Source: Prototheca cutis (lineage: Eukaryota; Chlorophyta; Trebouxiophyceae; Chlorellales; Chlorellaceae). Taken from it: DNA of 64,000 bases. Made by a program: the position numbers and the translations under genes. The stretch lies in assembly GCA_002897115.2 (NCBI GenBank), contig BCIH01000007.1:708227-772226 (forward strand), read 5' to 3'. The notes beneath the pieces are model-generated. The model was not told the origin of the DNA and did no database searches. It saw nothing but the letters and a program-made list of their open reading frames with translations. Positions 1 through 64,000 of this stretch are shown here, piece after piece (within the stretch, counting starts at the first letter, position 1; each line of letters begins with the position of its first letter).

Positions 1-82
1 GGCGGCAGACCCCTTGGGACCCTGTCACTTTGTGAATGGTCTGTCGTTCTGGGGGAAAGGCCTGTTGTGACGGGCATTGCAG

Positions 83-1075
83 GGATTCCCTTGGTGTTGC
101 TGCTGCAACGGGTTGACTGTCGGGTTTGAGGTGTTGATGCTTGGTTGCTTACTGGTGAGGGGAGAGAGAGTGAGAGGTGAAGCTGAACCTCCGCCCTGCC
201 ATGATCCGCAGATGTCAAAGCTCCGGCCGCAGTGGAACTCGCGAAACAAGCTTGAAGTGCTGCTTACTTTCTTTGGGTGGATCTGGTGGCTGCCCTATGC
301 CATCTCCATCACAGGTCAGCCGCGGTGCTGTTTGGAATGCTAGGACGGTGGTGGGATGCATTGCATTGCATCCTGGCCCTTTTCAGGACCTCCGTTCAGG
401 ACGGGACATTCTTCAAAAAATCCCTCTCCCCAAAAAGATTCCCCCCAAATCCCCCCCCCCACACATGCACACATGCAGTGCTGGGCAAGGATGCAGATGA
501 TGCCAACTGGCCCGCGGCATACTGGCGCATGGTCGTGTGGAGCCTGTCCTGGACCTGTTTTGCTCTGTACTTTGTCAAGTTTATCATCTCCATCATCGAC
601 CTCCGGACTGCTCCCAAGGATGAGTATCCCTCCGGTATGTGGTTGGCTCTATGACGATGTGGCCTCTAGGACTGTTGGCTTGACTTGGGAGTGGCCTGTG
701 GAAAGGAGGGCGGCCGTTTCTGTTCGAGTCGTGCCAGTCCCCTTACGCATGATCCCCCCGACCTCCCTCGCGTTCTCTCACACACAGAGACCACCCCCCG
801 AGCAAAACCCCTCCTTCCCCAAACCAAACTCTGCAGGTGCGCAGTACTCCTCACAGGCACCCTTCAACCCCTACGACCAGCAGCAGCAGGCGGCCTACCC
901 GCCGCCGGGCGGCTATGCTGCCGGTGGCAACTATGCATATGGCAACGCCGCCTACCAGGCACCGCCGCCGGGGTACTATCAGGGCAGCACCGTCACGGGA
1001 TACCCCCAGGCCTCGCCGCCCGCTGCAGGCGTGCCCGCGCAGTCTGTGCCTCCGCAAGCCGTGCACGCTGTGTGA
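83..1075 (+). CDS. Small multi-pass membrane protein with Tyr/Pro/Gln-rich tail (3' end of gene)
   Basis: The gene runs off the left edge. Visible exons are 83-111, 212-314, 479-634 and 837-1075 (stop TGA at 1073), and the phases agree across the last three junctions. The exons encode two hydrophobic stretches, one around LEVLLTFFGWIWWLPYA and one around VWSLSWTCFALYFVKFIISI, joined by a short polar loop. A cytosolic-looking tail of about 80 residues follows, rich in Q, P, G, A and Y (NPYDQQQQAAYPPPGGY and similar). The end of another hydrophobic segment (IPLVLLLQR) lies in the first visible exon. This resembles tetraspan/MARVEL- or SCAMP-like vesicle proteins in layout only. I do not recognise the family and assign no function. 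It is convergent with the next gene. Confidence 0.55.
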
Positions 1076-1147
1076 GTGGCTGTTCTTCCGGTCAGCGATA
1101 TGCAATCCTCCCACGTGGTCTGGATCAGGTGTCGCTGCGTTTTCACA

Positions 1148-1168
1148 CCCCCCCCCCCCCCCCCCCCC
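1148..1168. repeat. 21-bp poly-C tract in a 3' flank
   Basis: An uninterrupted run of 21 C lies about 70 bp past the stop of the membrane-protein gene. The rest of the 341 bp between the two convergent stop codons (1076-1416) shows no gene. Both 3' UTRs must lie here. Confidence 0.8.
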
Positions 1169-1416
1169 ACCAATCAAAAAGAAACATTGTGCTTTTCCCG
1201 ACATGAGTGCTTTTGCCTTGACATGTCCTGTTGCTGAGCCACTGGCAATGTATTCGTGCCGACACAGCTTTTTGTTCGAACAGAAAGACGGAACTGGATC
1301 TGCCAAGCGCTCACTGTGGTGGTGGGGGTGTTCCAGACAGCATCTCCCAAGTAAAACCGGGGTTGGAGATGGAATGAATGAGCCTCGAGGCAGGTAGGAA
1401 GCTAGGCAGGTCCCGC

Positions 1417-4400
1417 TCAAGTCGACTCTGCTGCAGCGGCTGTGGCTGCAGCGGCTCTCGCGCGAACTGCCGTTTCCACCTGCGCCAGCAGCACTGTTCT
1501 TTCCTTTCGCCGCAGCCCGCTGCTGTCCGCCATGCACGCCGCCAGTGCCAGGACCTAGAAATTGGATCGATTGGTGGATTCAGTGATCGGTGGGAGGTCT
1601 GTCACCGTACATGTGTCTTTCGTGAGAGTCGAGCATCTGTTGCATCTTGCCACCCCAGGACACCTCCTCTTTTTCTCACCTGGTCGGCAGTGTACTCGGC
1701 ATGCGCAGCTGCCCAGGCGGCCAGCTCTCCTGCTGGGATGTAAAAGGCCTTGACGTACGCGTCTGCAGCCGTCAGGTCAGGTTCGGCCTGTCCCTCGAGC
1801 CAGGCCGGTGCGGCAGATTTCACTGCGGCACCGACGCCTCGGACGTCCAGGGTCAAAGCGGCGCGACCCTCCAGGCTACACGTCCGCACGCGAGCCAGGG
1901 CGTCGACCAGGGCCGGGGGCAGTGCGGCGGCCGCGGCTCGCCACGCGCGCCGCTGCGCACGCCGCGGCAGTCCCGCCCCCCGCGCCAGGCGGTCTGCGAA
2001 CACACCGAGTTGCCGTGCCAGTTGTGAAACCCAGGGTTGAGGGGCGGTGGGCGGTTCTTTCAACGCATACGTCGTCCCCGCCACCGCCTCTCCCAGCCAT
2101 CCCAGCGGCAGCAGCGCTGCCACGCCCCGAGCCGCCACATGCTCGGCCAGACCCTCGGCAGCAAGCGCGGCCGCCGCCAGCCATGCCTCGGCGCGGGGGG
2201 CACCGCCCGCGGGCGCCAGGAGCGCAGCCAGGGCGGGCCCTGCGGCCGCCAGGCGGCTGCCCAGTTCCGCTAGTGATGATGTCGCGACGTCGCGTTCAGA
2301 CATGCCGTACATGTTGCCGGACGCCACGATCGCCGCCCGTCTCGCCGCCGCGGGGTCGTCGCCGCCGCCGCCTCCAAAGAACCCCCCCACATGAACTGGG
2401 TGCGGTGGGGCTCCCAACGCCGGGGCGCTCGCGCTGCCGTGCATCGCTATGGCCGCTGCGCTGCTCATGGCAGTGGGACCACCGACACCTGTGGCACTCG
2501 CGCCGCTGGGCCCAGCAACCCCTCCCCCAGATCCCACCGCAGGGCCCAGGCCTCCTGATGGCAAGGACGGAGAACCTCCAGACCCCACCCCACTAGCCAG
2601 CCAGGGAAGCCCCGTGGAGTGATGGTGGTGGCTGTTCCCTGCCGCCTCGGTGGCCCCAGCAGCAGTTCCTGCGGCAGNGTCGGCCAGGGCCGATCTCAAC
2701 GCCGAACCGCTCCCTGTTGCCAGCGCCGGGTTGCAGCCGGGTCCATCGTGCAGGGCCCGGCGCAGCGCGGTTTCCAGGGCCGACACCGCCGGGCGCAGCT
2801 CGGGTCGTCCGGCCGCAGGCGAACCCAGCGCGCCGCCGGCCGCCACACGGGCAAGGCCGGCCGGGTCAAAGCAGGCCATGATGTGCAGGAGGTACAGGTC
2901 ATGCAGCTCCGTCATTCCCTGGAAGATTGCCGGTGCCGAAGCAGGCAGCATCCCCATGAGGCGAGCATAGTCCCGAAGCCACTTCATGGCTCGCCAGGAC
3001 GAATTTGTGACGCAGCGGTCGTCGCTAGGTGCGGACGCAGCTGCACCGTCTCTCCGCGGCTCCGTCCCTCTGCCGTCCTCATCGATAGATTCAGCGTGCA
3101 GTGCCGCGTCCTCGTCGTCCTCAGTTCCGGACTTTTCGGGCGTCGCGACACTTGATTCCAAAGCAGGCTCAGCATCAGCGCCATTTGCATCAGGGGCATT
3201 GGTATTGACGCGGGGCAAACCAGCTGCGTCCACATCCAGCCCCGAGTCCTCGGGACCCACGGCCCCGCCAAATCCCAGCGTGATGGCGGCGCCCACAGAC
3301 TGAGGTGCCCCTGGACTACTGAGTTGACCTGGCTGTGATGTGCCGAGCGCCCCGTTGCGCTGCCGGCGCCAGGGGTTGCCGGCGGCCACAAGGGCATCAA
3401 ATGCCGCATAGCTGTTCGCCGGTGACAGTCGCAGTGACTTTCCGTCAGTTGCGATGACAGCAGTTGCGAGTTCACTGCTCGCATCGTCTGCTGCAAGGCT
3501 GCTCGCTCCACGACCCCGTGATGCAGCAGCGCTGGCCGGTTGGGTCCCCCGCGGGGTCCCTGGCACCTGGGCCATGGCAGCAAGCTTGGGATCGCTCTTC
3601 CCCACGGGCACCAAAGCGGCGGTTGGGGCAAAGGCCAGGGGCGGCAGGCGCACGGGCAGGGCCACCCAGGCCTCCTTGTCCAGCATGGAGTTGAGCGCCT
3701 CCAGGTTGGCGGCATGATACCCGGCGAAAAAAGTTCCAGACTGGCGTGCCAGCGTGGCCCGCAGCGCCGCGCTTTCCACTCGCGAAAATGCTTCGCCCGC
3801 GGCCATGAACCGCCGCATCCAGTCCAGGACCTGGAGGAAATGCTCGCCCTCGGACGCCGCGGGCGAACTGAGCAGCGTCGACACCTGCCGCGCTGCCTCC
3901 TCCCACGCCATCGGCCGCCCCGACCGAAGCACGCCGCCTACTGCCGCCAACAGCGCCGCACGGACCTGAAGGCCCTGAACACTGTCGGGGTCCACCAGCG
4001 CCGGCACGGAGGCTTCTTCTGCATGGTCGCCGTTGTCTGTTACCTCGTCTGGTTCTTCGGATGTCATGGTGCTTTGGGTGCCATTTTCAGTGGCCCTAAT
4101 TGCTCCGCTGCGGTGTCGAGAGTCCACACTGCCGTCGTGGGAGCCGCCAGCAGAGGCCACACCACTTTGTGCGGCTCCCCCCCCAGCACATAATCCTTCC
4201 TCCCGCTCTGCGGCCTCCGCCCTTCCTATTCGGGCTTCGCAGGCGACCAGCTCTACTGCATGCCAGGCCTCCATGGCATGGGCGCTTGCCAGAACATCCC
4301 ACAGCACCGCCAGCAGCTGGGCCAGGCATGTCCGGAAGAGATCCGATGGCAGTGCCCGCACCAGTTCCTGCAAGAGGTTGGTTGGGCAGCGTGCTGTTGC

Positions 4401-5567
4401 AAGCAGATAACTGCATGGTCAAGAAGTGGTCCTGGGCATGCCGACGAGCTGGTCGGGCGGCAATGCCATGATGACCCATTTTGCCCACGCCCCCATTTAT
4501 TCCCCGGCACCCATCACACTCCAGCCAACCCCAAGCTGCCCACTACAACACAACCCTGTGATTACAATTATCCTCCTCGCAACCCTTGTCAGTCCAAAAC
4601 TTGCCTGGAGGGTGGAGGCGGCACGGGCGCGCGCCTCGCAGCCGCTGCGCGTGAGCAGGACGCCCCGCACGACGCGTACCGCGGCGCCTGCGCCGGCCTT
4701 TAGGCAAGCGGATTGCACGGCTGCGGCCAAGTCGGCCGGTGGTGTGGCCGCCGCGACGTGGCCCCGCAGCACGCGGTCGTAGGTCGGCGCGTGGAAAGCG
4801 CGGCAACAGGAGATCAGAGCGCCGTCCAGTGCCTCGGCAGCCTGCCGCGCCGCGACGGTGGCAGCTTCTCGCAACGCTTTCGTCGCGCGCAGGCCCTCGG
4901 GAGCCGCCGCCAGCGCGGCGTGCGCTCGCGCTGCTGCTGATAGAGCTGCAGCATGCTCGCCGTCGGCCAGTGCGGCTCTCAAAGCTCCCAACGCCCGCGC
5001 GCCACTACGCAACGCGCCTGCAGCTGCCAGCACGTCGCCCAGCCGTGCCTTGCGTCGTGTATCGTCGGCGACGCGCACTGTGGCTCCTACTGCCGCAGCG
5101 GCCAAGGCCAGACGTTCCCTTGCTAAACGTGCCGCGCCGTGGGCGGCGGCGACGTCGGCTTCGGCCCCAGTCACGGCCGTCATGCCCTGAACAAAGTCCT
5201 CGTACCGAGCCAGGACCTGCGCCGACAGGCGCTCGCTGATGCCGTCCAGGGCCACTGCGCGGCGCTCCGCCAGGGCTTCCAGTTCCGGAGGGCCAAAGGC
5301 CAGCGGCAGAGCCCGCAGTTCCGCATCCAGTGGGTCCCCCTCAGTCCCCCAGTAGGCCTCCGGCAGCTCGTCCTCGGGTGGGGGCTTGTGGGGGGATTCG
5401 GGAACCTGCGCATGGCCGGGGTCAGGGTCTGCGCCCAGGAGGGACTGCGCCTCCCTGGGCCCAGGTGGACGGGCGGATCGCCCGGGAGAGGCCCTGCCCA
5501 GCCCAAGGCGACCCAGCAGGCGCTGGGCGGGGCCGCTGGGCTTGTTCATGTTGCTGCGCACTCGCAC
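1417..5567 (-). CDS. VPS50: Syndetin / VPS50, EARP tethering-complex subunit
   Basis: Exons are 5567-4605, 4367-1680 and 1554-1417, giving 1262 residues in one frame (ATG at 5549 is an alternative start). VPS50 is the subunit specific to the EARP complex, which tethers endosomal recycling vesicles. The N-terminal part (PEAYWGTEGDPL, LALAFGPPELEAL-type segment, long Ala-rich helices) matches the Vps54_N/DUF2450 region of syndetins. The C-terminal part matches the syndetin C-domain, with AYVKAFYIPAGEL then HAEYTADQ and a last exon ALAACMADSSGLRRKERTVL. The middle has long low-complexity linkers (around 2300-2650 and 3000-3500), so the protein is longer than plant homologues. One N at 2678 lies in the coding sequence. 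Intron 1 has a GC donor (CAG|GCAAGT). It is divergent from cyclin L. Identification rests on the two conserved ends. Confidence 0.85.
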
Positions 5568-6561
5568 ATTTTCATCATGTACATCATGGATCGGGCAGCG
5601 CCGATGGTGATGCCAGAGGTCAACCTCGCGCAGGGCCTGCTGTGTCAGACAAGAAGCGATCCGTCGGGCACTTGGCCCGCGATCACTGCCTCAGCACCCC
5701 GCACTGGGGTCCTGTGCTCTTGCATGGTCGTATATATCATATTAAAAACCATGGCTGGCCTCATTGTCGCGCATCCTGACCAGTCCTCGACAGGGACGAC
5801 TGTCGGCATGCTGCGTGGGAAGAAGTGCGCTTCCCCACTTCCCTCGTACCAACTTGACCAGTTCCCACAGTTCCCCACGTGGGCTGGGCATTCCCAACGC
5901 ATGCCGTTCTGATCAGGTGTACAATATCGTCTTCAAATTACTGCAATACCATGCCTTGCTGTCCTCAGTTTTTGGCCATTTCAAGTGGGAATCTTGCTTT
6001 GGGGAGCAACCCCCTGGGCGCTGGTGGTGTCCCTGTCCCACCTACCAACCTGACTGTAGTGAGAGAAGAGTTGGAAACTGCAGAATGAGAGCCCGAATCA
6101 CCCTGTCATGCTGAGCATCATGTGTCAATGCACGCACCAGGGCATGTTCTGCACAGTGTTCAGCGGTGCACGGCACTGTGGTCTTGCTTGGGAGGTCCAA
6201 TGGGGTTCGGACCCAACGGATTGATGCAGGGCGCGCGCTGGTTTCACGTTCGGAAATGCGGCACGGCTGCGCTGTCCCTAGGCTGGCACATTATAAAGCG
6301 CACCGCGTGCATTGCGCATCCAGCGTTCCATTTGCTGAATTCTTTGTCGTGGGGTCCTTGCTAGGCCAAGCAGGGAGCCGCGGCGCTTGGTTTCTCGTCT
6401 CACGGCCCGGCTATGGACTGAGACCGGGATTGCCCGATGCCGGCATCGCCGCGTGCCCTGGTGCACCCTGCGTCTATTTTCTGACTCATAACTAGCGCCA
6501 TTGCAGTGCTGCGGCTGTGGTGACGCGGGGCTCTGCCCATGCGTTCAAGGACAGGGGCGGA
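5568..6561. promoter_or_regulatory. Divergent promoter region between VPS50 and cyclin L
   Basis: No coding exon is supported here. The 994 bp hold the 5' flanks and UTRs of both genes. An AT-rich patch near 5730-5750 (TATATATCATATTAAAA) is the only TATA-like sequence and could serve either gene. The region is noticeably lower in GC than the flanking exons. Confidence 0.5.
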
Positions 6562-8353
6562 ATGATATCCGGCGCCCAGGGTGCGCAGCTGCTGAGCCTC
6601 GAGGAGGTGGAGGCCTCCCCCTCCCGGGCGGATGGCATCAGCTCGGAGGTTGAGGATGAGCAGCGCCGCTACGCCTGCGCCCTCATCCAGCGCGCCGTGA
6701 TCCTGCTGGGTCTGCCCCAGGGCGTGGCGGCCACGGCCCAGGTCCTGCTCCACCGTTTCTACTGCCGGCGCTCCCTGGCGGCCTTTGACGTGCGTGTCGT
6801 GGCCGCCGCCGCCACCTGGCTGGCGGCCAAGCTCGAAGAGGTGGTGGAAATCGACAACCCGGGGCGCCTGCACCTCCGGGACATCGTCGTCATCTTCCAC
6901 CGCCTCTGGCAGCGAGAGGCCGCTGGCGTGACCGGAGTGCCCAAGGACGTTGGTGCTGATGAACTGGCGACCAGCGGTGGGGATGCGACGCAGCTGGCAC
7001 CCTCGGCACGAACACCAAAAAAACTGACTCCAATGCCTATTGACCCCGGGACTGCGGCGTACCGAGATCTCAAGGCCCGGATCGTGCGGGACGAGCGGCA
7101 CCTCCTGCGCGCGCTGGGCTTTGCCACGGCCGTGGAGCAGCCGCACCGGTTTGTGTTGAATTACGGCGCGCTGGTGCTGGGCGCCTCGCCCGCTGTGCAG
7201 CAGGCGGCCTGGGACCTGGCCAACGACGCCCTCCACACGCGGCTGTGCCTCAGCTTCCCCCCAGAGGCGCTGGCCTGCGGCATCCTGTTCCTCGCCGCGC
7301 GGACATTGCGTGTGCCGCTGCCCGAGCGCCCGGCTTGGTGGGAGCCGCTGGGGGCGAGCACGGAGCAAGTCCACGCGATAGCAGCCGAGCTGCACTTGCT
7401 CTACAAGAAACAGGCGCCAGTCTATAGAGACCTCGCAAAGGGGATGAGTGGTGGGGCAGCCGTCGTGCTGCAGACGGGTGGAGTCGGCCCTGGGACCTCT
7501 GCTGGTACCACCGCGCTGCCCGGTGTCGTTCCGGTCAGCACGGTGGGAGAAGCGGCACAGCCCACTGTGGTCGTGGGTGCCAAGACCCATCCACCGACGA
7601 CAGGTGTCCCTCAGGTGCGCTGCACCTTTAGCTCTTCTTTGTGTGTGGGCGGATGGATCACAGCCGACATGATCACATCGGCGACTTGCATGAAACACCG
7701 ACAAAAAAAATGGAGTGATGATGGAATCTGATTCCCCTACCGATTCCCGGGGGCCGACCACCGCACGGCGACTTGCCGTGCATGTGTCGCGCTCCGGGTG
7801 GTGCCGGAAAGACATCACACACTGAACTCCATCCTGGTCACGTGGGATCCTGAATGTGGGCGCCGCTGCAGTTTGTGTAGGTGCTTGGATGACGTGCATG
7901 CACGGAGCAGTAAGCAGGAACCTTGACATTACCGCTGCTCATCTGTTGATGACCGGCCCAGGGTTCTGACCTTGCTCATTCCTTCATCCTTTCTGCCTTT
8001 TGTAGGCTGTTAGTATGAAAGACAGGTCGCCACGATGTGCCTTGCGAGAGGAGGAACAGCGCGCCAGGGACGATGCATCGGCCGACATCCACCACAGGCG
8101 CCGTGATGAGNGGGAAGGTTCACTCGCTGAGCCGCCACTGCGCTCGGCCTCTGTCGAACAAAGGAAACCCCGTCGGGACAGCAGGCGGGATGAGGATGAG
8201 TGGCATGGACGCTCCTCGTCAAGGCATGACCGCGACGATGACCGGCACCGCCGACACCACTGGCGCGACGACAGCCGCGAACGGCGGCGGGGGTACGAGT
8301 CTCGAGACTACTCCAAGGGCCGGTGGCGGTCGCGCGAGCGGTCACCACGATAG
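6562..8353 (+). CDS. CYCL1: Cyclin L (RS-domain cyclin, partner of CDK11/CDKG in splicing)
   Basis: Exons are 6562-7614 and 8006-8353, joined in phase 0 (466 residues). The start at 6562 gives MISGAQGAQLLSLEEVEASP, which fits the usual L-type cyclin N-terminus; a longer in-frame start exists at 6517. The first cyclin box covers residues about 30-130 (RAVILLGLPQGVAATAQVL, HRFYCRRSLAAFDV, WLAAKLEE) and a second box follows the segment LKARIVRDERHLLRALGF. Exon 2 encodes an Arg/Ser/Asp-rich tail (DRDDDRHRRHHWRDD, RWRSRERSPR) ending at TAG. L-type cyclins pair with CDK11-type kinases in nuclear speckles and influence pre-mRNA splicing. One N lies at 8111. The 391-bp intron stays open in frame to a TGA at 7729-7731, so retention would give a shorter protein lacking the RS tail. 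Confidence 0.9.
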
Positions 8354-9080
8354 CTTCTTTTCTTGCCTTCAAGGTATGGGCGGAACATCACAGCCCCACC
8401 ACTGCCGCCCTGCTGCCCAGTGATGCTTATCATAATGATATATACGCTATACCGAGATGGGTCCCGTTCCGGGGTCTGCTGCGGACAGCTGAATTTTCCT
8501 GAGGGCACAGGATGCACCGTGTGGCAATGCCGCTAGGGTTTGTATGTATGTGGATGGTACGGATGGACACAAAGGAATCCCCCACCTGCGCTGCTGCACT
8601 ACGTCCAGCGGTTGCGAGGCCAGACCACACATCCAAGTGCACCCTCAGCCTGACTCCGTTTAAACTCTTTCCTGTGCAGGGCAGGCTGTAATTCACCCAA
8701 TAAATCCGCATGCATACACGGATGGATGTAGATCCTTCTGGACCGTCGGACCCTGGAGCTACCTCTGGCCAGGGAGTTCACCAGTAGAGCTTGCATGGCT
8801 GGGAGACGAACGACCATTGGTCCCCAGCCCGACTGTTTGTTTGACTGAATTGTCCTGACCATCGACTTCCTGGCACGCGTGGCGCAAGCTCCCCATCACG
8901 CAACAAGCCAGCCGCAACAGGACTGACTGACATCTAACTTTTGTTAACCCCGCTTGATGCTGCCCATGCAAGGCAAGACTGACTTTCCACAGATTGAGGC
9001 TGGGCAGAGCTTGCTTGGCCCACCATTCACTTGGATTTCGTTGTACAACACCCTTTTCAGCAGTCAGCGTTTTCCAAGGG
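8354..9080. other. Convergent 3' region, cyclin L / SEN34
   Basis: These 727 bp between two convergent stop codons hold no supported gene. They contain a low-GC stretch (8430-8460, TATATACGCTATA-like) and the TGTAA element annotated separately. Confidence 0.5.
8687..8691 (+). terminator. TGTAA polyadenylation-type signal downstream of cyclin L
   Basis: TGTAA lies 334 bp past the cyclin L stop. TGTAA is the established polyadenylation signal of many green algae. That it is used here is inferred. Confidence 0.4.
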
Positions 9081-10558
9081 TCAGTCGGATTTGCCAAAAC
9101 CTTCCACAGGTCCAAATGTGGTGTATGCCACGTCGCCGCACGGCAGCATGCTGGCCACCAGGAGGTGCTTGCGTGCCTGGTGCGACCCCCGGCAGGCACA
9201 TGCCAGCAGGGCAGGCAGCAGTGGTGTATCCCAGGCTGCCAATCGCACGCAAAACTGTGCGTGATACAGCGTGGGGTCGCCGGGGTACACCAGGTAATCC
9301 GCTCCAAACTTGGAGCCGCCCGTCATCCGATACCTGCGCAAGAAATGGGTTGCGCTGCATGACTGATGGGCTGCTAGGAGTAGGTCCAACTTGGAAGCAG
9401 GAGGTGTGAGGATTTGACACCCTGAGTTATTGCTTCTGCCTAGAGCAGGAAAGCTGGTGGAGTTATTAGGTACAAGAGGCAGACAACACTACACGGGACC
9501 CCCGACACACACACGCACACGCACACGCACACGCACACGCACACGCACACGCACACGCACACGCACGCATGCACGCGCAGGCACACGCGCAAAGAACCGG
9601 ACCAGCTACTTGCCCTTTGGAGAGAAGGTCCTTGAACACGGCCAGGCGCTGCTTGTCCTCCCAGGTTTGTGGGTAGTTCCATGCCGGTAGCGGCGCTGTG
9701 TCATCCCCCGGCCCTTCGGGCCGGGTGGGGATCTCAAAGTGGCTGCCCTGCACCAGAGCCGTCTGCCACGCAGGCTGCTCGGCCGCTGGAGCGGGGGCGG
9801 GGGGGTCTGACTCATCCTCGCTGGCATCAGAGTCAGATTCCTCCCACCGCCTCTTTTTTTGGGCCTGGAGTTCCGCTGCCGCCGTGGCCGCACTCGCAGC
9901 CATTGCCAGGCATGGCAGGAGCTGGACCCAGCCTAAAGCAGCAGTGTTGGGGAGTGGGGGTTGCCAAGGGTTGCCATCTTGGACTGGGGCAGCCTGTCCG
10001 GTAACTGTCGCACCATCAACCTTTCCCTACAGCCAGTAACGCTAAAATCCCAGAAACACAGCCGGTTGCACGGACAGACCTTTTTCAAGGGCCACGGTCA
10101 CTTCTTCGGGCGCGAGTTCCAACGGCAGTCCATGCACTGCGTTTTGCTGCTTGAACCCTGCAACAGGCCGTCCGGACGTATTGGCAAGGAGGGAGGTCAG
10201 GTGTGAATGCATGTTTCTTACAGAAGCAAAGCAGCAGCCATGTTGTATGCCATCAAGAGCATCCCCTCCTGCAAGACACGCCTGCCCATCAGGCAGCACC
10301 CAAGCAACCCCCGCCAAGCAGCGGTACCTGCTACCCCTCCGGTCATGGCGCCAACCAGTCCACAGACCTGGCGCAGCCACAGCGCCTCTGCACAGCAGGG
10401 TGGGACATCCGGTATTCTCATGACATGCCCCATGTGGAGAATCGCTCATGCAGCTTTGGCTGGACCGTCTCCCACCACACACCTGCTGGGTCCCAGACAT
10501 AGCCCCTGCCGCCCTGCACGTCAATGTGCGCCACGGTGATTGCACTCGCGTCAACCAT
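9081..10558 (-). CDS. SEN34: tRNA-splicing endonuclease catalytic subunit SEN34
   Basis: Five exons (10558-10483, 10387-10328, 10157-10080, 9932-9614, 9333-9081) join in frame to give 261 residues. SEN34 cuts the 3' splice site of intron-containing pre-tRNAs in the four-subunit nuclear endonuclease. The N-terminal domain shows HIDVQGGRGYVWD and then HGLPLELAPEEVTVALEKG, as in human TSEN34. A charged linker (QKKRRWEESDSDASEDESD) follows. The C-terminal nuclease fold reads KFGADYLVYPGDPTLYHAQF and HQARKHLLVAS, giving the expected catalytic Tyr (LVYPGDP), His (YHAQ) and Lys (ARKHL). Intron 4 uses a GC donor (AAAGG|GCAAGT); a nearby GT donor would break the frame. That intron also carries a CACACG repeat. 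The start is 255 bp from the divergent RS31 start. Confidence 0.9.
9504..9570. repeat. (CACACG)n minisatellite in SEN34 intron 4
   Basis: About ten hexamer units of CACACG lie inside the SEN34 intron, 45-110 bp after the GC donor on the minus strand. Apparent VCVC/THTR open frames here are repeat artefacts. Confidence 0.9.
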
Positions 10559-10813
10559 CTCTGATAAGGTCGAAATTATATCGTATTCTCAATGTAAAAT
10601 ACAATAGTGTCGCTGTGTACCGATTGGGCAATTGTTCTGCTGTTGCATGCGCATCTGAAAACGCCCGGCGCCGTTGCGCCTCGGCCTGCGATGGTTCTCG
10701 CCCCGATCATCATCGCCAAGCCGGAGGCCAGCCGGGCCCCCCTTACCAGGCACGTTCGGCATTGGTCCCGACACAAAAGTACATAGATTTNTGCACGCAA
10801 TACAACCGCAAAG
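10559..10813. promoter_or_regulatory. 255-bp divergent promoter between SEN34 and RS31
   Basis: The two ATG codons are only 255 bp apart and face away from each other, so both promoters and 5' UTRs must fit here. A small AT-rich patch (10570-10612, ATTATATCGTATTCTCAATGTAAAATACAATAG) is split across the SEN34-proximal side. One N lies at 10791. Confidence 0.55.
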
Positions 10814-11796
10814 ATGCCTCCTCCGGTAGGGCTCAGGGTCTATGTCCAGGGTGCCGGGGAGCTGCGTGCGTTCGTTGGCAGCGACCCCTGCTGCACTGCC
10901 TCACCCTCCCAGCGGCACGTGTGCTGCAGGTATACTGTGGAAACTACGAGTATGAAGCCAGGGAGTATGAGCTGGAACGCTTGTTCAAGAAGTATGGTCG
11001 CGTAGAGAAGATCGAGTTCAAGACCGGTGCGCAGACGCTGGTGGCAACCCCCGACACCCGAGCATGGGCCCCCTGCCCCGCCGCTCTGCCAACATGATCC
11101 ACAGACCATTTCAAGTGCATCCCTGGCAACCGATGTCAACTCCTCGACACTGCTCCAGGCTTTTGCTTCGTGGTCTTCGAGGACACCCGGGATGCGGAGG
11201 ACGCCATCAAGGACCTGGACGGGTAAGCAGGGGTGGGATGTGGTGCATGCTGGGTCGCAGGAAAAATTGCGTGGTCTACAGATCGAGTGCACCTTGTGCT
11301 TTTGCAATATCAAAAATGCATGGAATGCTCCTGTTTTGGGGGGGGGGATGTCTGTGATACGGATGGCAGTTGAGATCCATACGTATGCAAGCGGCATCGC
11401 CTGGTACGGTCTTGTCCCGGCTAGCGATGGCTCAACCCTTTCTTGTTCGCCTCGACAGCCGCGAGTGGGGCAACCGCCGTCGGAGGCTGAGGGTTGAGTT
11501 TGCCAAGAACGACAGTGATATCAAAGCCAAGGAGGAGCGTCGGCGCGAGGCGGCCCCGCCCAACACCACGCTTTTCGTCGCCGGATTTGATCCCTATCGC
11601 ACCCGGCCCTACGACCTGGAGCGCGCTTTTGAGGCCTTTGGCAAGATCAAGGTGCGTTACGAGTCTGATCCTGGAATTGCATGGCCTGGTTCGCTTGCAG
11701 TTCGCTCGGGCTTGGGAGTCTTCTTTTATCAGGCTGTTCGTGTCTGTGTACAGGTCTAAGCGTGAAAGCCTTCCGAACCCATCAACCCCCCCACCA

Positions 11797-11835
<39 letters not shown>

Positions 11836-12909
11836 CCCCTTGCAGCGCTGCAATCTGCGGAAGAGCTTCTGTTTTGTTGAATTTTACGACATTGAGGATG
11901 CCAAGGCCGCCTGCAAGGAGCTGCATGGGACAAGGATTAATGACCGCGAGATCACTGGTGGGTGTGGGTTGGTAAAGTGACGGGGGAGGAGGATGTGAGG
12001 ACCCTGGTTCCTGCGTGTCACAGTTCGGCTCTGTGCTGGAGCCGTGTGCTGGGGGCACACCGGGGCAGGTGTCTGGATTCTGCCGTGCCCACGCCGGGTC
12101 TCAGCGGTGCCTTCTCATGCATCCACCCCGTTCCCTCCTTTCTTTCAGTTGAGTTTTGCGTGGTCCAGGGCGCCGGCGGCGCTGGCGGCGGCTTTTCTGA
12201 CTTTAGGTGCGTGGTGGTGATTTCGGAATGTTTGGTTACCACACATCTAGACTGTCAGGCTATTGGACCGTATTTTGGCTATTTCTGCACCTTCTCGACA
12301 GCTGGCAAGGGAATCCCAAGGGCATTTTTGCTAGGAAATCCCTTCAAGCGGGCCTCGGATGCACGCTCACCTGCCGTCGGATGACTAAACCCCGGCGCCA
12401 AACAAGGATGTGTATGTAGTGCACCTGAACTCAACACAATAACCACAGGCGGCGTGACGACCGGATGAGCTATGACCGTGAGCGCGACGACAGCCGCGAG
12501 CGGCGGCGGCCGCGGTCCCGGAGTGGGGAGCGGCGCCGACGGTACAGCCCAGAGCGCCGCAGCCGCAGCCCTGTGGGACGGCAGCGCCGGAGGCGCTCGC
12601 CCTCGCCCGTCCGCCGGCGAAGCCCGTCGCCCCTGCGGCGGTGAGTCGATCGGGCCTTTGGGGAGGTGGGGAGCTGGTGGGAAGGCCCACCCTGGGGGCA
12701 ATATCCAGGAGCTTCTGCTGTTGGTGGTGGTGTGGAATTGCTGTGCATGGATACTCACTTGCTCGGCTGATGTCCCCCAGTTGAGAAACCCTAATATCCT
12801 GAAGAACATCGCCTGCCTGCACAACGTATGCAGGTCGCCACTTCGTGGGCGGTCCCGGTCGCGGAGCCCGATCCGCGAGCGCTCCTCCATGAGCGCAGGC
12901 TCCCCCTGA
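10814..12909 (+). CDS. RS31: SR splicing factor of the plant RS31/RS40 type (two RRMs plus RS tail)
   Basis: Eight exons join in frame to 267 residues: 10814-10825, 10930-11026, 11159-11222, 11459-11651, 11846-11957, 12149-12206, 12449-12640, 12834-12909. RRM1 begins right after MPPP (VYCGNYEYEAREYELERLF, then GFCFVVFEDTRDAEDAI). RRM2 follows a basic linker (TLFVAGFDPYRTRPYDLERAF, then RKSFCFVEFYDIEDAKAA). The C-terminus is an RS domain (SPERRSRSPVGRQ, RGRSRSRSPIRERSS). This two-RRM order without a zinc knuckle is the plant RS subfamily, which binds exonic enhancers and recruits spliceosome components in the nucleus. The first coding exon is only 12 nt. Intron 4 contains a CA repeat just before its acceptor. 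SR genes of this type are commonly regulated by their own alternative splicing; here that is only inferred. Confidence 0.9.
11797..11831. repeat. (CA)n microsatellite in RS31 intron 4
   Basis: About 17 CA units end 14 bp before the acceptor of intron 4 (TTGCAG at 11840-11845), so the repeat lies in the place of the polypyrimidine tract. Confidence 0.9.
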
Positions 12910-13294
12910 TTCTCAGGCAGAGGGGACCATCGTTTACAAGCGAGGTGCCCGTGCGTGAGCCCACATGGTCTCTACTTGACTCAGCCCCCGCCGACGCGAA
13001 CGTCCGCTCCACGTATCCAGGCCATCTGCCTTCTGGCTTGCCGACCCACATCTCTGTGCTGGGTGGGACAAATTCGCTGTGATCACTCACATGTCGGTCA
13101 AAACGCTGCCGACGGCAGCTGTTATGCACGAACCAAAGGACAGTCGCCGAGCGAGACACTCCTCTCGGTTTACAGTCGAGTCGTTCCCCACCAGCTTGAC
13201 AGTGTGGCAGCCCTTTTACATACATGATAAGCCCCCGCAAAAGCTCTGACAGCAGAAACAAACGAGAAAAAGCCAGTAACCGTCATGCGTGTCA
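12910..13294. other. Convergent 3' region, RS31 / DEAH helicase
   Basis: These 385 bp hold no gene. TTACA at 13216-13220 (TGTAA on the minus strand) lies 75 bp beyond the helicase stop and is a plausible polyadenylation signal for it. Confidence 0.45.
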
Positions 13295-16200
13295 TCATCC
13301 CTTGCGCTGTGCTTTCCGGGCGAGGTAGCGGGCGCGGGCGCTGTCGACGTCGGCTTCAGAGTTGCGGCGCGCCACTGACGGCAGTTGGGGTTCTGTGGCT
13401 TTGACCCCGGCGGCAGGCGCATCGGCCGCCAGTGCCGCAGCCGCTCTTGCAGCCGCGGCGGCACCGGTGGCACCCCCGCTGAGTCGTGCAACATCGATGT
13501 TGGTGAGGCGGGGCAACAGTGGTTTGACCCAGGCGCGTTCCACTGCACAGACCTTGCTGAGGAAGGGGTGCGCGGTGGCCACGAGTTCGTGATACACCAC
13601 CCACTCGGGCAGCAGGCCGTCCTCGTCACTCGCCAGTCTTGCGGAGGACGGGTGCACCTGGCGGGTTTGGGAGATTGGAATTCATTCGCACAGAGTGGCA
13701 GGCGGTGGGGTGGTCACGGACCGACCTCGTGCTCTTTCTTGTTTCTTAATGGTCAGTGTGACATCAGGGAGCAACAAGAATCTAACCCCACATGACTCGC
13801 GCCACATTACAAACAAAAAAAGCCCACCTGTGCCAAGGTGGATTTGTCGCCGAGCGTGCGGTACCCATTGTGCATGGGCATGCGATGCGCCAGCTGGCTG
13901 GCAAAACCTGCGCGCGTGTGTGTGTGGAAGGGGGGGGGGGCTCGAGGGCGTTGCTTGTCAGCATGGATTGTGCTTGCATTCTGGCAGGGAAAAACGTGGT
14001 GGGCGCAGATCATCGACCATGGCAGCCATTGCAGCAGCACTGTCACACCAGGGGTCCGCTGAACACAGGACGAATATGCCACAACTACAGCAACAGCAGC
14101 AGTAGTAAAATAGGGATCGAACAGCGCACCGGTGGCCAGCGCTTTGCGCAGCACCCGGTATCCATCGGCCTCGCCGTCGATGTCGCGGCTGTCTGTCCAT
14201 TCCCCTCGGCGCTTGGATCCTGGAACGGTGTGGCGATGATCGTCAGCCATGCTCTTTCCTGCACCCTGCACCGCCCGTGCCAGCTGCGCCCTGACCTCCC
14301 GGGCAAACCTTAGCGCGCGGATGTCCAGACCCATGGCACGCGCGGCGTCGGCCGTCGCGCCCGTGTGTTCCCACGCCCGGAACAGGCGCAGGAACAGCAC
14401 GTGGTCCCCCAGTCCATCGGCCTGCATGCGCGTCAGCGCTGCCCGCGCCTCGGGTGAGAGGGGAGTCGTGGTGGTACCTTGGCTGCTCTTGCTACCCCGA
14501 GGACCTGCGGGGGGCCCCAACCCGTCCCTGTTCGACACGAGCTGCGCCGGGCCTTTCCCTCCCAGGAACAGGCTGCCCTCGATGCTCAACAGCCCTGCCA
14601 GGGTCAGCATGTCCTCCAGGCAGCCAGTTTCTTGGGCCGCCAGGATGGCGCGAGCCAGTGGCGGCGTCAACGGCAGCTCTGCCATCCGCCGGCCCACACC
14701 TGTGGTTCATGCCAACATTTGTGGACGGCGGGATATCCGTGGGTACGTAGAACGCCCTCAAGGGCGCAGAGCGAAGAGCCCATCCGGCTTGCAACCCAAG
14801 GACACCTGTCACCCCAGGCGGCACTCATGCAGACCGACCTGTGATCTGGCCGTCTTGGTCTATAGCGTCCAGGCAGTACAGGATCCGGAGGGCAGCTTCC
14901 AAGGAATTTCTCTGCGCAGGGTGATGTGACTCATTGAAAATCTGTTGGCTGAGCTGAGCCATGTATTACCTGTGAGCAAAAGGTGATGTCGTGATCCGCA
15001 GAAACGGAACACCCACCCTGCAGACTGCTGGCCTGATAAGGCTTCGCACCACGCTTCCCTGCCAACCACCCACTCCTGGCAAAGGGACCACCCAGACCGG
15101 CGAGCCACCCCTCAGCCAAACACCACAAAAAAACACCACAAAAACCTCTTACCGAGGGTGGGTCTAGATAATCAAATTGTAGGATGTCGATGTTCAGGGG
15201 CAGAGACTTGAGATAGAGCACGACCCCTGCCAGGCTGGACCGCTGAATCTCTGGCAACGACTGCGAACAAGGCGGGTTCATTCATTCTTGCAGCAAACAA
15301 AAATCGGCCAGTGCTTTGTGTGCACATTGGTTGTCCAAACAGTCGATCAGTGCCACTGTGGCAGGCCAATTCCCGGGGCAGGCCAATTCCCAGAGCAGGC
15401 ACACCCCTGCAGGCAAGGCAAGGCAAGGCAAGGTCCTATGCACGCACCACTTCCTCCATCTGGCGGTCGAAGAATCGCTGCGTGTAAAGGCGGAAGCACT
15501 TGCCGGGCCGTGTGCGCCCCGCTCGCCCTGCGCGCTGGACAGCCTGCACCCTGCATAGTGGCGGTGGTGGGGAGGGTGTTGTCGTTTGACTGGGCAGGCC
15601 GGGCAAAGCGTCCAGAAGCGTGCGCTCCTCTGCGCAGGAGTGGATCCATTCATTCAAACAAACTCGCTCTGCGCATGGCCACATGCCATCCCCAGCGCAT
15701 GGCCCCCGCGTTCCATGCGCCAACCTGCTGATGGGCCCGACTTTCAGGCTGTCCAGGCCCGTACTGGGGTTGTGCTCCTTCATCTTGGCCACGCCGGGAT
15801 CAATCACGTAGACCACGCCATCCACCGTGACGCTCGTCTCGGCAATGTTTGTCGCCACAACACACCTTCGCGTGCCCTCTGGCGCCGACCGGAACACCCG
15901 AGCCTGTGGTGTCGGGGGGTCGGGGCGGCGGTGGTGGTGGCTTGCTGCCGCTGGACGGGATTGCTCCCTACAGATTCATATGCCGTAATCGCAACGATCG
16001 GCGCGGTGCAACTGTGCGAGTCGCCCCCGGCCCCTTGCACATGTTCACCTTCCCCACCAAACAAAACATCCGCGTCTCCCCAGGCCAAATCACCTGCATC
16101 TCAGGGGGCAGTGCGGCGTAGAGTGGCAGTACCAGCAAGTCGATGGCGGTACCCTCCGGCATGGCACGGACGCTGTCGTTGAGCTGCCGCACTGCCCGGT

Positions 16201-17353
16201 CGATTTCGGCCTGTCCCGTGAGAAAAAGCAGGATATCCCCCGGCGGTTCAGTGGTGTGCAGGTCCAGTGCCACGTCCACTGCTGCAGCGAGGTAATCACC
16301 GGCGTGGTCGTCCAAAGAGTGGATGATTTCCACCGGAAAGGCGCGCCCAGGGACCTCGAACACGGGGCAGCCACCGTAATATTTGGCAAACTTGGCGCCG
16401 TCCAGTGTCGCCGATGTGATGACCAGTTTGAGTGGGGGGTCTTTCCGCGTGAAAGCAAGCTCCTTAAGCAGGGCAAAAAGGATGTCAGTGTTCAGTGACC
16501 GCTCATGTGCTTCATCCAGTACCAACACGCCATAATGCCGCAGCTCCGGGTCACGCAGCAGTTCCCGCAGCAGCGTGCCATCTGTTTGGGATGTGAGTGT
16601 GTGTGTGTGTGTGTGGGGGGGGGGGGGGGTGACCAGCAGTTTGCGGGTTTAGTGAGAGCTGGGCACTTGTGATCAAGCGGGTGGGTGGGTGTCACGCGGT
16701 CACCACCCAGCAGGTCGCTAGGGCACCACCTCCAACTGCCCACGGCCGCCGTACGCACCTGTCAGGTACTTGATCCTGGTCCTGCGGCCTGTGCACTCTT
16801 CAAACCGCACGGCATAGCCGACTTCCTCCCCGAGCTCTTCGCCTCGTTCTTGCGCCACCCGCCTAGCCACTGTCACCGCCGCCTGTGTGGTGTGTGTTTG
16901 GGATGCTAGGAGTGAGGGTGGGCATGAGGACTGGCAGGTGCACATTTTCTGACATGCGTCATGTTGAGCTTGCGTGGAAGTCTCTCCAAGCTTGCTTGGT
17001 TGACGAGGGCGGGCTGTGGCCCAGGGAACCTGCAAGGAATTTCATTCCACCTGATCTTCCAGAACCTGTCCAGACCATGACGCCCGGTGGAGAATCTATC
17101 CAACCAATTGCCCATGTCACCCAGAGCTCCTTACCACTCGCCGGGGCTGGGTGACGCCCACCATGCGTTCACCGGCCAGACCGGCATCGAGCAAGATTTG
17201 GCTGATCTGCGTGGTCTTGCCCGATCCGGTCTCGCCGATGACCACGACCACGGGATTGTCGCGCACGGCGCGAGCAATGTCATCCGCATACTGTCGGATT
17301 GGTAGATCCGATGGCTCCATGCCCGCGGTTGGCGACTCAGTGGCACCGCCCAA
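13295..17353 (-). CDS. DEAH-box RNA helicase, short plant At1g27900-like type
   Basis: Ten exons (17320-17135, 16882-16759, 16581-16094, 15903-15725, 15550-15448, 15260-15153, 14911-14839, 14699-14130, 13907-13828, 13657-13295) join to 757 residues from ATG 17320; an in-frame ATG at 17353 adds 11. Helicase motifs appear in order: [10 protein letters not shown] (Walker A), VLDEAHERS (DEAH), [22 protein letters not shown] and QRAGRAGRT. The HA2 and OB-fold regions follow ([39 protein letters not shown]), ending in [14 protein letters not shown]. The protein starts almost directly at the helicase core, with no S1, G-patch or long N-terminal domain, unlike Prp22, Prp2 or Prp16. From memory it is closest to the short plant DEAH protein At1g27900. 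RNA remodelling is the family role; the exact RNA target is unknown. Confidence 0.88.
16592..16632. repeat. (TG)n plus poly-G tract in helicase intron
   Basis: A TG run followed by a G run lies directly upstream, in minus-strand terms, of the acceptor of the exon starting at 16581. On the coding strand it reads C-run then CA-run. Confidence 0.85.
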
Positions 17354-18590
17354 TCCTCATGCCGGCGCCAGTGCACCACTCAACGACATTCGCAAGAGTG
17401 CTGGCCTGGGAAGCCGTGCCGACAAGAGTCACATTTCCATTCTACAATGCATCGCATTTACCATGAAGCAGAGACCATGTATGGGGTGGAGCATGACCTT
17501 TGTCTGCTTGATTGCATGTCAGGCTTTTGTCTCGAAACCCAGATCAGATTAATGTCAGGGTGCCACATTCTTGACAAATGGTCTTAGGGGCTTTCCTACG
17601 CCCACCAACCTCGCCTGCTGCACGGTAATTTTTATCCCAAAGCACTGACGCAGTCTGCGGGGGGTACCCCTCGGAAGGAGGTGGGCGTGCCTGCACGCAG
17701 TCAGTCCTCGTCCAAAGCAACCCCGGAGCACCGTATCCAAGGTCGGACACTTTGAACAGCGTAGATGTGCCTTTGCAACGCCTTTTTCCTCCAGAATTAT
17801 TTGTATTAGAAACATTTAGGAGATCAGGAATGGGAAAGAGCACCTGGTATTCGCGACTGAAGTTGTTTCAAGAGCACCCCTTACATACCCTTGAGCATGA
17901 CTGTTGAAAGGTGACTTGCAGGAGCCGGGCTCTGTCTTGTTTGGAGCCTTCTGTACAATTCCCGCTCTGGGATATTCCTCGTGGTTTCACTCTGCATGAT
18001 TATTACATTGGTGTATTGACAATCCAAATCAGGGCACATTTGATCAGGGAGTTGTAGACAGTTCAGCCTGGGAGGTGAACTTTCACTGCCAGGAGCATCG
18101 AGGGAGTAAGCGGCACCCCTGAGATTTTGCCCGGATTGTTGCGCTCTTCTTGGGGTTGACATCCAGGCAAGGCTTGTGCATTGTCGACGACCTGGTGCTG
18201 ATATCGCTGTGGGATCACCTGAGATAGTGCCATTACTGCTCCAGGTGAGCCGCCAACGCAGCGCAGACTATCTGGCAGAGTTCAGATGCCATTGCCTTGA
18301 AAGTCGACAGAACTGCATGCATGCTTGCCACGGTACGACAGACCCCCCAGCGTGGGTCCAGGCCAAGCCATCAGCAATGAATGCTGTTAGCCAGATGGCC
18401 GTGGCATGCATGTGCGCAGGGCGACAAGGAAAGCACCGTCGGCCGGTGGCCCCAGGTGACATCTCAGTCGCTGCTGTGCCGCCTCCCTTATGTGATGGTG
18501 GCGCTTGTGCGGGTGCAGGGTGAGCACACACATGCACATGCGCGCGCAGCCATGCACGGACGGTTTCCACGGGCTGTGGGTCACGCCTAC
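17354..18590. other. Non-coding or unresolved stretch with lower GC
   Basis: This covers the 5' flank of the DEAH helicase and the lead-in to the zinc-ribbon remnant. No exon is supported. Short open frames on both strands are not conserved-looking. Around 18170-18250 there is an exon-like end (…CTGCTCCAG|GTGAGC), which might belong to a decayed 5' part of the downstream remnant, but I cannot show it. Confidence 0.35.
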
Positions 18591-18599
18591 GCCAAGTGC

Positions 18600-19037
18600 G
18601 CCACACCGCAGGTTTGCTCGGNGTGCAATAAACCCTTGCGCCTGGGCGACTGCCCCACCTCCAAGAACAAGCGCTTTGTCCGGCAGTGTCAGAACGAGGC
18701 CTGCGGCGTCGTGCACAACCGCGACCAGAACGCGGCGCAGAACATGTGCTATGTGACGATGGGCCTGATCTTCAACGGCGTCCGGCCAGAGCTTTTTGAC
18801 AAGCGGCTCCCCCCCTGGCGCATGCCTGAGTTCTGCCTGAACACTTTCCCACCAACTTGTCCAGCCACTGATTTCTGCTGGTCCCAAAGGAGGCTTTCCC
18901 TCTCTCTTGATGCTTGGACAGGCATCAATAACCCCCACTGGCACGCACGTTCGTTGCTGAGAAGGGGGTTGCTCCAGGGCGCCGTCAATGTTGTGTTTCT
19001 TGCTTGCATGTTGTCTTGTGTTTGGCCTGCACGATGA
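18600..19037 (+). pseudogene. TnpB/Fanzor-like C-terminal zinc ribbon with RuvC-III motif (remnant)
   Basis: One frame reads QVCS-x-CNKPLRL, about 20 residues of basic linker, RQCQNEACGVV, then HNRDQNAAQNM, and GLIFNGVRPELFDKRLPP. Two Cys pairs followed by N-R-D-x-N-A-A-x-N is the signature of the C-terminal zinc ribbon and third RuvC catalytic Asp of TnpB and its eukaryotic relatives, the Fanzor proteins. The conserved block runs from about 18613 to 18815. Downstream the frame becomes low-quality and stops at 19035. No RuvC-I or RuvC-II region was found upstream on either strand, so I call it a remnant; a multi-intron intact gene cannot be excluded. One N (18622) lies inside the first Cys pair. 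GC content matches native exons. Confidence 0.5.
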
Positions 19038-19706
19038 ATGGTCAAAAAAATTGGCGCGCGCCATTGATGTCGTCCCCCCATCTCCACCCTCAGTTGCACG
19101 CACCATTCACAACTAAACACAATTTTCTTGTCTGTACAGCAACTCGCAAGTGACAAAACGGGGATACTACCAGGAAGGACCGGCCAAAGAAACACTCTCA
19201 AACATAGGGCAGCAGGTGCATCTGGAAAGAAAGGAAGCACGCTGTGTTGAGGTGCAAACGGCACTGCTCGCTCGGCGATAAGGAGCACGATGCGGCGGCA
19301 AAATAAATCTTATAGGAAAATGTAAAGTCCGTGGCCCCGCACTGGCGGAAGGTGCCACCTGGAAATGAGGGTTGAAACAAACAAGCAAGAAAACAGGGGC
19401 CTGTGGATGCAGACAGTGCACCGAACCAGGCCAACAGTGCGTTCTGGGGTGGGGCACCTTTCGTTCTGTGGAATCACACGACAAAGGGGGCAGTGGCACA
19501 TGGCCGTGCAAATGGGGGTCTCAACTCTTCTGGAAGATTCGTCTGCACTACATCTGGAGATACTGCAGCATTAGATTGGCAAGTGCTCCTTCTTCTAGGA
19601 GTTCACGGTTCTACATGTGGTTGGCCGGTCCATTTGAGGCTCAGCATGGGAGCCTTATCAAGGTGATGGCTTGAACATCACCCTGTCCTCTCCCTACAGC
19701 AAGTGC
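19038..19706. other. Convergent 3' region before AOX
   Basis: No gene is supported in these 669 bp. The stretch probably holds the AOX 3' UTR. It has moderate GC and scattered short open frames only. Confidence 0.4.
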
Positions 19707-21581
19707 TCAGGGAACGTGGACGGTGCCGGGCTTGAAGGGGTTTTCGTCCGTTGCCTTCATCTTGGCAAACACGTGGTTCACGTGGCTGTGGCACGCCTGN
19801 NNNNGNGNNGGGGGGGGGGGGGGGGTGNGANGGGCTAGTCTGGCAGGTGTGCTCCAGGCTCTTGCCAATTCAATGTCCCGCTTGTCAATTGCAGGGCCCT
19901 CCCCAACCATACCTCCCGCATTGCCTGCAGACAGGGCAAAACCCAGTCTGCACAGTCTTGCAACGAGGATGTCATCGACTCCCAAAAAACCCACGCACCT
20001 CGTCGGCGCGAACGACAAGCAGGACGTCGCGCATCGTGGCATCATCCGCCAGGCGCCAGTACTTTCTGGCGATTTCGGGCGCGGGGAGGTTGTTCCATGC
20101 GGGAATCTTCCCGGCATCCAGTTCCTCGATGGCCCTGGTGTAGGTCTTGATTGCCTCCTCCTCAAGGTACCCCACAAAGCTGTGGCATGTCTTGGGAGAA
20201 AGCATGTACGCCAACAGGTATGAGTTCACGAAGACCCCTGTTGTTGGTGTTTGCAGAAGGGAGGGGTGCATGAGGCCTCTGTGATGGCCCGTCGTGACCC
20301 CAGACGATGCCTCATTCACAGCACCACAGCCACACCAGTGCGGCCTGCATCCAAATCACATGCAGGGACAGGTGTCAACCCCAAGCCTCTTCACACCTTG
20401 GCCGATGAGCACCATGCCCCGCATCAGCAAGCCGGGCTGGCGGTAGTTCAGGAACGTCAGCAGGTGCATGCGCTGCAGGGCAGGATTGACAACATCGCTG
20501 GGTGGGAAGGGGGTCAACTCTCAGCTTCGAGCTTCTGAATGAACAAAAGTCCCCAGTCTTCCATTATGCACAGCATGCGCAGTGGAATTCCCCCCACTCT
20601 CCAAAGACAACCACACATGCACACCTCATTTTCGGCCTCCTCAAGGAGTGTGTGGATCCAGCCGTGGTCACGCTTCATCGAGCGCAGAGAGCGCATGTGG
20701 CGAAGCATGCCTGCCACAAAGCCGGGAACACCTATATTGTTTTTGGGGGGGGGGGGTTGGGAGGATGTGAGAGGAAGTATGTTCACTTGGCCCTCAGCAC
20801 AAATTGGGTCAGCACCAAAAGGCCTCAGCGCTGGGACGAGCACAAAACCCTAAGAAACCCCCAAGCTCACTCTGCTACCTTGCTATCCCAAAAAGATCAT
20901 CCATTCTCCTGGACACATGGGATTCAAATTCCATTCTTTCACTTACAAAACGCAGCAGCATCCAACGCACCTGCCACGGTTTCGAGAAAGATGAAGCGCC
21001 GCATCCACTGCTTCTCCGTCATCTCGTGACCGTATCCCGTCGCGATGTCGAAGGCAGACCGCATAAGCTGCACGGCACGGTAGCCGATTCTGTCGCGGAG
21101 GTCCTCGGGCTCCCTGTGGAAGGGACGCACTGCCTCGACGTACTTGCGGTCGTATGCAGGCTGCATCAGCCAGTAGCTGCTCTTTGTCTCCTCGTCCACC
21201 TGGAGACCCGGGTGCGGCTGCGGAGCGTTGGCATCAAACACCTCGGGATTGCCTTGCTCCTCGTCGACCTTGGGGCTCGCCTGCAAAGGGCACGCGGGAA
21301 CGAGATCAAACGAGCTCTCACGTATGATGCAGCGCCATGCATACCCTCTGAAGCCCATGCAACTCGTGGCATGGGGGATTCGGTTGGGGTTTCGGATCCG
21401 GGGCCTGGTACAACCCGGCGATGGTATTTCCCGGCCACCCGGCCCTTCTCACCTGAGCCGAGAACGAACGGGAAATCCCAACTTGGCCCAATGCACACGT
21501 GCCGGGTGCCCTCAGACCTGGGAGGAGCACCTCGGCCGCAGAGGACCGCTTGGCAAGGTTAAGGGCGATGGTTCTCAACAT
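19707..21581 (-). CDS. AOX1: Mitochondrial alternative oxidase
   Basis: Six exons (21581-21453, 21280-20971, 20731-20625, 20472-20397, 20237-19999, 19796-19707) give 316 residues. AOX is the cyanide-resistant ubiquinol oxidase on the matrix face of the inner mitochondrial membrane. Exon 1 encodes a basic, acid-free presequence ([16 protein letters not shown]) ending RSFSAQ. The di-iron ligands sit in FLETVAG, EEAENERMHLL, YLEEEA and [12 protein letters not shown], with LDAGKIPAW and [12 protein letters not shown] also conserved. The C-terminus ([20 protein letters not shown]) is the algal rather than the land-plant form. Intron 5 splits the last E-x-x-H motif and contains a G-run with several N, a likely assembly problem outside coding sequence. 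The gene is divergent from GAPDH. Confidence 0.93.
19800..19833. repeat. Poly-G tract with undetermined bases in AOX intron 5
   Basis: The tract mixes N and G and starts one base before the AOX exon-6 acceptor on the minus strand. Length and sequence are unreliable. Confidence 0.8.
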
Positions 21582-21986
21582 GATGGCTGCAAACAGGCAG
21601 GGTGCACTCGGACCCGACTTGCCGATCAAGCGTCAGTTGATGCTGGAATGATGCGCACAAAGCGTGCCTGGCATATGTCAATACTAAAATACCAGGCTGT
21701 AACTGGGCCTCCTATGTAGAACTGATATTACCTGATCTCTCTGGTGCGCTCATCTGTCCGCGGGGTTCGTAACCTCATGTCACCCCCCACGTTAGGTACC
21801 TCCGCGCCCAGGGTGTCCGAGTTCCTAGGCCCTGGATCATTTGATCCAGGAGCGTCCATGCGCACTAGTAGCTCCTGAACTTCAACGCTCGTTGGCGAGG
21901 ACATATTCCCCACGGAGAACGTGAGCAGCACACTCTATCAATTTCCACTTTGATTCGATCATTGGATCACTTTAAGGACAAGAAAA
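21582..21986. promoter_or_regulatory. Divergent AOX / GAPDH promoter
   Basis: The 405 bp between the two ATG codons must hold both promoters. It includes the palindrome described separately and a low-GC segment directly before the GAPDH start (21940-21985). Confidence 0.6.
21831..21850. promoter_or_regulatory. Perfect 9+2+9 palindrome in the AOX/GAPDH promoter
   Basis: CCTGGATCA-TT-TGATCCAGG is a perfect inverted repeat with a 2-bp centre, 250 bp from the AOX start and 137 bp from the GAPDH start. It could bind a dimeric transcription factor. No factor is identified. Confidence 0.45.
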
Positions 21987-23734
<1,748 letters not shown>

Positions 23735-24194
23735 TTGGCTGAAGAAGGGTCTCGGGCCGACCTCCCATGGCCCCGTGAAGCATGGACTTGTGTGCACTCC
23801 TACGGACTGTTGCAGTAGTGGATGTTCCTTCCGTGTGGTGCACTGGCCGGGGTGGACCGCAGAGTGATGCTCCGCGGCCTTTGTGCCCGCCCTGCCCCAG
23901 TTTTCCCCCATGACCTCGGGGTGTGTGTCCAGAAATTCCGAGGAACGGTTCACGTGAAATTCGTCAGGTCACATGTACGGATAGCTAGTGGTTGATTGTT
24001 AGGAGAAGAACAGGGAAAGTTTGTATATAAATGTAGGTGTCGTGACTATCGCTGGCACTGGAAATGGTTGGACACAAGTGTCACGCGCCGCCAGCACGAC
24101 AAAGGGAGGCACGCATGCAGCGCCGCGTCTCATTCCCCATGACTGACAGAACCGAGGGGGTAAGCGACAGCAATTCAGCAGCCGTTTTCAAAAC
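23735..24194. other. Convergent 3' region, GAPDH / exonuclease
   Basis: No gene is seen in these 460 bp. A low-GC patch at 24000-24035 (TGTATATAAATGTAG) is the best candidate for 3'-end formation. Confidence 0.45.
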
Positions 24195-25750
24195 CTAAGA
24201 AAACGCGGGGTGGGTTTCCCAGAGTTTGCGCAAGCGCTTGGTGTGCATTGTGAGGTCCACGGCGGCGAGCGCGTCGAGGGCCTTGGCACCGCCGTCGAGC
24301 GGCACTCGCAGGCGGAGGTCTTGCCATGGCTGCCGCGTTTCCGGCGCATCGACGTCTGCGACGAGGCGGACGAGCTCGGCGGCGCGACGCACCGTGGCCG
24401 CGCCTTCTGGCGAGGCCAGGGCCTCGGCGACGCGCTTGGTGATCTTTGCGGGGGCCAGCGCAGCTGGCCCTCCCTCGGCTGCAGCCTCGAGCACGGCCTC
24501 GGCGCTGCCAAAGGCCTTGAGCAGGCTCCGCGCAGTCACCGCCCCCAGTCCCTTGATGTTTGGCACGTTGTCTGAGGAGTCGCCCTTGAGTGCCAGCAGG
24601 TCGGCGTACTGGGACCCAGAGTGCAGCTCCGGAAATTCGGCCAGCAGTGACGCCTCGTCGTAGATCCTAATCGGCCCCGTGCGGCCGTCCGGTAGCTTCC
24701 CGCCGGGACGCAGCAGGCAGACCCCGGGGCGCAGCAACTGCCGGAAATCGCGGTCGGGCGAACAGATGTCCACCGTCATCCCAGACTGCATGTTTTTTNG
24801 GGTGATGTTTTTTAGGGGGGAGGAGGTGTTTGCGTGAATTGTCTGGATACATGCGTGGGTGAATCCCCATGCAGAAATGCATATGCAAAACCCCCCACTC
24901 ACACTCAAACTGCAGACCAGCCTGCCCCTCCCCGCACCTCCCCCAGAAAGACAGCCAACGGACCTTGACGGCTCGGGTGGCGAGCGTGGCGACGACGTCA
25001 TCGGCTTCGACGCCAGGCACGGTGAGTACAGCGATGCCCGCGGCGTCCAGGATGTCCCAGACCATGGCCGTGGCACCGATGAGGTCAGTGGGCGTGGGCG
25101 GCCGGTGCGCCTTGTATTCGGAGTAGAGCGCGTGGCGAAAAGTAGGGCTCGGGTGGTCAAACACCGCGGCCAGGTGCGTGGCGCCGGGGCGCAGCTCCAG
25201 CAGGCNCCACAGCGAGTGCAGAAAGGTGTGTGCTGCACCCGTGGGCTTGCCGTTCTTGCTAGTCAAGCCCGCGCCGTTGCCATGGTGTGCACGGTACAAC
25301 CAGGCCATGCAGTCGACGAGCATGACGTGGCCCCCAGACGGGCTGCAAGATGTTTGATAGGGGTTTACGCAGATGGGTCCACGCAGTGCTGAGGGGATTT
25401 GTGCATGTGCTGCCCATGGGTGTGCTCACAAAGCAGGCCAAGTCGGGAGGGCCATGGAACAGGCAATCCCACAGGCAATCCTGTGTGGGCTATGTGGACG
25501 CATGCTTGGTACAGGTACATGCACCCTGGTGATGTGGACGTCTTAGGATGGACACAGCGTGGGTTGCAAGGGACAAAGCTGCCCACCCATGACAAACCCT
25601 TGGCGGGCCATGGTGGACCGACGCATCCCGTGAACAAACCAATCACCCGCCTCACCTGCAATCGGTTCCGACGCATCGCGTCTGGAATTGGCGTCTCAGG
25701 CGCGGCACACAAGCCCTGAAGAGGTATCGGGGCGCTGCCGCAGGGCCCAT
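24195..25750 (-). CDS. Organelle-targeted 5'-3' exonuclease (Pol I N-domain / FEN type)
   Basis: Exons are 25750-25656, 25342-24964 and 24785-24195, joined in frame to 354 residues. The domain equals the 5'-nuclease part of bacterial DNA polymerase I without the polymerase. It shows HVMLVDCMAWLYRAHHG, VPGVEADDVVATLA, VDICSPDRDFRQLL and LLALKGDSSDNVPNIKGLG (metal-binding Asp clusters and the H3TH start). Exon 1 encodes a basic, acid-poor leader (APRYLFRACVPRLRRQF) typical of a mitochondrial or dual-targeting presequence. Plants have similar stand-alone proteins (OEX1/OEX2) proposed to remove primers and flaps in organelles. That role here is inferred. N bases at 24799 (intron) and 25206 (coding) are present. 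Confidence 0.85.
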
Positions 25751-26209
25751 GATCGACCGCCGGTAAGCGTTCGCTGGGCCTGTCAATCCGGACTGCCTCA
25801 TGAAGCGCCTTCGTCAGCTCTTGCGGCCATGATCTTCAGATTACTGTAAAACAATCAACCCATTACACGGATTCCAATAAAGTTCTAGGGCATTCGAATC
25901 ATGAGCTGTGCCGATCACGGGTACCCTGCCTGCGATCGGTCCCGGGTGTCCCGCCTCCGGGCGGGGGGAATTATTCCCATTCCCAGCTAGGCGGCTTCAC
26001 CTGTACACAGGAACGTAAAATCCTCGACAACCCACCACAACCCTGAGATTTCATTCCTCAATAGGATTATCAACTCGTGCTTTGGGCGCACTTCGTCATC
26101 CATTCCACACCATGTTGCAGTAAGAGGATCTCCCGCCGTGGGGACGTTCGCGAGGGTTTGCAGTGGTGGAGCATACCCGGTGTGACCCGTATTCAAACTC
26201 TCACGTCCC
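25751..26209. promoter_or_regulatory. Divergent promoter, exonuclease / metallothionein-like gene
   Basis: These 459 bp hold no coding exon. GC is clearly lower than in exons, notably 25840-25880. No confident metal-response element was seen. Confidence 0.4.
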
Positions 26210-26335
26210 ATGGTTCACGACACAATGCGCAGCGGCGACGCCCCCTGCACTGCCACCGGCTGCACCTGCAAGGGCGACTGCAAGTGCGGTGACACCTGCA
26301 CCTGCGCCGACTGCCCAGGCAGCAAGAAGGAGTAG
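26210..26335 (+). CDS. Metallothionein-like Cys-rich small protein (41 residues)
   Basis: A single short open frame runs from ATG 26210 to TAG 26333. An internal ATG at 26225 would give 36 residues. Eight Cys lie between residues 13 and 35 in the order C-x4-C-x-C-x3-C-x-C-x3-C-x-C-x2-C. There are no aromatic residues, one His near the N-terminus, and a Lys-rich end (PGSKKE). Repeated C-x-C pairs in a tiny, aromatic-free protein are the hallmark of metallothioneins, which bind Zn, Cu or Cd through thiolates in the cytosol. A TGTAA element lies 256 bp downstream, so a short transcript is plausible. Alternatives are a Cys-rich exon of a larger gene or a chance frame; the regular spacing argues against chance. 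Confidence 0.65.
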   Translation: MVHDTMRSGDAPCTATGCTCKGDCKCGDTCTCADCPGSKKE

Positions 26336-27015
26336 GCGGGCGTGAGGCACGCCGATTCTTGGCAGGTCGGACGACATTGTTGCGATGGAATTGCTCCGGC
26401 GAGCTTGAGTGCTGCTTGGGCCTGCGGCTCGCATCGCCCGCGCACGTCGGGCTTTTGGTCTGGTTGCCAGATCATGCCTGCCCTTTTCGGCTTGCCACCC
26501 CATGTCAGCTCCATGTCTTGCAGGGGATGGAATGTTCCGCTTCCACTTGCAGCCCCCATACTAGGTGGCGTGGCACGGAATTTTTAATGCTGTAAGACGT
26601 GGAGACAGTGCCAATGGCGTGGTGCAGAGCCTTGGGTTCCTACTTGTAGCAAGAAAGCTCCTGGGTGCTCATCCCCAGTTGAGGCACTGAATGCTCGATG
26701 AAGAACAAGTCTGTGCTCGGAGGATCACATCATGCGGTGTTGGCTGGCCCAGGTCAACGTCGCAAGTGCCCACCGCAATTCGGCGGTGAATGCCCAACTG
26801 ATGGCGGAAGGGCCCGATTGTAGCATTGCACCAGACGCGCGACGAGTTGCATGGGCCACCCATATGTTGCAGCACTGATGACAAGATATCGGTTGTACCC
26901 ACGTATATCATGTAATGATTCTGAAGGTTTTTACAGTGAAACGGGGTTTGGGAGATTGGTTTTCCCGCTGCCGGAGTGAGCGGGGAAGCGGTGTTACGAC
27001 CGAGGGCCATCTCCA
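26336..27015. other. Flank between metallothionein-like gene and LRR gene
   Basis: No exon is supported in 680 bp. It holds the presumed 3' UTR of the small gene (TGTAA at 26591-26595) and the promoter of the LRR gene. An AT-richer patch lies around 26880-26940. Confidence 0.4.
26591..26595 (+). terminator. TGTAA polyadenylation-type signal after metallothionein-like gene
   Basis: TGTAA follows an AT-rich TTTTTAATGC stretch 256 bp after the stop. Use as a signal is inferred from green-algal precedent. Confidence 0.45.
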
Positions 27016-29092
27016 ATGCCGCACCCAGCCAGCAACCTGCTGCAGCCTGTGGTGGCCCTGCCACAGCGCGCTGCATTCAAGCCTGCCACGCATGGATTGA
27101 AGGGAAGAAATATCAAGGGTGTCATCTGGCTATCGAGCCGAGCTCGCGCGTGCCGGCCTCTGGCCCGGAGTCAGGATGATGGCGCCTGGGATGAGCTTGG
27201 CAAGGACCGCCACCAGGACTCCCAGAAGACCCTGCCGGCTGAAACCTCTGTGGACGAGTGGGATGAAGAGGACGAGATGATGGACTATGAGGAGGAGGAA
27301 GATGAAGAAGAGGCTGCAGAACATAGTGCAGCTGGCGGTGGATTTTCTTCAACGGCGGGCACCTTGGCACAGCCATCCGCACCCGCTGCCGAGCAGACCC
27401 AGAGACCTGGAATTACGGCAGCTGTTCACAGAGCCAGCATCTCTGGCCATGAGACATCGGCAGGCCCGCCCGAACTGGGCCACGTCTGGCGCATGGGTGG
27501 CGTGGCGGTGCTGGCACTGGCAGGGCTCGGGGGTCTCGGGGTGCTGGCGCACCGTGCCCTGCGGGCCGGCGCGCCACGTGTGCAGGAGGCGCTGAGTCAG
27601 CATGCCGCGGAGCGTGACGCACGACAGCGACTCGCAGAGCTCATCGCCGCGCTGCGTGGCACACCCGCCGCCGATCTGTCGGCCAAGGCGCTGGGGGACG
27701 CGGGGTTGGCCTACGTGGCCGATGCGCTGGCCTTTAATTCCACCTGCCTGGGCGTGGACCTGAGCAAGAATGGCGTCGGTGACCCGGGGGCCGTGCACTT
27801 GGCAGGGGTGCTGCGCAACAACGACACCCTGCGGACTTTGTTGCTGGACATCAATGCCGTCGGCGATACGGGTGCGGCCGAGCTGGCCAAGGTCGTCGCA
27901 GGGCACCCTGGGCTGCGGACGTTGAATCTGGCAAGCAACCAGATTGGCGACGTGGGCGCGACAGCGCTGGCCGAGGCACTGCGGCGCAACACGACGCTGG
28001 AGGCTCTGGACCTCAGTTCCAACGCCATCGAGGAGCGCGGGGCCGCAGCGCTGGCCTCGGCGCTGCGGGAGAATGCCACGTTGCGTGCGCTGAACCTGGG
28101 AGACAATTACCTGGGGAGCAAGGGCGTGGAAGAGCTGTCCGCTGCCCTGCGTGAAAACGTCGGTCTAGAGGAGCTCCACCTCAAGGGCAACGACCTCGGC
28201 GACGACGCGGTGCAGGGCTTGTGTGCCGCGCTCGCGGCACGGCCACCAGAAGCCCGGCTCCGGAGCCTGGACTTGGGGAACAGCAACCTGGGCAAGCAAG
28301 GTGCCGCGGCGCTGGCGGAGCTCCTCAGGGCCAGCCCCGATCTCGAAGAGCTCAACATCAACATGAACGANGTCGGCGACGATGGCGCCTTCATGGTAGG
28401 GTCTTGCCTTTGCCTGCATCTGTTGAAGGGGGGGGGTGCGATGCCCCGGTTTCTCATCAAGGAAAGCCAGACCACAAGCGGCACCCCCCTGCGCATGTGC
28501 TCCACAGATTGCGGGGGCGCTGCAGGGTTTGGAGGAGCTTCGGTCGTTGGATGTGGGCGGGAACAACATTGGCCCCATCGGCGCCAAGGCCCTGGCTGCC
28601 GCACTGGAGGGCAAACCCGAGCTCCGATCCGTGGAGCTGGGGTACAATCCTGTGGGCCCCGAGGGCATGGCCGCATTGGCCGACCTGCTCAAGCAGCCCG
28701 ACTCGGGCGTGCGCAGCCTGAAGCTGGGGTGGTGCAAGCTGGGCTGTGACGTCGGCGCGCGTGCCGCGGCTGACCTGCTGCTGTTCAACGAAACGCTCGA
28801 GTCGCTGGACCTGCGGGGCAATGGGCTGGGCAACAACGGCGCCATCTGGGTCGCACGCGCGTTGGGCGAGCACTGCAATGCCGCCCTGCGAGAGCTGGAC
28901 CTGGGGTACAACGAGATCAAGGACGAGGGGGCGTGCGCGCTGGCCCAGGCGCTCAAGGCCAACCCAGACCTGGCGCCGAGGGAGCTGAAAGTCAACGCCA
29001 ACTACCTCACAACCTTTGGACAGGTGGCGCTCAAGGAGGCGCTGGACATGGTCTACGACATGGCCAAGCGTGAAATCGCCATCACATTCTGA
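27016..29092 (+). CDS. Membrane-anchored RNI-type leucine-rich-repeat protein
   Basis: Exons 27016-28395 and 28508-29092 join in phase 0 to 654 residues. The first ~40 residues are basic and acid-free (PHPASNLLQPVVALPQRAAF), like a transit peptide. A very acidic block follows (DEWDEEDEMMDYEEEEDEEE, residues about 78-100) and then one hydrophobic segment (VAVLALAGLGGLGVLAHRAL, about 162-182). From residue ~215 to the end there are about fifteen ~28-residue repeats of the form L-x-x-L-D-L-x-x-N-x-(I/L)-G-x-x-G-A-x-x-L-A-x-A-L, the ribonuclease-inhibitor/NLRC type. No NACHT, kinase or TIR domain is present. The layout suggests a protein anchored in an organelle or other membrane with a repeat scaffold on one side. 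Function is unknown. An N lies at 28371. Confidence 0.85.
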
Positions 29093-29161
29093 GTGCTTTG
29101 TTGTTGCTAAACGGTTGGAAAAAAGGGAGCTGACCGAGCAGTGCTTGGAACATGAAATGCA

Positions 29162-29203
29162 CTATTTATTTATTTATTTATTTATTTTTTTTGGGGGGGG
29201 GGG
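29162..29203. repeat. (ATTT)n microsatellite followed by T and G runs
   Basis: About six ATTT units, then T8 and a G run, lie in the 172-bp convergent gap between the LRR gene and SNAPC1. This is the only strongly AT-rich repeat in the window. Confidence 0.9.
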
Positions 29204-29264
29204 CGCGGCAATTCAACGGATGGAACTCCTCTGTCATGAACAGTCGTGAAGCAGACAGCCAAAT

Positions 29265-32200
29265 TCACAATTCATCGAAACCTGAAGGGCTGTCTGCATC
29301 CGAGCCGGCGTCGTCACCGTCGTCCCCATCGCTCATGTCGCTCCCTGTCCCCAGACCATCTCCATCTTCCTCGTCACTTTCGTCCTCTTCCAGTGCCTGG
29401 GTCGCGAGAAGAGCCAGCGTTGCGGCATCCTTGCTCAAAGCCTCCAGCCGGGCATCCTCGCCCAAGGATTCCGTTGTGCTGTCCGGCGGTCCAGCCGGCA
29501 GTGCCTTCGCCTCCCACTGCGCCCTCTTGGTGGAGGAGGGCTGGCCACGCGGCGGTGCGACGTATCCGCTGCCATTACTCATCTCTTGCGGCCGATTGCA
29601 CTGGGTTTTACTGCCTGGCCCAGCACGCCGTGCCATTGCCACAGCAGCACCCTCAGCCGCCGCCCGCCGGCTGCGCTTGGTCCCTGCAGAGAGGACCCCG
29701 TCTGGCGACGCCAGTGAGCCCAGCAGGTTTGGCCCCGATGAATGTGGAGGAGGACTTGCCGTCTCCGATCTCTCACCCCCCGCTGTCGCCGACGACTCCC
29801 TAGCTTGTTGATCCAGCACAGATAGCACAGCGTCTGTCCATCTGCTGTTGCTTGCTGGCGAGATGCTGCTCGTGGCACGGCTGGGTTCTGGGAGCCCAGG
29901 CAGACTGGGCATGTCGTCGTGCACGCTGGCATACTCGGAGGGCGTCCCAGGACGCGCCAGGTGGCGCGCCCATGTCGAAGCCCTGCGGCGGTGTGCGTGG
30001 GGTTGGGAGGGGTGCTCTGCCCTTGCCCTTTTGAATGGAATTCACTGCGATCTGTCGTACCCACTTGAAACCAGTGCAGAGCCAATGTACATTTTCCTCA
30101 TCACAGCACAGTCGCCGAACCCCAAGCTCCCAACGCCAAACAAAACAGAACAGAAACGTCACAGACCTGCGCTGGATGTCTGCCTGCCGGGTGGCTTCCC
30201 GTTCCATCACGCGCTGGGCACCCGGGGGCAGGCCTCCGGTGGCAAACACTGCGGTGCCGGACGGGCCCCCCCGCTGCAAGCCGTGCTTTCTCCCTGGCAT
30301 GGTAACCTTGCTGCTGCCCTCCCTGCACAAGGAGGGGGGCACAAGTCCATCGCATCAGGCCGGACAAACATGCACACCCCTGTCAGGTACGGGGGACTTG
30401 AGCTCTACAAGAGGTGGGTGCATACCGTCACTTTCATTTCCTCACCGATCGATCGCGGACCCACCTGGCTTCTTTCATGGCCAGACCATTGTTCATCCTG
30501 CCAGGCAGTGCCTTGGCGCCACCCTCCATCAGCACCGCACACTCGGCATGCTTGGCGGCAGTGTAGCTAGCGAGAAGCTGTCCGAACGACAGGTCGGCAA
30601 TGCTCTTTGGCGGCGGCAATCCGGGGTCGGCCGTGGCCCCGGCGCCCTCCCATACGCGGCCCAGCGCTGCTCCGTACGCTTCATACAACGGCACCAGCTG
30701 GCCTGCACCGAGCCCCCGCATGCCCGAAGAAAGCGTGAATCGGATCTCCCGCAGCGTTTCCGCCTCCTCCCGCTGCAGACCTGCACCGCAGTCGGGGGTC
30801 TGCTTGTTCTCAGCTTCTCCCCATCCTTGAAACATGTGCATGCCCCGACTTCACCCTCCCCTCCCTCCCGACAGACATTCACACAGACGCAACACCTAAG
30901 CGCGTGCCTGAGTTGAGGGTGGACCAGCGGCCGCCGCGCTTGAATGTGGGAATGCGGTCTGGAAGGACTTGGGGCGTGAGAGGACATCCAAACGCCAGCA
31001 TACGCCTGTCCAGCATTCGTCGGAGGATGGCCGGGACCTCGGTCGGCGCCAGCTCTGCCAGTTTCGGCACCCACTCTGCCGCCCGGGTGTGGGTGGAAGT
31101 TTGTCTCAGCCAAACGTGTCATCAATTGGGGCGCCATAAGCGCCAGAGAACGCAGTCCTACCATCCATCGATTTGTGCACACATTTGCGCGCAGCTGAAG
31201 CGACAGCGGGGCCATGGTCCACCAAGTCCCAAACATCCCTGCTGCTCTAACAAATGCAGCACCCGGCGCAAGCGAACCCACCCACCTGCCAAGGCATGCT
31301 GGTGCTCCATGGACAGGTAGATCTTGACCACCTGGTGCCCTGGCTGTGCGGAAAAGAGGCAGTAGAGGCAGAAAAAAGCGGCCAGGCGGAGCTGGGGCGA
31401 TTGCAGATCCAAGCGTTCAATGTCCTGAGGATGCAGCATGGGTGGAGGAGCCTCTGGAGACTGCACGGTCCCTTGCGGCTCGCTAGCACCCAGGAGGGGT
31501 CCTTGTCCAGGGGCCATGCCATGCTCAGGGTCTTCCTCTGGAAGTGCGCCAGCTTCCCTGTGGTCATGCCCGCCGCCGAGGATCAGCGCTAGCTCCTCCT
31601 GCGTCAGCTCTTCGGTTCTGGGTGCTGCGGTCGAGGGGCCACCTTGCGCAGCATGCCCTGCACCAGCTCTCATCTCAGCGTCGACGGGTGAAAGCAGCAT
31701 GGCCTCCAGCTCCGCATGCAGGTCCTGTTCTGGTGCTGCCAGTGGCACCGCAGCGCCGGGGCTCCCGGCCGGCTGCACCGCCGCCGCAGCCGCGGCTTGG
31801 CCGGGGGTCAATCCCCGAGCCAGGCACTCGCAGACAATGCTGTACCACACCTCTTGGTACTGATCCCTTGCCAAACCAGCCAAGGGGGTCTGCAGAGATA
31901 GTTTGGGAGGAAAGGCACAGGATAGGAGCTCAGAGAACCGACATTCTTTGGACCGGTCTGTTGCCGAAAGTGCCCTGGCCACCTCGGGGAGCAGGTTTCT
32001 GCCGGAAACAGGAGACAGATATATGCAGGACTCCAGGGTGCAGCGAAGCATGTGCCCAGCAGGTGTGTGCGGTCCTCAGAGGATCCCAACAACCCCCCAC
32101 CCGCGCGCGGACCTCCAGGCAGTGTGAGAAGCCCAGGTCACCCCAGAGCTGCCTAAAGGTGGCAAAGCATGGCTCCGCTCCGCGCTCAGTGAGCGCCAGG

Positions 32201-32295
32201 TAGTGCAGTAGCAGAGTCCACACATCCCTTTCCTGGGCTGTGGGGCCCTTGCCCGCGGCCATGCCGGGGCGAGCAGTGAGGGGTCCCGGGGCCAA
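29265..32295 (-). CDS. SNAPC1: SNAPC1 / SNAP43, snRNA-activating complex subunit
   Basis: The exon set on the minus strand is only approximately bounded: about 32295-32115 (ATG 32262 or 32295), 31995-31290, 31070-30912, 30800-30480, 30390-30165 and 29950-29265. Diagnostic segments match the plant and animal SNAP43 domain: TLLLHYLALTERGAEP and TFRQLWGDLGFSHCL at the start, RLAAFFCLYCLFSAQP then VVKIYLSMEHQHAL, AILRRMLDRRMLAFG, and LSFGQLLASYTAAKHAE. SNAPC binds the proximal element of snRNA promoters and starts their transcription by Pol II and Pol III. Compared with plant homologues there is a long Ala/Pro-rich insertion near 31450-31800. The C-terminal extension is about 220 residues, basic then highly acidic (EEDESDEEDGDGLGTGSD), ending SPSGFDEL. 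It is divergent from DIS3L2. Confidence 0.75.
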
Positions 32296-33015
32296 GCACC
32301 GCAGGGGTACACCCAGTGGTGCCAGACGACCCGGGATTATGGGTCGCGATGCCGGTCCTTCATGCTGATCCCACTCAAACTGAGCTTAAAACAGCTCGCA
32401 ATGCAGGGTTATTTAGCATGCAACGGTGTAAAGAGTTCTGATGTCAAGCGCCATGCCAACGCCGCATCTGGACAGCTCGGATCCTCTCGTTCATGCCACC
32501 CAGTTCGAAGGAAGGCCAACCTTATCGTGTCATTGAGCTGGATCACTTGTCAAGGATCCCGGCGGATCAAATCGGACATGTAGAGTGCACATCGAACGCG
32601 CATGGGCACGATATACTTCGAGTAACTTTCTACGACGCATTATCTATCATGTAGGCAAGCTTTTTAGGATGGCGGACGCGTGAGACGAAGGCTTTCGTCC
32701 GATTCTACCACGCCCCCACCAGGCCACCCTGTCTTGAATGGAAGGGTTGCCTGCAAAAAGGGGCCCCGACAAGGAAAATCGGCGTCTCCACATGGAACCT
32801 GATTCAGGTTAGTTGTCGGCGGTTGCTAATGCAGTTCCTGTCATCGGTGTGGTGCGCCATGGCCGCCTTGCCAGTGCCAGGGGAGGAGGGGAAGCTGCCA
32901 GGATGGCTGCACCAAAGGTCGGGGCAGTCGGGGAGAAGGCTTCAGCGTCAGATAGCAGGGTCATTGATTTGCACTTGTGCTACATGCTCTGATTTCCGCA
33001 GAGACCAAGCGTACG
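32296..33015. promoter_or_regulatory. Divergent promoter, SNAPC1 / DIS3L2
   Basis: No gene is seen in 720 bp. The last part (32830-33000) looks like a 5' UTR intron of DIS3L2, ending at the acceptor TTTCCGCAG just before GAGACCAAGCG and the ATG at 33016. Low GC at 32610-32700. Confidence 0.45.
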
Positions 33016-35678
33016 ATGGCGACCGTGCCAGCTAGTTATCGGAGTGACAGGGTGCATAAGCTGATCGAGGCCGCCAGCAATGGCCCGGCCGCTGCACCTG
33101 CTTCAACCAAAGCCAAGAAAGCAGCCAAGGGAGCCAAACAGGAGAATGTCAAGAAGTTGACTGACGTTCAGAAGGAGAGCCCCGTCCACTCGCCGGCACC
33201 GACCGATGAACACAAGGTCTCTGGCACCCCTGGCGCCAAGAGGGCATCAGGTACGCCTGGCACACACAAAGCGGCAAGCACCCCTGGCGGCAAGAAGGCG
33301 GCGGCGACAACTGCGTGCTCCTCGGTAGCGACAGTTTCACAGGTCCCCTCCCCACAGCCAGTCACACCGGCAAATGGCAAGAGGTCGGCAGTCCATGCTA
33401 GGGAGCCAAGGAAAGGTGGCGCCACACCCACTNCCCCCAGCTCTCCCACCCGCCAACGAACTGGGTTTGGAGTGGGCCCGCCACCCCCGCCTGGCACGGC
33501 GCCGGCCAGGCACAAGTCCCGGCCGCGTGCCATTCCCGTGACGCCGTCCTCAGCGCCGCCGTGCGCCACCCGCAAGGGTTCCAAGCTCGGCAGCGGGACC
33601 CTGGGCCGGGCCGTGCCAGGCACCCCCCCGCCCCTGCTCTGGCGGCGCGAGGAGCTGCAGCCAGCCGTGCTGGAGGCGGCGCTGGCAGAGGGCACGGCGG
33701 TGCGTGCCGTGCTGCGGTTCAACGCCATGAACCTCACCCAGGCCTTTGCCACGGTGCCAGGGCTGACGCGGGACGTCTTCGTAGAGGTGGGGTTGTGCTC
33801 AGTTTTCTTATGTGTCCCAAATTTTGTCATGCATGGCGTTTCCAGTCCATTCCCTGCCCACACATGGTCCTCAGCTCTACGACCCACCCTCCACCAAATA
33901 CGCCGTGCAGGGCAAGTACATGCAGTGTGGGGCTCTTGAGGGCGACGAGGTTGCCCTGAGCTTCCTCCAGCCCAGCCAGTGGCTGCGTGCCGGCGGCAGC
34001 GGCGATAGTGCATCAGACCGGACGCCTTCGCGAACACCCTCCGCTGTCTCGTGCACTGAGTCTGGGAGGCAAGGATCCGAGACGGCAGATGCCGAGCCGC
34101 CCTCGCTAATGGTTGCCGAGCTGGAGGAGCGCTTCAAGCAGGGCCTCGCTCTGTCACCAGAATGTCGGTCCAGGTGGTTGGCTGCGTTGGAGNTCGTTCT
34201 TATGTGTCTGCATGTGGTAGTGGTGGTGGGTTGGCTCTGCTGTTTGGCAACAGCAGCCGCACTTGATGAGCAGGGTCAGGGAGGGAAGGACAGGAGAGCT
34301 GCCCAGCACGCGGATGCATAGCCAAAGTGCCCATGGGCTGGTAGTCCCAGCGTTGCCGGGGTCTTTGAAGGGGCCTTGCCTTGTAAGGAGCACCAGTGGC
34401 GCATCAACACGTGCATGAATCTCTCGGCTGATGTGGTCCCAAAAGCCCTGTGCCTCCTCGCAAACCCCGTGCTCCAACCCTGATTGCCAACACAGCGGCA
34501 CCTGCCCCGTGGTTGACGGTGGTTGAGGTGGCTCGTCTCGTGGCAGAGGACCCCACGGTCCGAGTCAAGGCCCGTGTGGTGAGCATCCTCAAGCCCTCGC
34601 CGCGCCGCAGCAACATTATCGGTGAGAGGGGGGAAATCGTTGGCTTCGGTTGTTGTGAACTCGCGCCAGGAGTTGCCTGGTTGCCGCCGGTCTCCAAACC
34701 CAGAAGAGGGCCCTGCAAATGACGCAATGTTCCACACCTGGCACCGTCTCCTCGCCTGCAGGGTCCATCTCCCCCGGCGATCGTGACACGCCGCTGCTGT
34801 TCAAGCCTCTCAACCCCAAGCTCCCCCTGATGGCCCCGATTCTGGGTCCGCTGCCTCCCAAACTGCAAAACGTGGGTCACACACAGGAATGCATCCGAAA
34901 ATTGGGGCTGGGTGGGATTTTGATGCATGGAACAATACCTGTTTTGGGTAGCCGTGTGATCCAACACTGGGAAATGCCGTCTGTTTGGGAGGCTGTGATG
35001 CTTGGCAACCCTGTGAGACAGCAGTGGCCACGCATGGGCACAGCTTCTGCCAGCGCGCCGCTTCCTCAGGCACCACCCCCTTAACCCCGACCGCAACCCT
35101 GAAACCCTTTCAATCGCAGAAACTCAAGTCAGAAGTCCTGCGAGAGACGGGTGGACCCCGGTCGGTTGTGGTGGGCGATGTGGTGGGCTGGTACCCTTCC
35201 TTGCTCTATCCCAGCATCAAGGTTTGTTTAGTTTGGGTTGACGGTGGTCATTTTGATGGAGGTGGTGGTGATGTGCCACGCTGGATCTGTTGAGTGGGGC
35301 AGCGGGCTGGGTTGGGTGCGGCAGGCAGGTGTGCCCTGCGCTTTCTGTACACGTGTAGCATGCAGCATGCATTGGATACCGATTCATCCCCCCCCCACTC
35401 GGCTCAGATCTTCAACATCCTTGGGCCCGGCGAGGATCTCAAGGTGCAGGAAGCCGCCTCCCTTGCTGCCGAGGCAGTCGTCCACGATGACACCTTTCCC
35501 CCCGAGGTCTGTGTGTGCATGTGAGGGTGTTCCGGACTGCCATGGGAGGTGTGGGCGCTGTGGCCTGGGCAGGGAATGCCGTTCGTGTTGGAGGCTATGG
35601 GTCAGCACGGTGTTGGACAGTTGGAGCCATAGCGATGGTGGCCCCTGACCCCGCGGTGCCTGCGCCCACCCCTTCCCC

Positions 35679-35753
<75 letters not shown>

Positions 35754-38599
35754 ACAAAAAAGGCGATGGAGTGCCTCCCTGCCACGCCCTGGACTTTCCC
35801 CGAGGACGAGGTCGCAGCTCGACGGCGGGACCTGCGGCGCACCTGCGTGTTCACCATCGACCCTCCCACAGCACGCGACCTGGACGACGCGCTGTCTGTC
35901 GTGCGCCTAGACGACGGAAATCTCGTCGTAGGCGTGCACATCTCTGACGTCTCCTTCTTTGTCAAGTGTGTGGAATGTGGCTGTTCGTGTGCTGTTGTGG
36001 GGGTGTCTGGGGCCAGGTAGCAAGTGTGTGTGGGGGGGGGCCATTTCATGCACTGAGAACCGAGGCCAGACTCGGCGGGCGCCGGGCAGCAATACCCGGG
36101 GGACCCTCGGACCAGACACAGCTGTAGACTGGGGCTCAACCTTGTGCCGCCGGGACCCTGCATGCAGGCCGGACACGGCTCTGGACGAGGAGGCACAGTA
36201 TCGGTCGACCAGCTTTTACCTGCCCACACGTGTGATCCCCATGCTGCCGCGACTGCTCTCAGAGGAACTGTGCAGGTGTGTTATGGGTGGGTTTAGGGGT
36301 GGATGTCAGTCTGCAGAGTAAAGGTGGGCTGCGGATCCCGAGCTGCAAGCAATCCATGGTCCTGACCCCTCTTGCAATTCCTCTGCCTCGACAAAACAAA
36401 CAGTTTGATCCCGGGAGTGGACCGCCTGGCCTTTTCAATCATCTGGGAGATGGATGCCGAGGCCAACATTGTGTGAGTATGTGTGTTTGATGGATCTCTG
36501 CCGTGCGAGGGGGCCCAGAGGGGCGCACCGAGCTGCTGTGGTCGACAATGATGGATGGGTGGTCGTTCGTCTTCAGCACACGTCCACGCTGTCCTTGCCC
36601 ATGGACTCCTTCCAAACCCCGTGCACTCCATCCCATGCACGCAGGGACACGTGGATCGGGCGCACGGCCATTCGTTCCTGCGCAAAGCTGGCTTATCATC
36701 ACGTTCAGGCCCTGCTGGACAAGGCTGCCGGCGCTGTGCCGCTGCCAGAGCCCGAGGAGGAGGAGAACGAGATTGTCGCGTTGCCGCCAGAGGAGAGCAG
36801 TGATCTTGGCGCGCCGCCCGTGCCCATTGACCCCTCGCAGTCCTGGGCCGAGGTGCGTGGCTGGGTGGGTGGGTTCTGTGGTGCGGATGGAGGGAAAATA
36901 AATGCTGGGAACATTGATTGAGCGGCGATACAATGGTGCCCCGGCAACTGCCGCGCGCTGTGCGGTTACATGGTGCCTTGCATGAGCCCGATGCCGTCTT
37001 TCCCCTGCAATCACGGTTCTCTGCGAGTGTACAGCACCATGCACACATGGACATATCCATCCATCTGCTTGCATCCACTCAACCCCTGCTGTCCCAAAAT
37101 TACGGTCGCAGATTCAGGCAGCGTGCCTGACGCTGAACGACCTTGCGGGACATCTTCGTTCCAAACGCAAGGGAAATGGAGCGCTGCGCCTCGACTCCAC
37201 GAAGATCGTGTTCACGCTGGATGAAGACGGTCAACCCCTGGGCTTTACCGCCGAGAAAAGGGTACAGTGGGTGTTGTTGGGCTGGAAGAAGGGGAGAAGG
37301 GCGGGCATGGTGACGGGATATTGCCATGACAGCTCACGGTACAACACGTGTGCGCATGCATGCCAGGCACCCCATGGTGCTTGGGTGCCCACCCCCGCAA
37401 GCCCTCAACACCACACCTGATCCTCCTTCCTCACCCACCAGGACGAGGCACATTCCCTGGTGGAGGAGTTTATGCTGCTGGCCAACGTGACGGCCGCGTC
37501 CAAGATTGCCGCCGCCTTTCCGGACAGGTCAGTAGGTTGGGGGAGAGGGCGCAGGCCTGGTGGGCCAGCAGCAAGCAGTCCCTCAATTGTATGCCAGTCT
37601 CAGGATATCGAGCAAGCAGGTGCACCTGGCATTGCAATGATATGAATTGGAAGAGCGGCAGAGCCAAGTCGGAGTGCTGGTTCAAACTCGCACTTGGCCC
37701 ATTCATCATTCGTCTGCGCTTGCAGGGCCGTGCTGAGGTGCCACCCGCCTCCCTCGGCCACGCAGCTTGAAAACACCATCAAGCAGCTGGCACAATGCGG
37801 TGTGCTGATCGACACAGCCTCTGCTGGTAGGATGCGGGGCAGTGTAGTTTCAGGCGTAGCCTGGCTCGGCCCGAAGCGGCATGCAGCATCCCCACTGCGG
37901 TGCAGCTCCACCCGCTCACTCCCACCCCCACCCCCTTACCCCCTTAACACACATACAGGCGCGATACAGCCCTCGCTGAATGGGCTCCTGGCCTCTGGCA
38001 TGGACCCGCACACATTTGAGACGGTGGTTCAAATCATGACCAAGCCGATGCAGGTCTGTGGTGGTTCCGGGGGAGGGGGACTGATGCGTTGGGAGCTCCA
38101 AAGGATCTTTTTGTGTGTGTGTGTGTGGGGGGGATCAGGGATGTGGGTGTGCGCAGGTGTGCGGCAACAAGTGCGGGGGAAGCTGCCTGAGGCGTGGCAT
38201 GGGCATGCTCAGCCATTCAAGCATCAGGGCGGGGACTGGAGGAGAGAACACAGATGGCTGATGCTCCAATCAAGCTGACTCTCCCCGCAGCTGGGCTTGT
38301 ATTTCTGCACCGGGGACGAGCCCGAGCCAGGCAGGTGGGCCCACTACGCGCTGGCAGCGCCACTGTATACCCACTTCACCTCGCCCATGCGTCGCTACCC
38401 GGACGTGGTGGTGCACCGCCTGCTGGAAGCCGCGCTGAAGCTGGACCGTGGCGGTGTCACCCCTGCTCAAGCGCTGGAAGAGGAACGGTGCGTCGGTTGT
38501 CTGCATGTGCAGTTGGCAAGGGGGCACCATATCACAACATGCTGGCTGCCTGAGTTGCGTGGGTCGTGTGAAAGAGAGATAGGCAGGAGAAGTAGGCTG

Positions 38600-38679
<80 letters not shown>

Positions 38680-39129
38680 NNNNNNNNNNNNNNNNNNNNN
38701 NNNNNNNNNNNNNNNNNNNNNNNNNNNNNNNNNNNNNNNNNNNNNNNNNNNNNNNNNNNNNNNNNNNNNNNNNNNNNNNNNNNNNNNNNNNNNNNNNNNN
38801 NNNNCAAACACCCCCCCGTGTTCCTCTTCTTCAGCAACCTCCCACCCCTGCATGGCAGGATCCCTGATGTGGATTTGCTGACCATGATGACGAGCAACGC
38901 CAATTCTCGGAAGACCGCATCCAAAGCAGTCCAAGACCGCATGCGCGACGTCTACCTCATGACCTGCCTCGTCAAGCAGCCCTGCGCCTGCATCGCAGGT
39001 TGTTTCTTATGCCTTCTTGGAGGGGAGGGCAAGGTCTTGTGGGTGCGAGGCTGTGTTCTGCTGCTTGTGTATGCTGGAACAGTCCTTTGGACATGCAAGG
39101 GAGTTGACAAGCCCCCCCCCCCCCCCCCC

Positions 39130-39171
<42 letters not shown>

Positions 39172-39792
39172 GCGGCGGGGGGGCGGCTGGGGGGCGCCCC
39201 CCCCCCCCCCCCCCCCCCCAAAAAAAAACTCAAACCCAAACCCAAAAACAAATGCTGCGCAGTGGTGACAGTCGTAGGCGGTCCCCGGTACTTTGACGTT
39301 TACATCCCCGATCTGGGCAAGTCGGCGCGACTGTTCACTGCAGACTTTACTACAGCCGGCGGTGTCCAGGGCTCTGTGAGGGCCATCTGGGACGGCGAGG
39401 ACAGGTGTGTCTGGTAGAAGGAGGATAGAAGTACTGTGTGGAGTGTGGAGTTCCTGTCCGGCACGTGCAAGGCACAGGGTTGGAGGCCCCTCCAATCTTC
39501 CCATCGGCACAGGATGCTTCGCTTGGAGGACAGCATGTTGCCAGTCGCAGCGTCAGAAGACGGAGAAGGAGACCAGCCGGCCCGTGCTTGTTCGAAGCCG
39601 TCGCAAAACGACAAGCCCACTCAACGGACTAATACTGTATCACCCGTGGTACTCCTGGCCGGGGTCAAACCGGCACGATTGCCGCTGGTACTGCGCACGC
39701 TGTCGCAGCTGCCCATCGTCGTGACTGCCGGGCCCGACCCCATGGGGTGCACGCTGCAGCTCAAGGCAAACCTGTACCTGGAGGCATTATGA
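33016..39792 (+). CDS. DIS3L2: DIS3L2/SOV-type RNB exoribonuclease
   Basis: About 18 exons span 6.8 kb; the ends of several are certain (33016-33786, 35763 onward, last exon to TGA 39790). The protein starts with a long basic, low-complexity region (repeated [18 protein letters not shown]). A cold-shock-like part follows ([32 protein letters not shown]), then the RNB catalytic domain. The catalytic motif is [15 protein letters not shown], with [82 protein letters not shown] and [18 protein letters not shown]. The C-terminal S1-like part is degenerate, ending [12 protein letters not shown]. The family degrades mRNAs 3'-5' independently of the exosome. A 125-N gap (38680-38804) lies in the intron before the [16 protein letters not shown] exon, so an exon part may be missing. 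Confidence 0.87.
35681..35760. repeat. 59-bp poly-C tract, CA repeat and A run before a DIS3L2 acceptor
   Basis: C59 (35681-35739) is followed by about eight AC units and A6, immediately before the acceptor AAG|GCGATGGAG (exon from 35763). Reading phase requires this acceptor. True length may differ from the assembled one. Confidence 0.85.
38602..38804. repeat. (TG)39 microsatellite running into a 125-N gap
   Basis: A pure TG repeat covers 38602-38679 and breaks into N until 38804. It lies in a DIS3L2 intron and clearly stopped the assembly. Confidence 0.95.
39112..39229. repeat. C-run, A40, G/C-run and second C-run/A-run in a DIS3L2 intron
   Basis: A C run, exactly 40 A (39131-39170), a GC-rich link, another long C run and A8 are stacked within 120 bp, upstream of the acceptor for the [16 protein letters not shown] exon. 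It looks like nested homopolymer expansion or a misassembly. Confidence 0.85.
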
Positions 39793-40128
39793 TGTTCCCT
39801 GGGATGATGCGTAGATGCTGTGTGTGGACTTTTGCTTGCTCTTCCAACTTGCAATTCTGAGAATGTGGAGCCGTGCAGGTGCCCAACACCCTCCCAGGCG
39901 AAATCATCACGTCATTTGAGAAGGGGGTCTTTGACATCAAGGTTGTTCTAAAAATAAACTCCCTTTTTCTTTCCCGAGCGCAAGCGCATGCGTGCATGGA
40001 CTTCCATTTTGTGTTTCGGATGCCTGTGGACTGCACAGGGACACCAGCGTTAGCAATGCGGGGCTTCCACTGAGATTGCGGGTGTCCCCCGGCAAGTGTT
40101 ACAGGGCGTACACCTGCCCAGTACGACC
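39793..40128. other. Spacer between DIS3L2 and the alpha/beta hydrolase
   Basis: The 336 bp between two same-strand genes contain no supported exon. They must hold the DIS3L2 3' end and the hydrolase promoter. An AT-rich patch (TTCTAAAAATAAAC) is at 39946-39959. Confidence 0.4.
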
Positions 40129-41856
40129 ATGCCCTATGCGACGGCAAAGGACGGCACACGCATCTTTTACAATGTTTTTGGTCATGATACAGATGTGTAT
40201 GGGTGAGTGTATGGCGTACTAGGGGTGGTTTGGTGTTCATAGGTCTGATCTGGTTTCGACGATGACCAGGGCACTAAAGATCGCTTGGCCCTCGCAGATC
40301 AACTTCTTCAGGGTTTGGGGCTCCACGAGCACCAAAGCACTGCGCCTTCAACACTGTACCACGCCCAAGAAATGCCTGTCATTCTCTTCCTATTGCCTCA
40401 CATTGGGTCATGCTTGTCATGCGATGTCCGGCTTACACTCGCACCACCCATGCATGGACACTCTCATGGCAGGTCCAATGACGGGGCCGTCCCCAGGCGG
40501 GCACTGCTGATCATGGGCTTTGCCGCATCCCACATCACATGGGCTCCCCAGCTTGTGCACTTGCTGGAAAACGCGTGCCTGGCCTGCCCCGACAACCGTG
40601 GCATCGGTGCCAGCGATTGCCCCGGCCCGCGGTCGGCCTACAGCACCGGGCTCATGGCGGCCGACTGCCTGACAGTGATGGACGCCCTGGGCTGGGACCG
40701 GGCACATATTGTGGGGCACAGCATGGGCGCCATGATCGCGGCGAAGCTGGCGGCCGCAGCGCCGAGCCGCACGGCGTCGCTGACCCTCCTCTCGGCCACG
40801 GGCGGCGGCTGGGAGGCCGTGCCCATGGCGCCCAAAACGCTCTGGCTAGGCATCAAGCTCCTCTTCACAAGCAGTGTTGAGCGCCGTGCCGCACTCGACG
40901 TCCAATTTCACTATTCACGCGACACGCTGCGCTCATTTGACAGAGCGCGCGAGGCCACCAGGTCTGTGTGTTGTGGATGGGGGAGGGGGAGCCCGTGTTG
41001 TTGAGGATAGGGGACCTCAAAACAGGCTAGCATAGCACAGGCTGTGCTCCATAGACAGTTTCATGTTCACAAGAGCAGGAATCAGCCCCCGCTGCAGGCA
41101 CGAGCTGCTGCTCGAGGAGTACATTGCCGCAGCATCGCAAGGCCACCACACCCAGCCACCACATGGCATGTCGGTACGCCTTTTTTCGTCCCCGGTGGTT
41201 AGAGTGGGAAGTGCCTGCCTGGCAGGTTTAGTTTGTTTGCAAGAAGCAAAGCCTGGGTACCGCGCAAACCGACGCGTGTTAGAACCCCCTTCCTTCAAAT
41301 TCCTCAAAGACAAAGGAGACGTTCCAACGTGCCCCAGGGCCAACTTTGGGCGGTGTGGAAGCACAAGCTCAAGGATTCGGAGGTGCGTGCTATCCGAAAT
41401 GCCAGGATTCCCTGCGTGGTGATCCACGGTCGACATGACATCGTGGCGGTGCCAAAGCACGGCGCCCGACTGGCTCGACGACTGCGTGCGCCACTGCTCC
41501 TGCTAGAGGGCGCGCACTTTGTGTTTCGGGAAGAGGCCCCGGCGGTCAACGCCGCGCTGCAAGCCGTGCTGAACGGCGGTCTGCTTGGCGCCAGGGGAAC
41601 GACGGAGCCGGGCGACTCGCCGCCGCATGTCAGCATAGCTGCGATGCTCCGTATGCTGCAGCCCTGGCTACGGAGAGCCAGTGACAACCCAGAGCAGATG
41701 GCTGTCGATGGCCGCCACGGCTTTGAACCTGATGACCGGCCGCCCACAGATTCTGATGTCCAGACGCACTCCGATTCCGATACTCAGTTGCCCTCCGAGG
41801 CGGTGCCCTGCCTCCGCCATCGAAGGGCAGGAACTGGGCCTGGCACCCCGCGATAA
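40129..41856 (+). CDS. Alpha/beta-hydrolase fold protein
   Basis: Exons 40129-40202, 40473-40961, 41098-41173 and 41338-41856 join to 385 residues. The start MPYATAKDGTRIFYNVFG is the usual opening strand of these enzymes, followed by ALLIMGFAASHITWAPQL (oxyanion region) and DNRGIGASDCP. The nucleophile elbow is VGHSMGAMIAAKLA (Ser). The acid is in CVVIHGRHDIVAVP (Asp), and the base in LLEGAHFVFREEAP (His). The catalytic triad is therefore complete. After the fold come about 100 polar residues (PPTDSDVQTHSDSDTQLPS) with no known domain. Substrate is unknown; the family includes lipases, esterases and epoxide hydrolases. No signal peptide is evident. Confidence 0.85.
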
Positions 41857-42138
41857 AAGTAGTAGGTCACTGTGGCTGATTGCTGATGCTCATGATGTGC
41901 AGGGCCCTGGGCACCAGGAACCGCTTTGGACAAGCGTGTGAATCGGAATAGGACATTCATGCGGGAATTTCTCATCGCTGCTCAACCCTGCTTCGTGCTC
42001 TTACAGGTTGAACAAAATTGACAGTCGTGTAGTGTGCGCCGGCATATACATATGCATGCTCACGGCTCGGTGGATGCATGAGGAGGCGACATAGAACGTA
42101 GAGAGTGCGGGGAGTAGTGCCGCCGCATGGAGCACCAT
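41857..42138. other. Convergent 3' region, hydrolase / MsrA
   Basis: No gene is present in 282 bp. TTACA at 42001-42005 is TGTAA on the minus strand, 134 bp past the MsrA stop, and may be its polyadenylation signal. Confidence 0.45.
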
Positions 42139-43343
42139 TTAGCCATAGCAGCGGATTCGTGCGGTGGCACCCTTGCTGGCATCCTGTGGCGAGCTAAACC
42201 GCCCTCCCCTGGCCAGATACTTCATGATGCGAGCGAGCGAGAGAGAAAGTTCGATGAGGATCAATCTCATTCCATGAATAATGACTGCCCAAGGTCATCG
42301 TCTGTCATTCCAAAGTCCAATTGACAAGGCCAATGTTGCAATTGTGCCATCACATCCGATTTCCCCGCTCCTCCCGGCCAGATCCAGTTACAAAGGTCAA
42401 TCATCCGCCGCACCTGTTGGTGGTAAGCTTCAGCGATGTAGTAGTCGCCGGCGGGCTCGATGGTCGTCACCACGTCGGTGCCCCTCACAGGACGGAAGGT
42501 TCCGGCTGCCAGCTTCTTGTTGACTTCTATCACAGCCTGGCAGGCGAGGAGAGAACAAGGGATCGAGTTCGGGGCTCCCTCCCAGGTCGCAATCAATCCG
42601 ACAAAACATACACCATCTTCATTGGCCCAAACAATTTTTTTTTGGTGCATTTTTGGGTACCAGCATTTAATGGCTGTACAACCGGATGGTGAGATATAGG
42701 TGGGGCCAGCAGGCAGGGCAGACCCGCGGGCCCCAAGGCCGTACCCGCACCTTCTCGGCAGCTTCCTTTTGGGCGTCATCGTAGTAATAGATTGCAGAGC
42801 GGTACTGTGTGCCGACGTCGTTACCCTGGCGATTGAGCGTGGTTGGGTCCACGTGCTTGAAGAAGCAGTCCAGCAGCTGGGCATACGTGGTGGAGTCGTC
42901 GTAATACACTTGTACTGCCTCTGCGTGCCCGGTGTTGCCCGAACACACAGCTTCGTACGAGGGGCTCTGGGTGGAGCCGCCTGTGTATCCCACGCTCGTG
43001 TGCGTGACACCAGGCTCCCGTTGAAAGGCGAGCTCCAGACCCCAGAAGCAGCCGCCTTTTATGTGTGAGGTATTGTCACTGGTGAGCAGCATTCAAGTAT
43101 GTGCTAGGGTTTACTGCCCTCCCGGACAAGCAGCCGGTTGCACAAAGGGACAGCACGGCGAAATTAACCGCCATACTGGATCCAGGCACATATACACCAA
43201 GTCACACTTTTGTGCCCATGTCTGAGAAGGCCCCTCCCTCGAAACAAAACAAAGAATGCCATTCTACCTGCAAACGTGGCGATGCGCTGGCCAGCTGGCG
43301 CGAAGGCCGGCGCAAGTTCCGTTTTCCCATTTCCAGCAAACAT
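42139..43343 (-). CDS. MSRA: Peptide methionine-S-sulfoxide reductase A
   Basis: Exons 43343-43268, 43055-42751, 42536-42414 and 42219-42139 give 194 residues; an in-frame ATG at 43397 would add 18 mainly hydrophobic residues. MsrA reduces the S-epimer of methionine sulfoxide in proteins, with thioredoxin as reductant. The catalytic Cys is in [16 protein letters not shown]. Conserved blocks are [53 protein letters not shown] and YLARGGRF. The C-terminus IRCYG carries the plant-type recycling Cys. The short start gives a cytosolic-looking protein, so location is open. Introns 1 and 3 end in AAG rather than CAG/TAG acceptors, but phase and homology both require them. It is convergent with the hydrolase. 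Confidence 0.93.
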
Positions 43344-44345
43344 TGCCAATGGCCTGCTTGTAAACTGCAGGGACACGATGTAGAGGGTGAACGGCATTGG
43401 CCATCAGTACATGCACTATCTGCTTCAATCCCGTTCGTTCTAGTCACATCCATGTCTGAAGCCCAGCTTGACGACGAGTCCCGACACCGACAGCAAGAAG
43501 TGGATGCAGGCACCCACAACAGTGTCCACGCAAACCATCGGCAACTCGCTCCTCACCAGGTTGCGTGGAAATCCTCGAAACATAGACGAGCAAGGCGGCC
43601 CTGGGGATAACGCTTTGGGTAGTGCCCTGGAAGTGTTCGGATTCACAAGCCGCAGTCCCGAAACAGAGACGGCCTTGCTCCTGGCAGCGTTGAGGCTGCC
43701 ACTGACAACCACCCTGGTCGCGATGACCATGCTTTATAGAGTATAGATGAACTCTCTCTTCTGGATGGCTTTCCTAGAACAACGCGGTTGGAAGCTGGAT
43801 GAGCCAACTGATGACGATCTGGGTCCCCGCACGACTTGTGCGGGGCATTCAACGATTCCCGAAAGTCCCTCCCAGGCCCTCCGGTGCACCACCCGTGCAG
43901 CACCCCCTTGTATGACCGCACGAGTATGTTTATTCCGCACCAAAAATCCAGTCTCAGAACAGGGCGGGGCCAGAAATGAGCGCACTCGTGGGCAATCACC
44001 CTTCGACGGTCGGGGGCGGCGCAGCTGCGGGGGCTGGGACCACCAAACCGTGCGTGCAGGCCCTCGCAACGCCTGTTACCCCAGAAATCAAGATAATGAG
44101 AGGATTGAGGGTGCAAATGGGAGTTGCGATTATGTCGGTTTCTCGCTCGGCGGCCCTTGACATTCTTCAAACGCGCCGCCAGCAAGCGCCCTTAGGGTTC
44201 ATGCAGTGGTTGGGCCCCAGAGCAGGTGCTGTTTGGGTTGATTTCAGAAGAAAATCTTGTCTTATACATCCATATCATGATTCAATTGCCCATTGTTTTG
44301 TCGAATCAAGGGGAGTACTGTGCAGACAAAGACAGGTCAACCTAT
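43344..44345. other. Unresolved stretch upstream of MsrA
   Basis: Open frames exist on both strands (for example a 92-codon frame at 43468-43746 plus, and a 180-codon frame at 43643-44185 minus), but none shows a recognisable domain. Low-GC sequence at 44225-44320 looks non-coding. I leave this without a gene call. Confidence 0.3.
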
Positions 44346-44720
44346 CTACGGATCAGATTCAAGTTCAGCAACGGGCAATGTCGTGGCCACCGTTTTCTGG
44401 GCCTCTGCACCTGCATCTGGCCTCGCTGTGGTCCTCCGCTTGTACTTCTGGCAGCTGCGGTCCCGCCACCCGATCTTCTGCTTCTTGGATCCAGAGCCTG
44501 AGTTGAGAGGCATNTNAGCCCAGAGCCCTTTTTGTAGCTCTGCCGCGTGTTTGTCGATGTACTCCGGGGAGCGGGTGCTCAGCACGTCGCGAGTGAATCT
44601 AAGAAGGTCATCCTTCGCTGCATGTGGGTTCTTTAGCATGTGGTACTGCACCGTGCCGTTGATGACAAAGTCTTTCAGGGGTGGCGAGGGACCAGGGTTC
44701 AGGTCCAGCATCATTCCCAC
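44346..44720 (-). CDS. Hypothetical protein exon, Lys/Arg-rich end
   Basis: The frame contains a well-formed stretch (PLKDFVINGTVQYHMLKNP, AAKDDLLRFTRDVLSTRSPE, YIDKHAAELQKGLW) and then a basic end (SKKQKIGWRDRSCQKYKRRT), stopping at 44346. Composition is more protein-like than the antisense frame, and no other gene covers it. Two N (44514, 44516) interrupt it. I recognise no family. It might be the 3' exon of a gene whose 5' part lies between 44720 and 45000, or part of a mobile element, since a TnpB-like remnant lies 600 bp away on the other strand. Confidence 0.3.
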   Translation of the reverse strand: MGMMLDLNPGPSPPLKDFVINGTVQYHMLKNPHAAKDDLLRFTRDVLSTRSPEYIDKHAAELQKGLWAXMPLNSGSGSKKQKIGWRDRSCQKYKRRTTARPDAGAEAQKTVATTLPVAELESDP

Positions 44721-45229
44721 GTTGGGGTGCCGCGCTCGGGGTCAGCGAGACCAGCTGGCTGTCCACAGCAGCCTGCTGGGATCTGGCACCTTGGATATCT
44801 CGTGGGGAATCCTGTTCGGCATGGCGGGGGTTGGGCCGGCGCTGCCGGCGGCTGACCCGACAGCCATCGGCTTGCTGGTTCGGATCGTGCCAGTCATCCA
44901 TGTGCTGGGCTTTATCGTCGGGCTGAGAAGCTGTAGTGGCTGGTACCGGTTGATGTCCATAGTCAAAAAACGCCTTCTAATCCTCCTGCATTGAAGCCGG
45001 ACCACGGGAATGGACAGTGCAGCCACTGCATCTGTCTGGTCGATGCGCCAGCTGTTGCAGGGCCGGGGACAGCTCCCTGACCGACATCGTGCCGTCCCCA
45101 CACGACGCATTGCTGCCGCATGAGCACGACCTTGAAGGGCTGCACCGGCGGCTGTCCTGGGACATGCATGCCAGGGGCGGCGTTGAGGTGGCCGAGCACG
45201 CGCAAGAGGCACGCCTTCACAATGCGGCG

Positions 45230-45634
45230 GGGGNCGGAAGAGAAGACACCCACNCAGGGGGNACGCCGGCATCAAGCGCAACAGGTGCTCCAGGCCGGGA
45301 CGAGGCCGGTGGACGTGATGCCCCGCGGTTGACAGTGGGCCCCATCCAGTGGCAGCACTGCACACAATCCAAACAGCAGCACCGCCCGGAACAAGTGCGC
45401 CATCCTCGAATGCCAGAGATGTGGCGTGGTGTGGAACTGCGACGTCAACATGGCATGGAACATCTGCCACCTGGGGGAGAGACTGGTCCTGACCGACAAA
45501 AGGCCGCCGCCTTTTGATCGCAAACCCAAGCTCCTCCCCCTTGCACATCCCCTGCCTCCCAGGCGCTCCACCTGGTATGATTTCATCACCAAGATACTCC
45601 GCTGGCCCTGGTCTGCGGAACAGTACCATTGAGC
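45230..45634 (+). pseudogene. Second TnpB/Fanzor-like zinc-ribbon remnant
   Basis: One frame reads RNKCAILECQRCGVVWNCD then VNMAWNI, followed by about 50 residues including TDKRPPPFDRKPK, to a stop at 45632. It aligns by eye with the remnant at 18.6 kb: C-x2-C-G-V-V-(H/W)-N-x-D-x-N-x-A-x-N-(M/I), with a R-P-x-x-F motif after it. The catalytic-type Asp is kept, but the usual Arg is Cys and one Ala is Met. The upstream Cys pair is not found in frame; a stop codon (45329-45331) and N at 45234, 45254 and 45262 interrupt the region. This looks like a more decayed copy. It could also be a last exon of an intron-containing gene. Confidence 0.42.
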
Positions 45635-46073
45635 GCGTGCTGTGAGGCCAGTTTTTCTGGATTACCCTCGGGGACCTCGTGGGGTGCGGGGCCCAGGGTG
45701 TCTGGGATCGTACCCTACCCCGCCAAGTCAATCAATTTTGCCGGGTGCATCCTGCGCCCTCTGTTCTTGCTGTCCTTGACTTTTCAGATGGTCCATGGGC
45801 CAGTTTAGGAGCAGACCAATGCAGTTTCCGCATCCTGCAGCTCGGGAAGCCAGCGCATGGGAACGGGCACACACACGCAGCGTCAGCGCGAATCCGGCCA
45901 GGAGACATTGCGCCGATGGAATCCCACTTGCACAAACATTTTCANACACACATACACATAGATGCGATGGAGAGGGATGACGTATCTTGCCACAGCTGTC
46001 CAGATGGGTACAGCAGCCCTCACTGTTCCTACCGGCTCGCCGGTTCATGTAGAGACCACCACACCTTCCAGAC
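45635..46073. other. Convergent 3' region before subtilase
   Basis: No gene is supported in 439 bp. It probably holds the subtilase 3' UTR. One N lies at 45945. Confidence 0.4.
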
Positions 46074-49000
46074 TCAGATCGTGCCCGCCTGCGTCTGCAC
46101 AGATAAAGGGAGAATTAAGGAGTGCATAATTCGACAGTAGGATTGGTACTCGATATTAGATCCCCCGTTTCATTGCACAAACGCTCTACCAGAAATCCCA
46201 CGAGACCCACCCACCTGAATAAATTTTGCTGGGGAGGCGGAATTGAAGGAGATGCCGGCGGCACCAGCCAGCAGTTTGGACGCGACGTCTGCCGGGCTCA
46301 GCCCCGGACTCTGCTCCAAGATGAGAGCCACCGCGCCAGTCACATGGGGCGTCGCCTGACTTGTCCCCGAAAGTACTGCGACGGCGGTGTTGGAGGCAAT
46401 GCCTGCCGAAGTGATCACCGACCCCGGCGCAAAGATGTCCACGCCTGTTGGTGTGGTGGGGGGAAGGTGCTGGAAGCAGGGGACAGCGCATGTGCGTGTG
46501 AGAGTCTGGAGTTGCCCAGTGACGTCACCCTCCTGCGCAGTGAGCACTCAAGGCCTTTGCACTGGCCCCCGACAAGAGCTTCCCACCCAACAGCCATGCC
46601 CTTGCCAAACAACCCCCCTCCCCCGCCCCAAGAAAACATAAACTCTGCCGGCTCACAGCTGCCGATGTTTGAAAAGGCAGAGATGACATCCTGGTCATCT
46701 GTGCTGGCCACGGTGATGGCATCGGCGACGGAGGCAGGGCTCTGGGAGCACGCGTCGCCACCGTTATCATTGCCCGCCGAGGTCACCACGGGGATGCCAG
46801 CCTGAGCAAATGGTAGTGCGAGAGACAGGTTGCGGTGATGTCGACGACCCTGGAGACGATGCAAGTGACTACCTGATGCAGTGGCACGTTTTTGGTCATG
46901 CCCCCCCGGTCCCCTCCCTTCCCCCCACTGGCAGTGTAGCAAAGGACGACCACGACTCAAAAAACTCACTGATATGATGTCCTGCACGGCATCATTGATG
47001 GTTGGGGAGTAGCCTGTTCCCAGGCTCATGGAAACCACGGCCGGCCAGCCATTAGTCGCCACGTGCTGCTTCACCCAACTCAGGCCCGCCACCACAGAGC
47101 TGTAACTGCCGGCACCATTGTCTCCAAGCACCTGGGTGTCGCGGGTGGGTGTGGATGGACGGGTGGCCGGGCCCCCGAATCTTCCCTCAAATGCTGCTTG
47201 CAAGGCTGCGCTTTCCCTCGCGTTTTACCAGGACCTTGAGACCAACCTTGACTGGATGCACGATGGCTTGCTTGGCAACGCCATGAATGGAACCCATGGC
47301 AGTACCAGAGACATGAGTACCGTGGCCCTGCTCATCGTTGGTGTCCGACCCACCCGCTGAGTTGACACCCTCGCCTGGTGGTGTTTGGATGTGGGGTGGA
47401 CGATGGAATGATGCGTTTGTTAACATATCCTATTTTCCCTCGCCCTCTACAACCCACAAACCCCCCAAAAAGAAAGAAAGAAAAAAGAGCACACACCACA
47501 CACATACATATATAGACAAAAGGCCAAAACAAACCCCACCACCACGCACCGACACGGCCTGTGAAATCTTCGTGGGTTGCCAGGATTCCCGTGTCTAGCA
47601 CGTAGATATGCACACCTGACCCCGTGCCCATGGGGTGGAAGATCTCATTAAGGGGCAACGCTGGCTGGTCTATCCGGTCAAGCCTGTGGTGGCAATGGGG
47701 AGCAGGGGCAATCAGGTGTTGGTCGTAGGGTGAGAGAGACAGGCGCCACTTGGCAGTTTGCCGCCATGCACAACGCAATCCTGCATTCCTAGCCTCCTTA
47801 CCCCCAGGGAATTGTATCCGTCTCAGAGTTGATGGTGCTGTCGTCGTTGACAACGACATTTCCAGTGGTTTGGCTGCCGACTGGCGCGGCCAAGCTCGCG
47901 CCCGCGCCTGCCAGCTCGGCTTCTGGAGATGGCTCGGAGCCCAGCAAAGGATCGCCCCCCATGGCATGCCCAGGAGGGGTGACAGCTTCCCCTGTCGGTC
48001 CCCCGGCACCGACGGGCACCTGTTCCAGCAGCTGAACCCGCCGGGGTCTCATCAAATCGTCCAAAAAGTCCTCGGGCTCGAGTTCCCAGCGCTCCAGCAA
48101 GTCCACATCGCGGGTCACACTCAGGACCCGATCGCGTTCAATGTACCGCACCAGGCCGCCCACAGACCTCCGCAGCTGCGTCAGATCCGTCTGCAGCAGA
48201 TTTCAGGATTGCGAAGGCGAGGGTGATGATGACTCGTCTGAAATTACATGCACCTGGAGCATGGCCCCCATGGGAGCGCATCCACCATCCCCGGGCCCTT
48301 CAATGGCTGCGGCCCCCACTCCCAAACCTACACACCTCTGAGGCGAGGGTGATGCTGGTAAAAGGCCACGACACGGGGTCGAGGGGGTTGGACTGTTGGG
48401 CCTGGACCTGCGCCTGCAGGCCGTCGTGGCAGCTGCCCCGGAACTGCGCATCCGGCACAGTGGCATTGCCGACCAGGATGCTGCACAGCAGGTCCACGTC
48501 TGCCATGGACGCCGAAGCCTTGAGCGCCAGGATGAAGCTGTAGGTGCTCGGGAACTCGCCGTCTGAGTTGATTACCTAATGGTTTTGGGTTGTTACGTAA
48601 TCAGTGCATGGGTGACGACGATGACGGTCGGTACGGTGGGCACTGTGCCAAGTGGCAGAAAAATGCAAGCAACCTGCCATCGGAAACAAGGAAGCAAGGA
48701 GTGCATTTTCTCGTCATAAACAACCGCATCCCCAGTTGATGTGGCAACATCCGGGCACCATGTCACGCACCAGTTCACCGCTGGGTCCAAACAGGGGCAC
48801 GAGGCTTGTGGAACTCGTCGAATCTATGACGACCTGGTTGGGGCCCGCACTTGACCACGTGCCATTGTCCTGGATAATGATGCTGTCATCCCCAGGGTAC
48901 AACAGAGCCTGTGCCAGCGCCATTTGGAAGCCCCGACCTGAAGTTTTGGGGGTTGGTCTAGGTTGCCGATCTCTCAGTATTGAGGAGAGGAGGCCATGCA

Positions 49001-50190
49001 TTCTCACATCCCCAAGAACCCCCCCCCAATTCCACACACGCCCCGCCTCTCTCTGACCCGAGATGTCCTGCAGCACGATGGTCGTCCATGCGTTGCTGGT
49101 ACAGGAGTAGGAAGGGATGTCTGTGGCGGCAGTCAGGTTGACCTGAGGATCGAGTTTGGGAGGGGGGCATGCCTTTGTGTGCTGCTACGGATTCACTGCG
49201 ACAAGCACTCTGGGGTCGAGTCTGGCGCTCGTGGGATGGTGCACACTGGACCCACGCAGAAAAGCGCGAATCAGCATCCATTTCCCCCAGGAAAACTATC
49301 GGCAAGTGCATACGTACCAGGACCCTGAACCAGCCGTCATTTCCAGGCCCGAGAACCACGGAGAGGTTTGGGTTTGCCCGGTTGTTCAGATTGGTCTGCC
49401 TATTGGGGGGGGGGGGGGGGGGTTGAGGTCGGGGCCCACGCATGCCGTCGCCTCCTCGCAGCCCAAGCAAACCCGACGTCCATTCTGGCAAGGCGTACTT
49501 GGAATATCGCAGGGTTCGGGGGTCGTACAGCACGAGGCCGGCATTGGCAATGCCAGTGCCTTTGATCCAGAGGTCCAGCACGCCCGTGCCGGGAAAGTAG
49601 TTGCCAGAAACGATACTAAATTCGCCCCAGGCAGCCACGGAAGCGCTCAGCGTGCCGTCAATGGATGGAGTGTAGTTTGCAGGCGGTTGCTGCCCATTGA
49701 CAACGTCAATGGCGATGGGAAAGGTGGCCCCACGCCCAGACAGGAACCAGCCCGGCTGCAGCTGCCCGTTGTAGATGGTGATGTTCGTGCCCTCGGCCTG
49801 AAGATGGGGGGGGATTCGGGGGGCAGGGCCACGTGGGGGGAGCTGGGGCCATGCATGCTGCGTGGATATGGCCCCCTACCACCAAAGGTCCCTTTGGCCA
49901 CCACCAAACTGGGCAAGAATTGGGCCATCACGATCATCGTGGCTGCGCAGCACCTCGCCATGTTGCCGTACTGGCCCTGCCGCTCCCGTAACCTCTCAAC
50001 AACAGCCTCTCACCAAGCTTAGCAGCTCTGTCGAATTGGGAGAAAGCGGCAAATCGCAATTGAAACACGGAAGATCCGACGCAAGAGTTGCAGGGAGCAG
50101 CAGGAGGACGAGAGCGGCCCATCGCCACGACGGCAGGCACGCCCCTGGCCAACTGCTCTGGACGACCATTTGTCCTCGTGGGGCCCTCAA
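46074..50190 (-). CDS. Secreted subtilisin-like serine protease (S8) with a novel N-terminal region
   Basis: About twelve exons span 4.1 kb; borders are approximate except the ends. The first exon (ATG 50190 or 50169) encodes a signal peptide with core WAALVLLLLPATLAS. Several hundred residues follow that I do not recognise, with beta-rich, Asn/Thr-containing segments (FPGTGVLDLWIKGTGIANAG, NLSVVLGPGNDGWFRVL). A short inhibitor-like prodomain part (LVRYIERDRVLSV) precedes the catalytic domain near 48130. Catalytic motifs are VHIYVLDTGI (Asp), GHGTHVSGTAMGS (His), PVVTSAGNDNGG (oxyanion Asn) and VLSGTSQATPHVTGAV (Ser), as in proteinase-K-type subtilases. The last exon is tiny (TQAGTI, stop at 46074-46076). 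The product should be secreted or vacuolar, with self-processing of the prodomain. Confidence 0.8.
49407..49423. repeat. Poly-G tract in a subtilase intron
   Basis: The G run is a C run on the coding strand and lies next to an exon acceptor. Confidence 0.8.
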
Positions 50191-50669
50191 CCGGGGCAGG
50201 ATGCAGTCCTATCACTTTGTAATGGTTTCTATTGTTTAATCATGCCCATGTTTCGGTCTCAATCCTCTCTTCGACGTCGTCATGATACCGTCGGCTGCGG
50301 GTATGCAGTTCAAATCTTTCGGAACTCGCGGGGTCCATCGGGATCGGCTTCCTGGCCAGTTTCCTAAGATCGCTTAACATCTCCGCGTGGCAGCACATGA
50401 AAAACAACTCATCTGCTTACATGAAATGAAGACACAATGCATGCACAACTTTCCAAACATGGATGACGCGTGATCATGATGATGAACCTGGATCAGGACT
50501 TGAACACCAGCACATCGGGCGACGCCTCCCATTGGATGGTGTCCAGCGCGTGCTGCGCAGCTGGCGAGCCGCTGTATTTCAAAGGGGTGTGGCAGTTTTG
50601 GTTGCTGGGGTCACGATTGTTAGCACAAACACACCAGGAACTTGTGTTGCCATGCGAGCGTGCACGTAT
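50191..50669. other. Spacer between subtilase and SAC3-like gene
   Basis: No gene is seen in 479 bp. TTACA at 50417-50421 (TGTAA on the minus strand) is about 250 bp past the stop of the SAC3-like gene. The rest should be subtilase promoter. Confidence 0.4.
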
Positions 50670-51899
50670 TCAATGAGCGAAACCTGCAGCATGCTCTGTC
50701 TCAATGCTACAAGCCCCCACCCAAGCTGCAACACACCTGGTAGCCAAGGCCTTGAGGATGGCAGGAACCTCGCCAGGCCTGCAGACCAGCCATCTCGCTG
50801 CAGTGACGAGATCTATGTTTCTATAAGAGGCGGCCAGGGCCGAGAGTGCCCGTTGGCGCCACGCCGGCAACCGCGGCTCGAGCACGCTCCGCTGCGCCGG
50901 CCCCAGTACCGCAACAGCCTTGAGGGCTGCCAGCCAGTTCCCCGCCGCCACGTCCCCGAGCAATGCCAGCACGAGTCTGAGTGCCCCACTGCACAGCACC
51001 GGCTCTGGCAGATCTGCAAGGACGAGGTACGTCGACAGCCCCCCGCAACCTCGCCCATCGGCCGCCGCCAGCTGGCACAAGACCAGCACGCTGGCTGCCC
51101 GCGCCCAGGTGGCCATGCTGCCGAGGTCCCGCGTCCCCGCAAGCAGCCTTGGATAAAATCCGTGCACCAGGGCCTGCGCGCACTTGAGCATCTCGGGCAC
51201 ATCGCCGGCCGCCAGGGTTATGTCCAGTGCCGTTTCATAGACCTGTTGGGTGCAGAAGTTGTGGCATAAATATGTGAACTATTGGGATCAAACATTTGCA
51301 ATCTATGCAGGCCCTCCCCCAAAACAGGACCCGCACAATCGGAGGTCCCAGTAGGCACCTGCTGCGCAAAGGCACCGTTCTCGTGCAGAGATGTCAGCGT
51401 TTCTCGCAGCGCTCTGGCTGGTGGGACCAGGTCCATCCAGGCTTTTCGAGCTGCTGTGTGAGAGGTGGCAGCGGGTGGAGAAGCGATTGATGAGGTGGAA
51501 TTTCCAGAGCTGTGTATTTTCAAGTTTGTGTGTCATGCGGGAGTCCCATTCACCACCAGCCCCACGCACAAGGAGCAGCCTGACACCAAAAGATCCACGT
51601 CTGCCCCAGCACTCAAACCACGCACCTGAGGAATTCTCGTTACCATGCGTATCATCAATGCTGTGCTGGGACACCTGGAGGTCCAGGATCTTGTGCTGCA
51701 GGCGGTCAAACGCTGCTAGGCAGGCTCCCCTGCTTCCATCCCCCACCAGCAGGGTGGGCCGGGGTGGTGCCGCCCTTCTGCGGACGCGTGCAACAATGTC
51801 GACAACAGTTTGTTGTTGGAATTTAGACACATGTGGCATCCTGTTGGGCGCATGGTCGCGGTTGTGGCCGCACCTGTCAGGCGCCGACTGCCGCACCAT
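50670..51899 (-). CDS. PCI / SAC3-GANP-like protein (5' part uncertain)
   Basis: The last exon, 51242-50670, is clear: VYETALDITLAAGDVPEMLK, then a helical Ala/Leu-rich region (YLVLADLPEPVLCSGALRLV) and YRNIDLVTAARWLVC. The exon before it (about 51453-51359) reads LRETLTSLHENGAFAQQ. The join resembles the SAC3/GANP/Rpn12 pattern, where IRQDLT…VYETHARIALE precedes Q-rich helices and a winged-helix end. A further upstream block (CLAAFDRLQHKILDLQ, near 51700) is likely coding, but its phase does not fit the next exon, so one exon is missing from my model and the true start is unknown. SAC3-type PCI proteins act in mRNA export; Rpn12/CSN8-type ones act in proteasome or signalosome lids. I cannot decide between them. 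Confidence 0.5.
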
Positions 51900-52396
51900 G
51901 ATGCACGTACGGATCCACAGGTCAAGTGCTCCCTGCTCTCATGGGCCCGGCCCATATGCGGTCGCCAGCATCACCATTGCACCATGAACAATGCTTTCAT
52001 TCCATTATGGCAACGGCATGCATGAGTTCTTGTCCATGGTTGCAGCGTCTCTCGACTCTGCAGATCATTTGGATCACTTCGTTGTGGTGGCCCGAGACCT
52101 TTTTCTTGGGGGCCCGGGCTATTCGACCGAGCAAGCATGCATTTTGTTGAAATCCGACAAATCCCACCACCCAAGCTGGACAAGTCTATCACTGTGCAAT
52201 CTTTTGCCATGCCGACAGCATCCTTTTCCTGTTATTACATCCAGGACCGGGTGTTGCCAGTAGGCATACAAACCCTCCTTTCTGCACCCAGACGGTGCCA
52301 ATCACCAGGCTTCATCAACGAGCCGCCCATCACTGTGCTGGGCTGCTGCTCTGGACATCATCTTACAGCGCCGGGCACGTGCCCCCAACACATGAA
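51900..52396. other. Region between SAC3-like gene and RPN1
   Basis: No convincing exon is seen, though the missing 5' exon(s) of the SAC3-like gene may be here. TTACA at 52363-52367 is TGTAA on the minus strand, 30 bp past the RPN1 stop. Confidence 0.4.
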
Positions 52397-55300
52397 TCAC
52401 TCGGCGGAAGCGACGTAGTCCGGGTTGGGCCGCAGGACGACGATGCCCTCGAGGACGCTGGTCCCGGCCAGGTACTGCGTGGTGCCCAGCTCGGCACGCT
52501 CGCCCGCGGCGAGCAGGACGGGCGTGGTGTGAGTCTGGAACCCGGTGATGGTCTTGGGCCGGCCGGCCTGCGCCACGATGTCGACGGCGGTACCCACGCG
52601 CACTGACACGGGCAGGGGCTTGCCCGATTCGTCCACGGTCAGCAGCCATCGCGGGCGCAGCGCGGCAGCCAGCGCATACAGCAAGTAGTGCTGGCGCCCC
52701 GCCAAGCAGGCCTTGGCGTCCAACGACGCAAACAGCACCACCAGAATGCCCGCCAGCGCTGAAGCTGTTGTTGGTTGTCGGATGTGGGGAGGGCGTTGCG
52801 GTTGCGGATTTCACTTCTTCCTTCCTTTCTTTCGACAGTTGTGGCATGCAGCTGTTTGGTGATCCACAGAAGACCCTCCCTCAAAAAGAAGGCCCCCCCA
52901 GCTCCCGGCCAAAAGAAAACAAGCAAAAATCAGTCTTACGTGCGAGGATGGTGCGGTCGGAATGGAAAGGGTCGAGCGTGAGCAGGCCCTTGCCTGCGTG
53001 GGCCAAGCCCTGTGCAATCCTGGTCAGGAACAGCAGGGTCGGCTCCTTGGCATAGTAGGAGGACAGCGCGCGCAGCAGGCCCGCCAGCCGCGCATTGTTG
53101 GTGCCCGCACCCACCAGGCCCAGCGCCAGGATCGCCGCGCCGGCGACGTTGCCGTCGGCATCGTGCGACAGCCGGGAAAGCGTGTCCACCACGCCAACCT
53201 CCGGATTGCTCACATTCAGCACCGCCAGCGCCAGCGGCACGCCACGCCTATAGTTGGTCAGTGAGATTTCCCGTGCGTATTCTTTGAGGGCCGTCGGAGT
53301 TGTGAAGTTTTGGGCTGCCGTGTACATGCGTGCAGACCAACAATTGCCCTCCCCCCCCACCACCCACCCCCAAACCCCCTCTCCCCAACCAAACTCTAGC
53401 GGTGTACCTGACGGCGGGGGTGCCGTATTGGAGCAGGTGCTCGAGCATGCGGTAGGCCATGGTGGAGCCCAGCTCCTCACCGCCGGCCACGAGCGCGACA
53501 CCCAGCACCGCGATCGTCTGGTGCAAACCCCCTGGCTTTTGGCCCCCCGACTTGCTCTGGTTTGTGGCAGGAGCGGTGGTACTGGCGCTGCGGCCCGCAC
53601 TTGCCGCCCCGGCAGCGGGGGCGGGGCTGGCCGCAGGAGCTGCGGCCGCGGTCTCGCCGCCTGCCTCACCAGAAGTAGCGGCAGCCTGGAGCTCCTTGAG
53701 GTCTCCCGCGACGGCCAGGAGCTCCTGCACCTGGAGCACGTCGCCGGTGCCAGCATAGGCGCAGGCACGCAGCGTGGCAACCAGCGGCGCGGCGGCCTCG
53801 GGCTCGAGCGTGCGCGCGACTTCCACCGTCGCCTCGACGGCCTCGCCCGTGCGGAGGAAGAGCAGTCCCAGCGCAAGACCCAGCAGCGCCGTGGCCGCGG
53901 GCGGGCGTTCGGCCTCGCCGCGCAGGAGCAGTGCATGCAGCGCGGCTTCCACGCAGGGGCCGTGTGCCGTGCCGGCGAATGCCAGGCCCAGGCCCAGCGC
54001 GGCCGCCGTGGCCGTCTCCAGCGGCGTGTCCGGGTCAGACACCAGCGGGCACAGCAGGTCCGAAACTTCCTCCCGCGCGCGACCCGCATATGCGATGCCC
54101 AGGCCCAGTGCCGCGCCGGTGCGTGGGGCAGTGGAGCCTCCCGCTGCACCGCCGACTGCCCCGCCGGTGCCAGCGCCGCCAGACACCCCACCCGAAGCAC
54201 CAGTACCAGCACCTCCGCCGGCCTCGCCCGAGACGTACTCGGACAGCAGCGCCAGCGCGGGGTCGACGTCGTCTGCGACACCCGTACCCAGTACCCCAAC
54301 CCCCAGCAGGGCCCCACCAACGACCCAGGGGTCGTTGGAGTACAAAAAGCGGTCGATGGCCGGGAGGCCCGCCTCCAGGTCCCAAAGCATGACCAGGCCC
54401 AGGCTGGCGGCAGCGCTCATCTTGCCGTGCTCCTTGTTCTTAAACACCCAGTGCACCGAGTCGTCGGCATCAGCACCCCCGCCATCCGCGCCGCCGGGGG
54501 CGACCAGCTTGTCACGGCCGAAGCCAGCGTTCACAAATCCGTTTACAAAAGTCGACGCAAGGTTGGCCCGTGCCGAGTCCACCGCCGCCGCTGCAGTTTC
54601 GTTGGCATCGGTTGATCCATAAGCAGGTGCCCCGGGGGTGGCAGCAGTTCCATGAAACTGAATCACCCAAAAACCCTCAAAAAGGAACATCTCAAGGAAC
54701 TCCCCCCAAAATCACAATACTTCACACCTCCGGCGCCACGGCCCTCGACCAGGTGGCTCTTGTACACGTCCTCGGGCAGCTTGGGCTCCAGGACGTCCAG
54801 ATCCCGGGCCAGCGCGGCGTACTGCTCGGGCCGCTGCGCGTTGGACAGGCAGCGCCAGTAGGCGGTACGCAGGTCTTCGTCGGCGACGCTCTCCAGCAGC
54901 GGCGTCTCGGGGCCCGCGACGTACCCCGCGGCGCCCAAGACGTACGCCAGCTGGCGGCGCTCAGGCCCGTCGGCCGCGGCGTCCCACGCCTCACTCACCA
55001 GTCCGTCGTCGCCGAGCGCCAGGCCCACGCCCAGCGCCTCTGCGCGCTGGCCACAGGCCATGTACACAGCGTGCGCAGCACGCAGCGCCGCCGCGTCGTC
55101 GCCCTCGGGGAGGTACGCCGCGCAGGCGCGCAGGTACCGCGCGACGCGTGTGCCGCTGGCCTTGGTGTCGGCGGTGGATGTGGTGTCGCTGGCAGCACCG
55201 GTACTCGTCGCAGCACCCACTCCCTCCGCATCGGCACCCCCAGCAGCAACAGCCGCGGCGTGGACATGCCTCGCCAGCTCACCGATGGCGTCGACTTCCA

Positions 55301-56163
55301 GCAGCAAGTCGATGGCCTCGGGCTCGGCGCCCCGGGCCAGGTCGTAGGGCACGATGGCCTCCACCAGGGTCATCAGCTCGGCGACGTCAGCGCCAGACCC
55401 GGACGCGGCACGGCGCGCAGCGACTTCCTCGCCGACTTCGCCCGCCAGGTGGCGGACGTACTCGTGGCCCCAGTGCCCGATGTCGGCGCCGGCGCCGGCG
55501 CCGGCCAGGCGGAAACGCAGGCACTCGCGAGAGCCGTCGGGCCCGGCCACCATGGCCACAGCCGACAGCACGTCCGCCAGCGGCGCGCTGGCTGTCGAGC
55601 CGGACGCCAGCGCGCCGTGCGCCTCCCGCAACACAGCGTAGTGGGGTGTGAGGAACTTGAGCGGCGCGGGGACCGAGGTCATGGTAGTCGTCGCAGACCT
55701 GGTGTTGGGTGATGGGGGAGTGGAGATGATTCACAAGGCGAGTCTTTTACTTCAATCTGCATGGATGCCAAAATACAACCCCACAGCAAGCATCCACCTG
55801 GTGCTGCATGTCGGCCCACCACAGGAAACCCCCCCACATCCCACCTGATCTCCGTGCCCAGGGCCTCAATAGCCGCCAACTGTGCCTGAGTGTCGCCCGC
55901 CTGCACCCGCTCCACCAAGAGGTCGATCTTCTCCTTCAGTGCCGCATCCTCCTCGGACAGCTCCTCCTTCTGCGGCGCAGCGATCCCTGCCCGATCAGTT
56001 CCAGACCCGGGCGCCCGACCCGCGCCTGACCACCCCCGGGCAATGTCCCACCAATGAATGTGATCTAAATACACACCAGGCATCGCACATGCGCGCTCAC
56101 CTCGGGCTCCTTCTTGCCCGCCTTGGCAGCAGGCTTCTCCTTGCTCTCCCCAGTGGCCACCAT
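52397..56163 (-). CDS. RPN1: 26S proteasome regulatory subunit RPN1 (PSMD2)
   Basis: Six exons (56163-56101, 55969-55845, 55698-54728, 54590-53408, 53247-52940, 52764-52397) join to 1005 residues. RPN1 is a base subunit of the 19S particle and a docking site for ubiquitin-like shuttle factors and the deubiquitinase Ubp6/USP14. Key segments are [75 protein letters not shown] and [18 protein letters not shown]. The proteasome/cyclosome repeats follow ([20 protein letters not shown]), then the C-terminal block [20 protein letters not shown] and [12 protein letters not shown]. An Ala/Ser/Pro-rich insertion (near 53570-53690) replaces the acidic linker of other RPN1 proteins, and another Ala/Gly/Thr-rich stretch lies near 54100-54240. 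It is divergent from the EH gene. Confidence 0.95.
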
Positions 56164-56558
56164 GTTGGCCCCAGATCAGCCCAGCGGCCGTCGCTGCCCT
56201 GCGCTGCAAACCACTCTGGAATAATTTACAGGTTTCAACAAATAATTTCCGGGTCGAGTCGACGCCATGGATCGCGACATGGGGTACTTGGGGATGCTGC
56301 GCTGCCATGGATCACGATCGTCCTCCACCCCGGGCTCCGCCTCGGCCGAGAGTGATCCCGATCCATCCCTGGCCCGATCACTAGGAGAGAGACAATGTCG
56401 TTGGCCTCCCCGCCCACCCCAGCAAGCTTCCCGGCGCGAAATGGGCTTCAGTGAGCGGTGATCTTGGCACTTCAATATTATAACAACATCAGGGCGTTGC
56501 TCACGGCGCAGATCGCAGGCTCTGTCCGAGTGGTCGCTGTTGGGCACGACCCTCGACC
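56164..56558. promoter_or_regulatory. 395-bp divergent promoter, RPN1 / EH-domain gene
   Basis: Both promoters must fit here. CCATGGATC(G/A)CGA occurs twice about 42 bp apart (near 56266 and 56308), a candidate regulatory repeat. No TATA box is clear apart from AT-rich sequence at 56218-56245 and 56470-56485. Confidence 0.45.
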
Positions 56559-59500
56559 ATGGCGGAGAGCAGGGGGGAGCTCGAGTGAGTGCTGGCCCGC
56601 GTTGGGGGTGGGGTTTGGGCAGATCGGGACATGGTGTGCTGAGCTTCGGCGTCCGATCCCGGCATGCCCCTGGTCCCTCCCTGACCCGCAGGCTCTACAA
56701 CCAGTGGTTTGTGCTGGCGGACGCGGACAAGGATGGCGTGGTCTCGGGCAACGAGGCGGTGCGCTTCTTCGCCAAGTCGGGCCTGCCCACCAACCCCACC
56801 CTGTTCAAAGTCTGGCAGTACGTTGCGGGGGACCGCCCCTCCCTCAACCGTCGGGAGTTTTACACTGCCATGAAGCTGGTCTCCCTGGCCCAGGTGTGTG
56901 GGTTGTCCTGTGCGCTGGCTTGTGTGTCTCTGGGCCATTTGATCATGATGAAGGGCGGGGTGCGTGTGGTTGGACTTGCTTGTCGCTGTGTCAGCACAGC
57001 GAGCTTTGGGGATTGGTCAGGGATTGTTGGGATTGCAAAGAGTCAGTTGCCAGCGCTCTGGATCAGACGTGGAGTTCAACGACATCAGCGTGCCGACACA
57101 AGCGACTCCTTTATCAAAAAGGGCGATAGCAAAATCCTTCAGTGGGGTGGAACAACACCAGTCATACTTATTCAAACCCACAGTCAAACGGCGGGATTCT
57201 GGATGATCAGGCTGCGCTGCGGTTGGTCAACGGCTTGGCCGGCGCTGTGCTGCCCCCACGGCTGGAGGGCCTGCCCGTGCCCGCCGAGCTACTGCCTGGC
57301 GGGGGCTTTGCCGCGCCTGGCCGCCCCGTGCCGCCGCCCAGTCCCGCACAGGTGCCGGCGCGGCCACCCTCCGCCGCCAGCTCGACGACCGGCGGCGGCA
57401 GCGTTGTTGCAGGGGGCCCACCCTCACCCGCGGTTATTCCCGGCACAGGCGGACCATCCGGCGGCTTTGCGCCGCTGTCACCCGAGCAGGTCACGGCCTT
57501 TACGACGGCATTCCAGCAGCTTGACGGCGACCGTGATGGCCTGGTGCAGGGCGTGGACTGCTTCCCCGTGTTTATGCGTTCCGGCCTGGCCAAGGACGTG
57601 CTGCGTGTGGTGTGGGACCTGGTGGCTGGCTCGGCCGGCTCCCTGTCGTCCCACCAGTTCACGCAGGCCCTGTATCTGATTGAGCACGTCAAGGCCGGCG
57701 GCACGCTGCCATCGACGCTGCCACCGGGCCAGTTCCCGCCCGTGGCCGGGACCCTCGACGTCGGCGCCCTGATGGGGTCAAACGGCGCCCGGGGTGACAT
57801 TTTCGCCGGCGCACAAATCCCAGGAGTTCCAGCCCGTGCGGTGTTTGACCCGGCAGCGGCAGTGGCGGCGAGCGCCACACTCCCGCCGGGAGTGACCATC
57901 CCGCCAGTCCCCGTGCTGTCACCGGCGGGCCTGGCGGCCGCGCCGGCCGGCGAGCGTGAGCGGCTCGAGTCGGAGCGCGCGGCGCTGGAGGCGACAAGGC
58001 GTGAAGCCGAGGCGGCCGAAGCAGCAAGGGCGGCGGCCGCAGCGCGCGCGCGGTTCTTCACCGAGTCGCTCGCCGAGCTGCGACTGGCCGGGTCGGCGCT
58101 GCAGCGCGCGCTGGTCGAGGCGCAACAGCGCGCCGAGATGGAAACCGCGGCAGCCGACACGGCCGAAGCCGATTACGATGGGGCGTACGCGGAGTTCAGT
58201 CGCCAGCACGCCGCCGCAGGGCCCGTGGTGGCCGCCGCGCAGGCGGCCGCCGAGCGACGCGCCGCGCTGGCCACGCGGCTGGCCGCGCTGCGCCAGGCGG
58301 TAGCAGAACTGGAAGCCCGCGCCGAGCCGGGCGCCGCGGCGCGTGATGCCGCCGAAGCCGAAGCAGCGGCCCGCGAGATTGCAGGACTGGAGGCCCGTCG
58401 CGTTTCACTTGAAGCCGGTGCAGCCGAAGCGCTGGGCCGGGTCAAGGCACTGGAAGCTTTACGTTCCGAGCTCCAGGCTGCTGCTGATGCCGCCTCCGCG
58501 CAACTTCCTGGACTAGAAACCCAGGTCAAAGAGCTGACGGCAGGTTCTAGTCCCGGCAAGCAGGCCGTGCTCAGCGCCCTGCGGGCCGTGGCGCCGCTGT
58601 ATGAACAGCTGTACCGGGCAGCGCGCGCGGCCATGCTGCCGTTGCCGGCCGAGGCGCTGGCAGGGCTCAAGCGCGAGGCGCTGCCACTGGCCTATGACGG
58701 TGTCCTGGCCGCAGGCGCGGCCGAGTGGGGTACGTTCGAAGACTCTGGGTTCATGATCGTCTCGGCCCTGCCGCCGGACGAGCGCCTGCAGACTCTGGCT
58801 GTGACACCTGCCGCTGCGGCTGCGGCGGCTGCCAAGGCCGATGAGGAGGGTAAGGACGAGGCCGATCAGGCCAAGGCCACCGGCGACGCCGATCCGGAGC
58901 CGGCCAAGGCTGCCGCCAGCACCGCATCTGCAGATCCCATGGTCGCTGAAGACGTCGTGCCACGTGAGGCGACGGCGGACAACGTGCCAAAGCCTGCCCC
59001 GACCGAGGAAACTGCGGCGCCGGTGTCTGACATCAAAGAGGACACCACCACCCCTGCAGCGGCTGCACCAGTGGACCCCATAGAGGCGGTGGCCAACTCG
59101 ATTGCGTCTGCATTTGAAAACGTGGTTGCGCTGGGCAGCCCGGGGTCAAAGCCTGCCACGCCCTCGTCTGCACGCGCACCCCCAGCTGCGGCCGCCCAGA
59201 GCCCGGTGGGGGGCACAGGTGCTGCCGCCGAGGAGGCAGCGCCTACAGTGCCAGAGAGAGAAAAGAGCCAAGTTGATGTGACTCCTGAGCCATCGGCGGC
59301 AAAGGAGTCCAAAGGTGAGCTTGATCTGGTTGGTTGACCATGGTCGAGGGAGGCGTTGGTCTATCGAGGGCTGTACCGAGCACTCTGCCTCGGCCTGCTT
59401 GTGATGACCGGTGGCCTTGTGTCATTTTGGAGGTGGAACTGGGGCCACAGAATGGCCCCGACAGCAACAGCACGTGCAGAACTGCCTGTCACCTTCTCAA

Positions 59501-59589
59501 TAACTTCCACGTGTGCAGATGGCGAGGCGCCTACCACCACTGTCACGACGGAGCCGACCGGCCCGGATGCCGGGTGGACGGCATTCTGA
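56559..59589 (+). CDS. EH1: EH-domain endocytic scaffold (AtEH/Pan1-like)
   Basis: Exons 56559-56584, 56692-56893, 57184-59314 and 59519-59589 join in frame to 809 residues. The first EH domain (residues about 8-80) has LYNQWFVLADADKDGVVSGN and AVRFFAKSGLP. The second (about 180-265) has AFQQLDGDRDGLVQGVDCFP and FMRSGLAKDVLRVVWDL. A long Ala/Glu/Arg-rich coiled coil follows (SERAALEATRREAEAAEAAR), then an acidic, Pro/Ala-rich tail ending DAGWTAF. EH domains bind NPF peptides; plant AtEH/Pan1 proteins belong to the TPLATE complex at clathrin-coated pits. Reading through the third donor would give a shorter protein with a different end (stop 59335). The spliced end, with an acidic Trp-Phe motif, fits the family better. 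Confidence 0.82.
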
Positions 59590-60281
59590 TGTGCTTCCCC
59601 TCCCTCGCGCTTTTCCCCTTGTCACTGCTGCCGTGCCTATGCGGCAGCATTTCCTGTAAGAGTCATGGACTGAATGGATGGACAATAAAGCTGTTGGTCA
59701 TGAAGGTGGCACGATGTGAGCAAGGCCACGGGGTTGGAAACACTTTCAGGCGATGGCCCGGCTGGGCACCTGCCTGGTCGCCCCAGCAACTGGCGTGCTG
59801 CACAGAAATGAAACGGGTGTTGTGTGACCTGGCCGCAGCAAGCCTGGCCGTAATCAAATGTGCACGCCCGATGCTCCATGCAACCGCTGACGAGAAGGAG
59901 GCACAAACAACGCAACCACGGTTTCAGGGACTGACTCCTATGAGCTTCTCAGACGGTGATGACTGGGATTTCCACGGTTGGCGTGCTGCTCGGGGGCTCC
60001 TTCATCGTACTCTTCTTGGACAACCTGCGTTCGGGGGTGCAGGAGCGCCGCTGTGGGCGTGCCATGGACACACATTGTCCGGTGTGCCCCAGAATGGTTG
60101 GACGGACCGACGAGGCTCATCGCCGAGCCATGACACAGCAACGCACCGCCGTTCCCCAGATACCGCGAACAACAGCNCCGCTGAGCACAAAAAACACACA
60201 TATGCCTCCAAATCCTCACCTCTTGAGCACATCGGCTTTCCCGCCGGCAGTGGTCACCTCTCCAGCACCAACAATCGCAGC
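59590..60281. other. Convergent 3' region, EH gene / antiporter
   Basis: No gene is firmly supported. TGTAA at 59655-59659 is 66 bp after the EH stop. A hydrophobic plus-strand frame at 59956-60040 (TGISTVGVLLGGSFIVLFL) is unexplained. One N lies at 60177. Confidence 0.4.
59655..59659 (+). terminator. TGTAA polyadenylation-type signal after the EH gene
   Basis: TGTAA lies in TTCCTGTAAGAG 66 bp past the stop codon, a typical distance for green-algal 3' ends. Confidence 0.5.
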
Positions 60282-62280
60282 CTATTCGGGTTTTCGAGCG
60301 TGATGGCAACTCAGAGGGCGTTTCGCCTGATCCACCAGGAACAGCGCGGTCTGGGGTTCCGTGCTGCCTCCGCTGGCCCGGGACATTCAACCCCAGCCGG
60401 GTAACGGCCATCGCCCCAAGGCCAAGCACGTCACAGTATCAACTCACAGCACGTGGGCCCCTGTCTTGACGCCCCGACATGCCAAACCCACTCACTCTGA
60501 ACAGGATGGGCCCTAGCGACAGATTGACCAGCACGGCTGCGGTGAGCATGGCCGACAGCGACGGTCCCCAGTCTGGGAATCGGCGGGCAATGACGCGGCA
60601 CAGACCCAGCGCGATGCCCGCCTGCGTAATCATGCCCTGGGCGAGTCGGAGCCGCAGCGCACCTGGCACTCGCCCCGCCGCCCCTCCGAGCACCGCACCC
60701 GCAGCGACGCCCGCGCCACGAACGGCAGCCAAAGCCGCTCCGGGAGGCGCCAGCCCCGCCAGCAACCGCGGCTGCAGGTGTGCGCCCACCAGGCAGAAGA
60801 ACACAGGATTGACCCAGGTCATCAAGTGGCCCAGGCCAGCATGCAGCACTTGGACCTGCTCTGTGGCAAGTCCAGGCGCTCCCAGCACCAACCTTTTGGA
60901 ACACGGGTTAAGGTTATGCAGAGTGCATGAGTCTTAGGGGTAGTCTGGCCATTGGGTTTGCAGAGGATGCACCATCCACAAGATCAAGCACCGCATGATA
61001 GCCCCCCCCGGGGTGCATGCATGCATGCAACTGGGCATCGCCAAGGCACCGGCCTGACATGAGCAATCATCTCAACCTCCACCAGCCTGGCATAAACAAA
61101 GCAAGAAAACCCAATCAAAACCCCCGGCGCACTCGCTGTTTTGGAGCGCGATGCCTAGTGTGACACACGCAAGCAGAGGTTCGGCACGTAAAAGGCTGGC
61201 CGCAGCTGCGGTGCACACCGCGGCCGCACCCGCGACGAGCGCGGACCCTGCGCCGAGCGGCCGGCGGGCCGCCAGGCGGGCGACAGGCGCCCCGGCAGTT
61301 GCGCCGAGCCGCTGAAAAGCACCTGTCAGCCCTCGCCAGGTCAGCATGTGCGCCGCACCAGCGCCGCCAAGCACGCCCAGCGACAGGCTCACGGCCACGC
61401 GCCCCAGGAGTCGAAGGCCGAGGCGCAGCGAGGAAGAAAGCAGGCCCCTGCCGGCCACTGCCTGAGAACTCTCGCTCTGTGTTGGTGGTCCGAATGGGGG
61501 AGGGGTCTGGATTGCTCCACTGCGTTTCATCGCCTCCCCCAGCATACGCTCTGAAGTCGTCCAGATGCAGCCCACCACAAAAAAACCAAAACCGTGCTTA
61601 TCCTCCGAGACACACCAGAGCGACAAACTCCACGTTTAGTGCAAACACGGCAAAGAGCAGGACGTCCTTGAGCACTGTAACCGCCAGAACCAGAGAACAG
61701 AGCGGGCCCGTCCCTCCGACCTCTCGGATAACCGCCACCTGCAGACGGTGGCAACGAATCGGACGGGTTCTTATCCCCATGCACATTCATGTTACAGCGC
61801 TACGTGTATCCCCCTCCCTTCCCCCAGTGAATAAATAAAAAAAATTGTACTCACTGCTGATGCAGGGGACCGAGCCAGAGCCAATGTAGCACACAGGGAG
61901 GCGGCGGCACCGGCGACACCCGGCGGCAGGCCCAGGCTCTCGGGCCCTCTCAAGGAAATCAGGGCTGCGACAGCGGTGGCCACTGTCAGCCAGGAGCCGA
62001 TGCTGATGCCCAGGGTGCACCAGGCCACCTGCCGACCGCTGCGTGCCAGATCCTCCCCCGTCAACTCCAGGCCTGCTGCCATGGCGATGAGGGCCAGGCA
62101 GGCATGCTCCAGGGGGGCAGCCTGGGATATGACACCGGGGAGGAGCAGGCCGAGGACCTCGGGGCCCAGCACCACCCCGGCCATCATCATGCCGGTGATG
62201 GCAGGCACGCCGCACCGACTGGCCAGCCGGCCAGTGGCGTAGGACGCAAGCGAGCACAGGCTCACTCGCAGGAGATCCAT
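60282..62280 (-). CDS. CPA2-family monovalent cation/H+ antiporter
   Basis: Exons 62280-61855, 61738-61616, 61476-61133, 60892-60496 and 60350-60282 give 452 residues. The sequence is a chain of about 11-12 hydrophobic helices: CGVPAITGMMMAGVVLGPEV, ALIAMAAGLELTGEDLARSG, SPASAVAVIREVGGTGPL, VTVLKDVLLFAVFALNVEF, LGHLMTWVNPVFFCLVGA and MITQAGIALGLCRVIARRFP. The early G-x-x-A-I-T-G-x-M-x-A-G-x-x-L-G-P-E block and the K-D pair in helix 5 are typical of CPA2 (KefC/KEA/NhaS-like) exchangers. No KTN/TrkA-N domain follows, so it is a short form. The last exon (TALFLVDQAKRP…, stop 60282) fits by phase but is less certain. It lacks an obvious plastid leader; the membrane is unknown. Confidence 0.75.
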
Positions 62281-62782
62281 GATGTATCAGAATATTTGAG
62301 AAGTCCTATTACATGAGCAGTGTGCGCGTTAGAACAGCAAGGCCTGGCCGCGATTGCCAGAGAAAAGGAGCAGCAGGTGCCCCAAGTCACCTGTGGCAGG
62401 TCGGACCTCCCCAGAGCCGGGGAAGCCTGTGACACCTAGGCATGTGCAGTCATTCGATAGAAAACACAATTGCTATTGGCAGTGTAATTTACAAAATCCA
62501 GCCAAGTCGCGATGTTCATGCGATGTGCGCGCACAGCCCAGACACGGAGAGTTTTCCAAACGCAACGCAACCTGTGTGACGAAAGTGATCCAGATCCAGT
62601 GAATCGCGCGATCACCCCCGGCCCACAGCACGCACGTCACATCGGCAGGCAACCCGGCAACAGGCCCCTGGCCACAGAGATCTGCGATCACTATACCATA
62701 TTTAACAACATTACTAGGGTGTGGAACTCGACTATGGGCCTCGCACATCCATGCAAACATGTGGACGTGCGGCAAATAGTCC
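62281..62782. promoter_or_regulatory. Divergent promoter, antiporter / SNM1
   Basis: The 502 bp between the two starts hold no supported exon. GC is low for this genome around 62455-62510 and 62690-62720. Confidence 0.45.
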
Positions 62783-64000
62783 ATGCCGGAAATGGAGCTG
62801 ATGGCCGGCGATGGAGAGGGGCACATCATTGCTGCGTCCAAGTACGTCAGCAAGCTCGTCCCCGGGGTTCCATTTGCTGTGGATGCATTCCGACATGTCC
62901 CACCCGGAGCCACTGTGTTCTTCCTGTCGCATGCCCACTCCGGTGAGCAGGTTTTGGGTATGGGATGGGCATAGCGNGGTGTGTCTCTCCTTGATGTTCG
63001 TTTTTCACGGCTGGAATTGCGAGACATTGGCATGAACAATTTTCTGAAGCAAGCCTTCATCATCTACGGTCCACAGATCACTATGCCGGGCTGGGTAGCG
63101 GCTGGGAAGCGGGCCCCATCTACTGCAGCCCCATCACAGCTCGGTTTGTGGCCCAGGAGCTGGGGGTGCCTCTGCAGTACCTGCGGTCCATCCCCTTGGA
63201 CACCCCGACCGCCGTCCAGGGCGTGGAGGTGACGTTGATCGATGCCAACCACTGCCCGGGTGCCGTCCAGTTTCTGTTCTGCCTGCCAGACGGCCGGCGC
63301 TATGTCCATTCCGGTGGGTTGCAGCATTTTGGAAGGGGGGCGGGACGGTATCACTGGCTGCCAAGTTGGGAACATGCAGCAGAAATATGCTGTTTTGAAT
63401 CTGTTCTTATGGCTCTGTAACTGGACTGGAATCGGGGGCTGGAGGGTTGTGTTCGGAAGGATCTGACAGCAGGCCTGAGGCACGGGTCTCTTGTACGGCG
63501 GTGCCTCCGGCCCCAACATACCACAGTCTATTAGCAGTCTTGGCTTGCGTGCCAAGCGTCTCCAGCGGCATGCTGTCATTCCATCTACCATCCCTGCAGG
63601 GGACATGCGGTATTCGCCGTCGATGAGGGACAACGTGCAGCTGCAGAGGTTTGTGGGCGCTGACGCCCTGTTCCTGGACACGACGTATTGCGGCAAGCGG
63701 CACACGTTCCCACTACAGGAGGAAAGCACGGCGTACATTGCATCGACCGTGTGCCAGCTGCTTGGTCTGGGGAATGGGCAGGGCAACGATCAGACGCCGA
63801 CAGCAGTGGATGGCGGGCCCCGAGGCGCCTCCACCATGACCAGAGGAGGAGGATGGGACGCTACCAACATGGAGGATGGAGCGAAAACATTCACCCAGGC
63901 ATCCTCTTTACAGCCAAGGAGAATTATTCTGATATCAACCTACGGCATTGGCAAGGAGAGGGTGCTATGCGCGGTGGCAGAGTCCGCCGGGGTCAAACTC
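62783..64000 (+). CDS. SNM1: SNM1/Pso2-family metallo-beta-lactamase DNA-repair nuclease (5' part)
   Basis: Exons 62783-62942, 63077-63313 and 63600 to the right edge join in frame; the gene continues beyond the window. SNM1 proteins are 5' exonucleases used in interstrand-cross-link repair. After FAVDAFRHVPPGATVFFLSH comes the metal-binding motif H-A-H-S-D-H (rebuilt across intron 1) and YAGLGSG. The second block is VEVTLIDANHCPGAVQFLF, a perfect SNM1 signature, then GRRYVHSGDMRYSPSM and ALFLDTTYCGKRHTFPLQEE, and IILISTYGIGKERVLCAVAE at the edge. No N-terminal zinc finger is seen; the start gives a protein beginning close to the nuclease domain, so it is a short form or an upstream exon is missed. 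The C-terminal half (beta-CASP) is off the window. Confidence 0.9.

Follow-up and report, generated by a model that had tools for sequence, protein, structure and literature searches.

Introduction

Fanzors are RNA-guided DNA-cutting enzymes that correspond, in eukaryotes, to TnpB and Cas12. The motif order published for Fanzor1 runs from an aspartate (D) through [TS][TS]-XX-C4 to RD (Bao and Jurka 2013, PMC3627910), and a TDG motif has been called characteristic of Fanzor1 (PMC10711439). In Spizellomyces punctatus, 134 ghost Spu-1 loci are reported beside 42 loci with full-length or partial Fanzor genes (PMC10432273), and in Auxenochlorella UTEX 250-A the most abundant repeat is given as an uncharacterised Fanzor-encoding element, with homologous recombination described as efficient in both Auxenochlorella and Prototheca (PMC12633428). 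As far as these accounts go, a Fanzor as the commonest Auxenochlorella repeat and Fanzor-less ghost elements in a chytrid are already published.

Here we analysed a 64,000-nt stretch of Prototheca cutis DNA (contig BCIH01000007.1; hereafter the window), in which a first-pass annotation had placed the catalytic C-terminal ribbon of a TnpB/Fanzor-type protein at 18600-19037. The comparisons below make it very probable that this block represents the final exon of a Fanzor1 gene, riding as a passenger in a short, non-autonomous DNA transposon, and that the window copy makes no working Fanzor.

Identity and borders of the ribbon block

The ribbon lies in a plus-strand frame, 18381-19037, that runs for 218 codons without a stop and contains VCSxC (x because base 18622 is an N), CQNEACGVVHNRDQNAAQNM and NGVRPELF; the Cys pairs, the NRD block, the RPELF motif and the long open frame are thus all present as first described. 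Within the exon, which has a GC3 of 0.86, four ribbon cysteines are followed by RD (VCSxC...CQNEACG...NRD). The profile search proposed with the annotation gave a split result: PF07282, named Cas12f1-like_TNB in Pfam and OrfB_Zn_ribbon in PMC3627910, scored 26.5 bits on 18570-18869, just over the cut-off of 26.3, yet 25.9 on the whole 218-residue frame, which is borderline when taken alone. Because this score is only at the cut-off, the case for Fanzor identity rests on relatives, and here the support goes beyond chance: the ribbon recurs at 39 places, a spliced Fanzor1-like gene in the same genome has a matching last exon, and Fanzor1-like proteins have the same motif order.

The closest relative found is the last exon of that spliced gene, L055, which matches the window with 81.6% DNA identity over 294 aligned columns, intron tail included. 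The homology spans 18540-18829 and comprises 72 bp of intron tail, an acceptor (cag/GTTTGC) at 18611/18612 and the exon; the intron remnant aligned to the L055 intron with an SW score of 37, against a shuffled maximum of 35 (0 of 200 shuffles as high). By this kinship and by motif order, 18612-18829 is the predicted last exon, with RuvC-III and a C4 zinc ribbon, of a Fanzor1-type protein, which bears out the proposed superfamily and narrows it to the Fanzor1 branch. The borders first drawn need revision: the ribbon does lie inside 18600-19037, but the rest of that interval up to 19037 is element DNA. No other gene explains the block, as had been stated, the neighbours being an alternative oxidase gene (AOX, PF01786) and a helicase gene (PF00271, likely ATG at 17320), both on the minus strand.

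Table 1. Fanzor-derived features of the window, with the basis of each assignment.
Feature	Position	Strand	Basis
Left target-site duplication, ATTAATGTC	17548..17556	.	One mismatch to the right duplication, ATTGATGTC
Whole family A element, 1505 bp, non-autonomous, intergenic	17558..19062	+	36 other copies align over at least 1.4 kb; flanks differ
Left end, GGGTGCCACATTCTTGACAAATGGTC	17558..17583	+	Imperfect inverted repeat of the right end (by eye)
5' block common to L057 and L058 (C-type exon) and L059 (exon lost)	17569..18408	+	82-88% DNA
Putative 3' remnant of the last Fanzor intron, including its acceptor AG	18540..18611	+	Similarity to the L055 intron
Predicted last Fanzor1 exon: C4 zinc ribbon and RuvC-III (VCSxC...CQNEACGVVHNRD...NGVRPELFDK)	18612..18829	+	PF07282; L055 DNA match
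Predicted RuvC-III aspartate codon (NRD)	18723..18725	+	Aligned to NRD of Fanzor1-like proteins
3' part, frame open to 19037, ends in 7-bp hairpin TTTGGCC...GGTCAAA	18830..19062	+	
Right end, GAATGGTCAAAAAAATTGGCGCGCGCC	19036..19062	+	Copy alignment
Right target-site duplication, ATTGATGTC	19063..19071	.	9-mer repeat test across copies
Family B' element, second Fanzor-derived element in the window	43858..45720	+	Right end aligned to B

Whole Fanzor1-like genes in the genome

The same genome carries what look like whole Fanzor genes. Family B and the loci L031, L056 and L055 encode Fanzor1-like proteins in which the complete catalytic set, D, E and D, appears in order. With the RuvC-I/II part of family B as query, 35 matches were found; 11 of them, two at a single locus, span at least 150 of 187 residues. 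Frames of B copies reached PF07282 at up to 1.4e-12. The L055 gene (L055:1717-4935, contig C12), a single gene, aligns with B at 44% over 619 residues and carries GMDPGRK, VNEYNTSQ, a GT-AG intron across which the frame reads ...VNEYNTSQ/VCSACN..., LNRDKNAARN and a stop after LPPLTRA; its frames read without a stop (the stretch 2836-3204 between frames being left out), and a tRNA-Phe gene starts 209 bp after it. L055 is possibly a live or domesticated Fanzor.

Both B and L055 fit the ordered Fanzor1 set, with GIDPGRK/GMDPGRK, VDEFRTSQ/VNEYNTSQ, NRD and TTDGV/KTDGV, and a metagenomic protein, P0001, matched B at E 7e-7 with aligned DPGR, DEFRTS, four cysteines, NRD and NGER. A mixed profile (A4, four metagenomic and three own-genome rows) matched Fanzor1 structures at 1.5e-52, 3.2e-52 and 4.6e-42, the next match being a TnpB-like protein at 1.8e-8. 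The own-genome profile alone (A5) gave 0.53 for Fanzor1 and 0.1 for the TnpB-like protein, and thus no significant Fanzor in the PDB; hhalign aligned the own-genome profile with P0001-type proteins at 99.7% probability over 373 columns. Since the own-genome frames alone reach no PDB Fanzor, the Fanzor1 assignment runs via the P0001-type intermediates, through which B and L055 appear closer to the solved Fanzor1 than to Fanzor2 or TnpB.

The RuvC part of these genes had dN/dS values of 0.35 within B (four copies) and 0.42-0.76 between lineages, and the N-terminal part 0.59 within B and 0.79-1.13 between lineages, the latter indicating no constraint. The 5' region of B was considered as a possible transposase gene, but Pfam searches of B in six frames and of L055 in two gave no match over cut-off, and a low-powered dN/dS scan gave no clear coding signal there, with one window (1160-1400) at 0.13-0.21 in two frames. 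Structure prediction for P0003 from a 7-row alignment reached a mean pLDDT of 46.6, and nine pattern matches in viral contigs were not confirmed.

A dispersed family of short elements

We searched the 19.9-Mb genome (23 contigs) with the 100-residue block; 150 of 166 candidates were scored, and 150 matches were reported at E <= 10. Among the matches listed, the block recurs, by row count, at no fewer than 39 places including the window, at 71-100% protein identity; the L055 gene (71%) and a piece of 45 residues (73%) come in addition to these. Thirty-seven of the 39 places, the window included, align over at least 1.4 kb (L020 and L048 are shorter), and the 36 other copies are 79-88% identical in DNA to the window element and share its layout, except that the L017 copy is without its first ~100 bp. 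These 37 copies form the alignment used below, from which L020 and L048 (short) and L054 (the L055 gene itself) were excluded; the matches C6:424133, C5:270405 and C3:1099577 were left out of the copy set. We call this family A.

The borders of the element are marked by its ends and flanks. A 9-mer is repeated across the element with at most one mismatch in 18 of the 37 copies (exactly in 11), where shuffled flank pairs would give 0.52 of 37, and 27 of 37 copies have TG among the first 4 nt of their right flank, compared with a mean of 6.9 and a maximum of 15 in background windows. Read inward, the right end is GGCGCGCGCCAATTTTTTTGACCATTC, compared by eye with the left end. Single N bases within repeat copies (window position 18622; L010, L011 and others) suggest either heterozygosity or repeats left incompletely polished in the assembly. 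At L011:5601-6351, an inverted and more diverged (72%) second piece of the family A 5' part lies beside a full copy.

Fanzor coding was found in the window element only within 18540-18829, outside which no other part of the L055 gene matches. The region 17558-18540 has no homology to L055, L031, L056 or B beyond shuffles, and 18830-19062 showed no Fanzor similarity, its scores against L055, L031, L056 and the 3' parts of B and C staying within shuffles (the best, against L056, was reached by 9 of 200). The RuvC-I aspartate, the RuvC-II glutamate and the WED-domain TDG motif of Fanzor1 were not found in the window element. Across all 37 copies, tblastn with the B protein and P0001 gave 53 hits, of which only one, in L039 at E 0.5, ended before residue 480. 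A TSQ in the frame at 18381-18480 was considered as a RuvC-II motif and rejected, since 18300-18540 scored against L055 within shuffles (25 of 200 as high).

Linkage between variants in the 37 copies drops with distance, from an r2 of 0.083 at 10-50 bp to 0.031 at 401-800 bp; none of 500 site-order permutations gave as high a decay, and two clonal simulations were flat. A four-gamete count was uninformative, being high in the clonal simulations also. Copies at different insertion sites thus look mosaic, which could reflect exchange among dispersed copies, by gene conversion or template switching, or chimeras made in the assembly.

Origin of the element

Mutator-like and other elements make 8-9 bp duplications, and family A likewise has 9-bp duplications and G-rich inverted ends (imperfect, compared by eye). 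Two transposases were sought in the genome, with introns ignored: the MULE type (PF10551) gave 0 matches, in a search that was positive in 4 of 14 control genomes, and no IS1595-type domain (PF12762) was found. Family A, 1.5 kb long, with imperfect inverted ends and 9-bp duplications that have TG near their start, most likely derives by internal deletion or recombination from a longer element bearing a Fanzor gene that would have ended ~230 bp before the right end; it would have spread with enzyme supplied from elsewhere.

A precedent for such deletion comes from the same genome. The window B' element joins B's non-coding 5' part to the final ~340 bp of B; its last exon is without the first ~17 codons and the first Cys pair, and NRD is NCD. 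B' elements are deletion derivatives of B. About 90 weak ribbon matches, among the matches listed, were considered as many more families; the four that were fetched were all B' derivatives. A further group carries the last exon of another Fanzor (C-type), found at 13 places with at least 79% identity. Of four such loci read, L057 and L058 share the 5' 850 bp of A (83%), L060 shares ~330 bp with A and L034 none, while L059 joins A's 850 bp (88%) to C's middle and has lost the exon. Read off the coordinates, the distance between ribbon and right end is ~200-240 bp in A, B and C alike. The genome yielded no full-length element bearing both ends of family A, so the deletion origin of A is one that we infer.

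As to origin alone, a pre-existing inverted-repeat element may have captured the last exon of an L055-like gene, which would account for L055 homology that ends inside the intron and at the stop codon; we regard this as the less probable route, though one with a real share. C-type elements hold the last exon of another Fanzor similarly far from the right end, and two independent captures at one place are a less simple account, which counts against capture, as do the plain deletion derivatives seen in B'.

Guide RNA at the right end

A different reading would give the short elements a function of their own: as ghost elements, their retained 3' part would encode a guide RNA that reads into the flank and acts in trans with a Fanzor from elsewhere, a role proposed for the Spu-1 ghost loci (PMC10432273). 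The genome does contain Fanzor1-like genes with full catalytic sets, and several short families retain a Fanzor 3' end. Moreover, the right end of B (L026:5180-5289, L028:5174-5284) folds into about three stems far beyond shuffles in both copies analysed (z -4.15 and -3.36) and is conserved in the window's B', which makes it a candidate omega-RNA; the B right-end alignment is 92% identical, too little variation for covariation.

Family A gave a different picture. Its right end showed no fold excess over shuffles in six of six copies (z -1.33 to 1.49), the lowest mean z in 110-nt windows along six copies was only -2.0, and the right end had no similarity to L055, L031, L056 or B beyond shuffles. 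Rfam returned no match above gathering score and three weak ones below it. The terminal hairpin of A is paired in 92.9% of cells over 37 copies, but with two pairs changed on both sides its covariation was reached by 7 of 500 shuffles, a weak signal, and alignment folding gave both-side changes in 6 of 50 and 1 of 67 pairs. The omega-RNA that the first-pass annotation had suggested looking for next to the 3' end thus found no support in the folding of this element, and a guide-RNA role for family A is unlikely. Because the right end of B folds and is kept in B', and that of A does not fold, we file B' as ghost-like and A as passenger-carrying.

A broader version would join A, B' and C in one guide-RNA economy, in which short elements keep the 3' ends of different Fanzor lineages, modules are exchanged by recombination among dispersed copies, and the elements are maintained by a few whole Fanzor1 genes that cut empty sites with element-end RNAs. 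This whole scheme, which would sit in a lineage whose relatives reportedly recombine DNA very efficiently, we hold to be doubtful.

Protein-level constraint on the exon

The gene from which the exon derives was under constraint, but among the A copies the exon shows none at the protein level. Comparison of L055 with the A copies gave a dN/dS of 0.37, and the exon was thus once constrained. Among the 37 copies it is 0.67, against 0.66-0.80 in the five other frames and 0.48-1.17 in 12 control frames (four other windows). When the 92 distinct changes were placed randomly by base context, the observed-over-expected ratio of nonsynonymous to synonymous changes was 0.96, with 29 synonymous changes seen for 28.2 expected and 2 stops for 2.0. 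Substitutions among the copies therefore fit no selection at the protein level, and the ribbon is most likely a passenger.

The core of the exon, 18612-18803, is nearly indel-free in the 37 copies though its substitutions look neutral: in these 192 bp a single distinct indel goes with 92 substitutions, whereas elsewhere there are 137 for 1049 (Fisher p 0.0004), and two other 96-bp windows are almost as poor in indels (1 per 54 and 2 per 55). The 64-codon core is open in 28 of 37 copies, with stops in eight and a frameshift in one, and RD is kept in 33 of 36 in-frame copies (NRN in L014 and L047, NGD in L052). The low indel rate and the open cores could hint at frame-keeping.

These features, together with the retained acceptor AG and open frame, are what would be expected of the last exon of an expressed, spliced Fanzor, or of a ribbon-only protein, at the window locus. 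However, no RuvC-I/II coding was found upstream in the element, the substitution pattern is neutral and 8 of 37 copies have stops in the core, so that we consider an expressed exon very improbable; the suggestion of a live gene's last exon fails on the same points. Its alternative, recent decay in place, fares no better, as the other copies share the layout, the upstream kilobase holds no detectable RuvC-I/II coding and substitutions are neutral. An unrelated zinc-finger protein or a chance frame, to which the borderline Pfam score alone might lend colour, is refuted by kinship to L055 and, via L055, to Fanzor1-like proteins, and we give it practically no weight.

Comparison with known systems

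In this small genome D, E and D are retained by no fewer than four Fanzor1-like lineages (B, L055, L031 and L056), and shortened derivatives probably number more than 100; together with the candidate omega-RNA at B's right end, this offers a tractable test of whether Fanzors keep elements in the genome in trans. Gene targeting is reported as efficient in Auxenochlorella (PMC12633428), so knock-outs should be feasible there. The most abundant repeat reported for that alga is likewise a Fanzor-bearing dominant repeat in a small genome.

Relative to Fanzor1 as described in PMC3627910 and for SpuFz1 in PMC10432273, the window exon likewise has the C4 ribbon followed by RD, and genes B and L055 fit the published motif order and have the TDG motif (PMC3627910, PMC10711439), whereas the window element holds the last exon only. 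Like the ghost Spu-1 loci reported in PMC10432273, family A consists of many short elements with inverted ends and no Fanzor gene, beside fewer Fanzor loci. In the ghosts, however, an RNA-coding right end is described as common to ghosts and Fanzor loci, and family A shares none that was found, whereas B' shares the right end of B. Ribbon-retaining Fanzor elements in algae were not found described in the titles or abstract openings listed. Unlike the ghost Spu-1 loci as described, family A keeps the last exon, and its 5' block is common to elements with a different Fanzor exon; such exon-retaining, module-swapping Fanzor elements are, as far as these accounts go, a new form of a known kind of element.
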